A stretch of 64,000 bases of DNA from Rhodocollybia butyracea (Eukaryota; Basidiomycota; Agaricomycetes; Agaricales; Omphalotaceae), in NCBI GenBank assembly GCA_015501585.1, contig JADNRY010000084.1, forward strand, positions 62,001-126,000, in the 5' to 3' direction. The position numbers and the translations under genes were made by a program. Positions within the stretch are counted from its first letter, which is position 1, and every line of letters starts with the position of its first letter. Positions 1-64,000 of the stretch are shown piece by piece. The notes under the pieces were generated by a model. It made no database searches and was not told the origin of the DNA. It worked only from the letters and a program-made list of their open reading frames with translations.

Positions 1-1
1 A

Positions 2-530
2 CGGAAAAGCTCAAGTGACGGCCAGGAGTCAGAGGGGAAGCTTAAGGGGAAGCGGAAAGCATCGCCTATGTCTACGGTTGAAGAGAGTGGGAGCGAGGGT
101 AGAGGAGATAAGAGAGGGCCATCGCCTGCAAAGAAAAGAAAGCGGAACGAGGAGTCGGAAAGACCTAAACCCAAACCGATTGCGCGGCCAGGCAAAGCAA
201 CTGTACCACGACCACGACCTCGTGCAGGGAGTACTGCTTCGACTGTTATGGTGGATCCTGAGCCTGGTTTTCCGAAACCTGGGACTACAAAGAGGCGGAA
301 GATTAATCTATTTGCGAATAAGGTGGATCTTGGGGCTCTTGATTTTGGATCTCAGGTGTGTTTTGCTTTTTATTTAGGTTTTTGGTGCTGGAAGCTGATA
401 TAGCTTTTTGTCTCTCTAGGGAAGCGGAATTCCTTCAGTCCTGTCACCTCTGAAACCACAGGAAGGGGTTCCCGCTCGGTCGCTGAGTTTCTTTTCGTCA
501 ATGTCGTCTATATTACCTGGTAGACGTTGA
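2..530 (+). CDS. 3' end of an unrecognised basic, Ser/Pro-rich protein
   Basis: The reading frame is open from the first bases of the window, so this is the C-terminal part of a gene that starts to the left. Two exons are visible. The first ends at base 355 after a Gln codon with a GTGTGT donor. The acceptor TAG is at 417-419, and the last exon runs from 420 to a TGA at 528-530. The product is rich in Lys, Arg, Pro and Ser and has nuclear-localisation-like clusters (KKRKR, KRRK), so a nuclear protein is likely. I recognise no domain and do not assign a function. Confidence 0.6.
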
Positions 531-560
531 CCGACTTATGTTTAATCGTATCTATTTGCA

Positions 561-695
561 TAGACTCGTACCCAGTAGCCGTAGGGAGACTGCGATTTGA
601 TGACAGTCGATCAAATGCCGCTTTATCAGCCCGGCTCTTCGATCGACTGTCATCGAAGTGTAGTCCGGGCCGATTGCCGGCTGGGTACGAGTCTA
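561..695. mobile_element. Palindromic MITE with 9-bp target duplication
   Basis: A 135-bp imperfect palindrome. The outer 15 bases (TAGACTCGTACCCAG) are a perfect inverted repeat of the last 15. A second pairing block (GATGACAGTCGATC) lies further in. The element is flanked by identical 9-bp direct repeats CTATTTGCA at 552-560 and 696-704. A 9-bp duplication suits Mutator-like (MULE) transposases, but no transposase is present, so the superfamily is an inference. Confidence 0.85.
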
Positions 696-699
696 CTAT

Positions 700-2438
700 T
701 TGCATATATTTTTAACTGTTGAGCGTTGAAACGTTGAACTTCAAGCACCGAAACACCCCATTTGCCGCGATACATGTGGGCACCAGCCCCAGCAGTTCCA
801 AAATGGGACCATAATGATGATATAGGTTATACTACCATTGCATTGTGAAAAAGCATCGCATATTATTTGTATGAATGTACGATACATGATACAAGAAAAT
901 TTTTTTGAAATCGTGTAGCCGCATCATGAAACTCCTCTCGACGTGAAACAAGCGTGATTAGAGCGATTAAAGAGGCTTTCATCCATCTGAAACACCTGTG
1001 ACTAGTGTATAGTTGCACCTCGACCCGAGCTCGCTTCATGGTATAGCAAGACGCCAACACGAAACGACGGGGGTGCTGGTGGTTGGTAAACGGTAAAGGT
1101 ACGTGGGATGAATCTGCCTTTTATGTCTTTTCTGATAGCACGTGATAAGCGGCCCTGACATGGCCCGGACTTAGGACTACCTATCTTATCTAATATCTTC
1201 TCTACCTCCAAGACCTCCTTCAGGATATCCTCCTCTATTGACTATTGCTTTGCTCACCGACGTGTCGACGTCTATCCATTTGTTTCGCTAGGCTCGCCCA
1301 TCGTTATGTAAAATTCTGATGAGAGTGACTTCCAGGTATGCAAGCTGGTCCGGCATAGGTTTTACTCACTATGACAGAAACACGACAGTGAAACCAGTGC
1401 GTATATCTTTTTCACGGGCAATTCATTTACACATGCAGCCTTCCCTAATTCCGTTGAACTTGGATATTTTATCGAGATGGAAGGCGGTGAGGAGTATGAG
1501 TTCCGCTTATCCTATCTTCGTCCTAGTAATGAGCAATGATATCAGACACTCAAGATCAGTCTTGAAGAAATGAATATGTCCGCGAAGTTGGCAGATGCAT
1601 GATGTCGTGATGGATTGGAGGAACAAGTCGGATGTCGGTCAAGGCGAGTGTCTTCATGCGACCAGTATGAAACTGTTGTTTGACGAGCGGTGATTTGGAT
1701 CAGAGCACGGAGCTCCTTGACTAGCTTGACTGGGCGCAGCTACTGTCGAATGCAGATCCTGAGTACTGAGTCCTTGACTCGCTTGACTGGGCGCAGCTAC
1801 TGTCTACTGTCGATCCTGAGTCCTTGACTCGCTTGACGGGCGCAGCTAGTGTCTACTGTCGAATGCAGATGTTAAATAAGTCTCGGGATTGCCAGTCGAT
1901 GAATGAGTTCCAGTGCCAGGAACAGACGAGGGACCAGCCTAGTAAATAATTTATCAAAATGCACAGATACTGCTGCCGCCAAAGGGGGGTGTTCCGTCAA
2001 GGAACGCGATTTCGTTCCAAAGGTCGTGCAGAAAAATCAAGTCTTATACAATTATATATCCGTAACAACATAAACCCTGTTTGGACACACAACACCCTGC
2101 CTCTGTGTACTGGAGCTAATAGTAGCTCCCCGCGCCTCAGTACATACCTTGACATACACGGTATACTTATACCGGAGCCAAAAAAAAGAACGTTTAATCT
2201 TGTCGAGGTTGAGGTGAGCAAGGACTTGCGCGATTCGCGTGTGAGTTTTGACTCCAGTAAGTACAAGGTCAACACTATAACTAGTAGGCAATGAGCAAGA
2301 TAAAAACGCGGTGAGGTGACTTCCAGCGCGTAAATTATGTTCATGATTTCACGTGCTGCCAGCCGGAAGATCGGCATCGGAAGCGAATCTTTCCTCTGCA
2401 CGACGACTCGGACTATACTCGACACTAGTACGAAGACC
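700..2438. other. Intergenic region without a recognisable gene
   Basis: About 1.7 kb lies between the unrecognised basic gene and the alpha-amylase. I see no conserved protein on either strand. The only structure noticed is the direct-repeat cluster at 1711-1870. The last few hundred bases probably contain the amylase promoter. Confidence 0.5.
1711..1870. repeat. Three degenerate tandem copies of an approximately 50-60 bp unit
   Basis: The phrase TCCTTGACTNGCTTGACTGGGCGCAGCTA, with small variations, occurs three times in a row. Each copy is followed by a variant of CTGTCGAATGCAGAT or CTACTGTCGATCCTGAG. Copies differ by short insertions and deletions, as in a minisatellite formed by slippage. 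No coding potential is evident. Confidence 0.8.
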
Positions 2439-4955
2439 ATGAACTTCCTCAAGAGCCTATTTTTCTCTCGTCCCGCTCCTCTAAGCTATATGAAGCTTGG
2501 TCCCGATGGCAGCAAAGATAACCCGTTGATGGTACTTATATTTCTCGGATACCCAGTCCATTTACTGAGCCTGTTCAAGATACAATTCTTCACATGGGAA
2601 TCTCTATCCACAGGAGTTAGCTGGTGGAAACATCTCGAGAATGAGATCCCGACATTAGCAGAACTGGGCATCACACAAATTTGGTTACCTCCTCCGAATA
2701 AAGCGGCCGAGAAAGTAAGCTCGCATTCATTGGTGTGCAAACTCTAAACTAGGTTCTTTTCTAGGAAGGGCGAGGCTATGATGCTTATGACCTGGTAAGA
2801 CAGGACTGAATCCTCGTACTTTGTTAATGTTCTCAACGATGCTGTAGTGGGATTTGGGCGAGTTTGACCAAAAGGGCACGGTCGCCACCCGGTGGGGTAC
2901 GCTGCTTTCGAGATGCTCCTCGTTCTCCTTCAAAACATCTTTTAGGCTCGAAAGAAGAGCTTCTGAGTGCATGTCGCGTTGCAAAGGAGCACCAGATAGA
3001 CATCATAATAGATGCCGTCCTCAATGTAGGACTTGCTTTTTTCATTCGTCGAAAACATTTTAACGTCATCGTCAAGCACAAGCTTGGTGCAGACAGAGTA
3101 GAAAAACTCAAGGCTGTCCCCGTCGACGCTCAAGATCGTTTAATTGAACTTGAAAAACCAAGGGAAATTGAGGTATAAGCCCTGTTCAGTCCGACATCCA
3201 AGTTACATTCTGACACAATTCGTAGGGATGGACGGTCTTTGATTTTCCCGGTCGAGGTGATAAGGTAAAACAGCTAGAGACCATGGCTCTCTTGATTCTA
3301 ACTATGCTATAGTATAGTAGCATGCATTGGAACCAAGAGCATTTTACTGGAGTGGATTGGGATCAGAAAACACAAACAAAAGGAATTTATAAAATCGTAG
3401 GGAAAGGCCATAGAGGCTGGTCCAAGAATGTTGATCGGGAATTGGGAAATTATGACTTCCTCCTGGGAATTGATGTGCGTATCCACTATTTGGACTTAAA
3501 TCGTATGTTAGCGCGTACTCAAGTGGGATGCAGATTGACCATCGCCACCCTGATGTCCAGCAAGATTTTTTCGCTTGGGGTCCATGGGTACTCGAGGTAT
3601 TTTCTTTCTCCTTATGATGTTTCAAGTCTCGCTCAAGCTTTTCAGGTCACTGAGGCAGTTGGTTTCCGTCTCGACGCTATCAAACACATAGATCGTGATT
3701 TCACCCGAAATTTTGCAAGTGGTGTATACTTCATTGGCAGAATGAAATGCTAATTTTTTGTGTTAGCTGGTTCATACCCGAAAATCTACGAAACCTAATA
3801 TGTTCGCTGTTGGTACGCTTGTGTCTTTGATTGCATGGAGCCTATGGAGTGTTAGGCTAACATCTGCATAGCGGAATACTGGTCCGGAAAGTGTGTAGCT
3901 TTGCGATTGTTCTTTCGATATCTCATTTCGGTATAGCCTAAATGCTGTTCTTCCGTACACTCGTACTTTCAAGGGAGAGGTAGGATGCCTGGATGCCTTT
4001 GGACCTTTTTCTTTGTTCTTCAACTGTTGTGTTACAGACCGCCTTTTTTGACGTGCCCCTACATATGAACTTCCATCAAGCCAGTCAGCACTACTCTCGG
4101 TATGATTTACGAACGATAATGAATTCCTCCCTGGTCAAGGAAAAGCCTGGATATGCTGTTACTTTCGTCGACAACCACGAGTGCGTACCATGGGATGTCA
4201 TACGTCGCAGAATCTAATCGTGCTGTCGCAGTACGGTAAAAATTTGGACATCTGCCGAACAAATCAGCAACGTTAATATTTTGCTTAGGTCGAAGGCCAG
4301 TCTCTCGAAAGTTGGGTAGGCCGGTATACCCAATCCCAATGAGATTCGTTAAACTGAACTCGCATTGGCGCTAGGTTGGGGATCACTTCAAAATCCAGGC
4401 ATATGCCCTGATCTTACTCCGAGGCCCAGGCTATCCGTATGATTTTGCATTCGTAATCTCTCGTTTAATTATAACTCATTCTTGCAGCTGTGTTTTTTAC
4501 GGTGATCTGTATCCAAACCCAGAATGCTATAGCGAACACATTGCCCGTGGCGTCAGGTCCCTAATCAAAGCACGGAAACTTTTTGCCTACGGTGCCTTCC
4601 AAGATTATTATTCGTCTGACAAGAATTGTATCGGTTTCGTTCGCATGGGTGATGCGACACACTCTGGATGTGCTGTCGTTCTGAGCAACCGGGAAGGGTA
4701 GGTGCCATATCTTACAGTAATTACAAGTGATTCACAATCTCGTCACAGCGATTATGTACATAGTCTACGAATGAAAGTAGGAAAGGTATGTTCTCACTTG
4801 ACTTGACACAACTCTTACTGACGAAGGTGTAGGCTCATGCTGGCACGACTTTCCAAAGCTACTTGACAGCGGATGGACGCGTCGAAATTGATTCACAAGG
4901 ATGGGCTGAGTTCACCTGCTTCGCAGGGTCCGCCCAGGTTTGGGTGAAACTCTAA
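2439..4955 (+). CDS. Alpha-amylase, GH13 (GH13_5-like), no evident signal peptide
   Basis: Hydrolyses internal alpha-1,4-glucan bonds. About 15 short introns can be placed with consistent phase. The protein begins MNFLKSLFF, followed by FFTWESL, IWLPPP, GYDAYDLWDLGEFDQKG and DAVLNHKLGAD, the layout of GH13 subfamily 5. All catalytic regions are present: nucleophile Asp in GFRLDAIKHI, acid/base Glu in VAEYWSGN (split by an intron at 3813-3871), and the transition-state Asp in TFVDNHE. The C-terminal beta domain ends in a run around GWAEFTCFAG and QVWVKL. Without a clear secretion signal it may be an intracellular enzyme, as known for fungal GH13_5 members linked to cell-wall glucan or glycogen. 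I chose the ATG at 2439. A longer in-frame ATG at 2337 exists but adds an atypical N-terminus. Confidence 0.9.
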
Positions 4956-5043
4956 AGTAAAAGAACATGAACATGATGAACCTATGAATTCGATGAAGTT
5001 AAGCAGGCAGATATCACTACTTAGTTAATGAACGTGGACATCC

Positions 5044-7336
5044 TTAATTCCGTAAAGGTAGCACTTCCTCGATTTCTTGAAGTGCTTGTAGTACTGTTTC
5101 GTCCGCATGGCGTTTCGATACCAGTTGGAGAGAGAGAGGTGCGTTCTTGAATAAGTTGGGCTCATCTTTGAAGTGTAAGAGGGTTGTAGGTTAACCCGGT
5201 GAAACTTTGTGCTTACATGTTGCGATAGAATGGGCATCTGCCTCGCTCCATGACTGTCTAGGTTCTTCCTTGAGATCCAACATAGGGTCGGCGGTGAGGC
5301 CAGTAGGGAACACTGCCGCTGGAAAGTCTGCACAGTTGAAAGCAGACGTATAGCTAGTGTCAAGATAAGCGGATGATTACGGCCAAAAACTTAGTTCGTA
5401 CCCCCAGTACTTTGTCGTCTGAAGAGGCTGAGCAGGTCCATGGTGAGCAGGGCACAGTAGAACATCAATGCGCTGCGAATTCCAATAGGCGTAATATTTT
5501 GCTCGAAGCGCATCTCGCTCGAGCAAAAGCTTGTAAGTGATTTGTCAGTATCGGAAAGTTCCAAGCAGCCAATCAAGACTGACCTCCCAAAGCTCGTGCA
5601 TAGTATGATCCTTGACACCAGGGAGGGAGAGAACCCACTCGCTGAGATGACAGAGTGGTTCTCCAGTCGCAGCAGCTCGAGCGCGTCCGCTTGCACCTAG
5701 ATTTTTATAGTAAGTATCTGACAGCGACCCATACTAAGCTTATGCTTTGTACCTCCATCGACAAAGTATAATTTTTGCTAACGCAACATCAATTTATCAA
5801 ACCACACAAACAAGGCATGTTCTCTTACGGCCATGAGAACAAGGTCCTTGTGATACGTTGGTTCGTAGTCGATGATTTCGTAATTTCCCGTCTCCTTCAA
5901 GACATCCACCATTGCTTGGAGAGCACGGCGGATAGGTGGCTGGGGAAGTACTACAAGGTCATTCCACATAACTCCTAATCGAATTTTACCTCCTGTTCCC
6001 GACCATTTCATGGGCTCGCGTTTCCAGGGAAGAGGTACCAGAGCCATATTCTGCAACCAAGGTTGAGCTGCGAACACCACATTGAAAAAGAGATCTATAT
6101 CTCTAGAACTGAAAAATTAGAACACTTGAGATAAAGTCACTGAACAGAAAACCGGAAACATCGACCTTCTCGTTAAAGGACCGGAAGTAGCGACGATCGC
6201 ATCAGCACCAGGTACAACGGAACCACCTCTCAATCCATTGCCAGGCAAACGTCCCGTCGTTGGTTCTGACGAGAGGTGAAAGACGTACGATAAGGAGAGA
6301 GTTAGATGCTTACTGAGTGTAAAGATTCCGCAATTGGAACTGGGAGAGCGTAGGCTGCATCGTGTGATTAGATATACGAGTAACATTAATGATCAATCGA
6401 CATGCACCTCCCCCCAATATCTGTTCCCAGACCCAAAGGTGAGCCTCCGAACGCGATTAAAGCTCCACAGCCCCCTGAACTACCACCGCTGGTGAGTTGC
6501 GTATTGTGTGGATTCAAAGTTTGCCCCCAGAAAGAGTGGGTTTCTAGATGCATGATCATCTGAGGCAAATTAGTCTTGCAGTAAAATACTAAAAGAGTGA
6601 GTTCAGCCTCTCTATACGCAAATATCGTGAACTTTAAGCTTACCACATCCCGCATCCCAAAGAATCTGGTTCAAGTGCGCGTGTTCAGTCGAGAAAAGTT
6701 TGTCTAAATCACCAGAAAATCCGCCGGTCGCCCTTTTACCTTTGACGCCCATATGATCCTGCCGAAGAGGTAAGATTTTCACAAACTGATTTGATGTCAG
6801 ATAATAACACCTTTATGCTAATCGGAAGGCCTACAGGCCTGTCAGTGCGTCCCCACAAAACGTGAAATCATCTACCAGCTGACCATGTAAAGGACCAACT
6901 AGTTGACCCGTCTTCAAGTAGTAGTCATCAAGCTCTTTTGCACGGGCGAGTCCTTCGTCAAAGAAGATCTGGGTAAGACAACAAAGCAACTGATGCCCAA
7001 TTGTCGCTCGCTTTATGAACGCCGTCAAAACTTCAACCGCGCTAACATCTCTAGCTTTAATAGCGGCGATGATCTTAAAAAGGACGTAAGTAATGCGGAC
7101 TCAGTATACCGCTTGCAATCGTCACGACTTACCGATGTCGCGTCGTTTGAGGGATCTGTGAGCTTGAGCTCCTTGTCGGACATGAATCCACTTTCCGCTG
7201 CAGCATTAAGGACGTTCGATCCAGCAGGATATTTGGCAATAAATTCTGGTGAAAGCCTCAAGTTATCGGGAATACAAGCCTCGCGCTCAACGACAGCGTT
7301 GAGAGCTACTTGTGGCCAGATTGGATTCAACGACAT
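5044..7336 (-). CDS. Amidase signature family enzyme (acetamidase/fatty acid amide hydrolase-like)
   Basis: Hydrolyses carboxamides to acid and ammonia. Read on the minus strand, the exons join to an amidase of usual fungal length (about 540 residues). It has the N-terminal LRLSPEF..VLNAAAESG block, then DVSAVEVLTAFIKRA and GPLHGLPISIKD with the catalytic Lys. The Ser-rich signature TSGGSSGGCGALIAFGGSPLGLGTDIGGSLRSPS follows, with cis-Ser and nucleophile Ser. The C-terminal part has YWGYTSAFNCADFPA, PTGLTADP, and a finish at EVLPLRN. All intron junctions I checked keep frame, and no lesion was found. Start ATG is at 7334-7336. It is divergent from the RMND1-like gene, with about 370 bp between the two starts. 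Confidence 0.9.
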
Positions 7337-7705
7337 TCGAGGGTGAGGTGGGTAGAAAGCGTCGTGAGAGACCAAGGTTTGCTTTCAACCAGCTTTTATA
7401 GATCAACACGAGCGTTAAGATAGAGAGAGTATCACCAGGTGAGACCGCCCAAACCCCGTGCTATCTGCTCACTAGTGTATTTAAGGTGAAAAGTACAATC
7501 CAACGGCGGAAAGAGAGCACTGGAAATGGCATGTTCATTGTTATCGATATCAGAAACTGGCGCCTAAACTTGACACTAAACGAAGCGCCCATGCTCAAGG
7601 GCGCCAAATCCTTTTATTTGCAATAACCTAGTACTACTTTTTTCTAGATTCTCAGTGTCAAGATTCTGTCTTCGGGAGACGGCGCTTAATCCACCCTGGT
7701 CTTCA

Positions 7706-9011
7706 ATGCTATGCTTTACTCGCACATCTTTCAGCACTATTCGACCCTTGTCAATTAAGACGAAGCTTCTTCGTTCATGTTTTTACCGAGGTTTCGCAAC
7801 TGCTGACGAAAATACACCCAAAAAGCCCAAAGCGACAACCGCGCTCCGTCGATCAGCAGCGGCTTCTATCCCTATCCGCTCAAATCCTACCCCAACAAGA
7901 AGCAGTATCCAGACTGTGTTCACACTAGCAACTGCGCAAAAATACCTTCTATCCCGGCTTCGTTCCAGCAATTCGCTAAGTGGACAGATTCTTCACGAGG
8001 CGTTCTGGTTTCCAAACTGGAAGCAAGGCGAGGTATTCGTGTTCGGAAATGGTTCAATTGTGTGCTGGGGGCTTGGAGAAAAAGAAGCATGTACATTTGA
8101 GAAGGAAGTGCTCGGTACTTTCCCCGGCTTCCAAGTCGCGCCGTTGAAAGAACCAGAGACAGAAGAGCTGGAATTTGTCACCGATCAAACAGAGTAAAGT
8201 GCAGAGCTTATTTTATCTGAATGTGTTGTGATCTAATTACGCTGTATTTCCAGGGATACTCGTCTTCAAGGTGACTTGATTATACTGGGAAAGACTACAC
8301 AGGATGCGTTACCTTCTAATCTACCGTCTATGGTCTTTCCTCGAGAAACCTTACTTGCGCGATACGCGTTTTCTCAAGCATTATCGCGTTCAACGGCTCT
8401 CTCGAGTCTCGAGGTGTCTTTGGACGATTATCTTTCCTCCATGACACATCTGCCACATGCTTTGGAAGAAACTGGCAAGCCCGGTATGAACCGAAAAGCG
8501 CTTATCAAAAAGCTGGGCCAGTTGATGAAGTTCAGGCAAGGATTGAACCTCAATAGAGAGAACTTCAGCGACATCCCCGATTTTTACTGGACTGAGCCTG
8601 AACTGGAACGTATGTAGTATCTTTTCCTCTGCTTGCACGCTCTCTGAATCTTGGCAGGTTACTTCAAATCCATGAGCGATGCGCTGGAAATCAAGCTACG
8701 AACGGATTCGGTAAACGACAAAATCACGTACGCTGCAGAAGCCCAGTCTGTACTGAGACAGCTATTAACTGAGGTGTGTTTCCTTTTGACGTTATTTGGT
8801 ATCAAGCTAACTGCACCTCCATATTAGTCTTCCTCCCACAATCTCGAGCTAATCATCATTGCTCTTATTGCAGTCGAGGTTATTATTGTAAGGACATATG
8901 AGCGTTACAGTCCATGTTCTGGCACTAATCGAGTTTTTCCAGGCGTTAATCCGCGATGGCCCTGAGCTTTGGGATATGCTAAAAGGAGACTCTGAACGAA
9001 AGGCTCACTGA
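7706..9011 (+). CDS. DUF155 / RMND1-like mitochondrial inner-membrane protein
   Basis: The N-terminus (MLCFTRTSFSTIRPL...RSCFYRGFATA) is Arg-rich, lacks acidic residues and has an amphipathic look, as expected for a mitochondrial presequence. The central part contains HEAFWFPNWKQGEVFVFGNGSIVCWGL, the hallmark of the DUF155 (RMD1/RMND1) family. The end has a single hydrophobic segment (ELIIIALIAVEVIIAL) and a short hydrophilic tail. Family members (yeast Mrx10, human RMND1) anchor or organise the mitochondrial translation machinery. Introns are at about 8195-8252, 8612-8658, 8774-8827 and 8888-8942. I chose the ATG at 7706 because it starts the presequence. Confidence 0.88.
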
Positions 9012-9177
9012 TGTACAGTTCATGCAACATATTTGAACTCCACTTAGTCGATAGCCTTAGATAATTTTAAAGCAGCTCTATATAGCCCTTCAATAATGCT
9101 CATCTCATGATATAGCAAAACCTGCTAAACTGCTAAACCTTCCATTATTGACATATGTACCGACGGAAGATTTGAAT

Positions 9178-10890
9178 GACCTGGGGTAATTAATTTGAAC
9201 AACTCGACAAAAAGGTACCCCAGAAGGGATATTTTGGCGATGATCTCAACAGAAAGGTACCCCATAAGGGATAATCTGATGAGGACAATTTCGAAAGATA
9301 CACCGTAAGGAATACTCTAACGATAATTGCAGTTTCGACTTGAAAGACACCCCGTGAGGGATACCATGTCGATGTCTATCGAAAGAAACCCCGCGAAGAA
9401 TATTCTGACGATTACTTCTTGTCGACAGAAGATACCCCGCAAGGGATAGTCTGACGATTACTTCTTGGCGACAGAATATACCCGCAAGGGATAGTCTGAC
9501 GATTATTTCTTGTCGACGGAAGACACCCCGCAAGGGATGTTCTGACGATTATTTCTTGTCGACGGAAGGGACCCCGCAAGGGATGTTCTGACGATTACTT
9601 CTTGGCGGCAGAAGATACCCCGCAAGGGATAGTCTGACGATTATTTCTTGTCGACGGAAGACACCCCCCAAGGGAAGAAACCCCGCGAGGGTATTCTGAC
9701 GATATTCTGTTTCAACAGAAAGATACCCGGTAAGGAATATTCTGGCGATATGTTGGGATTATTGCGCTCGATCTCAGTAGTGTCTGAAAGCTATTCAGTG
9801 AGCAACAAGATGCTGAACGATATCGCTCGAAAATAACATACCTAGCACACAGGCCCGTCAAGTCGACTCGGTCTCTCTGCTCACTTGTTGACAGTATGGA
9901 TTATTCCAATGAACACGTGAAAAACGACGCTATGAGGAGCAAACAAAGGTTCAAAAGGTGGCGACAGAAAAGAGAACGAGTAAGACTCACCTAGGTTCAG
10001 GCAGTCCACCTGTACATCACGTCGGAATTACTATCGAGACTGTATCAAGCAAGGTCAAAGGTGAACGCAGAAACCTTGAGATCAAAACGCACGCAGTGTA
10101 GACCAAGTCAGACACTCTTTGGTCAAGAGGGGTTTTCTCATCGTCAAACAACAAAGAATTCCGAGAGAAACACATCGTCTGAAGTGGTACATTTATAGCA
10201 CTGACTTAGTTTAGGGCAGGCCTGATTTAGGCGAATTGGAACGGCGTGAATCATCATTTTGAACGCGATGTCGATGAAAAGTTGGGGATTGTTGTGTATA
10301 ACGAGCTCACTGTTCACACCAAATACAATCTTCTAAACTTTCATTACACACAATTATTGGCAAGTACGTGTACGAAAGATTCAATGGCCTGGGGTAATTA
10401 ATTTGTAAAACACGGCGACGCTGCACTGGATTTCCAGTCGAGCCTAAAGATTGTTTACGATGAGTGAAGGGTAAAAATGGAAGGTTGCCTGAAGGCAACT
10501 CACCTCGCCGCACTGCAAAAGGTCAAAACCAATTGCAGATCCTGCTCACCTCTGACAGTAGAGAATGGATAATCGAGCGCAGGAAGTCACGATACTGCAA
10601 CCAAGGAAAGATCAGAAATGAACCCATAACATATAAAAATGACTGCACTGACCTAGGCAGAACCTATCGTCCATCGAGCGCGTATGATGACATTCCCTTA
10701 CCACTGTAACTCTAGCATCGAGGTCAATCGGGAGTTATCACACGAATGTTGACAAACGTACTATGCAGTCGGACAGGTCAGACAACTCTCTGGTCTGGAG
10801 GGGTCCTCTAAGAGGTCCAAGAGAAAAACGTTGTCTCAAGTCACACTTTATATAGCCTGGGTGCTTTAGGGCAGGTTTGCGCGGCATCAC
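9178..10890. repeat. Duplicated degenerate non-coding unit, first copy expanded by a minisatellite
   Basis: Two direct copies can be followed. Each opens with CCTGGGGTAATTAATTTG (9180 and 10388). Each later holds a block resembling AGTCAGACANCTCT-TGGTC-GAGGGG. Each closes near TTTAGGGCAGG (10213 and 10867), with TATA-like TTTATA just before. Between the shared parts the copies are strongly diverged. No protein is recognised. It may be a decayed transposable element, for example old LTR-like units, but this is not proven. Confidence 0.6.
9210..9745. repeat. Minisatellite, approximately 45-57 bp unit
   Basis: About ten imperfect units share the core ACCCCGCAAGGGATA, TTCTGACGATTATTTCTTG and TCGACGGAAGA. 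The best-preserved copies are at 9430-9670. The outer copies are more diverged (for example GGTACCCCATAAGGGAT at 9256). The repeat leaves a reading frame on the minus strand with repeated peptide, which is probably not a gene. Confidence 0.85.
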
Positions 10891-10938
10891 GGCATTGGAT
10901 CGCTAGCGTATTAGACAAACCCAACTGTAACGATTATT

Positions 10939-12396
10939 CTATTCTTCAGGCTCGGTCGTAAATACAAGAGATACACCATCGTCTCCGGCGGTAACCACCA
11001 CCGACCCATCTAATCCTAGAGATGCACCCAATACAGCCGCCTGATGACCTTTATGCTCTTTCACAAGAGTACCAGTCCGCGCATCCCATGTACGCAAAGT
11101 TTTGTCTGCAGAGCCAGAAATGAGCAAGTGTGATTTTGGAGCTGGGGCTGCTAATAAAGTGGTCACTGCATCCTGTAGAGCTTGTCAGTCGTCAATTCAT
11201 CCACCGAACAGAAGAAACTTACCGTGTGCTCTACGGTGGCACGCAAACGCATGGTGGCAAGGTCCCACAAGCAGATTTTGCCATCTGTCGCACCCGTTGC
11301 AACGACACCAGGACCTGATCCAGTTCCAGTAAGATCAACGAACTCGACCGCTTCGATACTTTCTCCTTCTGTATGGCCTCCCAGTGTGCTGACGATTTCA
11401 CCTTTAGTGAGACTGATTACACGAACACCTCCGGCAGCACCTCCAACAACTGCCAATGTTGAAGACGGGTTGACCCCGAGCGAAGTAACACCATCAAGGT
11501 TGAATCTTGCATCTTCGGGAGTCAACTTGAACACAGGAGCAGGCGATCTTGGATCCCAGAGAATTAAGGCTCCATCTCCACATGCAGAAACTATTCGCTT
11601 GCCTGTCAAGGGATATGTTAGAGCGATATGGGATAGCTGGTATCGGGATATGTACCGTCGGGTGTGAATGCACCACATTGAACAGGACCTGTATGGCCCG
11701 CGAATACCTGCATTATATTTCCGGATGGTACTGGAACAAGTCAGAATATAATCGACTTAAGGACAATAGAAATATTCACTCACATTGCCACAGCCAAAGG
11801 GTAGAATCGTTTGAGCCAGCTAGCAAAACGTTTCCTTTCGGATGCCATTTTAAAAACTGTTCATTATTACTCCCAAGATCTGATCACATCCAAACTCGAA
11901 AAAAGCTTACCATTACTTCGTCTGGGCCCTGCAGTTCCGTTAAAAACTCCCATGTCCTGTAGTCCTCTTTCCCCACTCTTCTCCATAGTCTAATCTTGCC
12001 GTCCATTCCCCCAGTCGAAACGAGCTCGCCATCTGTGCTCCATCCTACGCAAGAGACACTATCTGAGTGACCAGTTAATTTTACAATCACCTCTCCATCG
12101 GTGATATCCCATATGTAGCCCAGATCGTCTTCACCTCCAGTAACTGCAAGCGGTTGTGTAGGGTGTACTGCGACGGCAAAAACAGATGACTGATGATTAG
12201 GAAAAGCTTGTACAGAGTTATCATCCAGTACAGATGAAGATCCTGCCGCTAGTTCGCCTACATCATCCCCAGCTTCATTTTCGTCTTCCTCGTCCATTGG
12301 ATGGTCGCCGTCATCAGGGACTTCAGCGAGGACATCATCCTCAGTTATGAACTGGTCCTGCTCGTTCAGTTCTTCGTCGTGTTCTGGATGATCCAT
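10939..12396 (-). CDS. SQT1: WD40 protein of the Sqt1/AAMP family
   Basis: Yeast Sqt1 is the dedicated chaperone of ribosomal protein uL16 (Rpl10); AAMP is the animal relative. Read on the minus strand, the protein starts MDHPEHDEEL with a long Asp/Glu-rich N-terminal tail (about 80 residues). It then forms WD40 repeats with clear GH..WD signatures: GGEDDLGYIWDITDG, GHSDSVSCVGWS, GGMDGKIRLW, ACGDGALILWDPRS, GATDGKICLWDLAT and SGSADKTLRTWDARTG. It ends FTTEPEE before the TAG at 10939. The acidic N-terminus plus eight-bladed propeller fits Sqt1. It lies divergent to the first PDI gene, with about 350 bp between. Confidence 0.88.
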
Positions 12397-12562
12397 AGCG
12401 ATTGTTTTGCGATAAGCTTGTAAGTCGGCGGAATTTACTTTGCAGAGTATATAAAGCAGAAAGTCAAGTCAATCGGAGCGGAGCCGTACGTTTGCTGAGG
12501 AATCGGCTGAGGAATCGCTGACTGATTGGGACTGATCGCGAAATTCCGGATGCGATCAAAAA

Positions 12563-12570
12563 CCACGTGG
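12563..12570. promoter_or_regulatory. ACGTGG-type (UPRE-like) box upstream of the first PDI gene
   Basis: A palindromic CCACGTGG in the divergent promoter between the WD40 gene and the first PDI paralogue. ACGTGG is the core recognised by the bZIP regulators XBP1/Hac1 in unfolded-protein-response elements, and the other two PDI copies carry the same core. Function is inferred. Confidence 0.35.
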
Positions 12571-12747
12571 TTCTTTCCGCGGCGTGGGATTGGCGCGTAA
12601 ACGTCGCGAGACTTTTTGTTGATTCGTCGAATCGTTGAACTCCAGTTACAGAATATTTCACAGCCCAACAGAGTTCCACGTTTGCCTTCATTCTGTCCAT
12701 GTATTCAATCTCAAGGGTAACATATATAAGAGTGTCCAAGCACTGAC

Positions 12748-14594
12748 ATGAACTCTACCCTTTTCTTCATGTACCTCTCATTTTCTCTTGTTCTTGCAGC
12801 TCTAGCAGCCAGCGTCAGAGCCGGCTCCAATGTGATAGATTTGGACCCAGCCTCGGTATGTATAACTCATGTTCCTCGGATGAAGGCTCACTTTTCACCA
12901 GTGGGATGACATCGTCGGCAATGGCAGACCGGGACTTGTAGCATTGTGAGTAGCTGAAAGATTCACGCGCATATTCATAGAGCTAATCAACTCTCCATTT
13001 AGCTATGCTCCTTGGTGGTAAGGATTTTGACGTGATTATCATCAAGTTGTGGACTGAACGATTGAATTCATACGCAGTGGTCACTCTCAAGCAAGTCGTA
13101 TCAATAACCGCGGATTCATTAATCATAAACATTTCCTGCTTAGACTCTTGCCCCCATCTACGAAGAAGTAGCAGACGCGTACTCCTACGCCCGAGAGAAA
13201 CTGTTTGTTGGCAGAATCGATGCCGACGGTGTAGGTAGAGATTTAGCCAGACAGTACGTCTCTCATATTGCGCTCGTAGTTGCCTGTCTAAATCTTTGAA
13301 ATAGGCATGGTATCACTGGGTACCCAACTCTCAAATGGTTCGCAGAGGATGGAACCGTCACGCATTACAAAAAACTTAGAGATCTTCAAAGCATGACCGA
13401 CTTGTCAGTGTACTTGTTCTTTCAATATCTACAGTCTCCCTGACAGCCTTTGTATTACAGTATTACTAGCATGACGGACGTGGAAGCCAACCTAAAGCCA
13501 CCAGCCGAACCTACATACAAGGTCCTTGATTCCACTAATTTCGACGATGTTATCATGGTAAGTATAGGTGGCTCACCGCAAATGGAATGCTCATCAGGCT
13601 GCCTTAGGATGCGGACAAAGATGCCGTGGTTATTTTCACTGTGAGTGATTCGGCATGCCTCTGTTGCAGAGATTGACTTTATCGCTACAGACAGCTTATG
13701 CAATGACCAAGCCCATGGCCCGTGTATACCGAGAAGGTGCTGTAAATTCACCTTCTTTGAAATAACCTCATTTACTCAAGTTACTCTTTAGTCGCCGCAA
13801 TCTTCGCGAATGAGCCAAATGTAAGTTTTTAGATGCAGTTCTTTGTTGTGCCAGCAGCTTAACATTTCCGGGTATAGTGTATCTTCGCATTCGTTGATGC
13901 GGAGCTCGAGCAGAGCAAAGAACTCAAAGAACGATTTCAACTCTCAGCTTACCCTACCTACAAGTACTTCCTCAGGGACGACAAGACGGGCGTAAGTTTC
14001 CCGGGCTCAGCAACCACCGAAGAAGATTTTGTCACCTTCCTCAATGCTGTCTGTATGACCCATCGTTCTGTCGATGGAGGATTACTTGACACTGTGAGCT
14101 CCCTTACTTTTTTCTATCAATCTGAGATTAATGGGATTTCACCTCAAGGCTGGACGTATTGCAGACTTAGATGCCCTTGCATACAAATTCTTTGTCGCAC
14201 CCTCCCCCGATGCGAGGGATGCTATCTACAAAAAAGCCTCTTCCATCTCTGCCGCCATCGGTGGTACTTCAAAGCACTACATTCATTTCATGGATAGGAT
14301 GGTTAATGGAACTGAGGCATTCCACAAGAAGGAATCCAGACGGTATAAATTCTCTAAAAATCCCCACTGCGCATTTATTGACTTTTCACTTTCTGCAGGC
14401 TGGAGATCATCCTCAAAAAGCGTGCCTTGTCTTCCGCCAAACTCGATGATATCAAACTCAAATCCAACATTCTTCGTGCGTTCACAGAGAAACCTGCAAA
14501 AGTAGATTTAGAGGAAGAAGATTCAGAGGTGCATTCAGAGGTGCATTCAGAGAACTCGGAGAGTAACATACGGAAAGCCACTGCTGAGCTGTAG
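12748..14594 (+). CDS. PDI-D family paralogue 1 with degenerate active sites
   Basis: Begins with a cleavable signal peptide (MNSTLFFMYLSFSLVLAALAA). Two thioredoxin domains and a C-terminal ERp29-type helical domain follow, the PDI-D layout of the ER lumen. The first active site reads WCGHSQ instead of WCGHCK, because the second Cys codon is TCT. At the second site the aligned stretch is TAYAMTKPMARVY, with both cysteines gone. The 13-nt exon at 13078-13090 is followed by a GC-AG intron (GCAAGT donor at 13091, acceptor ending 13143). The C-terminal domain has an extra EVHSEVHSE repeat and ends KATAEL. The protein is unlikely to be a normal oxidase/isomerase. It could act as a chaperone, or hold clients through the single N-terminal cysteine. 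Confidence 0.85.
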
Positions 14595-14791
14595 AGCGCC
14601 AGATACTTTTCTTAGTGTTTTGGTATTTATGAATCACATTCGAGGATCTTTGAGGAGTGTACATTAGTACGTTTTTAAATTATATGCATTGGATTCAGCT
14701 TGCGCCAGACTGTAACAGGAACATTGTCGGCGATGGGTCGGTGATATGTAGTAATTACATTAAATTCCGATTTATCAAGGCGTCTAAAGAC

Positions 14792-14799
14792 TGACGTGG
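14792..14799 (+). promoter_or_regulatory. UPRE-like TGACGTGG upstream of the second PDI gene
   Basis: TGACGTGG lies about 30 bases before the ATG at 14828. It matches the mammalian XBP1 unfolded-protein-response element, so ER-stress induction is plausible for this ER chaperone. It could also fall within the transcript. Binding is inferred. Confidence 0.45.
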
Positions 14800-14827
14800 A
14801 AGTACTGTGCTCTTTCTTCTAACCAAT

Positions 14828-16652
14828 ATGCAACTTTCATTTTCTCTTCTTTTTGTGGCTCTAGTAGCCAGTGTTCGCGCTTCCAATGTGTTAGAACTGG
14901 ACTCAAGCTCCGTAGGTGTCCTTTGGCTTCTTCAGGAATGAAGATTCACCCTTTCGCCAGTGGGACAGCGTTGTTGGCAAGGGCAAACCGGGGCTCGTGG
15001 AATTGTGCGTATTAATAATTAGAAGACGTACGTGAAGACTTATGTGGCTCTCCAACTCTCTCCCATTCAGCTTTGCTCCTTGGTGGTAAGGATCTTCAAC
15101 GTAATTATCTTCAAACTTGGATTTGACCCTTGGATTTACACACAGTGGTCACTGCAAAGTACTGTGTCAGAATGCTTCGTAGATTCAATGCTTATAGCTC
15201 TTTCCTCTTTAGAATCTTGCCCCTACATACGAGCAGGTGGCAGATGCATACTCGCATGCCAAAGACAAAATATTTGTTGCAAAGGTCGATGCTGATGGTG
15301 CAGGGAAGGAGTTAGGCCACAAGTATGTCTCTTGAACTCGAATTCATGGCTACCATCATGTTTCCTTATGCAAATTTAAACCTAGATACGGCGTTACTGG
15401 ATTCCCCACTCTCAAATGGTTCTCTGCAGACGGCTCTGTTGAGCCTTACGATGCAGGCAGAGATCTCGATAGCTTTACAAACTTGTCAGCTCGCCCATTC
15501 TTTTCTATACCCGCAATTTACATTTATCTTACCCCGTATCACAGTATTACCAGCAAGACCAATGTGAAGTCGACTATCAAACCGCCACCTCCCCCTGCAT
15601 ACAAGATCCTTGATTACACCGATTTCGATCAGGTTGTCTTGGTGAGTATATCTTACTTCAGTTATCACAGGATAGAATGTTGATAGGGTTTCAGGACACG
15701 GACAAGGACGTACTGGTTACTTTCACTGTGAGTAATTGAGACATGGATGTGTCGTAGACTTTAACTTTTATTGCTGTAGGCGCCTTGGTGTGGTCATTGC
15801 AAGTCCATGAAGCCTGCATACGAGAAAGGTGTGATTCCATTTTTTTTAGAAATACTCGGGCTCCATTGACTCACCTGCCTTCAGTCGGCACTATCTTTGA
15901 GACTGAGGGCAATGTATGTTGCCGTATGGTCATTTGCTTTCCTTAGTGACTAATTGATGTTTAGTGCATCGTCGCCAACATTGACGCAGACGACAAGAAG
16001 AACGAAGTCATCAAATCACGATATGGAGTCTCCAGTTTCCCTACCATCAAGTTCTTCCCAAAGGACAACAAGGATGGTGAAGCTTACGAGGGCGGTCGCT
16101 CGGAGGCCGATTTCGTCAAATTCCTCAATGAAAAATGTGGAACTCAACGCTCTGTGAACGGTGGACTGCTTGACACTGTGCGCTCCCTTTACTTTCTTCC
16201 TATCGGTGCAAAATTCAGAGGATTACAGGCTGGACGAGTTGCAGACTTTGATGTCCTTGCAAATAAGTTCTTCGTCGCCTCCGCTGACGCTAGAAATTCG
16301 ATTTACAGCGAAGCCCTCAGCCTCGCTTCCACCGTTGGTGATGCTTCAAAGCACTATCTTCGTGTCATGGAGAAAATGGCCAACGGGACTGAGGCGTATT
16401 ATGAGAAGGAATCTAAGCGGTGCGTACTTTCTAGAAACCTCCTCCACTGTTATTGATCGTTTGAAATCCTTCCTTCTCCTCGGACCCTTCTTGTCTGCCA
16501 TTTTCAATAGACTCGAGAGCATCCTCAAGAAACGCAGCTTATCCCCTGCCAAACTGGACGAAATCAAAATCAAATCCAATATTCTTCGGTCGTTTGCAGA
16601 AAAGCCTTCAGAAGAAGACAGTAACGTCAGGAGAGCTACTGCTGAGCTGTAG
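14828..16652 (+). CDS. Protein disulfide isomerase, PDI-D type, both CGHC sites intact
   Basis: Catalyses disulfide formation and isomerisation in the ER. Signal peptide MQLSFSLLFVALVASVRA. First thioredoxin domain has FAPWCGHCKNLAPTYE, split by the 13-nt exon 15146-15158. Second domain has APWCGHCKSMKPAYEK (from about 15780), with cis-Pro motifs GFPTLKWF and SFPTIKFF. The C-terminal ERp29-like helical domain includes AGRVADFDVLANKFF. It ends RRATAEL. This is not a classical KDEL or HDEL, yet all three paralogues keep the last residues ATAEL, so a variant retrieval signal is likely. This copy looks like the functional parent of the array. Confidence 0.92.
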
Positions 16653-16941
16653 GAAGTAGCCTTGCTCCACGTCCTCTTCTGGGAACCGTGTACACTACGT
16701 TTTCTACAGATGCATATACATAATTTATACATCGCTATCTCCCGATCCCGCGATATATTATTGAAGTACTATTGAGTTGTCTCAGGCATTGCCACTCTGT
16801 GTAGCTCGTACAACAGCGCGTGGGATTCTCAGTTTTGTTCGCGAATCGTTGAGCACCAGTTATGAACGTATTCCACAGTCTCACGGAGTTCCACGTTTCA
16901 CGTATTCACGTCCGAGGAACAATATAAGGATGTGCAAAGGC

Positions 16942-16949
16942 CGACGTGG
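16942..16949 (+). promoter_or_regulatory. ACGTGG-type (UPRE-like) box upstream of the third PDI gene
   Basis: CGACGTGG lies about 25 bases before the ATG at 16972. The wider upstream block (from about 16820) resembles that of paralogue 1 (from about 12600), including CGAATCGTTGA and GAGTTCCACGTTT, so the promoter was copied with the gene. Regulatory function is inferred. Confidence 0.35.
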
Positions 16950-16971
16950 ATTTGTCCGCGCTCTGTCCCCC

Positions 16972-18770
16972 ATGCAGATTTCTGTTTCCCTTCTTTTCGC
17001 GGTTCTAGTCGCCAGTGTCAGCGCCACCAATGTGTTGGACTTGGACACAAAATCAGTAAGTAATTTTCTATCCTTTCATGGTAAATATTCAATATTTCCT
17101 TTTTGCTAGTGGGACAAAACTATCGGCAAAGGCAAACCGGGACTCGTAGAGTTGTGAGTAGCTGGAAGACTTTGCGCAGATGTATGCAAGCTCATCAGAT
17201 TTCTATCTAGCTATGCTCCATGGTGGTAAGGATGCTCGATGGGATCATCCTTGATCTTCGACTTACGATTGAAATCTCCACGTAGTGAACACTGCGAAGT
17301 AAGCTACGCCCAAATGAACCGTGGATTCATTGATCATAACCCTTTGGTATTAGACTCTTGCACCCACATACGAGGAGCTAGCAGATGCATATTCGCATGC
17401 TCGGGACAAGCTGTTCGTTGCAAGAATCGATGCAGATGGCATAGGCAGAGAACTAGGCGAAAAGTACGTCCCTCGAGCTCGGACTCGTACTTACGTACTT
17501 ATCCATTTTTGAGGTATGGTATTCTCGGATACCCCACTCTTAAGTGGTTCTCGGCGGACGGAACCGCAGAGCCTTACTCAGGTGATACAAGCCTGTATAG
17601 CTTTACCAACTTGTCAGTTCGTTCATTCTTCTGACACCCACAACCCTCACCTGGATTTGCAGTATTACCCGCAGGACCAATGTGAAATCCAGCATCACGC
17701 CGCGCCCTCCCCACGCATTCACGGTCCTTGATTATAGTAATTTCGACGACATTGTTTTGGTATGTAGAACAACTCTCTCAGAATTGACAGTCTTCACTAA
17801 CCAGACCTCAGGACAAGAAAAAGGACGTTCTAGTTACTTTCACTGTAAGTAACGGAGACAAGGATGTAACGCAGAACTTAACTCTCGCTATAGGCGGATT
17901 GGGCAATCAGCGAAGAAATGATAAACGTATACGAAAGAGGTTAGTAAATTTGGATTATTTTGAAGTTGGAGCAATCTTAATCAAATTGAATTTCAGTTGG
18001 CGCTATCTTTGAAAACGAGGAAAACGTAGGTTACAATCTGGTCTATTGTTTGTGCAACTTTACTCATTGTCTGTGTTCAGTGTGTCTTCGCCTATATTAA
18101 CATAGAGGACCATAAGAACAGTGCCATAAAATCACGATACCGTGTCGTGGGGTTGCCTGCCTTGAAGTTCTTCTCAAAGGACAACAAACAGGGTGAAGTC
18201 TACTATGGCGGTCGTCACGAAGCCGATTACGTCAACTACCTTAATGAAAGATGTGGAACATATCGTTCTCTTGATGGAGCATTGTCTACAACGGTGAGTT
18301 AATTTTTTCTCCCATCAGTATGAGATGATTGAGATGTCATCGCAGGCCGGACGAGTGGCAGACTTTGACGATCTTGCGAGGCAGTTCTTCGTCGGCTCCT
18401 CGTCCACCAAGAAGTCCATTCACAAGAAAGCCCTTAAACTGTCTCACAGCGTTGGTGATACCGCAAAGCCCTACCTTCATATCATGGAGAAAATGATCAA
18501 AAATAAGGGATATTACGAGAAGGAATCTAAACGGTAAGCACTTGCAAAATTCCTCCTCATTGACTTTCTGGATGATCTCTTCACGTATTTGCCGTGTTCT
18601 TCATAACCGTTCATCGTTTTTGATACTTTTCTATATATAGTCTGAAGAGCCTCCTCGCGAAAGGCAACCTTTCTCCGGCCAAACTCGAAGAACTTACGAT
18701 CAGATCCAACGTTCTTGGTGCTTTTTCAGAGAAGGAAGACACGAACAAGAGAGCTACTGCAGAGCTGTAG
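16972..18770 (+). CDS. PDI-D family paralogue 3 with altered active sites
   Basis: Signal peptide MQISVSLLFAVLVASVSA. The first thioredoxin domain reads YAPWCEHCETLAPTYEE. The active site is therefore CEHC, with Glu for Gly supplied by the 13-nt exon 17286-17298. The second domain reads ADWAISEEMINVYER where the intact paralogue has APWCGHCKSMKPAYEK, so both cysteines are lost. The rest of the fold is kept: GLPALKFFSKDN, and an ERp29-like domain with AGRVADFDDLARQFF. The end is KRATAEL. All introns keep frame, so this is an expressed-looking gene and not an obvious pseudogene. The acidic CEHC would be expected to change the redox potential. Confidence 0.85.
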
Positions 18771-20387
18771 AGCGATGGATAGCTTGAATACATACTGTAC
18801 AAGTCAAATTAAGTTATGGTCACTTACATACCTCGGGGATTACAACGTGCAAATACATATAAATTATCCAGAGCACATTTACATACTTGTGTGGGGTGTC
18901 GAGTGTTAGACTCGGGGTCTATACAACCTCTTAAACTGAGACCAGATTGAAACACTGATTTGAAACCCGGAGAGATGAGTTTGAGTGTCTTAAGTACGCC
19001 TCGTGCTGCCGGATTATTAGTTCGTGCATACATACAAGCAGCTACCAAACAGGACAAGAAGAAAGCAAGGATATACTCCATCAGCTGGCCTAGTTTCATA
19101 GATCATACCACTATTCCGTCAAACCTGCGTTAAACCGAATCGTGTTACGCGGCTTCTTAGTAATCGTTCAGCGCGCGCTCTAGTTCCTTCCAGCTCCAAT
19201 ATTAGAAAAGGGGTTGTTTGAAGTAGCGGGGCGTCCCCCAACTAAAGCGCCTAGGCAAAATATCCAAGTCTAAGAATATGTGTGCCTCACCGATCCATGA
19301 GAGGTCTCGCCTGGGTAAGAGCCGGCACAGCTCAGCACAAAGGCCTAAAATGTATATCTTAGTTGAGGTCCATTACATAAGAAACAGGATTTGTTCAGTA
19401 TCCTTCACCGATTCCCAAGCAGTGAAATTGCGCCTCGATAGAAGGCTTTTCGTTCCACCCGTTGTGCAGCACGAACCATTCTTCAAGATAAGGCAAGATG
19501 ATTTGATTTTATTGAAAGATGTATGCCGAGAATGGGGTAAGAGAACAGATAGATGAGGTATAAAGGTAAAAAAGCATAGCAGCATAAAATGTGTCTCAAC
19601 TGTCTGAGAACAAGTCCTCCACTATTGGGATCTTGGGCAGAGTCTTGGTCGCAGACCAAAGATACGACTTTCCGCACTACCGCCGGCGCACCAGTACCTC
19701 CAGGTTTTGTATAGATACCTGCGCGTCGAGGTTGAATCTGCCCACAGGAGATAGAATGCTACAGAAGGGAGATTAAAATGAGGATCGGTTAGAGGGGGGA
19801 TATTGCGCTAGTTTCCGAGCTCCAAAAGACCTAAGTAGACTTTAGCGCTCCAATCCATCTCAGCGAGTCGTCTTCAGCGATCTGTGTGTCCGTTAGATAT
19901 GCCGTCAAAGTCATCCCAGAGGACCGGAGTTTATACTCGGGTTCCCCCGTAGCCTCGTGTATTATCCAGGTTCGAGGATAATCTGAGGATATTGCGCCTG
20001 AGGCCGTCGCACACGACTTTTAGACTCTACTTACAAGGCCAGCGCGTAGATAGGCGTAGATCCGCGGCATTGAGCGAGTTTTCATGCACGATTTTGATTT
20101 CCCTGATAGCGTCTGCACGGCGTCTAAGTTGGAAGAAAGCCCTGACTCATGTGAGCTATCGGGAGATTCGGTATCTCAAGCACGCCTCGTGTATGGGAAG
20201 GGGCACTCGTGATTTCTCCGATAAATCGGTAAAATGGCGTTTTGCCAGAAAAACGTTTCGATCTTAAACGCCCACACCTGTATGGCTGGTATAAAACTCA
20301 CCTGCACCACCAGCCTAGGAGATCGTCACGATATCCTCCACAACCGTCTCGTGCCCTGTGCATAAAAAAAGGTGTAAACCCAGAATC
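18771..20387. other. Intergenic region without a confident gene
   Basis: About 1.6 kb between the PDI array and the TDP2-like gene. Apart from the weak small candidate at 18824-19099 I recognise no protein, RNA gene or repeat. Confidence 0.5.
18824..19099 (-). CDS. Possible small single-pass membrane protein
   Basis: A frame with an ATG at 19097-19099 encodes MKLGQLMEYILAFFLSCLVA and then YARTNNPAARGVLKTLK. That is one hydrophobic segment followed by a basic stretch, about 91 residues in all. No family is recognised and the end may be spliced. It could equally be a chance reading frame. Confidence 0.25.
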   Translation of the reverse strand: MKLGQLMEYILAFFLSCLVAACMYARTNNPAARGVLKTLKLISPGFKSVFQSGLSLRGCIDPESNTRHPTQVCKCALDNLYVFARCNPRGM

Positions 20388-21441
20388 ATGTCTTACAGTT
20401 ATCCTTACGATCATACCTCTTCTGCTCCCCAACAAAACAAACTCCACGCCTTGAAGTTTTATCGATTCCACGCAGGGAAGAAATGCTGGAAGCACATCGC
20501 TCCGGGTCAGCGGCGTGAACGCGTTCTTCACTCCGATCTTTCCATCATTACTTGGAATGTCGACTTTACATCTGGCAAGGCCGTGGAACGTATCAACGAG
20601 GCACTTCATTACCTGCGGTACAGTGTCTTGCAGAGTAAAACCCCTCCCCCTTGTGTTATCCTCCTCCAAGAAGTCCATTCCAAGGTGTTGCCAGCAATAC
20701 TTGAAAACCCATGGATTCAAAAGCACTTTTATCTGACTCCAATCGATAATTTGAAGTGGCCCTACAACATATATGGAAATATCACTCTGATTGAGCGATC
20801 TGTATCCGTAATAAATACTGAAATCTTGTGGTTCGCAGCGTCAAATATGGGACGAACGGTAAGTGATTTCTTTCTGCGAGCCCAGAGCCTGATAGATAAC
20901 GGCGGGTATAGGCCCTTGTGACAGACGTCAGACTCGCACCGCTTGAGCCCGAGCTCTATGAGGGTAGACGCGAGGTTAATATTCGCATTATAAACACGCA
21001 CCTCGAGTCTTTGGATAACGCGGAGAACCGTGCAGAGCAGCTAGCCTTGTGCGTTGAACTCCTGAAGGAGGAACCGATATACGCAGGAGTAATAGGCGGA
21101 GACTTTAATGCTTTCGATGAAGACTCGACCGAGCAAGTCAAAGATCATGGACTTGTAGATACTGGAGAAACCGTCGAGAAAGTAAAGGGGAAAGCATCTC
21201 ATACTTGGGGGTTTCACGAGAAGAAGCCTTCGAAATTTCCTTCTGGAAGGTTCGATAAGGTCAGTAGAACCAGGACAAAAATAATATACTTATACTGACT
21301 TGATTAAAATTTCAGATTGTTTTCACTCCGCGTGGAGACCTTTCAATGTCACCTCCTGTAATTTTTGGGCAGGACGCGACGACGGAGGACGGGGAGTGGG
21401 TTAGCGATCATTATGGCCTGCGCACCAATTTAGCTGTTTGA
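20388..21441 (+). CDS. Endonuclease/exonuclease/phosphatase protein, TDP2-like
   Basis: Three exons give an EEP-fold protein of about 310 residues. The family's metal-binding and catalytic motifs appear in order: ITWNVDF, LLQEV with the Glu ligand, NTHLES, GGDFNAFDEDS, and near the end SDHYGL with the catalytic His. This order and spacing match TDP2 (5'-tyrosyl-DNA phosphodiesterase), which removes topoisomerase II adducts. Introns are at about 20860-20911 and 21260-21315. Other EEP phosphodiesterases remain possible. Confidence 0.8.
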
Positions 21442-21795
21442 TTATCTAGCTCGGTTCCAATTTCCCGTCGGTAAGATGTCGCCGTACGTCCCGACATTGG
21501 TAAAATTTGGAAAGTTCAATGAAATATTTACCCTCGAACTTGAGCTTGAGCTGCGGCCTGAGCAAACATCTCAACAATGTCAACATACATCCAGCTTTGA
21601 CCAGTACGGAGAACATAGCAGTCAACCGGTCATCGTGTAAACGTAGGTATATGTAATAGTTGATGCCCTGAATTGATTGACAACAATCAATCAAAGTCAC
21701 ATGGACCGCAAAATATATAAATCGCCCCATCTGAAAAAAATTGTTCCCAACACTTCCAACGTCGACGTTCTCTTTCGTTTTCCGTCCTCCTCACC

Positions 21796-22774
21796 ATGAA
21801 AGCTGTTCTTTTTGCGTCTGCCTCCGCTGCTCTGATCTTTGGCGCCTCGGCTGCCACGCTTTCCATTAACACCCCGTAACCGCACTTTCATGTTGGACAA
21901 GGCTATATAGAAGCTGAAGCCTTTTTCTAGACCAAGTTTGACTGTGTGCGAGCCTGCTTTGCTGCAATGGACTGGAGGAACTCGTATGTCTGCTACCTAG
22001 GCGTTTGTTTTCGGTTTTGCTTATTTTTCACAGCTCCTTACGCATCTTTGGTAAGCTAGTTGAACACAAGCCTATTGGGATTCGACTGGACAGTTTTTTC
22101 CCTCTGTTATTCCTATTTTAGAAGTGAATCTACTCCAACTTTTGCGTCGTAGTCGTTTTTAACGTCCTGTTTAGAGTTTTCCCCGACGGTACCCCTACAT
22201 CAACTCTCCTAGATCTTGGTCCCCAAGGTACCAACACTCAGTTCACATGGAATGTTAACATCACTTCTGGTGAGACATCGAAATATCGTTCCTGTCGTTT
22301 TATCTTGCTCATTTCTCCTAGGTAGCGTTGGTTTTACTATCGTTGACAGCACTGGTGCCATGGGCCAGTCTGCCGCTGTCCCAATTCAACCTGGTAGTAT
22401 GTGTCATATTTGCTGACATCTCGTTTTTCCGTACTAACTGCGCTTTCAGCCTCGACTTCTTGTATCGGCGGCAACAACACCATCACTGCTCCTTCGAGCC
22501 CCGGCACCGGCAGTGGTTCCTCCTCAACCTCCGCAGGTACAGGTGCTACCACAACTGGTGGTAACTCTTCTCCCTCGGCCACTTCGTATGTTATATTTGC
22601 CTTGGATTGTGATCCTTTATTCACCTTCGCTCTGTATCTCTTAGGCCTGGGTCGACTTCGGGTTCGAGCTCCGGATCGGCCGCTTCAAGTACCAATACTA
22701 GTGGAGCTTCTTCGCAAAGTGCTCAGTTCGGTGTCGCCGCCATTGTTGCTGCCGCTCTCGGTTTCCTTGTGTAA
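21796..22774 (+). CDS. Secreted Ser/Thr-rich GPI-anchored surface protein
   Basis: Signal peptide MKAVLFASASAALIFGASAA is followed by a small beta-type domain (SLTVCEPALLQWTGGT...GFTIVDSTGAMGQS). A long Ser/Thr/Gly linker likely to be O-glycosylated comes next. The C-terminal hydrophobic tail FGVAAIVAAALGFLV after SSQSAQ fits a GPI-attachment signal. This architecture is common in Agaricomycete cell-wall proteins. One junction near 22050-22180 does not keep frame with simple GT-AG choices, so that exon is uncertain. Confidence 0.75.
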
Positions 22775-24022
22775 AACAACCCAGTCTGGACAGTATATCT
22801 GATGCAAACATTCCTGTTGCTTCACTATGTCTTCTATCGACAATTACTGTTTCATCCATTTTAATAGTCTTCTTTATGAACCTTTCACTGAGCAGTAGTT
22901 TTCATACTAGTTCTGTGTTTTTACCCTCTGTTGCGTTTATAGGACATCATCCATTTCCTCTTACTACCCATGGTTAAAGGCGTATGCTCACTATCGACAA
23001 TCTGGGTCACTTTCAGTTCCCCATGTTGAAATAATAGGTATCTTTGATTTAAATGGCATTCATTCTTTTGGTGGAACGGGCCCTGGGCATTGAAATTTGA
23101 AGATACGTCGATCACTGCTCCTCTTGGTGAGCCAGCGTCAAAATCCTATCCTGGTCAGTGCAGTGCCCACAAGTCTTATCAGCTTGCTGTGTTTGATCTT
23201 TCTGTGTCACTGGTACACTTGTAATGGTTCACTTGCTCTTTCTAATGCCTGTTGCAACAGTGAACGACTGGTTACACCTTCTAAATTCTGTCCGCTGTTT
23301 CTCCGTGCTTTGGATTCATGCTTCATTCCTGAAATTCGAGTCGCTGTTCATGTTTGACGGGACCTTTTTTGAAAATTGTGCGGCATCTAGTACTTTGTCC
23401 TTGTACTCGGGTTTGTACATAATCAAGGACTTGGGCATCCAAGGAGATTTCTGGTATGAAAGTGAAGAGCTGGTATGTTGGTCCAATTCAAACCTCTCGT
23501 TCTAATAATATTAAGGAATAGTTTGGGTTACAGTGGTGACCACTAGCCAAAATTTTTCCGGAGAGTGGCCGTCATAGCGAAGAATCACCGTATCTGTACC
23601 AAAGTCAAACCATCGTTCAAAAGTTTAGTGTTGAACGTAATGGAGTAATATGCGGTTCTCAATTCGTCGCTCGAGTTGAAAGACAGAATGACGCACTTGG
23701 GAAACAACATACCCGTATCTATCCCTTTCTCGCAGTTTTGTGAGAAGCGTCGCTCAATCGTGTGGAATTTGTTACCTGCAAAGTCCGGCATGGTAACTAT
23801 GTTTGAGCCTTGTGAGCAATTAACCTCGACCTCGTTCCGTTTCTTGGAGCTTTCATTCAATCCCGTGCTTTAGAATTTAAACAGTGGGATTTCAGACCCC
23901 CGAAAGTTTTGCCTTGATTTTTCCTATTTATATGCGGGCCAGCCAGAGAGTGGAACTTTTTGGTTCATTTGCTTCGTTCACGGTTAGCGTCCATCCTCTG
24001 TCCTCTGGCAAGGTCTGCATCC
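22775..24022. other. Intergenic region without a recognisable gene
   Basis: About 1.25 kb. Short open frames are present on both strands, but none resembles a known protein. I see no repeat or RNA gene. Confidence 0.5.
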
Positions 24023-26557
24023 ATGGAGCCTTCCGAATCGACACGTCCTCAACCTCCGGCATGGACAGTTGTTGACTTTATCCATCGAGGATATTGGTGG
24101 AGGAACCGAGGTCAGTGCCTGATTCCACGGTCTGCATCTTGATTTGCTGCTTATCTGTGTTCCCTCGTTTAGGCATATTGTTGCTTAATATCTGTCTTAT
24201 CCTACCTCTCCTCACCTCTGCTGCCAACGGCCTAGATTCATCCCTTGTAAATGGTGAATTTGTATTGCATATCAGCGAAACCGGCAAGTTCATTTTTGTT
24301 CACTATAGCACTACAAATACTCGACGCCTGGCAAAACTTTTATGGTTGGCCAACTGGAAAAATACTGGGTACGGTGTTCCACAGGAACTTATTATTCGAC
24401 CGATTCTAATGTTTTTCAAAGGCCTCGTCAACTGCGCGCAGAATATTGGGGTTATAGCGGTACGTAGCTTTCAAATGGCAATACATGTGCTTGAACGCGT
24501 CTACGAGAACAGGGCCTTCCAATTACACCTTTCGCGTCGGATAATTTAGGGAGGCGTTTAACTTTGATTATAGGATCTGGGATTATGCTAGGCGGTGTTG
24601 CCTTGCAATTTCTAGCGACAAGTGTCGGGGTGTTCATCGCCGCCAGAATTATCAGTAATTTTAGCTAGTCATAGTTTATGATTTCGCGCTCACCGTGTAC
24701 CTCTAGTCGGATTTGGACTCTCGTTCTGTCTCAATGCAGCACCTCTGTTGCTCATTGAACTTTGTTATCCAACACAGGTACTTGTTTGTGACTATCATAT
24801 AAGTCTTAATAATGGTGATTCCATTTACAGAGAGGTAAAATAACGTCCCTATATAATTCGACCTGGTATCTTGGCAGTATTATCGCCGCTTGGGTACCTC
24901 AGCTTTACTCTATATTCACATCTTTATTGACCTTTTAGTCGCGTTCAGATCTGTTTTGGAACGTACTTTGATCAAGCACATGAGAGCACGGCGACGTGGC
25001 GTATACCAACACTGGCCCAAGCAGTGGCTCCCCTTCTTCAAGTCTGTCTAGTATGGTGAGTAAGAGGCGTTTGAAAGGAATCCGCGTTGTTATTGATGTA
25101 GATTAATTAGGTTTATACCAGAGAGTCCGAGATATCTAGTCTCGAAAGGTTATGTAGGTGCTTCTTCCATTGTTCTCAATTTCTTACCATAACTGACATT
25201 AATTTTCAGGAGGGCAGGGCCGCACGTGTCCTCAGAAAGTACCATGCTAATGGTAGCATCGAGAACGACCCCCTTGTAAACTTTGAATTAGCGCAAATCA
25301 AGCACGCTATTCGGACAGAGCTGGACATCAGTAAAAGTACATCGTTCTTGTCACTGTTTGCCACACCAGGGAACCGAAAACGTATGAAGATAATTATTGG
25401 CATAGCCGTCTTTTCTCAGTGGAGGTCAGTCGTCTTCCCGAGTTTTGAAAGTACTTGCACTCAAACTTACCTAGTGGGAATGGACTCGTCTCTTACTACA
25501 TCAATCTTGTGCTGAATGGTGTGGGTATTACGAGTACAAAAAGCAAAGCTGCTATAAATGGTGGTCTTCAGGTGAAGGGCACGATGCTGCCACTTGATAC
25601 CTCACTAACCAGCTTAAAAATTAGATATTCAATCTGTTTGTTTCCATCTCATCTTCCATGTTAGTCGACCGGGTGGGTCGGCGACCACTGTTCATTCTAT
25701 CGAATTCGGGGATGTTGATAGGTCAGTCCACCGATGAATGTTATGAATCTGCATGGTAACAGTATACCTAGCGTTCGGTCTCTGGACCATCAGTGAAGCT
25801 CTCTTCAATACTCTCCACAAGACCGCTGCAGCTCAAGGTGTGTTTGTAGTATGTGCCGACTGCGAAAGATAGCTGAACCAAGATTAACAGCCACCATACC
25901 TCTCATGTTTATTTATTTTCTGTTTTATGATATCGCGTATACCCCCATGTTAGTTAGTTTTCTAGACTCAAGCTGTTGTTCGTTTGGCTGATTCTTTTTA
26001 ACCAAGGGTGGTAGCATATACACTGGAAATCCTACCCTACAACATTCGAGCCAAGGGTTTCGCAGTGATGGCAAGTCATCTTATGGCCAATTCCAACCCA
26101 GGATTAATGTTCTTCATAGAATTTTACCGTTTACCTCACACTCATTTTCAATCAGTTTGCTAACCCGGTTGCTATCGAAGCTCTCGGATGGCGGTATTAC
26201 CTAGTTTACTGCGGTTTCTTGATAGTTGAGCTCGTCTTTGTGGTTTCGTGCATTGTCGAAACCAAAGGTAGCGTATAATACAAACTGCGCCTCCCAGGTA
26301 GTTGCTAACATCATTGAACAGGCCGAACACTGGAAGAAACAGCGGTGTTATTCGACGGTGAAGCGGTTCAAAACGACCTAGCTGCAACCGGAGGGGAAGC
26401 AGCCACAGTGAACATGACAGGAAGAGGAAATTTGATGACAGAAAGATCCATTCAAGTTATGGTAGCTCAAGAAGTTCATACCTCTATTAGCACCAGCCAT
26501 CATTCGAGTAATAGTAGCATGAGTAGTGTGGCGGATGCGGGGAAGCTGGAGAAGTAG
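24023..26557 (+). CDS. MFS sugar transporter (lactose permease/hexose transporter type)
   Basis: A 12-TM proton-coupled sugar transporter of the plasma membrane. The start is MEPSESTRPQ, then ILLLNICLILPLLTSAANGLDSSL. Family motifs follow: DNLGRRLTL in loop 2-3, WFIPESPRYLVSKGY before the central loop, YPTQRGKITSLYNSTWYLG in the first half, and the C-terminal VETKGRTLEE. The tail is hydrophilic and Ser-rich, ending GKLEK. Many small introns join in frame. The nearest relatives by motif are the LAC12/lactose-permease-like group, but substrate cannot be read from sequence. Confidence 0.88.
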
Positions 26558-26860
26558 GTTCAAGAAGGGCAGATGTGGACAGTAATAATATAACGTGTAT
26601 TGTTTTTGATGTTCTGTTAATTTTATTACCATAATGACAATTCTATCTCGGGGTACTCTGGAGAGCAGTTCAACAATTCCATTTACACAGACTTTACGCG
26701 GTTCGATAGATGGGTGCAAACCAGGCGGCATGTTATCGTAATGCGCAAGACTGGTTCTTCTAATCTATGTGTCTCCTACTCGTCCTCGTATCCAGAGATA
26801 GGTCTTCTGGGTCTATTCGGCACTAGAGAGGAACGTAAGTTCATCATACGGAGGCGGCAA

Positions 26861-27114
26861 TTAAGGATACTCGCATGGATATGACGAAGGAATTTCTGGC
26901 GGAGGAACATAGCCAAAGTGTTCACGTATGGGGGGAATCACCACAACCATGACGGGCCCGATAGTACCCAAAATTACAGAGTAGAATATCGCTGGTTTCT
27001 CATGGGCTGTTCGGTACTGTTGAAGTCGTAATTCAGCAACAAAGAGGACTTGAATTATTCTACACCAACCATGAAGTTGTAAGACCTCTGAAAAGGTCTG
27101 AATAAAGACGCCAT
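26861..27114 (-). CDS. Small NADH:ubiquinone oxidoreductase subunit (fungal 9.5-kDa type)
   Basis: Two exons on the minus strand. MASLFRPFQRSYNFM(VG) is joined across an intron at about 27018-27069 to YRTAHEKPAIFYSVILG and GPVMVVVIPPIREHFGY, ending in PSSYPCEYP. This has one transmembrane segment and the PPIRE-FGY block seen in the small accessory 9.5-kDa subunit of fungal mitochondrial complex I. The exact donor is uncertain (two in-frame GT choices differ by two codons). The gene is divergent from the SART1 homologue, with only about 190 bp between starts. Confidence 0.7.
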
Positions 27115-27303
27115 CTCGTTGGGCGAGGAGGAAGAAGGAGGGAAGAAGCGCTGGTTGATTGCTTAGGTCAGCCACGCTTAACTGTTCTTGAAGTGTAACC
27201 TTTCGTTGTCTGACCAAGTCTTCACTATTACCGAGTCGATATCATCGCATATATCATCGCAAAAGACGACTATCCAGAGTATCCTTGACTTTATACTCTC
27301 ATT

Positions 27304-30147
27304 ATGTCTATGGAAGAAAGCATCAGCTTGGAAGAAACCAACAAGATTAGGATATCTCTCGGGCTCAAGCCTTTGACGGATGACTCGAAGCCTGCGGACG
27401 ACAAGGAGAAACAGGCAGAAGATAATTATGCAAAGCAAAGGGAGCGCGAGGCCAAGGAACGAGAATCAAAGTAAGTGTTCAGCGCCATAATTACTCTTCC
27501 TTTATTGACTATAGGATGCAGGAAAATAGCTGACCGTATAGCCAAGTTAGTACTTTTCCGGTGGAGACGAACTTCATTGCTTATGTGCTTCGTGTCTTAG
27601 GGTACGGAATCGGCGAGAGCTTAATTCATCACTCAAAGGCACCACCCTTGGCGATGCAGATGCAGAGGTAGAGGACACCTTGAAATGGATCAAGAAAAAC
27701 AAGAAGAAAGAGAAGGAGCTAGCTAAGAAACGGCTGGAGGAGATTGATAGCATGGACAAGGCCGTCCAAGAAGACTACACCGAACGTGCGCACCATTGTT
27801 TTCGTCACTTTCGCTAAATAAACTCGTCTTTAGGTGATCTTGTTGGGTTGAAGGTTAGCCATGACTTCGACGAGATGGACGAAGGCGATGCTCGCATACT
27901 TACCTTGAAAGACAGTCGCATTCTTGACAATGAAGGTCCGTTAACCATGTCTTCTCAATCTAAGCACCTTCTGACGTAGAGTGCAGAGGATGAACTGCAG
28001 AATATCGAGATGGCCGAAGAAGAACGACGGCAAAAGAATCAGGAACTTAAAATAAAGAAACGCGACTATACCGGCTACGATGATGAAGAATTTGCCGAGG
28101 GAAATGTTGGGATGAAGCGCGCCGTCCTTGCCAAGTACGATGAAGAGATAGAAGGTGCTGCTGAAACGGTGTGTCCAGATATCTTTTTTTGCTAGGTCTT
28201 TATTGATTATTTACCAGGGCTTTCGTTTAGGCAGCTCAGTTCTCTCCAAGAAGGCTGTTGAAAAGCAACAGAAAATCGACGCAGCTGCGACAGTAAATAA
28301 ATCATTACTTTCAATCGACTACTCCAGTCAGTCTGCTTTTCGAATTCCAATGACCAACATGCTCATAAATATGTTATTTTTCAGAAAACCTAGAAACAAC
28401 GGATTACTTAAAGGAAGGAGACATCGGATTCAAGAAACCCAAGGTGCGCGTTACGTATGGCTTACAGTCCTTTTTCATCTTCTCATGTTTTGGTCCCCGT
28501 CTAGACGAAGAAGAAGCGTCCTAATCGGCGGGCTCCTGCTGAAGCTGAGCTGGCTGCGGACGAGATGGACGTTGATGAAAAACCCATTCCCCGGATTGTC
28601 GATCTCAACACCAATTTTGTTGATGACGATGAGCTTCAAGCAGCCTTGGCAAGATCTCGCAGAGAGAAATTGCGCAAACCGAAAAAAATGACACCCGAAG
28701 AACTCGCCAGAAGAGGTACGTGTCGAATCATCGTTATATTTGCAAATTCTGACAGGTTTTGTTTTCGCAGTCGTAGAGGAGCGTGAGGCTGAAGAACGTG
28801 AGGCCTCCACTGCAATCAAGATCGAAAATGGCGAAGATATCAAGATGGAAGTTAATGACGATGAGTCTGGCGGGCTCGTTTTTGACGATACATCCGAGTT
28901 CGTTCGTGCTGTCGGGAACAACCCAATTGCTGTCAAAAAAGAGATTCAAGAAAAGTCTGTAGTCCCTACACCGGAGCCCTCCCGCCCCCGTTCACCGTCC
29001 CGAGATGTTTCCATGGCCCCAGGAGATGAAGCGTTGAATGAGATAGAAGCGGGCGAGGCGGGTGAAGTGGTTAAGGACGAAGACGAAGACGACGATATGG
29101 AAATCCTCAATCGTATCGAGGAAGCCATAAAGGCCGAAGAGGATGAACAGCAGGTCGATTCCGCTGATACAGCCGTCGGCACATCCTCTGAACAGACATT
29201 TAAATCCGGCATGGCCTCGACGCTAAATATCCTCAGACAGCAGGGTATTCTTTCTGCTCCTTCTGCAGACTTGAAGGACCGCGAGCATACTCAACTGCAG
29301 CGAGATCTTTGGCTGGCCGACCAGCGTCGTCGAGTTGCCCAGCGTGAGCTGGAACGTCTCCAGGCTCGGGGTGGGAACAAAGATCAGGCAACGAGGGAGT
29401 ATGAAAACCGAATGCGGGAGCAACAGGAGGCGAGAGATAATCTGGAGTCATTCAAACATTATAAGCCTGATGTCAACATCGTTTACTATGACGAGCATGG
29501 GCGGACTTTGACTCCCAAGGAGGCCTGGAAGGCGCTTTCACATAAGTTCCACGGAAAAGGTTCAGGGAAGATGAAGACGGAGAAGAGGTTGAAGAAAATC
29601 GAGGAAGAGAAGAAGCAGCTGGCAATGGTCAGTGGGGATACACCTCTTAGCATGAATGCTGCTTTCCAGCAACGACAGCAGAAGGCGGGTCAGGCACACT
29701 TTGTCTTATCTGTGGGTAACAGAGGGTATGTGATCGCTATGGTTATTCATAGGTTCCATTCGCTGATTCTTTGCTGTCCGCTCTAGTGCTGTTCCTCAAG
29801 CTGCAGACTTTATCGACACTCAGCCTCTGTCGAAAGGGAAAACTGAAAAGATGAAGAAAAAGAAAGAGTCTAAGAACGCAAAGGCAGCTATGGAGTCCGG
29901 CATGTTGGCATTACCTACGGTATCCTCGACAGGTAGTCCTGGCCCCTCAGGCTTTAATTCTGTCGTAAGCACTGGTTCACCAGGCCCGAGAGCGGGATTT
30001 TCCCGGATATCTTCTTCGGTCGATGTCCCTTCTCAGAACGGGAGTTCTACTCCTGGAGGCGAAAGATCCAAAGTCGCTTTTGGGTTTGGAACGAAACGCA
30101 AAGCTGACGATGAAGCATCTGGGTCTCCGGCTGTCAAACGGCGCTAG
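27304..30147 (+). CDS. SNU66: SART-1/Snu66, U4/U6.U5 tri-snRNP splicing factor
   Basis: The start MSMEESISLEETNKIRISLGLKPL is the family signature, followed by Lys/Glu-rich coiled-coil stretches (REREAKERESK, KWIKKNKKKEKELAKKR). The middle has VGLKVSHDFDEM, KKRDYTGYDDEEF and FVDDDELQAALARSR. The C-terminal half has SGMASTLNILRQQGIL, HYKPDVNIVYYDEHGR and LTPKEAWKALSHKFHGKGSGK, all conserved in SART1. A low-complexity Ser/Pro tail ends AVKRR. The protein acts in the nucleus as part of the tri-snRNP. At least eight introns are short and in frame. Confidence 0.93.
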
Positions 30148-30233
30148 AATTGGTGGACTGGTCGTGCTTTTAGTGTTTTAGTTGTGATGCGTGTAAGATA
30201 TTTTCGTGATACATAATGGCGTAAGTCGAATCC

Positions 30234-31404
30234 TTACAATGCTGCGATACTTCTGATACCCAACTCTCTTGTCAACCCGCAACGATCTTTGTCTAGTCCC
30301 TGTGCGGTTTCAAAAGCTTTGATAAGGGAAGCCTGACCGTCGTCAATCCTGTAAGGTTTTACAAACTGGTTACTAACTGTTGAAAGAGTGGAAGAAGGTA
30401 TCTGCGTACCATTGCACCGCGTGACCCTCTTTTTCCAGCAATATCTTCACGGTTGTCCAACTGAATCTGACGACTTTGGGAAACCCAAATATAGGATCAA
30501 GACCCGTCTTCAACCAAGCTTGAGTTTTAGGGTCTGTGGGGTGATGAACGTGTCTGAACATTGACGAAAGTACCTTGACGCACCTGATGGATAACCCGAG
30601 CCCAGTTCTATTCCAGGTGGCGTATACTCTGATTCTTCAAACGTCCAATCTTCCAGACAGGCATCTCTTGTGACTTTGGCTGCTACACTTGCAGCTCCGA
30701 CGATTTTGTATTTGAAGTCGGCTTTGGATTCGACTGTGAATTCGATACCTGGGAACAGGGAAGAAAGGTAGGCTTTGTATGTGGATGTTGTCCCAAGAGC
30801 GTCAACATAAACCTAGTAAGAGCGGATTAGCACTGTGTTAAGTGTAGCCTTTGGCCATGTACCTCGGATAGTTGGATTCCCTTGTCTAATACATCCTTAA
30901 TGAGCATGACAGTTGCGTCCTGCGACTGTCGATTGAGGTTTACTGCTGGTCGACGCATCATGCCACTTGATATAGCCTGTGGACTGAAAAGTTGGGTTAA
31001 GATGAAGAAACCAGCAGAAAGAGCTAATTCACCTGACTACTCGTACAGACCAACCAATATTATCAGGGTCGGATCGTAGGGTTTCGAGAAGATTAGATCT
31101 TATTGCTGGTGTTAGTGTTTTCGAATCTAGGAGCAAAGTCAAGGAATGAGATGTCAAATGAAGAGTATTGAGTACCTGCGAATCCGAGTTCTTCCAGCTG
31201 GTCGCGATATGCCGCGGGACAATAGGCGACGCCGTATACTAGTGGTCCAAGAACAGGACCACGGCCAGCCTCGTCTACTCCAAGAATATACGGTCCTTCA
31301 GCTGTGGGAACTGGCGAATGATATGTGTAAGAGTCTGTGAGTGGCGTCGAAGGTCCTGGGGCAGAAGGGACTTGGAGGATAGTGTCTTCCTGTGATTCGT
31401 CCAT
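30234..31404 (-). CDS. RNH201: Ribonuclease H2 catalytic subunit A
   Basis: Removes ribonucleotides and RNA from DNA:RNA hybrids. The minus-strand exons give [10 protein letters not shown] and then [22 protein letters not shown] (first metal ligands Asp and Glu). Later come [15 protein letters not shown] (next Asp), [21 protein letters not shown] and [16 protein letters not shown]. It ends [11 protein letters not shown] before the TAA at 30234. This is the usual eukaryotic RNase H2A order. The start lies only 59 bases from the start of the divergent APC8 gene, implying one shared promoter. Confidence 0.92.
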
Positions 31405-31463
31405 GGTGGTTAAACGCGAAGCGACGATTGTTTACGCGTTGTTTGCCGTGGGCGCTTCTCTTC

Positions 31464-33888
31464 ATGGCGTACTCTGATTTAGACATTGTTCAAGAACTTC
31501 GCAGTTCTATAAGGGAATGCTCAAATAGAGGATTGTTGGCGGCGACGAAATGGTGTGTATTCTATCTTTTACTACAATCTGTTTGTATTTCAAGTTTCGG
31601 TATAAAGGTCATCAGAGTTGCTCCTGTCGATACCAGCTTCCAGAAGGCAGTCTCCATTCAATGCAAACCTCCTTTCAGCAAATATCTCTACTTCAACGCC
31701 TGCTCGCTCCCCTCGTCTTCATCGCTCACCATCTTTCGTCGATCAGTTGCCAGTATTGTCTCAGCCTCCAGCTGCTCAAAAACACCCTCATGCACCACCG
31801 CTAGTCCCGTTTAATCATATACGAGAGGAACCTGGAGAGGAAGACTCGATGACCACAGCAAGAATATGCTTTGAAGCAAAAGAGTATTCCCGCGTACCGG
31901 CACTTGTTGCTGGATGCGTGAGCCCTGCAGCACGGTTTATGTCTATGTACAGTCGGTTCCTTGTGAGCACTATCATATAATACAACATCTATACTCTGAA
32001 TAACACCAGGATAGGTATCCGAGCACTGTGCGAATCTGGAATGGCACACGTACGATAGTGAGAGTCTATCATTTCGCCGGATAGACTGTTGTCTAACGCC
32101 GTTGTCGCAGATACGCGACACCAGTCTCCTGAACCGATAAATAAAGACACCGAGATTCTACTCAGCGAAATCACAAACGAGACGGACCCTTTTCTCCTTT
32201 TACTGTTCGTCTGCATGCATTGTTTGTCCTGGTCTATCTGATCGACTTGAAGCAAGGCAATATTTCTTTCTCGTTTATTTCGACGCGAAGAAGCTATGGA
32301 AAGTGTCATACTATCAATCGCTGGGTTTCCTTGGAATTGGTCTGCATGGACACTCCTTATTAGTTGTATCCGTGATGGCGAAGAGGTATCCAGTTCTTCC
32401 TTGCTTCCAGCCTCATTTTTAAGCTAAACATTTTCGAAGCTAACAGCGATTCTTCCATTACTGCCCCTTCCTCCCACCCATCCTCTCGTGCAAATGTTCC
32501 AAATCAAAACATCGAACGAGCTTCACAATCCCACAGAAAACGAAATCGGACTTTGTGATCGTCTACTTGGAGCTGACAGTTTTGCTGGAAGCTTGTGGCT
32601 TATGACGCAACGCGCTACCGCTCTCTATCATCTCCATGATTTTAGTCTTGCTGAAGCTCAGTTTGACCGGATTCTCACCCTGGACCCGTATCGTATCGAT
32701 GATATTGACGTCCTTTCCAACATCTTGTATGTTACGAACAACCGTCTGAAGCTTACCCGACTAGCTAATGAGTTTTTGGCCATCGATAAAGACCGTCCAG
32801 AAGTTTGCTGTTTGGTTGGTACGTGATACGCTTTTGATAATGAGACTGTACATAATCATCGTTTCTAGGAAATCACTACTCCCTTCGCGCTGAACATGTC
32901 AAAGCAATCAAGTACTTCCGACGCGCGACGCAGCTGGACAGGACGTATCTCTCTGCATGGACGCTACTGGGTCATGAATACGTCGAAGTCAAGAATTCAC
33001 ATGCCGCTATTGAAGCGTACCGTCGGGCAGTTAGCAAGTATCGTTTGACTTGGTGAATGCAACTTCCTTTTACTGACCCGCTTTAGATGTCAATAGGAAA
33101 GATTACCGTGCTTGGTACGGTCTCGGCCAAGCTTATGAACTTTTGAACATGCACGAGTATGCATTGCACTACTACCAGTATGCAACAGCTCTCAAGTATG
33201 GGAAGCTTGCTCTACACTCGCGATTTCTCGCTTATGAACTGCACAGACCTTACGACGTCCGGTTATGGCAAGCACAAGGAATGTGCTATGAAGAAATGGG
33301 AAGGTGAGTCGAAGTGACATTGGCATTAACATGAATTGATCGACTACGCAATACACCTTTAGACTGCGAGAAGCAGTGGAATGCCTCAAGCGTGCTCTAA
33401 TTCCAGCTGATCCACACGAAATCAACTTGATGCTGATGCTTGCGCGAATTCATCGAGATCTCGACGAACAAGCTGAAGCTGTAGCCTATCATCGACGGGT
33501 GGTCGAAGTTTGTCAAGCCGACTGTGAGTATACTTTTTCTTCTTGTTCCGATCCGCCCACTAAAGAAACTGATCCGCTAGTACGTCCTGTGCAAGATTAT
33601 GCTAAATCTAGCTTAGAAGTCGCTGCATACCAGTTGGATATACCGGATGGGGACCTCTTGCTAGCGCAGGATTATTTGGAACGGGTGGCTGCCAGTAACG
33701 CGGAAGATGTAACCCGGGCTGTAGAAATGCTCAAAGCAGTGAACACTGCTATGCAGGCGAAACTCGGATTAGGAAATGACGAAGAGCCGGGGAATAGTGG
33801 TGCTGATGAAACCGAAGGTACTCCTTGGGATCCCGCCGAGGTTGTGGTCGAGGGTTATTCTGGTGTTCCCAAATCCTCACAGTCGTAG
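31464..33888 (+). CDS. CDC23: Anaphase-promoting complex subunit 8 (Cdc23), TPR protein
   Basis: A scaffold subunit of the APC/C ubiquitin ligase. [19 protein letters not shown] begins the N-terminal APC8 domain, followed by a Ser/Pro linker ([15 protein letters not shown]). TPR repeats then run to the C-terminus: [77 protein letters not shown] and [30 protein letters not shown]. The tail is acidic and ends PKSSQS. Short introns are spread through the gene. The start ATG at 31464 fits the family N-terminus. Confidence 0.92.
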
Positions 33889-34015
33889 TCGTACTTAGCT
33901 TAGTTAGTTGATTTTATCCGCGGACCGTGATGAAGTCATTCTCAACAATAATAAGCGCCGTTACGTGAAGTTGCACAAAGTACTTCTTGTTCCTCTACGT
34001 TCACGAATACTTTCA

Positions 34016-37000
34016 ATGTCATCTTATCAGCACCATCGTCGTCCCCATGTTCTTATTCCCCCGCCTCCGCCTCCCCAGAGTGTACTTCCTCCCGGCGCAC
34101 AACCACCAATGAATCCCAGTCCTTCAAGTCGATATACGCCTTGGGCATTCGAAGTGACTCCTCCACCATATGCAAGCGAACATCTTTCCCCACTTAATAA
34201 CCCATGGCCTGGAGAAGATTCGCCCGAAACACTTCGCCACCGAACATTATCTCTTGTAAATCTACCTTCAGAAAATCCAAGGCCATCAAGTCGTGCAGCC
34301 AGTTATCAACAGGCGCCAAGCCCCCCCATAGCTTTTCCAGAGCCGCAGATATACAGATCTTCATCCCAGCGGGTCGCAAGTCACAAATCAACCCACAGTG
34401 AAAGTGTAAATGATATCCGTATTCATCGGAATCCATCTTTCCAGTCGATAACGGGTTCACTGTACTACGACGATGACGATACATATGGTTCAGCTTCTAA
34501 TGAGGTAGGAAACGCTTGATTTCCTCGTCGAAATGAAACTTATAAATCCATGAAGTCTTACTCGGAAGAAGGGTTATCCAAAGATCTTTCAAACGTCTCG
34601 TGTGTATATTTAAAAAAATTTCTCGCTTTTCGACACTTATATCTTCTTAGGTTAACATCTGAGGAAGGGTTAACTCGATTCCAATCAGGAGAATTACCCG
34701 ACAAGGATCAGGAATGGCATCGACTTGTACCAGAAGAGGCAATTGAAGCTCTTGGGAACACTGAAGTTCAGAGACAATCTGTGATCTTTGAAGTTTTCAA
34801 AGCTGAAAGGGAATACGTATCTGACTTGGAAGCGGTTCAAGATGTGCGTTATTCGACCTTTCTTTCATTTCCACGGATTTACATTTGGTGATATATAGGT
34901 ATATATCACTCCTCTCATAAACTCACAACCTCCTATCATACATCCAAACAGACTGCAAGGCTTTATCGCAGAAGTTTTCGGCAATTTCTCCCAAATCCTC
35001 GCTCACCATCAACGAATGCTTGGTGCTTTGTTTTCACGGCAACGGGAACAACATCCTCTGATACAGAGTATCGCCGATATCGTGCTAGATAGTGCGTTCA
35101 TGTCTCTTTACCATTATAATAACCTCACGAATACCATCTAGCCACCTTGAAAAGCGATTTTCGATTAGCATACGAGACATACATTAAACATTACCCTTTA
35201 TCAGAGTCTCACCACCGCATGGAGCTGACAAAAAATGCAGCTTATCAGTCGTTCATACAATCCGCTTCCTCTGACCCCCGTATACGGAAACGAGACTTGA
35301 TCACATTTCTCTCTCGACCAGTAACGCGACTTCCGCGTCTTAATCTGTTACTGGAGCAAATATTGAAACTAACGGACAAAGAATACGAACATCCGGATCT
35401 TGAGACTCTTCCAATTATCTTGGGGATATTGAGTGACTGTATCAAGAGCACGCAGCCGGGTATCGAGGCAGCAGAGAGTAAAGTCAAGTTTTGGGCCTTG
35501 TGCGAAAGCTTGATGTATCGTAAGGGGGAGATTATTGTGAGTGTGGGGACGAATGGGTAATGTGCGGGCTAATCGTTCTGCAGGATATGGATCTATATGA
35601 TAAAGGAAGGACATTGGTTTATTCTGGACCGCTTGCGCGACGAAATCGCTCCGATAATTCTATGACTGGAAGTTTTAGTTCTGGTTGGACAGACCTTTCT
35701 GCTGCTTTATTGGACAATTTCTGTACGTGGGCCCCTTTTGGCACTGGTATCATCTGATGTCAGCTTTCAGTCTTACTAACGCGTGAGGAAACACGAGCGA
35801 ATGGAGTGGTTAAACGTCAGCTCATGTCTCGAGTATGTATCTTTCTTGGTTTTGCCAACTCGCCACTCTTATACTTTACATTAGCCTTTGCATTTGTCAT
35901 TCCTCCGCCTGGGTTCCTTCTCGTTACCCTCAGAAACACGCAAAGAGCACCCCAAAGACGGCAGCGTTCTGAGCGGCCTATTATACCAATCTACACCATT
36001 ATATCCCTTCACAATATACCACGCTGCGAGCAAATTAAGTCGCAGATATACCCTCTATGTTTCCAGTGAGGCGACGAGAAAAAAATGGTACAATTTCTTT
36101 TTGGATGCGATGACTGTGCATAAGGTTAGCCAAGAGGGAAATATGGTGAGTTAGTAAACTGTGAAATGTTATTTAATTGATGTTTTGATATTCTTGATGT
36201 TCTAGTTCTTCGCGCCTGATATCCTCAGCCAACAATTTTTTAGGGTGGGTAGCTTGAAGAGTCCTGGCAAAATTAACGCTGCCGTCCCCTTTCGTGAGTG
36301 TAGGTTTTCTTTGTTTGGTTTCAATCATCAAACCCAATCCAGTTTGTGAAAGAAATCAATTCATTGCAGTTGCGTGCAATACTGGGGTGTACGTCGCATT
36401 ACGGGGCCATGAGGGTGAGTATTACCTCAGAAGTTACAATCAGTCTATTATATGCCATTTCTAGATTTCCGCAAAGTTCTGAACGTGCAGCCGCTGTCGA
36501 TGGCGGCTGTCCAGACGTGGGGAAACAAAACATTCAACAAATTCATTGTACATGTCAATGGATCCTTGCTGTCGTATCCTCTCGATTTAATGGCTCGTGT
36601 GGCTTTGGGGCATGCGGAACCAAAGGCACTCGATACATCCATGGAAAGGATTGTGTCGAGTGATGTTCTTTTCTTCAAGCATTTACATGTTGGGTCGCGC
36701 GTTTTGTGTAAGTTTCTTTTTTCTCGTTCATTTAATATCTAACATAACTTGGCTTGTTCAGTGGTATACGCAGTGAAAAAGCTGTTACAAACCACTTTGA
36801 GTCTGCATGTATTAGAAGTCGTGGACAATAGTGAAGCGGCGATGACTCCCAAACGACAGCGGGGTTCGACCAAATCGTCGTCTTTTAGACCGTTTGGTGA
36901 TGTGAGCTCTGCATGTATATAAGGAGTTCAGGCTGTTGAACCTTAATTTTCGAATAGGTTGGGTACGCCCCGAAAGACGCGTTCGATGTCACTCCGCTGG

Positions 37001-37692
37001 TCAAGACTATTGGAATCTGTGCTCGGGGTGGAATTTTGATTGTTGATCCTACAAAGTATGTAGATGCTTTGACGCGAATGTCTGTCAAGACTTATATAAA
37101 CATTTCAGCATCGCAAAATCTACAGTTACTATAGTGCCTGACTTTACAAACGCTAGCACCAACCAACCGATGGCGAATCTCAAATCTCGAGTAGACGGGG
37201 CGAAACCTTTGGGACTCATTCGAAGTGATGCCTCAGAACTATTGGTGATATATGATAGTCAGCGTGGTTCCTCATAACTCAAGTTAAGTGCACTGACCCT
37301 TTCTAGCCGTAGGATGTTACATCACAAAACACGGAGCCCCAAGTCGTTCATCTGGTTACATCAAATGGGAATCATCCAAGATTGATTCCTTTGCTCGACG
37401 CGGAGGCCACGTCCTCCTATTCTCCTCTCAATTCATTGAAATCCGAGATATATTGACTGGGAGAATTGTTCAAGTGATTGAAGGGGAGGAGGTTAGGCTG
37501 TTACATTCTGGTCCAACGCCGGATAGTCGAGAGGCTATATTGGTTGCAATGCGGGGAGAGAAGGGACATGATACCAAGAACGGGCTTGTTGAGAAGATTG
37601 TAGAGTTTCAGGAAACATCGGAAATTTCGAGCAATATGCGTACCCCAACTACGGCTATGCCTGCATCGATGTGGGAGGAGTGGGATATGTAA
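34016..37692 (+). CDS. Rho guanine nucleotide exchange factor, DH-PH-CNH (Rom2-like)
   Basis: Activates Rho1 in cell-wall integrity signalling. A Pro/Ser-rich N-terminal region (PPPPPPQSVLPPG) precedes QRQSVIFEVFKAEREYVSDLEAVQD, the first helix of the DH domain. Later helices have SRPVTRLPRLNLLLEQILKLT. A PH domain (KGRTLVYSGPLARR...YTLYVSSEATRKKWYNFF) follows. The C-terminal citron-homology (CNH) domain runs from about VGSLKSPGK to EIRDILTGRIVQVIEGEEVRLLH. It ends MWEEWDM. This order is that of yeast Rom1/Rom2. Many short introns join in frame. Confidence 0.92.
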
Positions 37693-38634
37693 AAGCTAGT
37701 TGGTTCTTTGCTCGCATCTTTAGTATTGTTAATGGTAATTTAATTGGAGGATGTTGGATATAGTAGTTTTGTTTGTACTTCTCACAGAATCTTTGCTCAG
37801 TCCAGAGTAGGGTAGGAAGAGCACAAATTATTTTTCCGAGGTGAGCACTACGTTTTCAATGATTTAGGTGCTCTTGGGTGATTTGATCATGAATGCTGCT
37901 GGTATTCTCCACGACGACGTGAGATTCAACTATGTCTTTGAAGCCATACCCACCCCTCTTCCCTATCCCAAACAACGGCTATCAATCTCCGGTCAAATTT
38001 GCCCCCGACCCAAGCAAGTACACTGTACAGAATTATTGATTTTGACTCGGCGTATAGAACACAGGGAGTTCGGTTGATCAATGGCACTCTTCAGATATCC
38101 AGAACTCTGCGCTGGAGGAACCGCCATTCCGGGGAGAACCCGGGAGATCGTACACAGGATATAACTTGTAGAGTTTGGTGGGCCTATTCTTTACTCGATG
38201 TAACATCTTCCTGCTCAGCAGCTTGTTCGCGTAGACTGAGCTTTACATCAGCTACTGTAAACATCTTGTTTACTTACGAGACTATGGCAGCCCCCCGTAA
38301 TTCTCCTTATATACGATCCGGATGAAGAACTGGTAACAATTCTTAAATCTACTCGCGTAGCGGATATGCCGCCGGATCGTGCGTGTGTACAGGCTTACAG
38401 CTGCTCCCTCGTTCTGACATCACTGCCGCTGGTGCCTCGTAATACAATACCATTTTTACCATCAATGTTTCCGATAGAATTTCATTTGCCTCTATCCGGG
38501 TTGTCACCTCTATTCCGCCTGTATCAGTGTGTCAGTATTTAAGGACGGATTATTGTATTATAACGGGGTTGGTATGATGATGCTATTTTTCGTTTAAAAG
38601 TAGACAGCCTGAAGGGCTCGCTGGTTTCTTGATC
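37693..38634. other. Intergenic region with a decayed kinase-like fragment
   Basis: Besides the pseudogene fragment at 37865-38150, this stretch of about 940 bases shows nothing recognisable. It presumably includes the promoter of the membrane protein that follows. Confidence 0.5.
37865..38150 (+). pseudogene. Decayed partial copy of the kinase-like gene at 40434-41658
   Basis: The fragment aligns in nucleotide and protein sequence with the last exon of the kinase-like gene 3.5 kb downstream. It reads VLLGDLIMNAAGILHDDVRFN where the intact gene has VLLDDLNAAGILHGDVRFNN, and QICPRPKQVHC where the gene has QICPRHNQIHL. The N-terminal half of the gene is absent. The frame shifts before the end, and the catalytic-loop Gly is changed to Asp. 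It is best read as a truncated tandem duplicate. Confidence 0.75.
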
Positions 38635-40046
38635 ATGACCGCAGTGTCATTCCTCCATGCTAATTTTGCAGTTCTACCGATTGTCTCGCTACTTTATGGT
38701 GCCTTTGTGGTTCTCTTCGTAACTTCAATGTCAATTGGTGTGTATCGACACTCGCGACGAGATACTCAGTTACCCAGAGGGAACAAGAAGGCAGTACGAA
38801 GAGCACGACTGAATTTCCTGAAAAGGCCACTCTCTATGGGTAGCATGGCCGTATTCTGCATAATCACAGTGGTTGGTGGATCGCTACCCATGATAGTATA
38901 GCACCGCTGAGATTTTCTTCAAAAGCATTTTATCAATTCATTCACCCGTTTCTTTGATGCAGTGGTGAATTTTGAGGGTGGCAAGGCCCCTTTGTTGTAC
39001 TATAACGACCTTTCCAGGCCGTCGAACCTTCTCAGAAACGGTAGCTTGCTAGCATCCTTGATTTTATGCGATGTCATGATTGTCTGTGAATCTCTTCAAT
39101 CGTCTTATGAGCTGCTGATAACCATGATCAGATATACAGAGTTTATGTCATTTGGGGCTATAACATAGTGGTCATAATCCCTTCTATTCTGTCTTTGACC
39201 GGGTTCACAGGTATATCTATCCCATGTTCCTGAGTTTTAAGTTCAAAATCTGGCACAGTTTGCGCGATTGGTGGAACATACGAGTTCAGTCGTTTTGAAC
39301 CAGGGATGAACATTTTCGTATCGATGGCCAAACATTGGGTAGATGGGGATGCATTCTTTACCCTCGCGTACGTATACAGCCATATCGAAACACCCTAACT
39401 TAATTTCTCCTAGAACAAACCTTTACAGCACTGGTAAGTACAGTTTGTGATGCGACTCGGAAATATTTTATGTTGACTTCGTCGTAGTTATGATTGCATG
39501 GCGCATTTGGTCAGTTAACAGAGGCATTAAAAATCTGTCAAATAACAGGAATAGCTTGATGGTGTGCTCACATAATATCATCTACCAGTTGAATTGAACT
39601 TACGATTACTCTAGAGAGTTCTTTCGATATTCGTTGAGAGCGCGGCGATTTACACGTATGTGCACAAGCCTAGAATTTTTGATGAAATCCATTCGAAACA
39701 TCTATCTATCAGCTCCTGGGCACTCATGTTTATCATCATATATGCATCGGGTTCGAATCTGCAATATCCAGCTGTGGATATGGGTCCATCTATAGCTGGG
39801 ATCTCGTTCATGCTGATTAACTTGCGCATTGGGCTTGGTTGGGCACAGCAGGCGACTAACCATACCTTAGGAGTTGGCAGCTGGGCTGTAGCAAGACGGT
39901 CTGCGCGATATCAGCTTGAACCCATTGATTTTCGTAACAGCAACAGCACTGTTGAGTCAGTTATTGTGAACGTCACCCGTATAACGGAGAATAACCGTGG
40001 TTTCATCGAAAACGAGTATAGGGAAAATAGTAATGAGTCTGCCTAA
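38635..40046 (+). CDS. Multi-pass (about 7-TM) membrane protein of a basidiomycete family
   Basis: Starts MTAVSFLHANFAVLPIVSLLYGAFVVLF with a first membrane segment. Further hydrophobic segments include VVVIIPSILSLTGFTVCAIGG, NLYSTVMIAWRIWSVNRG and SSWALMFIIIYASGSNLQYPAVDM. The loop WRIWSVNR between segments is typical of a very large, uncharacterised Agaricomycete family of integral membrane proteins. Asn-rich C-terminal tail. Function is unknown. Exon borders between about 38860 and 39240 are uncertain. Confidence 0.65.
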
Positions 40047-40433
40047 AAATGTAGTTTAATGTACGACAAAGTTGGAATAGTCTGTAATCACTTTACTTCT
40101 ACAAGTCACGAAGTTTACTAAGTACTGTATTTCTGACCTGGTAGGCTGCGTCATGTTGAGCATATTTTCCTCGTGTAATCGTATCTCGCAACCTGTTTTA
40201 CAATACAGTAGATATATTGGAATAACAACCCAATTCTGACGGTTTAAACGATACTTAATACTGAGTGGGTTGTGACTCGTCAATGTCATAGATCAGCATA
40301 GGTCGTAGCCTGGCTAGCCGTCTTGTAGTTAGTGAAGAAAAGTCGTTCTACATAGGTCGCGACTTGTGACATAACCTCACATGACCGTGTCGGATCGGCT
40401 GTGTATTTCTGATATATTTTAGGGCGCATTTCA

Positions 40434-41658
40434 ATGGCAATGTCTTCCGAATCCAAGATTTCTCAAATCTCAAATCCGTTAGATGTAAGCTTGGGACTTC
40501 TCTTTTACAATATGCTCATTGGGATTTAACAGCCTTTTGCCTTCTTCTCCTCTGTTACCCTACTTGGACTAGCGAGCACCAATACACATTTGTCACGAAC
40601 AGAATCATTTCCGCCAAAGCGCAACACCTATGACCGAAAAACTCCTGGACCGGAGGGATTAGAGTCTGACTGGGATCCTATCTCTCCTCCTGTTGACCGA
40701 CTACACGCGGATCTCGAAATTGTCGACCAGCTGAGCGAAGGGAGAATTGGGATGGTGTTCACGGCACGGCTCGTTAACTTACGAAGATCTTTGCGTGGCG
40801 AAATTGCTCCCGCTCACTCTCTTCCACTCCCATCGCAATTCTGCGTCAAACTGGCTAAACCAGAATACATTCGGAGCCTTGCACGGGAAGCCTGGTTCTA
40901 CGAGCAACTGTCGAAAAAGGAAGGGTATCCAGGCGCTGTTACTCCCGTCTGCTTTGGATTTTTTACCTGTCCGCTGGCTAGTGAATCTGATGTTCAGATC
41001 CCCGCATGGTCTTCTGTACGCATCCAACCAGAGGCACCAAGTTATACCCGGGCAGGCGAGGAGCCCGTTTATGATTTTTACATAGATGATCGGGACGTAA
41101 AATACCTTCACTCTTATTTTGATGACGACCGAACCTCCCACCTTAAATCTCGGTGGCACTTGAAACAGTGGCGAGAAAGGGCGGATCGATCTCCGGTTGT
41201 TGGAACCCTTATAACAGAGCGAATAGGTGAACCTCTCCGGCCCAAAGACTTCCCTAATGCAACTTCCACGATTCGAAAGGGTGTAAATCATTTTTCAAAA
41301 GAGGCCGAGTGAGTGCCGGATGATTTCAACATCTTCGATGATCTCTCAATATTCTTGGCACTGTAGAACTGAAATCATGGTGCTCTTGGATGACTTGAAT
41401 GCTGCGGGTATTCTGCACGGCGATGTGAGATTCAACAACATCCTTCGGGACCTTTCGTCTGGCTCTGAACTCAATCATTGGTTCTCAGCCGCTAGTCAAA
41501 TCTGCCCGCGACACAATCAAATACACCTGTACAGAATCATTGACTTTGACCGGGCGTGCAGATGGAACACGGATAATCCAGTCGATCAGTGGCGTTTTGC
41601 AAGAATCCAAAGTACCACATTGGAGGAGCCACCGTTTTGGGGTGATTGTACGCAGTGA
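40434..41658 (+). CDS. Protein-kinase-like protein
   Basis: MAMSSESKIS... opens the protein. A kinase-like core follows: IVDQLSEGRIGMVFTARL in the P-loop position, FCVKLAKPEYIRSLAREAWFYEQL (Lys and alpha-C Glu), AAGILHGDVRFNNIL (catalytic loop Asp and Asn) and LYRIIDFDRAC (DFD in place of DFG). It is about 370 residues, shorter than a canonical kinase. The C-lobe after the metal-binding loop is very short, as in small fungal kinase-like proteins common in basidiomycetes. Activity is uncertain. Introns are at about 40485-40530 and 41311-41368. Confidence 0.75.
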
Positions 41659-41880
41659 TTGCTGCACACGATGGAGCTGTTTCTAAAGGAGGCTTGATGA
41701 AATTCTGTGGTTGGTAGAGTGCGGCTGGCTTGCAGATGTTGACCTTTAGAACAAGGAGTCGTAGTAGCTCGTTATGTATGTTCTAGATCACTACGTATAG
41801 GGCACTTCTTGCGCTTCGTGATATCGATATAATCAAAGACTGAGCTGGAACAAAAATTGGACTGAATGTTCTGGTTCTAC

Positions 41881-41977
41881 TGGCCAACGTGGGGATCGAA
41901 CCCAAGACCTTCGCGTAATACACATGAAACGATTTACTATATTAGCACGACGCTCTAACCAACTGAGCTAGTCGGCC
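41881..41977 (-). tRNA. tRNA-Ile (AAT anticodon) with approximately 23-nt intron
   Basis: Minus-strand sequence starts GGCCGAC and ends GTTGGCC plus discriminator A, giving a 7-bp acceptor stem with one G-T pair. Box A (TAGCTCAGTTGGTTAGAG) and box B (GGTTCGATCC) are present. The anticodon stem TCGTG/CGCGA encloses loop CTAATAA once an approximately 23-nt intron after the anticodon is removed, at the usual position. One T-stem pair is mismatched (T-C). Confidence 0.93.
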
Positions 41978-42046
41978 ATAAAATGCAAGAAATTTCCTGA
42001 GATTGAGTCTGGGTGTCGGGCGCCTATCGACTACTCTTTCTGCTTT

Positions 42047-43727
42047 ATGACCAAATTGAGAAAAGAGTCTCGGGATATTCCATCCTCCCCATCGAAACCT
42101 CTCCGAATTCTCGCGTCTGGTACTTTGTTCTATACTCACACTCTAGCTGTTCCATGCCATCCAGCTCCATCAACAGTAATTCGGGCTCACTCGGTGACAA
42201 AAACTCGCGGGGGCTCAGCTAGCTCTATACTTTCTCTCCTGGCTCAGTTTCCTAGCACAGTAGAATCCATCCTCGTCGCATCTCTGGGAGGAAACAACGA
42301 GGGACAAATTCTTATCAAGAATTTGGAGAAAGAGGGCGTTCAGACCAGATATTGTAAGGTATGGCCTGATTCTGGAGTTCCTAGTGCTTGGGTTATTCAA
42401 GCCAGTACGTTTTCTTTTCTTCTACGCACGTATAAATATTGACTTGCTGTTAGCTGAAAACGATACCCGGACTGTCATAAACCACAATCCATTACCAGAT
42501 ATAACACACGAAGAATTCGTGTCTCTGCTCGGACCCCTGCTCATTCCCGAGAATTACATGTTTTCTTCCCCTTTGACGTCCCCGACGTTGCCCACAGCTC
42601 CAGGAACAAGCACAAACGCGTCGTCTCCGATGCTTACGCCGAACAACAGTCCAGCACCCTTTGACTGGATCCATTTCGAAGGACGTTCCGTCAAAACAAC
42701 ACTCAGCAATATCACCGGCCTCGATGGTTTAGCCCGCGAACGAAAATGGCGAAGTCACTGTGTTTTCAGCGTCGATGTAGGCCGACGAAGTCGCCAGGGA
42801 ATCGAAGCGGTGAGTCTTCTATACCTTCTACTTGGTCTAAAGTATAAACTCAAAACTAACTCAGAGTTCGCGAATTCACTTCATTTAGCTCATCCCTCAC
42901 GCAGACGTCCTATTCCTCAACAAACACTATGCGCAGACTCATTCGCCGGACTACGCGACCACTCCACGGACATTCTTACTCTCGCTCATGTCCATCGCAC
43001 CTCCGCACGCGCTTCTCGTCGCCCACTGGGGCTCAGAAGGCGCTGCCGCCCTCTCGCTCCCTACAAAAGAATATTTCCAGAGCTCGGGCTGGGTGTCGGA
43101 TTCTCCTAATACTGCACATTCGTCCGTAGCTCAAACCGGCACCAACGCCGACGATATAAGATCTGTACGAACAGGTAGTGATTTCTGGGCCGGTGGAAGG
43201 AGTAGCACGCTTTCCTCGAGCGCCTTTACTGCTCAAGACAACAGTACCTACCTTGGCCACCCTTCCGCGAATTCAAAACATCGGTCACGTTCCCGTTCGC
43301 GTGGCCCGAGTCCTGTTACCTCCGGACTCGACGAGGATGACCATGATTCCGATTCTCAGGGGACTGAGGTCCCTTTCGAAGGGGAAGGAGACGTAGATGA
43401 TGGAGTTGTGGATCAAGTCGGAGCGCAAGACGCGTTTGTATCTGGCATGATCTATGCGTTGAGCAGGAGGCTTGTCCCGGGTGCTCCCTTCACTCCTTCG
43501 TCTCGCGGTGAGGATGTTTCGAACTATAATACCAAAGGAGAGAATGACAGAGGAAAGTGGAGGTTGGATGAATGTCTCCGGTGGGTCTGTCGCGTTATCC
43601 ATAGTTGTGTGATAGCTGATTATTTTGACGTAGGTTCGCTACCGAACTCGCGGGACGTAAAGCTCGAAGACGAAATTGGGTGGGGTTGGCAGATGAGATG
43701 GCGAGAGCTGGGTGGTTTGATGGGTAG
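42047..43727 (+). CDS. PfkB-family (ribokinase-like) sugar kinase
   Basis: Transfers phosphate from ATP to a sugar or nucleoside. Motifs: ILASGTLFYTHTLAVP at the N-terminus, GGSASSILSLLAQF and VASLGGNNEG (substrate side), DWIHFEGRS, and the C-terminal PfkB signature VGAQDAFVSGMIYAL with the catalytic Asp. The family consensus is GAGDAF; here the third residue is Gln. An unusually long Ser-rich insertion (HRSRSRSRGPSP) sits before the signature. It ends MARAGWFDG. The ketohexokinase-like subgroup is the closest by motif, but substrate is not certain. The tRNA-Ile gene lies 70 bases upstream on the other strand. Confidence 0.85.
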
Positions 43728-44270
43728 ATCTTTGCAATGCTAGAACGCCAAGTACATACGAATATACCACAGCAAGTGCTATGTACCTCAAACATAGGTT
43801 GGAGTGGAGCACACCACTATCTAGAACAGGCTGCCAACCTCACTTCCACTTCCACTCATTAGCTTGTCAATACGTATGGCTTCGTGGGGAAATGGTAACG
43901 TGTTTGACTTTCCCAATTGCGTGGTCGACTCCTGGGGTCATATTAGGAGTGTAGGGATATTTTTTTTCTTTCAAGTCTAGTAAAGATGTTCCAGCAGTGC
44001 ATATATTTCAAACCATTCCGATGCAACCTCCTTACACATGGATATATCGCGATGTTTTTTGCGAGGGAACTGTCTGGGAAACTCGGTTTTCGGTCCTCTT
44101 GTACTATTTCTGATACTTAACTCATGCTACCTACCCAACCAAATTATAATCCAAATTATAATCTACTATAGGGTGTGAACGGCTACGCAAACGCCAAAAC
44201 AAGTTTATACGTTATAAAGAAATACAACGGCCCAGGACACATAATGCGGTATGGGTCTACCTTGGTTTAC
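43728..44270. other. Intergenic region, nothing firm
   Basis: About 540 bases. The only hint is a tRNA-like stretch near 43878-43950 that does not fold properly (see rejected items). Confidence 0.4.
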
Positions 44271-45187
44271 TTACTCCGAATCCGCGTTCTCTTCAGCCTC
44301 GATGATTTTCACCCCTTCATTCTTCAACATTGTAATAATCTCCTTCCAAAGCGCATCGAGCTCCTCATAATCATCCTGGATGAACTTTGCATATTCTGCC
44401 ACTCCATAGCCAATGCAAACGGGACACGGCATGGCCCATCTAAAAAAATAAATCAGATAAGAGTTGAACAAAAGGGTTAACAAAAGGAGTATGTACCCGC
44501 AATTGGTGAATAATTCCGGAAATCTATATGAATCAGTTCTGGATCAGCACTTGACCCCGGATAGACAATAAGCACTCGCCTCCCACTGAATCCCCCACAC
44601 CCCGGGCACACCTCCCTAGAGTTCTGGCACTCTGGGCAGACAAAACGCCGCCTGAGGAAGCTTGCAGAGGCTTTAACGAGCCCCCCACGCAGCTTTTTGT
44701 ATTTCACTGACTTGACTAGACGAGTGGATTCTGGATTGGGCGTCCTATCACCTTGAAGAACTAATTGCTCCATAGCGATATCGATAGCAATCGCCGGATC
44801 ATAATCGCTGTAGTTACGCATGAATCTGGGGTAGTATATATCGACCAGAAGCTTTTGTTCGTTCTGAGACGAGTCTGCGGTGGACTTCGTGGGGGTGTCA
44901 CTGGCGGCGGTCTCAGCAGAGCTGGATTTGGATGAACGATAAACTTTGCGAACATCTGTGATGATGAATGGTTTGGATCCCAATTCTTTAGAGTGCGCAT
45001 CCTCGATGAGTAAGATGGTTCGTTTGTCGCGAGCAGCCTCGAGGTGCTCTTTTGCCAATTCAAGAGCGAGGAGGTTGTTGAATGTTTGGCATGTGAGAAT
45101 GAGGCACCGTTTATCCGACAGGGAGAGGTGTGAGATGATAGTGAGTTGGAGTTCTGGAGATATCGTGAGGAGAGATGGTGAAGACAT
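44271..45187 (-). CDS. F-box-like protein with a Cys-rich zinc module
   Basis: The minus strand starts MSSPSLLTISPELQLTIISHLSLSDKRCLILTCQ, which matches an F-box helix pattern for binding Skp1. A central region with a Ser/Thr-rich linker is followed by FVCPECQNSREVCPGCGGFSGRR, two CxxC pairs likely to bind zinc. After an intron at about 44445-44498, a last exon encodes WAMPCPVCIGYGVAEYAKF and a helical end. The only GT donor and AG acceptor here leave the last exon one base out of frame. A non-canonical splice, a sequencing error or a mutation is possible. Partners are unknown. Confidence 0.65.
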
Positions 45188-46419
45188 AGAGAAGGAGAGT
45201 GACAGGGGTAGTTTTCTATGAGTAATATCACCAAAAGCATGATTGATGTCGGATCGGCCTGGAACGGCACGGTACGGTAACGAAAGGTTCTGTCTTTAAG
45301 ATGCTTTGCATCGTGAGCCTATGGCTTAATGTGACGCAGAGTGGGTGAGCTCTGAAATCCCGTATCAGTAGAATCAACATTTAGTTACACTTTCTTGGAT
45401 TGCTGGAGTGTGGGGACTTCCATCCAGACAACGATCGCGACTTGCGAGTGTGGGCCATCGCGCCAAGCGCGTGGCAGGTACAAGTCCTGTAACCTATTAT
45501 TGTCATTTTATAAGTGCAGAAACATGTATCTTCAAAAATCAAATCTTCTCATTCAAGATGCGACGTATCATCCATGACCTACTTCCCCATCGCCGGCACC
45601 CACCCTGCACTAGTGGACGTTAAAACGTCGATGTTAGAACATCCTCGATTCCTTATGGCACAGGTAGGCTAGAGAAAAGATTGACTCGTAACTGGCTAGA
45701 ATTTCTGCTGTTTTGTCCTTGACGAGTTCTGAAATTCTGGGCCAACCTCTAAGCCTCTCAAGCACAGTGAAGTGAAGCTGTGTCTCTGCTTAACTAGGAT
45801 ATTGGGTAATGGTTTAAAGGTGTTGGCATTGATAATGAGGTAACTTTGAGGTCCTGAGGAGAGCAATCTGGTATCGACAATGTTTTTACAGATAGAATGG
45901 CCAGAACTGTCACAGCTATAATATCTTTGCTCACGATAGGTGCTGCAAACAGAGATTTGTGAGCAACGAATAGAAGCCCAAGTCAATATACTTGCTGAGA
46001 ACACAGCTATTGTTCTGTATCTCTGTTTGTTCTTCAACGACATTACAAGCCAGTATCTCCTGCTTTTGAAGTTACATTGCTGAAAGGGCCAGGCAAGGAA
46101 GGGCTTCTGGCATTTGGAATTGAGCAAATGCTGGCTTGTTCAGCGGTAGTAGAACTTGCTGCCCATGGACATTTGAAAACATCCATCTCATGTACAGTCT
46201 TTGACCAGCCAATGAGACATACCTTTCAATGAGACAAACAATGAGAACGGCCACGCCTTCTACTTGTACACTTCCACAAATATTTTAGGAATAGATATAT
46301 ATACATTTTACACTCTCTGAACAAGTTCTCGGTCCAAGTAGCCCATTGATGCTTATCCTGTATTAAGGTTTTTCAAGAGCCTAACATGAAATCATCAGTT
46401 TTGGTAGTATGGGCATGGT
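45188..46419. other. Intergenic region without a recognisable gene
   Basis: About 1.2 kb between the F-box gene and the copia element. Only short unrelated reading frames are seen. Confidence 0.5.
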
Positions 46420-46846
46420 TGTTAAAGGGAGTAACTTCGGAGTAAGGAGTCCCGCCCCCTGCCTCTTCTGCTTCCGGTATTGGTGGGACGTGTTTCGTCT
46501 ACGGTATGGTTTATCCTCCTGAGGGGAGGATTATTCACCCTTCCTTTTTATATTATTTGTCTTACCTATTTCGTTTATCCGAGTGCCTCTCATTGACTTG
46601 GCAGTTTCATGGAGTTACTTATATACAGGACATGTTGTCCTTTACCCTCAGTTGTTTGTCTTACGCACTTCTGAGGGTAAGTTTACTTTATTTATTCCCC
46701 TGTAATACTCATGCTTACGCTTGTGTATCTAGCTTAGCTTATACATGTCTTACAGGTACAATAACGAGTCGTTTGTCTTATGCACTTCTGAGGCTTAGCT
46801 TATACGTGTCTTACAGGTTATGGGCCCCGCCTATCACTGTTAAACA
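46420..46846 (+). repeat. Putative 5' LTR of the copia element
   Basis: The block begins TGTTAAAGGGAGTAAC and ends CACTGTTAAACA, so it has TG...CA termini and sits 43 bases before the gag ATG. It contains internal direct repeats: TTGTCTTANGCACTTCTGAGG at about 46660 and 46772, and TTAGCTTATACNTGTCTTACAGGT at about 46734 and 46794. The partner LTR is outside the window, so the limits are provisional. Confidence 0.5.
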
Positions 46847-46889
46847 CATTTCATTTATCCTCGAATAAGCGACTACACAAATCCTAAAA

Positions 46890-47659
46890 ATGGCTAGTAA
46901 CGGAGCAATACTGCCCCCGCTACCTGATATTCCTGAAGACCAAAAATTCGACGGGATACGACTAGCTTGGGCACCGATTGAAAGAAAAATCCAAGTTGCA
47001 TTGAAAGGTCAGGGCTAATTGGATACGTAGATGGAACCATTAGTATCCCCCCATTGTCCAACTACCACTGAATGCTCCTGGTACAACCGTTACACCGACC
47101 CCGGTATACTCCACGAACCCATCCAGGGATGAATGGACGTTTCGGAATGACTGGGCAAGAGGTATGATTGAGGGGTATGTTCTTGACTTGCCATCTCTTG
47201 TCCCTACCGTTGACAAGATGAACGTGTACAAGGTTTTTGAAGCCTTGAAGAACGAATTCAGGAAGTCGGATGAGATGAAGAAGATCCTCTTGGATTGTCG
47301 CCTCAGAAGCCATGTCTTCCGTGATCATGAACCTATTGATACCTTCTTCAAGACTTTGAGAGAATTGAGAAGGGAAGCGATAGAGGGAGGAAACGATGTA
47401 TTGGACAAAGTTTTCAAGGCTGTTATCTTGGCAGCTTTCCCTACTCTACCCTTTGACACCATTATCCAGAACATCACAGCGAATCCGACTGCTTATCCTA
47501 CATCGGCGTCAGTGATACAGCAAATCGTCTTTCAGTATTCTTGTACTGAGACACGTCCTGATGCTGCCGTGTCAGGGGATAGGCTCCCGCAGGCAAACAT
47601 TGCTCTTCAAGCTCGAATTGAGCATCTTGAATGCCAGCTTGCTGCGGTTACGATCGGAG
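46890..47659 (+). pseudogene. Copia gag, N-terminal part, frameshifted
   Basis: Starts MASNGAILPPLPDIPEDQKFDG and has the gag layout (PIERKIQVALKGQG, then GYVDGTISIP in another frame). After a stop-containing region, the long frame SRDEWTFRNDWARGMIEGYV runs on. It continues as the UBN2/gag helical domain (TFFKTLRELRREAIEGG) to VTIG, where the minus-strand element is inserted. At least one single-base shift near 47015 and further breaks before 47110 disable it. Confidence 0.85.
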
Positions 47660-47912
47660 TATAATGCGCCCTATGGGCAAAGTCCTTAAGAACACCGGTG
47701 AACACGACAAATAGGATACTATTGTGTGTACGACGGTGTAAAAGACTGACTAGACTCTTAAGTAATCGTACGATACTTATAGTAACGGATTTATTATATA
47801 ATTAATAATAAATAGAATGATAAGATAGACCGTTTGGTCTATCGGCGGCGTCTAGGATGACCGTATCGCCGGATACGGTCAGTGGTGATTATGGAGAGGC
47901 GGAGGCGTTACA
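47660..47912 (-). repeat. 3' LTR of the gag-only element
   Basis: This 253-bp copy is nearly identical to the right LTR and is uninterrupted. It contains two strong hairpins, at 47824-47843 (8-bp stem) and 47859-47880 (9-bp stem). Confidence 0.9.
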
Positions 47913-48252
47913 CCCTCCCCCACCAGATTAACATCAGGGATGTGAATCGAAAATGGTAATGACATCATCACCATCCAAACCATTTTTAATTTGGTTTAAC
48001 ATAGAATGATCCCGTATCAAGTACGGGATTAATTGATGCGGCGCATCAGATTTTCGGACTTGTCCGAATCAAACGATAGTGGGGTGGACCACTAGAGCAT
48101 GATTTGATTCGGAAATGTCTGAATGTTCAATGCGCAGACTCGGAAGTTTCCGAGTATTGCTTAATGAGGATTCTCAGTGAGAATCCGGGCTGAGGATAAG
48201 TAGTTATGCCCAGGTAAGGCATATTACCTGGGCGTTGGAATAAACCAATAAA

Positions 48253-50595
48253 TCATTCGGAAGGTTTATCCTTTCCGATACTTAAGGAGGTGTCCTCCTC
48301 GATTGGCTCAAGAACATTTTTAATGTTCTCGGTGTCCGACTCATCGGGGTGTTCTGATGATTCAAGTTCATCGTCTCTATTCCTAGAAGAGACATAATAT
48401 TTAGTGAGGGCCGTGTGGTCCTCAATGCATGTGACGGCTCTGACCATCACTTCTAATTTGGCATACTCCGGAATGATCCCCTCGTTCGTGAGTTGCCTGA
48501 TAATATTGAAGGGTAATCCCTCAATGAACCGTTTCCGCATTGTTGCATCATCCGGTGTTTGGAGCATCCGTGATGCCCATCGTGTAAGTGAGGAATAATA
48601 ATCCCTCACACCCGTATCGGGTGAATACTCAATAAGGTCAAAATGCCGTGCAGCTTGATGAATGGTCGTTGCTTGGATGCAACGATCAAAGACACCAATG
48701 ATGGCGCCTTCAAATGTCCACTTAAGGACAGTGCAGTGTATACCAGCGACTTTGTCATTATACCAGTCAAGGGCTTTGCCCTGTAGAAACATGCCAAGCA
48801 TGGCAGTCCATGTAGCATCGTAATCGTCACCGCACATGCGGTTGACTACCATCCATTGGAGAAGTGACATTAGCCACCGCTCGAAGACATCGACATCCGG
48901 AGATCCATCATAGACCTCCGGAGATGGAACTTTAAGAGCTTTACGGCTCTCAATGGGAGGGATAGGATTCCCTACCTTATCTCGAATTTGTTTACGGTAC
49001 ACTTTGTGTACCTTGTGTTTCCATCGGGAACGACGTTCGTCATCACCTGTTGTTTCTCGCATCTTAGATGCAAGTGAGCGCAGTAATTTACGCTGCTCAT
49101 TTTTAGTAATTTTACCCTTGCGGGTAGCAAATTTGTCTAGCCAAGAGGCATTAGACAATGAGTCAGTATTTGACTCAGTGTCACTTGGGTCCGATGATTC
49201 ATCTGACGATGGGCTGCGTTTGCGGCCTTTGGATTTAGCACTCTTGTGCTTCCTCCCCCCTTCACAGGATTTTTTGCTAGGCGCTTTCGCTCCGGCATTA
49301 TTGCTTGGTCCTGGAAAGGACTCAGCGGGTGGAATGTAAAATCGATCCCAGATTTCTCTGGGAGTAGTCAATTTGTCAACGGGTATTCTGTCGACATTAT
49401 ATCCCACCATTTGGTCGGGAAGCCCAGATGGCGCGAATCCAAAATCTCAGAGACTGGTGTTATGTTGGCGTTGAATCGCTATGCGACTCATCCAATCTTT
49501 AGCTACTCCCAACGGAAGCGGCTGTGGTTGCAACTCGGCCAATACTGTTGGTACTGGCATTGAACTTGGCTCTGGCGCATTGCTGGACGGCAATTTGGGC
49601 AGTCTTACGGTAGTGTGTACTACCGGAGGGGCAACACTTTGTGTCGCCGGGGCAATGGATATGGTAGTAGGAACTACCGGAAGGGTACCGTGTTGCGGTC
49701 CCATACTGGAGTGATCTCCAGTAGTGTTTCGGTACAACTACTGGAGGTGTAATAATAATATTGGGTACCACTGGCGCCCTTGCAGTAGGTAAGTACATTG
49801 TACTTTCCTGTGGTGGTATCGCTACTACCTGATTGAAGTTACGAGGTAACTTCGGTTCATTGTTGATGTTCACCACACTTTGCGGTGAGTGGGATTTGGT
49901 CATAGGTAATGGCCTGGGACCTCGCAGTGTCTGAGACGCTGCCTCCGCATTGGGACTCTGTCTCATGCGGGATGTGTTGATGGGTGTCAGTGTAGTTACT
50001 GACACTGGTGCGTATTCCTGTCAAAATACAGGAACATGACGGAGTGACTTGGTCATCCCTTGTGAATACTGTTCGTCCAACAGTGATTGTTGGACTGACG
50101 GTGCCTTGGGCACAGTCTCACGCCATTGGCGTACCGAGTTGTTTGTCTCGGTATGAATATATGGTGTTGCGTTGTGCAATACCGGTGGTGTGACAGCAGG
50201 CCGTCTCGGTGTGGGTGCAGCAATAGTGATTCTATTGCTGTTTCTCGATGAAGAAGATCTTCATTAGATCGGATGCTAGATGCATCCCATTTCTCAGTTA
50301 TATTGAGAATACGATTGAGTACTTGCGTTCTCTTGTCGAGTGATGCCGCTACATCTCGTAGCGCAGAAGAAATCTCACTTAAACCCTCTCGGGTTGGCCG
50401 TTTCTTACAAATAGTCATAGACTGTTCATTAGGTGGACTCTTGTCCTGCCTGTAGTGCTGTCTTTCAGACACACGTACGGAATGAGTCGCTGATGCGACT
50501 GAATAGATTGAGTGTGGTGACACGTCACCACGAATGGAAGGTGCGCGATCGTGCACACTCTGATATGACTTCTCTGATTGATTTCGAGAGGTCAT
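48253..50595 (-). pseudogene. Retrotransposon gag of the hairpin-dense element, frameshifted
   Basis: Minus strand. The N-terminal part is at 50595-50053 (MTSRNQSEKSYQSVH...). A Pro/Thr/Val-rich middle in other frames lies at 50005-49447. A long intact frame at 49410-48253 encodes 385 residues. The last part has SPEVYDGSPDVDVFERWLMS and FLQGKALDWYNDKVAG, matching the gypsy-type retrotransposon gag domain, then LTRWASRMLQTPDDATMRKRF. No CCHC knuckle or polymerase is seen. Whether the frame changes are mutations or programmed shifts is not known. Confidence 0.75.
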
Positions 50596-50765
50596 GGGGA
50601 CAGCAAATGATATAGCGAGAAGGAAAAATGGAGCGGATTTGTATAGCTTGTTGAAGCGAGTTGGAATAGTGATTGTTATACTTGGTAGTATAACTGTTTT
50701 TAGCTTGTTTTAACTAATAGCTTTGTGTTATTCACACAATAGTAATTTTTTGATGTTCAAAAAAG

Positions 50766-51008
50766 TATAACGCGCCTTATGGGCAAAGTCCTTAAGAACA
50801 CCGGTGAACACGACAAATAGGATACTATTGTGTGTACGACGGTGTAAAAGACTGACTAGACTCTTAAGTAATCGTACGATACTTATAGTAACGGATTTAT
50901 TATATAATTAATAATAAATAGAATGATAAGATAGACCGTTTGGTCTATCGGCGGCGTCTAGGATGACCGTATCGCCGGATACAGTCAGTGGTGATTATGG
51001 AGAGGCGG
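50766..51008 (-). repeat. 5' LTR of the gag-only element, split by a solo LTR
   Basis: 243 bases match the left LTR. The remaining 10 bases (AGGCGTTACA) resume at 51858-51867, after the inserted solo LTR. The second hairpin seen in the other LTR has one mismatch here (GATACAGTC). Confidence 0.9.
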
Positions 51009-51852
51009 TGTCATGCCCTAGGCATATATCGACTGCCGACGTTTCCCGCTTACAGTTACATAATCCGCTCCCACCGCATTTCCGGTTCTGATACACTTCC
51101 GCTTTGCTTCTGTCTTACTATTTCCTTCACCGTACACTTTCTATGATCCCGCCGATCCATTCTCCATCATTCTTACAATCATACATATGCTTTATGCTCA
51201 TCCTGCCGCTTCCGCTTATGTCCATCATTGTCTTTCATCCCTTGTACTTCTTTTGGCTATTCTTGTCTTTTCTACTCTTGGATTATTACCTATCGCTACT
51301 CCGGTCCTCGAGTACCCTTTAAATAGTTCCATACCATGTCAAGTACAGTAGATTGGAAATATTGCTTAACCCCTTGACTCGTGTGCTCTTGTGTGTTCCA
51401 GTTTCTCACTTTATCTGTTTCTTTAACTCTGTTTCTTCACTCCATTGTTTTCACAACCTCTGCAATTTACTATCATCTATTTGGTTCCGCTCTGTTTGCG
51501 CCGCATCAGGTCAGCTACCGCTTGACCTTCCGCTTCCGCTCATATCGCTATCAAAGCCGCTTGCACTTAGTGGGTCCTACCCTTTGAGTCGGAAACTCAT
51601 CTACTCTTAGGCTTACTCGCCGAGTTCATTCTATCGCCTGTACAGACCTGCCGTCCCTACATTAGTCCCTTGGACGATCCCAACACGAGTCTTACATCCC
51701 ATAGGCACTTCGGAACCGTTCTACACTCACATCCTTTCACATCTCAAACCAACTTTCCCAGTTCGGCTGAACGACAGAAGTACGGAGCGTATCCGCACTT
51801 TGGTTTCCAGGTTTGTAACCTGCGCTCAAAGGATTCTGCCTAGATCCTTACA
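51009..51852 (+). mobile_element. Solo LTR with 5-bp target duplication
   Basis: 844 bp beginning TGTCATGCC and ending CCTTACA (TG...CA). It is flanked by GGCGG at 51004-51008 and 51853-51857. Removing it and one GGCGG gives a right LTR that matches the left one exactly in this part. It is pyrimidine-rich and non-coding, and no internal retrotransposon genes accompany it, so it is a recombination remnant. Its family is not determined; gypsy-like is a guess. Confidence 0.88.
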
Positions 51853-51872
51853 GGCGGAGGCGTTACACGGAG

Positions 51873-52200
51873 GTTCAGGAACGAAGGAGAACGGTAATGG
51901 GAAGAAGTGCACTAACCCCAACTGCTTGAGGGAGGGGCATCTGGCCAAGGACTGTTTTAGGAAAGGCGGAGGTAAAGAGGGCCAGTACCCACCATGGTGG
52001 AAGGGAAGAAGGATACTACTTCTCCTACTCCGGCTGTGAATTCTGCCGTTGCCTCAAACATCTTGGTAGGGGAGTTAACCCAACACTATGCCGGGTACAG
52101 CATGTCAATGTTGATAACTGATCCTGAAGACAAAACCTTCACAGACTCAGGAGCGTCAGACCACTTCTTTAGGAAAAGATCCGACTTTCTTACCTATACA
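51873..52200 (+). pseudogene. Copia gag zinc knuckle and protease, frameshifted
   Basis: GSGTKENGNGKKCTNPNCLREGHLAKDC is a CX4CX4HX4C nucleic-acid-binding knuckle. A one-base shift near 52000 separates it from the protease frame (ASNILVGELTQHYAGYSM...TFTDSGASDHFF). DSGAS holds the protease Asp. The frame stops at TYTPC, where the next insertion begins. Confidence 0.85.
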
Positions 52201-53068
52201 CCTTGCTCACACTGAAGTAAGAAAGGTTGGTCCAAGTGAGGACCGGTGGGGTCTTCCAGTTGGGTCCAATGTAGAAGTAGCAGTAAATATCACTTTGAAG
52301 GTATTAAGCCTAAGAAGTAGGCTAGAGTAGATAGAAATAATAACACAATGAGCTTAACACTTAGCTTGGCACTTGTTGCACTTGCTGGCAATGTCGTAAT
52401 CACACAATATAAGAGTCACAGAGTATAAGGCATCGATTGGGAGAAGGGAGAAGAGAGAGAGGGAATTAATTGATATATCTACAAGTATGTAAAGGTACAT
52501 AAATGTAGCCGAGTTGCTAAGCTAATAAAATAGTGAAACTCATGCGGAGAATCGGAGAAAGGTACAGAACAGTCCGGTCAAAAGGAAAATACCTTCAGCC
52601 TTCCGGATTTCCAATGGGAAAGACAGAGCAGTGCAGGATACACACATGACTAGAAAAGAGAGCCTCCCACCTAGCTCAGTCAGTGAGGACAGAATGGAGC
52701 AACCAATTCCAAGTGTCATGGCTCAGGTGTGCTCTGATGACTGCTGTCTACACCCTAGGAGGTATGGAGAAGTTTCGGGATAAGGAGAGGAATAATGGAT
52801 AAAAGATAAATGGTAAGATCAAACAAATGATGGAATAAAACATGTGAGATAATAAACACTCAATTCTGAAATACTGGATATTTGTACGGCCTAGCAGTTT
52901 GGGCTGACGCAAGAGTAGGTGCAATGCATCCTTGGGATACAATCCTGGAGAGAGGGGAGTGTGGGATGGCTGGAATGATGCACCCATTGCAACCCCAATA
53001 TATAAATACCCACAGTAGTTACTCTGGGGAACAATTTACTAACACCAGTATGGTACTGTGCTACAAAT

Positions 53069-55530
53069 ACTAGGGGAATAAAAGTACCCCCTTTCTGAGG
53101 TGCGTATTACCTTGACTAGGGGGACTAAAAATATCCCCTTTCTGAGGTGTGTATTACCTTGACTGGGGGGAATAAAAATACCCCCTTTCTGAGGTGCGTA
53201 TTACCTTGACTGGGGGGAATAAAAATACCCCCTTTCTGAGATGTGTATTACCTTGACTGGGGGGAATAAAAATACCCCCTTTCTGAGGTGCGTATTACCT
53301 TGACTAGGGGGAATAAAAATACCCCCTTTCTGGGGTGCGTATTACCTTGACTAGGGGGAATAAAAATACCCCCTTTCTGAGGTGTGTATTACCTTGACTA
53401 GGGGGAATAAAAATACCCCCTTTCTGAGGTGCGTATTACCTTGACTAGGGGGAATAAAAATACCCCCTTTCTGAGGTGCGTATTACCTTGACTAGGGGGA
53501 ATAAAAATACCCCCTTTCTGAGGTGTGTATTACCTTGACTAGGGGGAATAAAAATACCCCCTTTCTGGGTGCATATTACCTTGACTAGGGGGAATAAAAA
53601 TACCGCCTTTCTGAGGTGCGTATTACCTTGACTAGGGGGAATAAAAATACCCCCTTTCTGGGTGCGTATTACCTTGACTAGGGGGAATAAAAATACCCCC
53701 TTTCTGGGGTGCATATTACCTTGACTAGGGAGAATAAAAATACCGCCTTTCTGAGGTGCGTATTACCTTGACTAGGGGGAATAAAAATACCCCCTTTCTG
53801 AGGTGTGTATTACCTTTCTGGGGTGCATATTACCTTGACTAGGGGGAATAAAAATACCCCCTTTCTGAGGTGCGTATTACCTTGACTAGGGGAATAAAAA
53901 TACCCCCTTTCTGGGGTGCGTATTACCTTGACTAGGGGGAATAAAAATACCCCCTTTCTGGGGTGCATATTACCTTGACTAGGGAGAATAAAAATACCGC
54001 CTTTCTGAGGTGCGTATTACCTTGACTAGGGGGAATAAAAATACCCCCTTTCTGAGGTGTGTATTACCTTGACTAGGGGGAATAAAAATACCCCCTTTCT
54101 GGGGTGCATATTACCTTGACTAGGGTGAATAAAAATACCCCCTTTCTGGGGTGCATATTACCTTGACTAGGGGAATAAAAATACTCCCTTTCTGAGATGC
54201 ATATTACCTTGACTAGGGTGAATAAAAATACCGCCTTTCTGGGGTGCGTATTACCTTGACTAGGGGAATAAAAATACCGCCTTTCTGAGGTGCGTATTAC
54301 CTTGACTAGGGGGAATAAAAATACCCCCTTTCTGGGGTGCATATTACCTTGACTAGGGAGAATAAAAATACCGCCTTTCTGAGGTGCGTATTACCTTGAC
54401 TAGGGGGAATAAAAATACCCCCTTTCTGAGGTGTGTATTACCTTTCTGGGGTGCATATTACCTTGACTAGGGGAATAAAAATACCCCCTTTCTGAGGTGC
54501 GTATTACCTTGACTAGGGGGAATAAAAATACCCCCTTTCTGGGGTGCGTATTACCTTGACTAGGGGGAATAAAAATACCCCCTTTCTGGGGTGCATATTA
54601 CCTTGACTAGGGAGAATAAAAATACCGCCTTTCTGAGGTGTGTATTACCTTGACTAGGGGGAATAAAAATACCCCCTTTCTGAGGTGTGTATTACCTTGA
54701 CTAGGGGGAATAAAAATACCCCCTTTCTGGGTGCATATTACCTTGACTAGGGTGAATAAAAATACCCCCTTTCTGGGTGCATATTACCTTGACTAGGGGG
54801 AATAAAAATACTCCCTTTCTGAGATGCATATTACCTTGACTAGGGTGAATAAAAATACCGCCTTTCTGGGTGCATATTACCTTGACTAGGGGGAATAAAA
54901 ATACCGCCTTTCTGAGGTGCGTATTACCTTGACTAGGGGGAATAAAAATACCCCCTTTCTGGGGTGCGTATTACCTTGACTAGGGGAATAAAAATACCCC
55001 CTTTCTGGGGTGCATATTACCTTGACTAGGGAGAATAAAAATACCCCTTTCTGAGGTGCGTATTACCTTGACTAGGGGGAATAAAAAATACCCCCTTTCT
55101 GAGGTGTGTATTACCTTGACTAGGGGAATAAAAATACCCCCTTTCTGGGGTGCATATTACCTTGACTAGGGTGAATAAAAATACCCCCTTTCTGGGGTGC
55201 ATATTACCTTGACTAGGGGAATAAAAATACCGCCTTTCTGAGGTGCGTATTACCTTGACTAGGGGGAATAAAAATACTCCCTTTCTGAGATGCATATTAC
55301 CTTGACTAGGGTGAATAAAAATACCGCCTTTCTGGGGTGCGTATTACCTTGACTAGGGGGAATAAAAATACCGCCTTTCTGGGGTGCGTATTACCTTGAC
55401 TAGGAGGAATAAAAATACCCCCTTTCTGAGGTGCGTATTACCTTGACTAGAGGGAATAAAAATATCCCCTTTCTGAGGTGCATATTACCTTGACTAGGGG
55501 GAATAAAAATATCCTCTTTCTGAGGTGTGT
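53069..55530. repeat. Left subterminal array, about 50 copies of an approximately 47-bp unit
   Basis: Unit core: TTACCTTGACTAGGGGGAATA, then AAAATACCCCCTTTCTGAGG and TGCGTA. Copies vary at a few positions (CCCCC/CCGCC, GAGGTG/GGGGTG). Some are one base shorter, and double-unit variants indicate expansion by unequal exchange. Within each unit GGGGG and CCCCC could pair. Coding is unlikely, though the repeat leaves minus-strand frames with repeated peptide. Confidence 0.95.
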
Positions 55531-55637
55531 ATTACCTTGTCCAGGATATTTTATTTAGGCATAGAAATTACATATTACCCAAGCCTTTGACCATACATAG
55601 TATTGGTTTCAGATGGGTGCAATGATATCTTCCACCA
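55531..55637. other. Spacer between left array and transposase
   Basis: A short unique stretch before the end of the transposase gene. No feature is recognised. Confidence 0.4.
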
Positions 55638-58600
55638 TCATATCACTTCCATGTCTGCAGCAAGCTCCTCATCTTCTTCATATCTTTTTCCTATATCTAA
55701 CACATCTTCTAGCAGTGCCCCCAGGTTGGAAATATCTGGTCTCACCCCCTTTGCATGTTCCACAAGATAATCCCATCTTGCACTTACAAGTTCAGCACGC
55801 TTCTCCTCAAAAAATGCATGTTGTAATGCATAAGCTGTCATTCCCTCCTGAAGCTCCTTTGATATTCCTTCCCGCTGTCCAATCTGATCTCTCCACCACC
55901 TTGCTTTCCAGAGTGAGAATTCTCTCATCCACCAAATTTCTTCACAAAGGAGTAGTACTTCTTCTTTCCATCGAAGTGACCGTGCACGTGCCTTGCACCA
56001 CTCAACACGTAATGCTAACACAGTATCAGAGCAATTATTTTTATAGTTATTAAGGATGTCACATACCATCTTGAAATTCAGGGTCCTCTGGGTCAGTTGA
56101 TGTGTCATACCAGATCCATGACAAAGTATGTTTTCCTGTGTCCCCAGCCACCACAGCAACTCCTGGTGAAGCAAAACCGGCACCCTGAAGCTCATTTAAT
56201 AACCCTCTCTCACAAAGTAATTCTTCTTGTGCCAGTTCTTCTGCATTTAATGCTTGCTCATTCAATCCACGGACATCACCATCTTTCAGTATCTGCAGTT
56301 TTTTCTCCCAATCACCATGGCCCCATAAACAAAACAGTGCATTCCGGGCATACCTGTACTGTATTTTGTTTGAGTTAATGCCCAGATCAATGTGTTGTAA
56401 CACCCCTTGAGCTCGAGTGTTATGTCTCTGACCTGTTATGTTCTTCAGCTTGAGATTGTTGGTAAGGGTATGGGCTCGTAACCCTTGTTGCACAGTGTTC
56501 AGTGCATCTATAGCTTCACCATGTCGCAATTGACTTTCCTGCTCCCAAATTTTTCCAGCACATGCTGCGTTGCGTACACTATTGTTATCAAGCTCTGATG
56601 GCATAAAGAGCTTGATTTTCTCGGGCATATTGGTATCGGGGTCATCCAAATGGGATCGCTGGGCAGTACTCAGGAAATCCCATAAGTGTGGCATAAATGT
56701 TCCCTGAAGTGAACGGAATTGTTGAATATGTCGCAAGATAAGTGATCTTTGCCTCTGAATAGCAAGTGTTTGGGTTGGAGTAAGGGGTGAATTGATCTTC
56801 AGTTCTACTTCAATTTGCCGTTGCCGCTGCTCAATGTCAATACCTAGCACCAGAAACACTGTGGCACTAGAGGTATGGACCATGGTACCCTGCACCATTG
56901 CCTCATGTTCTTCCTTGGCCAACTGAATCTCAACCTTCTTGAGTGAATTTTGATCTAGTAGTGGCAAGTAAAATTTCATATCATTGAAGCTATAAAAAAT
57001 ACAGCATACCTTCATTTGATGTCTCATAGGGGCATGGTTTTTGATGGTCTTTTTCCCAATCTTCTACTAGAAATTGCCATTTTTGTAGCACATCCTTCCC
57101 AACATTCATTTCTAGACCTTCACAAAACCTATCATAGCCCTGACTCTGCTCCTTTGCCTGATGAAGTGCTGTTAGAAGCCGTTGCCCCAACAACTTGTCC
57201 AGGTTTTGGAGTAGGCGGTAATTATGATGCCCAAAGATATCATTCAAGGTAACTGCACGATTACCAGGTCCCATTTCTTTAGTCTAGCTAGCAGCTTTGT
57301 TTGAAACTGCCTGGTTTTCTTCAATCACTTCTCCATGAGTTTCACTGCAACCTGGGGTAAAGTGGAAGGAGAAGGGAGCCTGGCAGCTAGGCAGATGAAC
57401 TGGAAGGTGGAATTTTGGAACAAGAAATATAAGATTGTCTTCAGTGATGCAAAAATCAATCTTGTCCTTGAGTTCCTCAAGCCGTACCCAGAATTTCTGT
57501 CCCCACTGGCAGGCAATATCATATGAGAGTATAATCATGCAATCAAGCCCTTTGACAGCTTGAGCAAATATGTAGTCCATGTTGCAATATCTACCAAAAG
57601 AAATTGAACATTTACCTTACATCAATTGTTGAGGTAATGGATTCATACCGTTCACCTTTCTGAAGGTCTCCCATTCTGTTTGGAAGCCAAAAACCATGCC
57701 GTCCGCAACAACAGCCTCCTACTCCCGTTGTTCGAAGGCCTTTGATATTTTTCAAGTTGGCAAGAAATATTGCAGCAAAGCCAGAGCATGAACTGATCTA
57801 TGAAAAATATGAATATTCCTTTGATCTCAAAACAACATTCCCTCACCTCCGCCTGGTCCACAAACCTCTTTACCCAGTCAATGTAGTCATTGTAGGGAAC
57901 AAAATATGCAAACCCATCTCCCAAAGTAGGGTTTCTAGACTGGTAGGGTTTGAAGGTCCAATTCAATGGACTGCAAAAAACTGATGAATTGCACTGAACT
58001 GAACTGCAAAATGAACTGATGATGGATGGACCGGTCCATGATTTAAACCTGGTCCAGTTCATGGTTCATCAAAATCTCAGAAAAAAAGTGAACCACAAAG
58101 AATCAGTTTAAACCGGTCTAAACTGGTACAGCCACATAGCAAAAATAATTTAGATAAATGAGTATATTTTCTCCAATTTTGATCAATAAAATTTATATTT
58201 TCTAATGGTCTCAAGCAATAAGCTAATACAAAACTGGAAAGACTACTCATAACCTATTGAACAGTACCATGCAACAAGTCTGAGAGCCTGACATGATACA
58301 ATACACTATCCATGGTCTGTTTTAACAGATGACCAATGACTGCCAAACCTGGAAAGCATTTCTGCATGGTAAAAGAGCAGTGTAAGGCAGCCTAGAGCAT
58401 ATATTGAATGTTTTATTGTTTTTATATTGTTTTATATTGTTTTATAGTAGTTTCTTACATGGTCTCACTTGTTACATATCTGAATATCTTTCATGCATGT
58501 GCAGTTTAAATCAGTTTAAACCGGTCTGCACCAGTTTAAATTTGCACTGATTTAAACTGCATGAACCAGGATGAATTGGACCAGTGGACCAGTGGAATCA

Positions 58601-58941
58601 GTGCAGGTTCATGGTTCATACAGATTTAGGTTTTTTATGGACTGGTCCAATTCATGATTCATTGAATTTTTGGTAAATAAACTGAATTGGATTGAACCTT
58701 CAAACCCTATAGACTGGGATGAAACAAGTTTGTTTCGAAGCCGGAAGTTTGCATCTAGAGCCACAAATCTTTGGAACAGATATCTGGAATTTACCTTTAG
58801 TAGTAAACTGATTATCCAGACGGAAACATACTGAAAATCAGCTGGCCAGTGACGCCAATCTGTAGGAAGGTTTCGGTCCGGTTGAGGACAGGCTGGGCAC
58901 CTAAGCTTGGCGTGAAGAGTGGTGGGCATATTGGCATTCAA
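55638..58941 (-). pseudogene. KDZ (Kyakuja-Dileera-Zisupton) transposase, interrupted
   Basis: Minus-strand exons join in frame. Landmarks in order: LRCPACPQPDRNLP; FVALDANFRLRNKLVSSQS (then a MITE); RNPTLGDGFAYFV; VDQAEISSCSGFAAIFLANLK; TTGVGG; GFWLPNRMGDLQKGERY; RYCNMDYIFAQAVKG; SYDIACQWGQKFW; LVPKFHLPVHLPSCQ. After one in-frame TAG at 57284-57286 come EMGPGNRAVTLNDIFGHHNY and YETSNEDQNSLKKVEIQLAKEE. The C-terminal ALRVEWCKARARSLRWKEEVLLL ends at the TGA at 55638. These are core signatures of the family, common in basidiomycetes. The expected N-terminal Cys-cluster region is not seen upstream. The gene is disabled by that stop and the MITE. Confidence 0.88.
57944..58709. mobile_element. MITE, hAT-like, inserted in the KDZ transposase exon
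   Basis: 766 bp with terminal inverted repeats TAGGGTTTGAAGGT..CAAT and an exact 8-bp target duplication TAGACTGG (57936-57943 and 58710-58717). The interior is AT-rich with many variants of CAGTTTAAACCGGTC and no coding. TAGGG termini and 8-bp duplications suit the hAT superfamily, but other superfamilies remain possible. Removing it with one TSD restores the transposase frame. Confidence 0.88.
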
Positions 58942-59291
58942 TTCAACCCAAGGGTCGTGTTCAGAACAATGAGCTGGTACATCCTGAATCTCTTGATTGG
59001 AATAAACTTCGAGATAAGGGGGGAGTGGATGGATTTTTGCTCATTATGCTCACTCTTCTTTGGTGGGGGCATGATACACATGCTGGAACATGCAAAATAG
59101 ACCATCCAGAAAATTGGGAAGATTGGCGGTTGGCAGTGGAGGATGTCTGGTATGCTTTGGATAGTATCATTGCTCATGGGGTGAAGCGTAAGCATGCCGA
59201 AGTTGAAGGAGCTCAGGTGAAAACAGGGTCGCCTTCTCATCGACAAACTCGTCGCCAAGTCACTGCTCAGGGCTCAGCTGAAAAAGAATAG
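58910..59291 (+). pseudogene. Fragment of a conserved transposon-associated protein
   Basis: A plus-strand frame runs WREEWWAYWHSIQPKGRVQ, LDWNKLRDKGGVDGFLLIML, WWGHDT, then WEDWRLAVEDVWYALDSII and a hydrophilic tail ending GSAEKE at 59291. The WW...W.S.QP and WNKLRDKG..G blocks resemble uncharacterised proteins often found beside mobile elements in mushrooms. A stop lies immediately upstream, so it is truncated. It abuts the 5' part of the transposase on the other strand. Confidence 0.5.
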
Positions 59292-59412
59292 ATTTTGTAA
59301 GTATATTACATATGTAATACACTGATTCAACTCAGACATAATGGTGTAATCAAATTCAACTTGGGTTAATTACCACCTTATTATCTGATCAATATTAAAG
59401 TGATATGGAACA

Positions 59413-60220
59413 CACTGAAAAGGGGATATTTTTATTCCCCCTAGTCAAGGTAATACACACCCCAGAAAGGGGGTATTTTTATTCCCCTCAGTCAAGGTAA
59501 TATGCACATCAGAAAGAGGGTATTTTTATTCCCCCTAGTTGAGGTAATATGCACCTCAGAAAGGGGATATTGTTATTCCCCCTAGTGGAGGTAACATTTT
59601 TATTCCCCTCAGTCAAGGTAATACGCACCTCAGAAAGGGGGTATTTTTATTCCCCCCAGTCAAGGTAATACGCACCTCAGAAAGGGGATATTGTTATTCC
59701 CCTCAGTCAAGGTAATACGCACATCAGAAAGAGGGTATTTTTATTCCCCCTAGTTGAGGTAATACGCACCTCAGAAAGGGGATATTGTTATTCCCCCTAG
59801 TGAAGGTAACACACCTCAGAAAGGGGATATTTTTATTCCCCCTAGTCAAGGTAATACACACCTCAGAAAGGGGGTATTTTTATTTCCCCTAGTCAAGGTA
59901 ATACGCACCTCAGAAAGGGGGTATTTTTATTCCCCCTAGTCAAGGTAATACGGACCTCAGAAAGGGGGTATTTTTATTCCCCCTAGTCGAGGTAATACGC
60001 ACCTCAGAAAGGGGGTATTTTTATTCCCCCTAGTTGAGGTAATACGCACTTCAGAAAGGCGGTATTTTTATTCCCCCTAGTCAAGGTAATACGCACCTCA
60101 GAAAGGGCATATTTTTATTCCCCCTAGTCAAGGTAATACGCACCTCAGAAAGGGGGTATTTTTATTCCCCCTAGTCAAGGTAATACACACCTCAGAAAGG
60201 GGGTATTTTTATTCCCCCAG
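59413..60220. repeat. Right subterminal array, about 17 copies, inverted relative to the left
   Basis: Unit core: AATACGCACCTCAGAAAGGG, then GGTATTTTTATTCCCCC and TAGTCAAGGT, the reverse complement of the left-array unit. The copies are more diverged than on the left (TTGAGG, GTGGAGG and GATATTG variants). Confidence 0.95.
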
Positions 60221-60746
60221 TACTTGCAACACAGTAGCTTACTGGCCTTAGTAAATTACTCCCCAGAGTAACTACTGGGGGTATTTATATGGTACAACTG
60301 AACCGGCTGAATGATGTAAGAGAAGTGGGGGGGACGAATACCCGGTATGTCCAGCAGTCTGATCAAATTAATGATTTGCGATCAACGTATAACATCGGAG
60401 TAGCATCGGAATAGTGCTGGGCATGTAGGCGTACATGTGACAACATCCTAGAAACATAAGGGAGTGGAGAAATAATAGCTCAAAGCCATAAGTGTAACAC
60501 AAGTACAATAATAAAGAGAACAAGAGGTGAATAGGGCAAGTGTAGTAAGGGACAAGTAAGTAGTAAGTAATAGTAAGTAATAGAAGTGAGACAAAATATA
60601 CTGTAGGTAAAGAGTGATTTAATAATGGGGAATGAAGTGGTACAGTACAAACTAGCATATAAGTGAACATTGAAGTAAACTAATAGTAAATGTAACAAGT
60701 GGAGTACTAGCTACCGCTAGGGCAGCTAGCACTACCACAACACTTG

Positions 60747-61255
60747 AGTAGATCTTCCAAAGCATCAACTACTCTGAAAATAGTTGGCTATGGCAAAGCT
60801 CAGAAATCCTTTATACACGAAGGAAAGACAATCATAATCACCTTCAAAGAGGCGTTCCATTCCCCTTCTGTAACCTCAGACCTCATCTCTATCTCCAAAC
60901 TGTGCGATAAAGGGATGACCACTGTTTTCGGTAAAGAATCAGTCAAGTTCTTCTCTGAGGATGGAACACATATCCTGATGGGCCTCAGACATGGTGGCCT
61001 GTACCGCTTGCAAGAGAAGAAGACTTCAGTGTTGGTGGTGAAGTCCAGGACCCTGGATAAGCCAGTGGATATTGAGGGATGGCACAGACGATTTGGCCAT
61101 GCAGGTATAACAAGAATTCGCCTTGCACTAGAGAGAAATTTGCTGAATGGACTCAAAGTGGTAGGAGATCTGAACAGTAAACCGCCCGAGTGTGATCCGT
61201 GCCATATTGGTCAAGCCAAACAAAGGGCCTTCGATGGGAAGACAGACACCCGATG
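60747..61255 (+). pseudogene. Copia GAG-pre-integrase segment
   Basis: Continues the copia polyprotein after the second insertion: KIVGYGKAQKSFIHEGK, VTSDLISISKLCDKGMTTVF and GLYRLQEKKT. Then EGWHRRFGHAGITRIRLALE and CDPCHIGQAKQRAF, the HHCC-like zinc region before integrase (pre-integrase domain). The frame is open until the third insertion. Confidence 0.88.
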
Positions 61256-61265
61256 CAGCTGTACT

Positions 61266-63006
61266 ATTTAAATACCCCCAGTAGTTACTGTGGGGATTAT
61301 TTAAATAAACCCAGTAAGCTACAGTCTCCCAAATGTTACAGGGGGATATTAAATATGCTCCCTGGTTCACTGGTTCGCATTTGATGGGGTCATGTGACCA
61401 GGTTTTGCAGAATTGGGCAGCTGCACGAAAATGGGTGGTTTATGGGCACATTATGGATATTTCTGGGGTGGTAGCTAGCCCAAAAAAGGCTATAGGTAAT
61501 GTATTAATATTTGAGCACTGTACCTCGACGTATGGGGTAGCGTAATGGGTCGGATTGAATGAAAAGATTTAGATTACCTTCAGTCAAAGTTGTACATCAC
61601 TGCCTAATTGGGAATGCCAGCAAAGCGGCCTAAAAGCCTGGTTGTACAGCAGATATCCTTGCTAATAAAATCGCATTTTTTGACAGAATCCATACAGATC
61701 AGGGAATACCATTGCTTCAGGTCCTGCATAAATTGTTCTTGCATATGGCAAAGACTAATACCATGTGTTACAGTCTATATACGACGTCCTAGCCCCCTGG
61801 ACACTCTCAAGGCTCCAGTATTCCATGCTAATTCCTCAAAAAATCGAGTTTTGAGGCAAAATCTATAAAGATCAGTACATACCATCGCCTCTGGCGCCAT
61901 ATCAATGGTTCTTGGACACGGATCGAGTGCATACCATGTAGGACAGTATACCTACCGAGTCCCGAGGTCCTACCTGCACTTAGACACTCACTATTAGTAT
62001 TTAATTCCTCAAAAATGCGAATTTTGATGGTTACTCACCATTGATCACTCCATGTACATCCTCCTGCCCACATATTGCCAGATATAACACCTGGAGGGTG
62101 TACCTAGTATACTACAGTACTCAGAGATGTATTCCTGACCTCAGACCTTGAGAGGCCATGCCATTACTGAGCCCAACTTCGACTTAACACCACCTGTATG
62201 TAATCATATATTTCCCTATTTGGACATACAGCTTTGACCTCCTCCGGCCTAGAACTGCCAATTACAGCTAATTCCTTCCACAGAATGCTCTGATTCCGCT
62301 TTAGGCACATATATATTATGCAGAGACCATGCCTGTACCACTAGTATATTGAACATCCCTAGTTTTATTTCGATTTTTCACAGCACAGCCACCGCTCCAA
62401 ACATCGAAGCAGGGCCACTATTATCGCATATACCTGCTCTAATCTCGCATTAGGTACCTACAGTACATCTATACATGCTATCTAGACTGCTATTAGGTAG
62501 AATATCCATGCACAAGCAAGCTTTTAGGCCGCTTTGCTGGCATTCTAAATATGGTAATAAAACAGCTTTGACCGCCGCTCTGGCTGTAATTTCGCTTCAG
62601 GGACCTCTTATATATCTATAGACACTATGTACATCCTTATTAGCAAGGATATCTGCTGTACAACCAGGCTTTTAGGCCGCTTTGCTGGCATTCCCAATTA
62701 GGCAGTGATGTACAACTTTGACTGAAGGTAATCTAAATCTTTTCATTCAATCCGACCCATTACGCTACCCCATACGTCGAGGTACAGTGCTCAAATATGA
62801 ATACATTACCTATAGCCTTTTTTGGGCTAGCTACCACCCCAGAAATATCCATAATGGGCCCATAAACCACCCATTTTCATGCAGCTGCCCAATTTTGCAA
62901 AACCTGGTCACATGACCCCATCAAATGCGAACCAGTGAACCAGGGAGCATATTTAATATCCCCCTGTAACATTTGGGAGACTGTAGCTTACTGGGTTTAT
63001 TTAAAT
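61266..63006. mobile_element. Non-autonomous long-inverted-repeat element related to the KDZ ends
   Basis: Left arm (61266-61667) and right arm (62638-63006) are inverted copies of about 370-400 bp with few differences. The outer left 60 bases align with the terminal repeat of the KDZ element (ATTTAAATACCCCCAGTAGTTACTGTGGGG, CCCAGTAAGCTAC). The right arm lacks about 32 of these bases, probably a deletion between two ATTTAAAT copies. The interior of about 970 bp has no coding. A GGCATTC/GGCCGCTTTGCTGG block occurs a third time at 62525-62560. Confidence 0.85.
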
Positions 63007-63013
63007 AGTACAG

Positions 63014-64000
63014 CTGCATCAGGTGAGACAGAGGTGGAGTTGAGGATACTCAAGAGAATTCACATCGACTTGACAGGACCAATGCACACTCATGCATTGG
63101 GCGGCTTCTTTTACTTGGCAATGCCTATCGTGGATGGGTGTTCATTGATGACGAGAGATTTCTACCTTATGAATAAAGACTCTGTGTCCACGCTAGCGGC
63201 TCTGGAAAAGTATAAGGCCCTTGCCGAGAATGAGACAGGGAAGAAGTTGTTATATGTCTGCATTGATGGAGGAAAGGAATTCAGCAGTGGACCGTGGCTG
63301 AAATGGGCAGAGGTAAATGGCATTAAGCTTGAAGTCACTCCAGCGTACTTGTCAGTGGCGAATGGGATAGTAGAACGGAAACACGGCATTACCTTTGACC
63401 ATGTTTGCACAATCCTCTATGAATCCAGACTTCCTCCTTATCTTTGGACCTATGCATGTGCGTATATTGTGTACACGGAAAATCTTCTTCCTGTGGCTAG
63501 GACTGGCTATAAGATTCTGGCTGAGCTCTGGTATGGGAAGAAAATGGATATAGCGCACCTTCGCCCTTGGGGAGCCATTGCTTGGGGAACAATAGTTGAC
63601 GGAACACCTGGAAAACTGGATCCAAGAGGTTTCTCGGGCTGGATGATTGGCTATGGGGAGAGGGGCTTATATTTGCTATACTTGTCTTCGGGTCGTGTGG
63701 TTACTAGCAGAGATGTCTCTTTCAACAAGAGGGTACATATTCCTTTGACCTCAGTTGCAGGGGAGAGGGGAGACAAGAGCGATGGAGAAGTTGAAGAAGG
63801 AAATCAACAACTCAATGGTGTCAATACAACTGATGCCGATGGAAACTCTGAATCCATGATCTCCAATAACTTAAAGGTACCAGATCAGACCCTTATGCCA
63901 CAGCCACCGCAACTTTGCCACTCTTCTCGCAATAGAACTCTGTCTGCAATAGCAAAGGCCAGCCTTGAATCTGAAGGTAGAGGTAGAGAGAGAGAAAGCA
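63014..64000 (+). CDS. Copia integrase, partial, continues past the window
   Basis: Open frame to the end of the window. SGETEVELRILKRIHIDLTGPM opens the rve catalytic core. The DDE triad is visible as HIDLTGP (Asp), YVCIDGGKEFSSG (Asp) and NGIVERKHG (Glu). PPYLWTYACAYIVYTENLLP, ELWYGKKMDIAHLRPWGAIAWG and FSGWMIGYGERGLYLLYL are characteristic of copia integrases. A linker with Ser/Glu-rich sequence leads toward the reverse transcriptase. This segment has no visible lesion. Confidence 0.85.

Follow-up and report, generated by a model that had tools for sequence, protein, structure and literature searches.

Small RNA viruses carry dispersed packaging signals, with many stem-loops per genome. 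Folding of a whole RNA genome, termed genome-scale ordered RNA structure, is known from some RNA viruses, and the maximum folding excess (MFED) given for two virus panels is 16.0% and 17.8% (PMC3950689, PMC8195396), the panel of PMC3950689 having been folded with another program than the one used here. According to the same source, viral duplexes are never longer than 11 bp and most exceed 8 bp. For yeast Ty1 and Ty3 RNA, stable structured regions of up to 30% are described (PMC11381356).

Here we analyze a hairpin-rich element of the basidiomycete Rhodocollybia butyracea. The window, i.e., the whole stretch of DNA that was analyzed, comprises 64,000 nt of contig JADNRY010000084.1 (positions 62,001–126,000, forward strand). 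As in genome-scale ordered RNA structure, a folding excess over order-shuffled sequence was found along the coding and noncoding parts of the element, and its duplexes are limited in length (at most 10 bp, compared with at most 11 bp stated for the viruses in PMC3950689). In contrast to the viruses, its MFED is about 41%, more than twice the stated panel maxima and this for an LTR retrotransposon, and its stems are mostly 6–8 bp, whereas those reported in PMC3950689 are mostly longer than 8 bp. The host of the structure is not an RNA virus but an LTR retrotransposon with a target duplication and many chromosomal copies. The comparison suggests that the folding of this retrotransposon resembles viral genome-scale ordered RNA structure in a stronger form. 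The preliminary description of the window knew of no family with such a trait; in the literature searched this holds for LTR elements, but a related trait exists in RNA viruses.

Structure of the element

The features of the element, a member of what we call family A, are collected in Table 1. Its paired LTRs and flanking 5-bp target duplication identify it as an LTR retrotransposon, inserted in a copia-type host whose gag (PF14223) was detected in the frame 47164–47664. It had been described as spanning 47660..50765; that start was right, but the right LTR is split by the 844-bp insert, so the element is longer and ends at 51867. The insert is poor in hairpins (1 in 51009–51854). The two LTRs differ at 3 of 243 nt, and a G-rich tract lies just before the 3′ LTR on the sense strand.

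Several other family A copies have a gag frame of about 780 codons, which ends before the knuckle and protease region, and profile comparison of the Gag of one of them (L015) gave no zinc knuckle, protease or RT match. With LTRs enclosing gag alone, family A is a gag-only, non-autonomous element of the TR-GAG-like kind. The 385-residue gag frame said to survive through the hairpins is present, but it covers no more than the C-terminal half of gag, and the window copy is interrupted. Comparison with solved structures gave no match better than E 0.9, no relatives in viral contigs were confirmed, and a wider protein search with alignment added only three further matches, to fragments or to distant proteins, each of them in JGI data. 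LTRs, 5-bp target duplication and Gag are shared with Ty3/gypsy-type elements and TR-GAG-like derivatives. A sister family (family B, below) would also be like the Ty3/gypsy type in a putative zinc knuckle and protease region (both sub-cut-off) and in RT downstream; unlike that type, the elements of both families carry a chain of hairpins.

Table 1. Features of the window element (window positions; the sense strand of the element is minus). For hairpins, fractions give the rows with a stem of 7 or more at the hairpin place among 55 aligned rows.
Feature	Position	Strand	Remarks
Family A element, whole	47660..51867	-	LTR retrotransposon inside copia-type gag
Left target-site duplication	47655..47659	.	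CGGAG; same 5 bp at 51868-51872
Right target-site duplication	51868..51872	.	CGGAG; copy of 47655-47659
3′ LTR, 253 bp	47660..47912	-	sense TGTAACG...ATTATA
5′ LTR, main part	50766..51008	-	remainder at 51853-51867
TG...CA insert, 844 bp, within 5′ LTR	51009..51852	.	5-bp duplication GGCGG, solo-LTR-like
gag C-terminal half, 385 codons, capsid-like region	48253..49410	-	Retrotrans_gag E 0.073, under cut-off
gag N-terminal piece	49499..50005	-	frame broken in window copy
gag N-terminal piece	50053..50595	-	has start codon of other copies' long frame
LTR hairpin, stem 9	47789..47813	.	55/55
LTR hairpin, stem 8	47824..47843	.	52/55
LTR hairpin, stem 10	47858..47881	.	41/55
Hairpin, stem 8	48009..48029	.	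29/55; overlapping alternative hairpin, centre near 48026, in 20/55
Hairpin, stem 8	48138..48155	.	47/55
Hairpin, stem 8	48168..48186	.	49/55
Hairpin, stem 10	48208..48233	.	51/55
Hairpin, stem 8, within coding sequence	48311..48329	.	52/55
gag-core hairpin, stem 7	48666..48685	.	36/55
gag-core hairpin, stem 7	48996..49012	.	52/55
gag-core hairpin, stem of 7	49159..49177	.	15/55
Hairpin, stem 10 in window copy	49716..49746	.	overlapped by 8-bp stem 49704-49723
Hairpin, stem 8	49835..49853	.	52/55
Hairpin, stem 8 in window copy	49984..50005	.	stem of at least 7 in only 7/55
Hairpin, stem 8	50075..50095	.	52/55
Hairpin, stem 9	50218..50240	.	54/55
Hairpin, stem 8	50514..50531	.	52/55
Hairpin, stem 8	50675..50694	.	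54/55
Hairpin, stem 8	50746..50764	.	52/55

Hairpin density and folding energy

Hairpins were counted as non-overlapping perfect Watson-Crick stems of at least 6 bp with loops of 2–8 nt; for background, the remaining window sequence and the regions flanking copies were used. The window element contained 39 hairpins in 47660–51008 (3349 nt), about one per 75 bases, with 27 stems of at least 7 bp and 18 of at least 8 bp. Dinucleotide shuffles (n = 200) gave 4.7 ± 2.0 (maximum 11), 1.2 (maximum 5) and 0.26 (maximum 2) for the three stem lengths. The element thus had 11.65 hairpins per kb compared with 1.47 in the rest of the window (89 in 60,651 nt), and the two pieces of the copia host had 1.3 and 1.9. 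In the open 780-codon frame of L015, 27 hairpins were observed against 4.3 in codon-preserving shuffles (maximum 9, n = 200). A family B copy had 43 hairpins against 4.4 in dinucleotide shuffles (n = 100) and 42 against 5.8 in codon-preserving shuffles (n = 200). No shuffle of either kind, in either family, attained the observed count. All 54 of 54 near-full family A copies were hairpin-dense, with 31–43 hairpins each, and the sequences read for families A and B (3.1 and 4.0 kb) held 43 and 51 minimal perfect stem-loops; high hairpin density is thus present in two families. In the two sequences measured, stems were mostly 6–8 bp and at most 10 bp.

These counts bear out the claim of about 35 inverted repeats and of sparser hairpins in the neighboring genes and the copia host, and the density is far above chance under both null models. 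All 15 hairpins named in the preliminary description are in the sequence, 14 found by script and 49704–49723 by eye, the latter missing from the script list because it overlaps the longer stem 49716–49746, which the script kept. Three of their stems are 1 bp longer than had been given (47858–47881, 10 bp; 49704–49723, 8 bp; 50675–50694, 8 bp). The hairpin list also agrees with the description of stems across LTR, 3′ noncoding and coding parts that differ from each other; the stem sequences of the window element look mutually unrelated.

The excess was confined to short loops, falling to chance level from 24 nt upward. Regular spacing was not seen (coefficients of variation were 0.85 and 0.79, whereas random placement gave 0.71 and 0.73), and Rfam gave no family match (best 20.1 bits against a gathering score of 100). 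Three hairpin-dense flanks were rejected as relatives: those of L057 and L018 consist of long self-complementary stretches and that of L078 is partly self-complementary, and all look like MITE-type insertions.

Folding against shuffled sequence, a check proposed at the outset, gave an MFED of 40.9% for family A (19 fragments of 300 nt) and 41.9% for family B (25 fragments), with a mean z of about -6; both values lie above the 3% threshold given for genome-scale ordered RNA structure in PMC3950689. With shorter fragments the values were 40.2% (A) and 42.3% (B), compared with -2.6 to 7.9% in seven 3-kb window controls. In the internal part and 3′ LTR of family A, z was below -2 in 23/24 fragments, and in the gag-protease part alone of family B in 32/32. 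The excess was larger for the sense than for the antisense strand (40 vs 27% in A, 42 vs 32% in B), to which base composition contributes. Sense-strand loops were A-rich and G-poor relative to spacers in family A (p = 9e-5 and 5e-5) and in family B (p = 0.004 and 0.019); loop composition alone was analyzed, and no common motif beyond A-richness was noticed. Near-perfect sense-strand stems showed no preference for G-U over A-C relative to shuffles (4 vs 5 in family A, 7 vs 9 in L015, 5 vs 12 in family B), and the pair just outside the stem was not enriched in G-U.

Sister family B

Family B, from the same genome, has gag-protease with RT downstream and is 46% identical to family A over 737 aligned codons; our reading covers the gag-protease part of one copy, without RT part or LTRs. 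In a protein 88% identical to B (P0001), zf-CCHC (E 0.004) and RVP_2 (E 0.025) were detected, both under Pfam cut-offs. RVT_1 lies 679 nt (coordinate difference) past the end of gag-PR on C1230, C605, C659, C617, C837 and C1, and 485 nt past it on C532. A further family, at C526 and C507, matches P0001 at 57 and 56%, and another relative (P0002) is from Marasmius tenuissimus. Since the trait is common to gag-only A and the presumably autonomous B, the hairpin chain is probably a property of this LTR-retrotransposon clade.

Hairpin positions coincided between A and B in 5/28 cases (chance 2.8, P = 0.14), so many hairpins are lineage-specific. In the gag core, family B also pairs at the position corresponding to 48666–48685, with two double (compensatory) changes, the B equivalent of 48996–49012 is the same except for one G-U, and a hairpin is also formed by B at the place of 49159–49177. 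Of the core pairs that differ between A and B, 4/18 and 9/49 were Watson-Crick, against 7% of chance pairs (p = 0.037 and 0.007), the two directions of this test sharing hairpins. Third positions were more often identical in A core stems (23/33 vs 71/158, p = 0.012), with no excess in B core stems (17/31 vs 77/160). For the N-terminal part of Gag the pair test gave 16/84 against 12.6% (p = 0.058) and 8/54 against 14.0% (p = 0.49), and third positions showed no identity excess in stems.

Variation among copies

Sixty-nine family A copies were compared, with variants at 10% or more of copies termed shared, and with CpG variants separated from non-CpG variants as a neutral control. Shared non-CpG variants occurred at 9/730 stem sites vs 81/2146 spacer sites (p = 3e-4), an about threefold depletion in stems that had p < 0.05 in 12/12 threshold settings. 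CpG variants were at 36/730 vs 113/2146 sites (p = 0.77) and non-CpG singletons at 103/730 stem vs 377/2369 non-stem sites (p = 0.27). Stem interiors held 2 shared non-CpG variants, where 3045 circular shifts gave a mean of 15.6 and a minimum of 4, and this result was unchanged after adding four further partial copies; for singletons the count was 75 with 79.8 expected. Terminal pairs were spacer-like, with variants at 7/222 pair-sites vs 3/526 in the interior (p = 0.0095). Shared non-CpG variation is thus depleted inside stems, with little or no depletion for singletons. In the 3′ LTR and 3′ noncoding part alone, shared variants were at 2/205 stem sites vs 20/388 elsewhere (p = 0.01), so the depletion does not reflect protein constraint alone. 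No stem depletion was seen in the gag core, either for shared non-CpG variants (4/181 vs 27/977) or for CpG variants (16/181 vs 49/977, p = 0.052). Singletons therefore broke stems as often as their flanks, or nearly so, whereas outside the gag core shared non-CpG variants did not. These data support the view that the stems act as a nucleic-acid feature constrained during propagation.

The CpG control was imperfectly flat (p < 0.05 in 2/12 settings, one in each direction; 18 variants in stem interiors vs 26.0 expected), and singleton transversions were somewhat rarer in stems (41/597 vs 250/2415, p = 0.01; 27 in interiors vs 37.3 expected). In an energy test, shared non-CpG variants destabilized folding less than singletons did when all changes were taken together (p = 0.03) and when only nonsynonymous ones were considered (p = 0.014), but they were no milder for synonymous changes (1.15 vs 1.07) or in the 3′ noncoding part (0.63 vs 0.58); as the signal had shrunk to nonsynonymous changes it was dropped as support. 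Earlier polymorphism tests, which defined stems by the window copy and pooled CpG with other sites, gave weak or partly ascertained signals (shared transitions 70/597 vs 348/2415, p = 0.098; shared transversions 8/597 vs 58/2415, p = 0.12) and are superseded.

Discussion

On balance we consider it probable that selection maintains a chain of minimal stem-loops along the genomic RNA or cDNA of a clade of fungal LTR retrotransposons. The molecule would fold into stems of 6–10 bp with mostly 3–5 nt, A-rich loops; stems would be retained while the element multiplies via RNA, and in copies already integrated into the chromosome they may erode with little or no hindrance. Selection for a beads-on-a-string RNA had been proposed for the window element: the density, its presence in all 54 copies and in family B, and the stem constraint speak for it, and the gag core, the wobble tests and the energy test for silent variants, all negative, against it.

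Statistical fluctuation or a low-complexity effect retains next to no probability, given two families, two kinds of shuffle and an observed count that was never reached; the dinucleotide and codon-preserving shuffles rule out chance, low complexity and codon usage. The other cause proposed earlier is that reverse transcriptase perfects palindromes through frequent template switching within the nascent strand, which would make the hairpins a functionless mutational by-product. Such a process has been reported for DNA polymerases (PMC8794818, PMC8604942), and like template-switch mutations the hairpins are perfect short inverted repeats: the stems are overwhelmingly perfect with no sense-strand wobble preference, many are specific to A or B, and loops that are A-rich in the sense strand, hence T-rich in cDNA, would suit fold-back. 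Double Watson-Crick changes were also slightly more frequent than in shuffles (42 cells vs 30.6, maximum 40, n = 200; 69 copies). However, the check for compensatory changes among copies yielded only this slight single-copy excess: in none of 374 stem pairs did two Watson-Crick types each reach 10%, which counts against neutral palindrome-making, since a repair process working in either direction would be expected to fix double changes frequently. Both single-step transition states occurred at 7/9 pairs with at least two double-change cells. Of 66 clustered differences of several bases relative to the window copy, 9 lengthened and 12 shortened the local stem (unpolarized). Neither the common double changes nor the multi-base births of stems expected of template switching were seen among copies. 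Under template switching, variation in stems should also not be depleted, unless repair brought back the old base every time. Unsupported on a recent time scale, template switching is in our judgment unlikely.

Selection might instead act on single-stranded cDNA or on both strands, for example for a compact minus strand in reverse transcription. The lack of G-U preference on either strand, the T-rich loops of the cDNA and the retention of stems only during element replication would fit, but the folding excess is larger for sense RNA than for antisense, composition contributing, and we regard selection at the cDNA level as quite improbable. Returning to selection on the chain of stem-loops, we infer that sense RNA is the molecule under selection, and the purpose would most likely be a compact, unbranched genome for packaging into virus-like particles and/or poor access for RNA silencing. 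There is about an even chance that selection acts on the entire genomic RNA of the clade, coding sequence included, as a string of minimal perfect stem-loops and that the satellite keeps this architecture. For the non-autonomous satellite, the architecture is perhaps a ticket into its partner's particles or a shield against silencing.

The many comparable copies allow the fate of stems in replication to be separated from their fate afterwards, and they open to testing, in a fungus, whether and at what step structure comes under selection. The results also suggest a strong RNA-structure constraint on coding sequence that ordinary comparisons of gag would miss. The numerous stem-loops are reminiscent of the dispersed packaging signals of small RNA viruses, but differ in having no common loop motif that we noticed except A-richness. 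As to priming, no TGG lies immediately 3′ of the 5′ LTR of the window element, and no long complement for self-priming was found in the family A element (best 9 nt); the hairpin 50746–50764 sits at the border of 5′ LTR and internal part, the expected place of the primer-binding site.

Organization of the element and its relatives

The hairpin-dense LTR retrotransposon of the window (family A; see table) is inserted in a gag of copia type (PF14223, E 8e-7). With 3 differences in 243 positions between its 253-bp LTRs, the insertion is fairly young. The insert in the 5′ LTR is probably a solo LTR from another family. Directly after this LTR, at 50740-50766, there is a perfect hairpin (TTTTTTGA/TCAAAAAA), and a TGG-type primer-binding site is absent there.

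Features in and near the element, in window coordinates
Feature	Position	Size and strand	Remarks
LTR retrotransposon, family A	47660-51867	4.2 kb, genes on minus strand	flanked by the 5-bp target duplication CGGAG
TG...CA insert in right-hand (5′) LTR	51009-51852	844 bp	own 5-bp duplication GGCGG
47-bp tandem repeat, long array	53069-55539		orientation opposite to the other array
Frame between the arrays	56062-57063	minus strand	within the ~4 kb flanked by the arrays
Short-hairpin cluster	58026-58736		between the arrays
47-bp tandem repeat, long array	59419-60000		scan ended at 60000

Family A Gag spans about 780 codons in a single frame that is uninterrupted in several other copies and whose first half is broken in the window copy. 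The 385-residue gag frame of the preliminary description is present, but is only the second half of this longer frame. Family A Gag stops upstream of any zinc knuckle, and in L015, a fetched copy in which gag is open, the long frame has no Pfam match to a knuckle, a protease or an RT. Across the 95.6-Mb genome, DNA searching gave at least 444 first-look candidates and at least 40 scored, and searching with Gag at least 504 candidates, at least 107 scored and at least 110 matches. MITE-like long self-complementary insertions adjoin the copies at two further fetched loci (L057, 2851-3581; L018, 847-1185).

A search of 5.8 billion proteins with Gag residues 330-780 returned two relatives, P0001 (JGI data, 1326 aa, 55%) and P0002 (Marasmius tenuissimus, 1160 aa, 39%). 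In both, a Gag core that aligns to family A is followed by a knuckle and a protease-like region with Pfam matches below cut-off; for P0002 this was a knuckle match alone. Labelling the putative protease as DSG is our own reading. As we read them, the zinc knuckles of P0001 (about residues 991-1007) and P0002 have the spacing CX2CX4HX6C, where CX2CX4HX4C is usual. P0002 suggests an agaric-type fungus as the probable host. The host genome contains a probably self-sufficient sister family (family B) that matches P0001 at up to 88% identity along its full length. Among the matches listed, the distance to RVT_1 was judged at seven places: RVT_1 lies 679 nt (as a coordinate difference) past the end of the gag-protease match at C1230, C605, C659, C617, C837 and C1, and 485 nt past it at C532. 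The gag-only element probably depends on a partner. Families A and B align over 737 codons, 337 of them identical.

Hairpin density and folding energy

Hairpins were counted as non-overlapping perfect Watson-Crick stems of at least 6 bp with loops of 2-8 nt. Positions 47660-51008 contain 39, against a mean of 4.7 and a maximum of 11 in 200 dinucleotide shuffles, and 18 stems of at least 8 bp against 0.26. Density is 11.65 per kb in the element and 1.47 per kb elsewhere in the window, so that the excess claimed from inspection alone holds on both comparisons; the 50.5 kb flanking the fetched copies reach 2.65 per kb, a value inflated by the MITE-like insertions. Every near-full family A copy (n = 54) carries 31-43 hairpins, and 4001 nt spanning gag-protease in one incomplete family B copy carry 43 (shuffles 4.4; maximum 10 of 100). 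The excess persisted when the protein was kept by codon-preserving shuffles (200 each; L015, 27 vs 4.3; B, 42 vs 5.8). Stems of at least 7 bp numbered 11 vs 1.6 (L015) and 28 vs 2.4 (B) for loops of 2-12 nt, and 3 vs 1.1 and 7 vs 2.3 for loops of 13-23 nt; from 24 nt up they were at chance, confining the excess to short loops. In one sequence of each family, stems were 6-10 bp long and loops mainly 3-5 nt.

Folding of 300-nt fragments, another of the checks proposed, gave an energy excess over 30 dinucleotide shuffles each (ViennaRNA) of 40.9% (A) and 41.9% (B), and over 20 codon shuffles of 36.8% and 40.7%. With 240-nt fragments it was 40.2% and 42.3%, and -2.6 to 7.9% in seven control stretches of the window. 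Two virus studies give a panel spanning -3.6 to 16.0%, where the threshold is 3% (PMC3950689), and a range up to 17.8% (PMC8195396), a comparison that crosses programs, as the former used UNAFold.

Variation among copies

Sixty-nine family A copies were set on window coordinates, 54 of them near-full, and stems were defined separately within each near-full copy. Singletons, presumably mostly post-insertion mutations, occurred at similar rates in stems and elsewhere (non-CpG, 103/730 vs 377/2369 sites, p = 0.27; CpG, 35/730 vs 113/2369, p = 1), with transversions taken alone somewhat fewer in stems (p = 0.01). Variants at ≥10% that involve CpG are recurrent, and non-CpG ones mark replicating lineages. 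The latter occupied 9/730 stem, 4/223 loop and 81/2146 spacer sites (stem vs spacer p = 3e-4), a depletion with p < 0.05 in all 12 threshold combinations; the CpG control (36/730 stem vs 113/2146 spacer sites in the main setting, p = 0.77) gave p < 0.05 in 2 of 12, once per direction. Stem interiors, with end pairs left out, held 2 shared non-CpG sites where a mask slid over 3045 positions averaged 15.6 (minimum 4), or 2 vs 15.5 with four partial copies added; the same mask gave 75 vs 79.8 singletons and 18 vs 26.0 CpG variants. Terminal pairs (7/222) resembled spacers. By region, depletion was seen in the 3′ LTR and 3′ noncoding part (2/205 vs 20/388, p = 0.01) and in N-terminal gag (3/343 vs 38/1004, p = 0.0055), and was absent from the gag core (4/181 vs 27/977, p = 0.81). 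Stems thus appear to be maintained during multiplication of the element, and little or not at all once a copy sits in the chromosome. The outcome named beforehand as contrary, stems broken as often as flanking bases, is true or nearly so for singletons and false for shared non-CpG variants outside the gag core. Testing variants by folding energy gave no signal among synonymous or 3′ noncoding ones. Across the 69 copies, 144 of 199 transitions at ≥10% were at CpG sites; such a bias is expected of repeat methylation.

Perfect stems might also arise by the template-switch repair raised in the preliminary description, in which one stem arm is copied onto the other. By our reasoning, this should return many of the missing changes as double changes. 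None of 374 stem pairs had two Watson-Crick types at ≥10%. Double changes within single copies slightly exceeded shuffles (42 cells vs 30.6; maximum 40 of 200), mostly at pairs also showing both single-step states: of the 9 pairs that had at least two such cells, 7 did so. Among 66 difference clusters relative to the window copy, 9 accompany a longer and 12 a shorter local stem, as counted without an outgroup. Together these observations favour purifying selection over arm-copying. As to the molecule selected, loops of the sense strand are A-rich and G-poor relative to spacers in both families, and folding excess is larger for the sense than the antisense strand, both of which suggest RNA. Against RNA, single G-U stems were no commoner than single A-C stems relative to shuffles, and selection on cDNA, where loops would be T-rich, reads the composition equally well. 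Sense RNA is therefore a likely target.

Comparison of families A and B

Some hairpins in the conserved part of Gag are common to both families. The clearest (48666-48685) differs in B by two double changes, one of which we read as falling within an Arg codon switch (CGT to AGA). Compensatory change, which the preliminary description had proposed looking for, is suggested in the core, where changed pairs were Watson-Crick in 4/18 and 9/49 cases against 7% by chance; the N-terminal part gave 16/84 (chance 12.6%, p = 0.058) and 8/54 (chance 14.0%, p = 0.49). Third-position identity was raised in A core stems (23/33 vs 71/158, p = 0.012), and not in B core stems (17/31 vs 77/160) or the N-terminal part (A, 6/21 vs 33/88; B, 5/15 vs 34/94). 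Five of 28 A hairpins had a B hairpin no more than 4 nt away (chance 2.8, P = 0.14); many hairpins are lineage-specific.

Most likely, selection acts on the bulk architecture of the genomic RNA: small stem-loops, closed locally and strung in a chain, any one of which is under weak selection and can be replaced. An RNA of this form would be compact, would avoid long duplexes and would leave few long single-stranded stretches as targets; no perfect stem exceeded 10 bp in the A and B sequences analyzed. Plausible purposes are packaging or compaction on the one hand and protection against RNA silencing on the other; packaging would fit slightly better, as the trait is shared by a probably autonomous element and a gag-only one that probably relies on a partner. 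In the literature searched, including PMC3950689, PMC8195396, PMC11381356, PMC8794818 and PMC8604942, no retrotransposon is so described. Genome-scale RNA order is already known as a feature; its presence and strength in this element appear to be new.

Beyond the element, the 47-bp arrays may represent the repetitive termini of a large DNA transposon. Several hairpins of the cluster between them have a GTTTAAAC-like stem, and its stems, unlike those of the retrotransposon, are related to each other.
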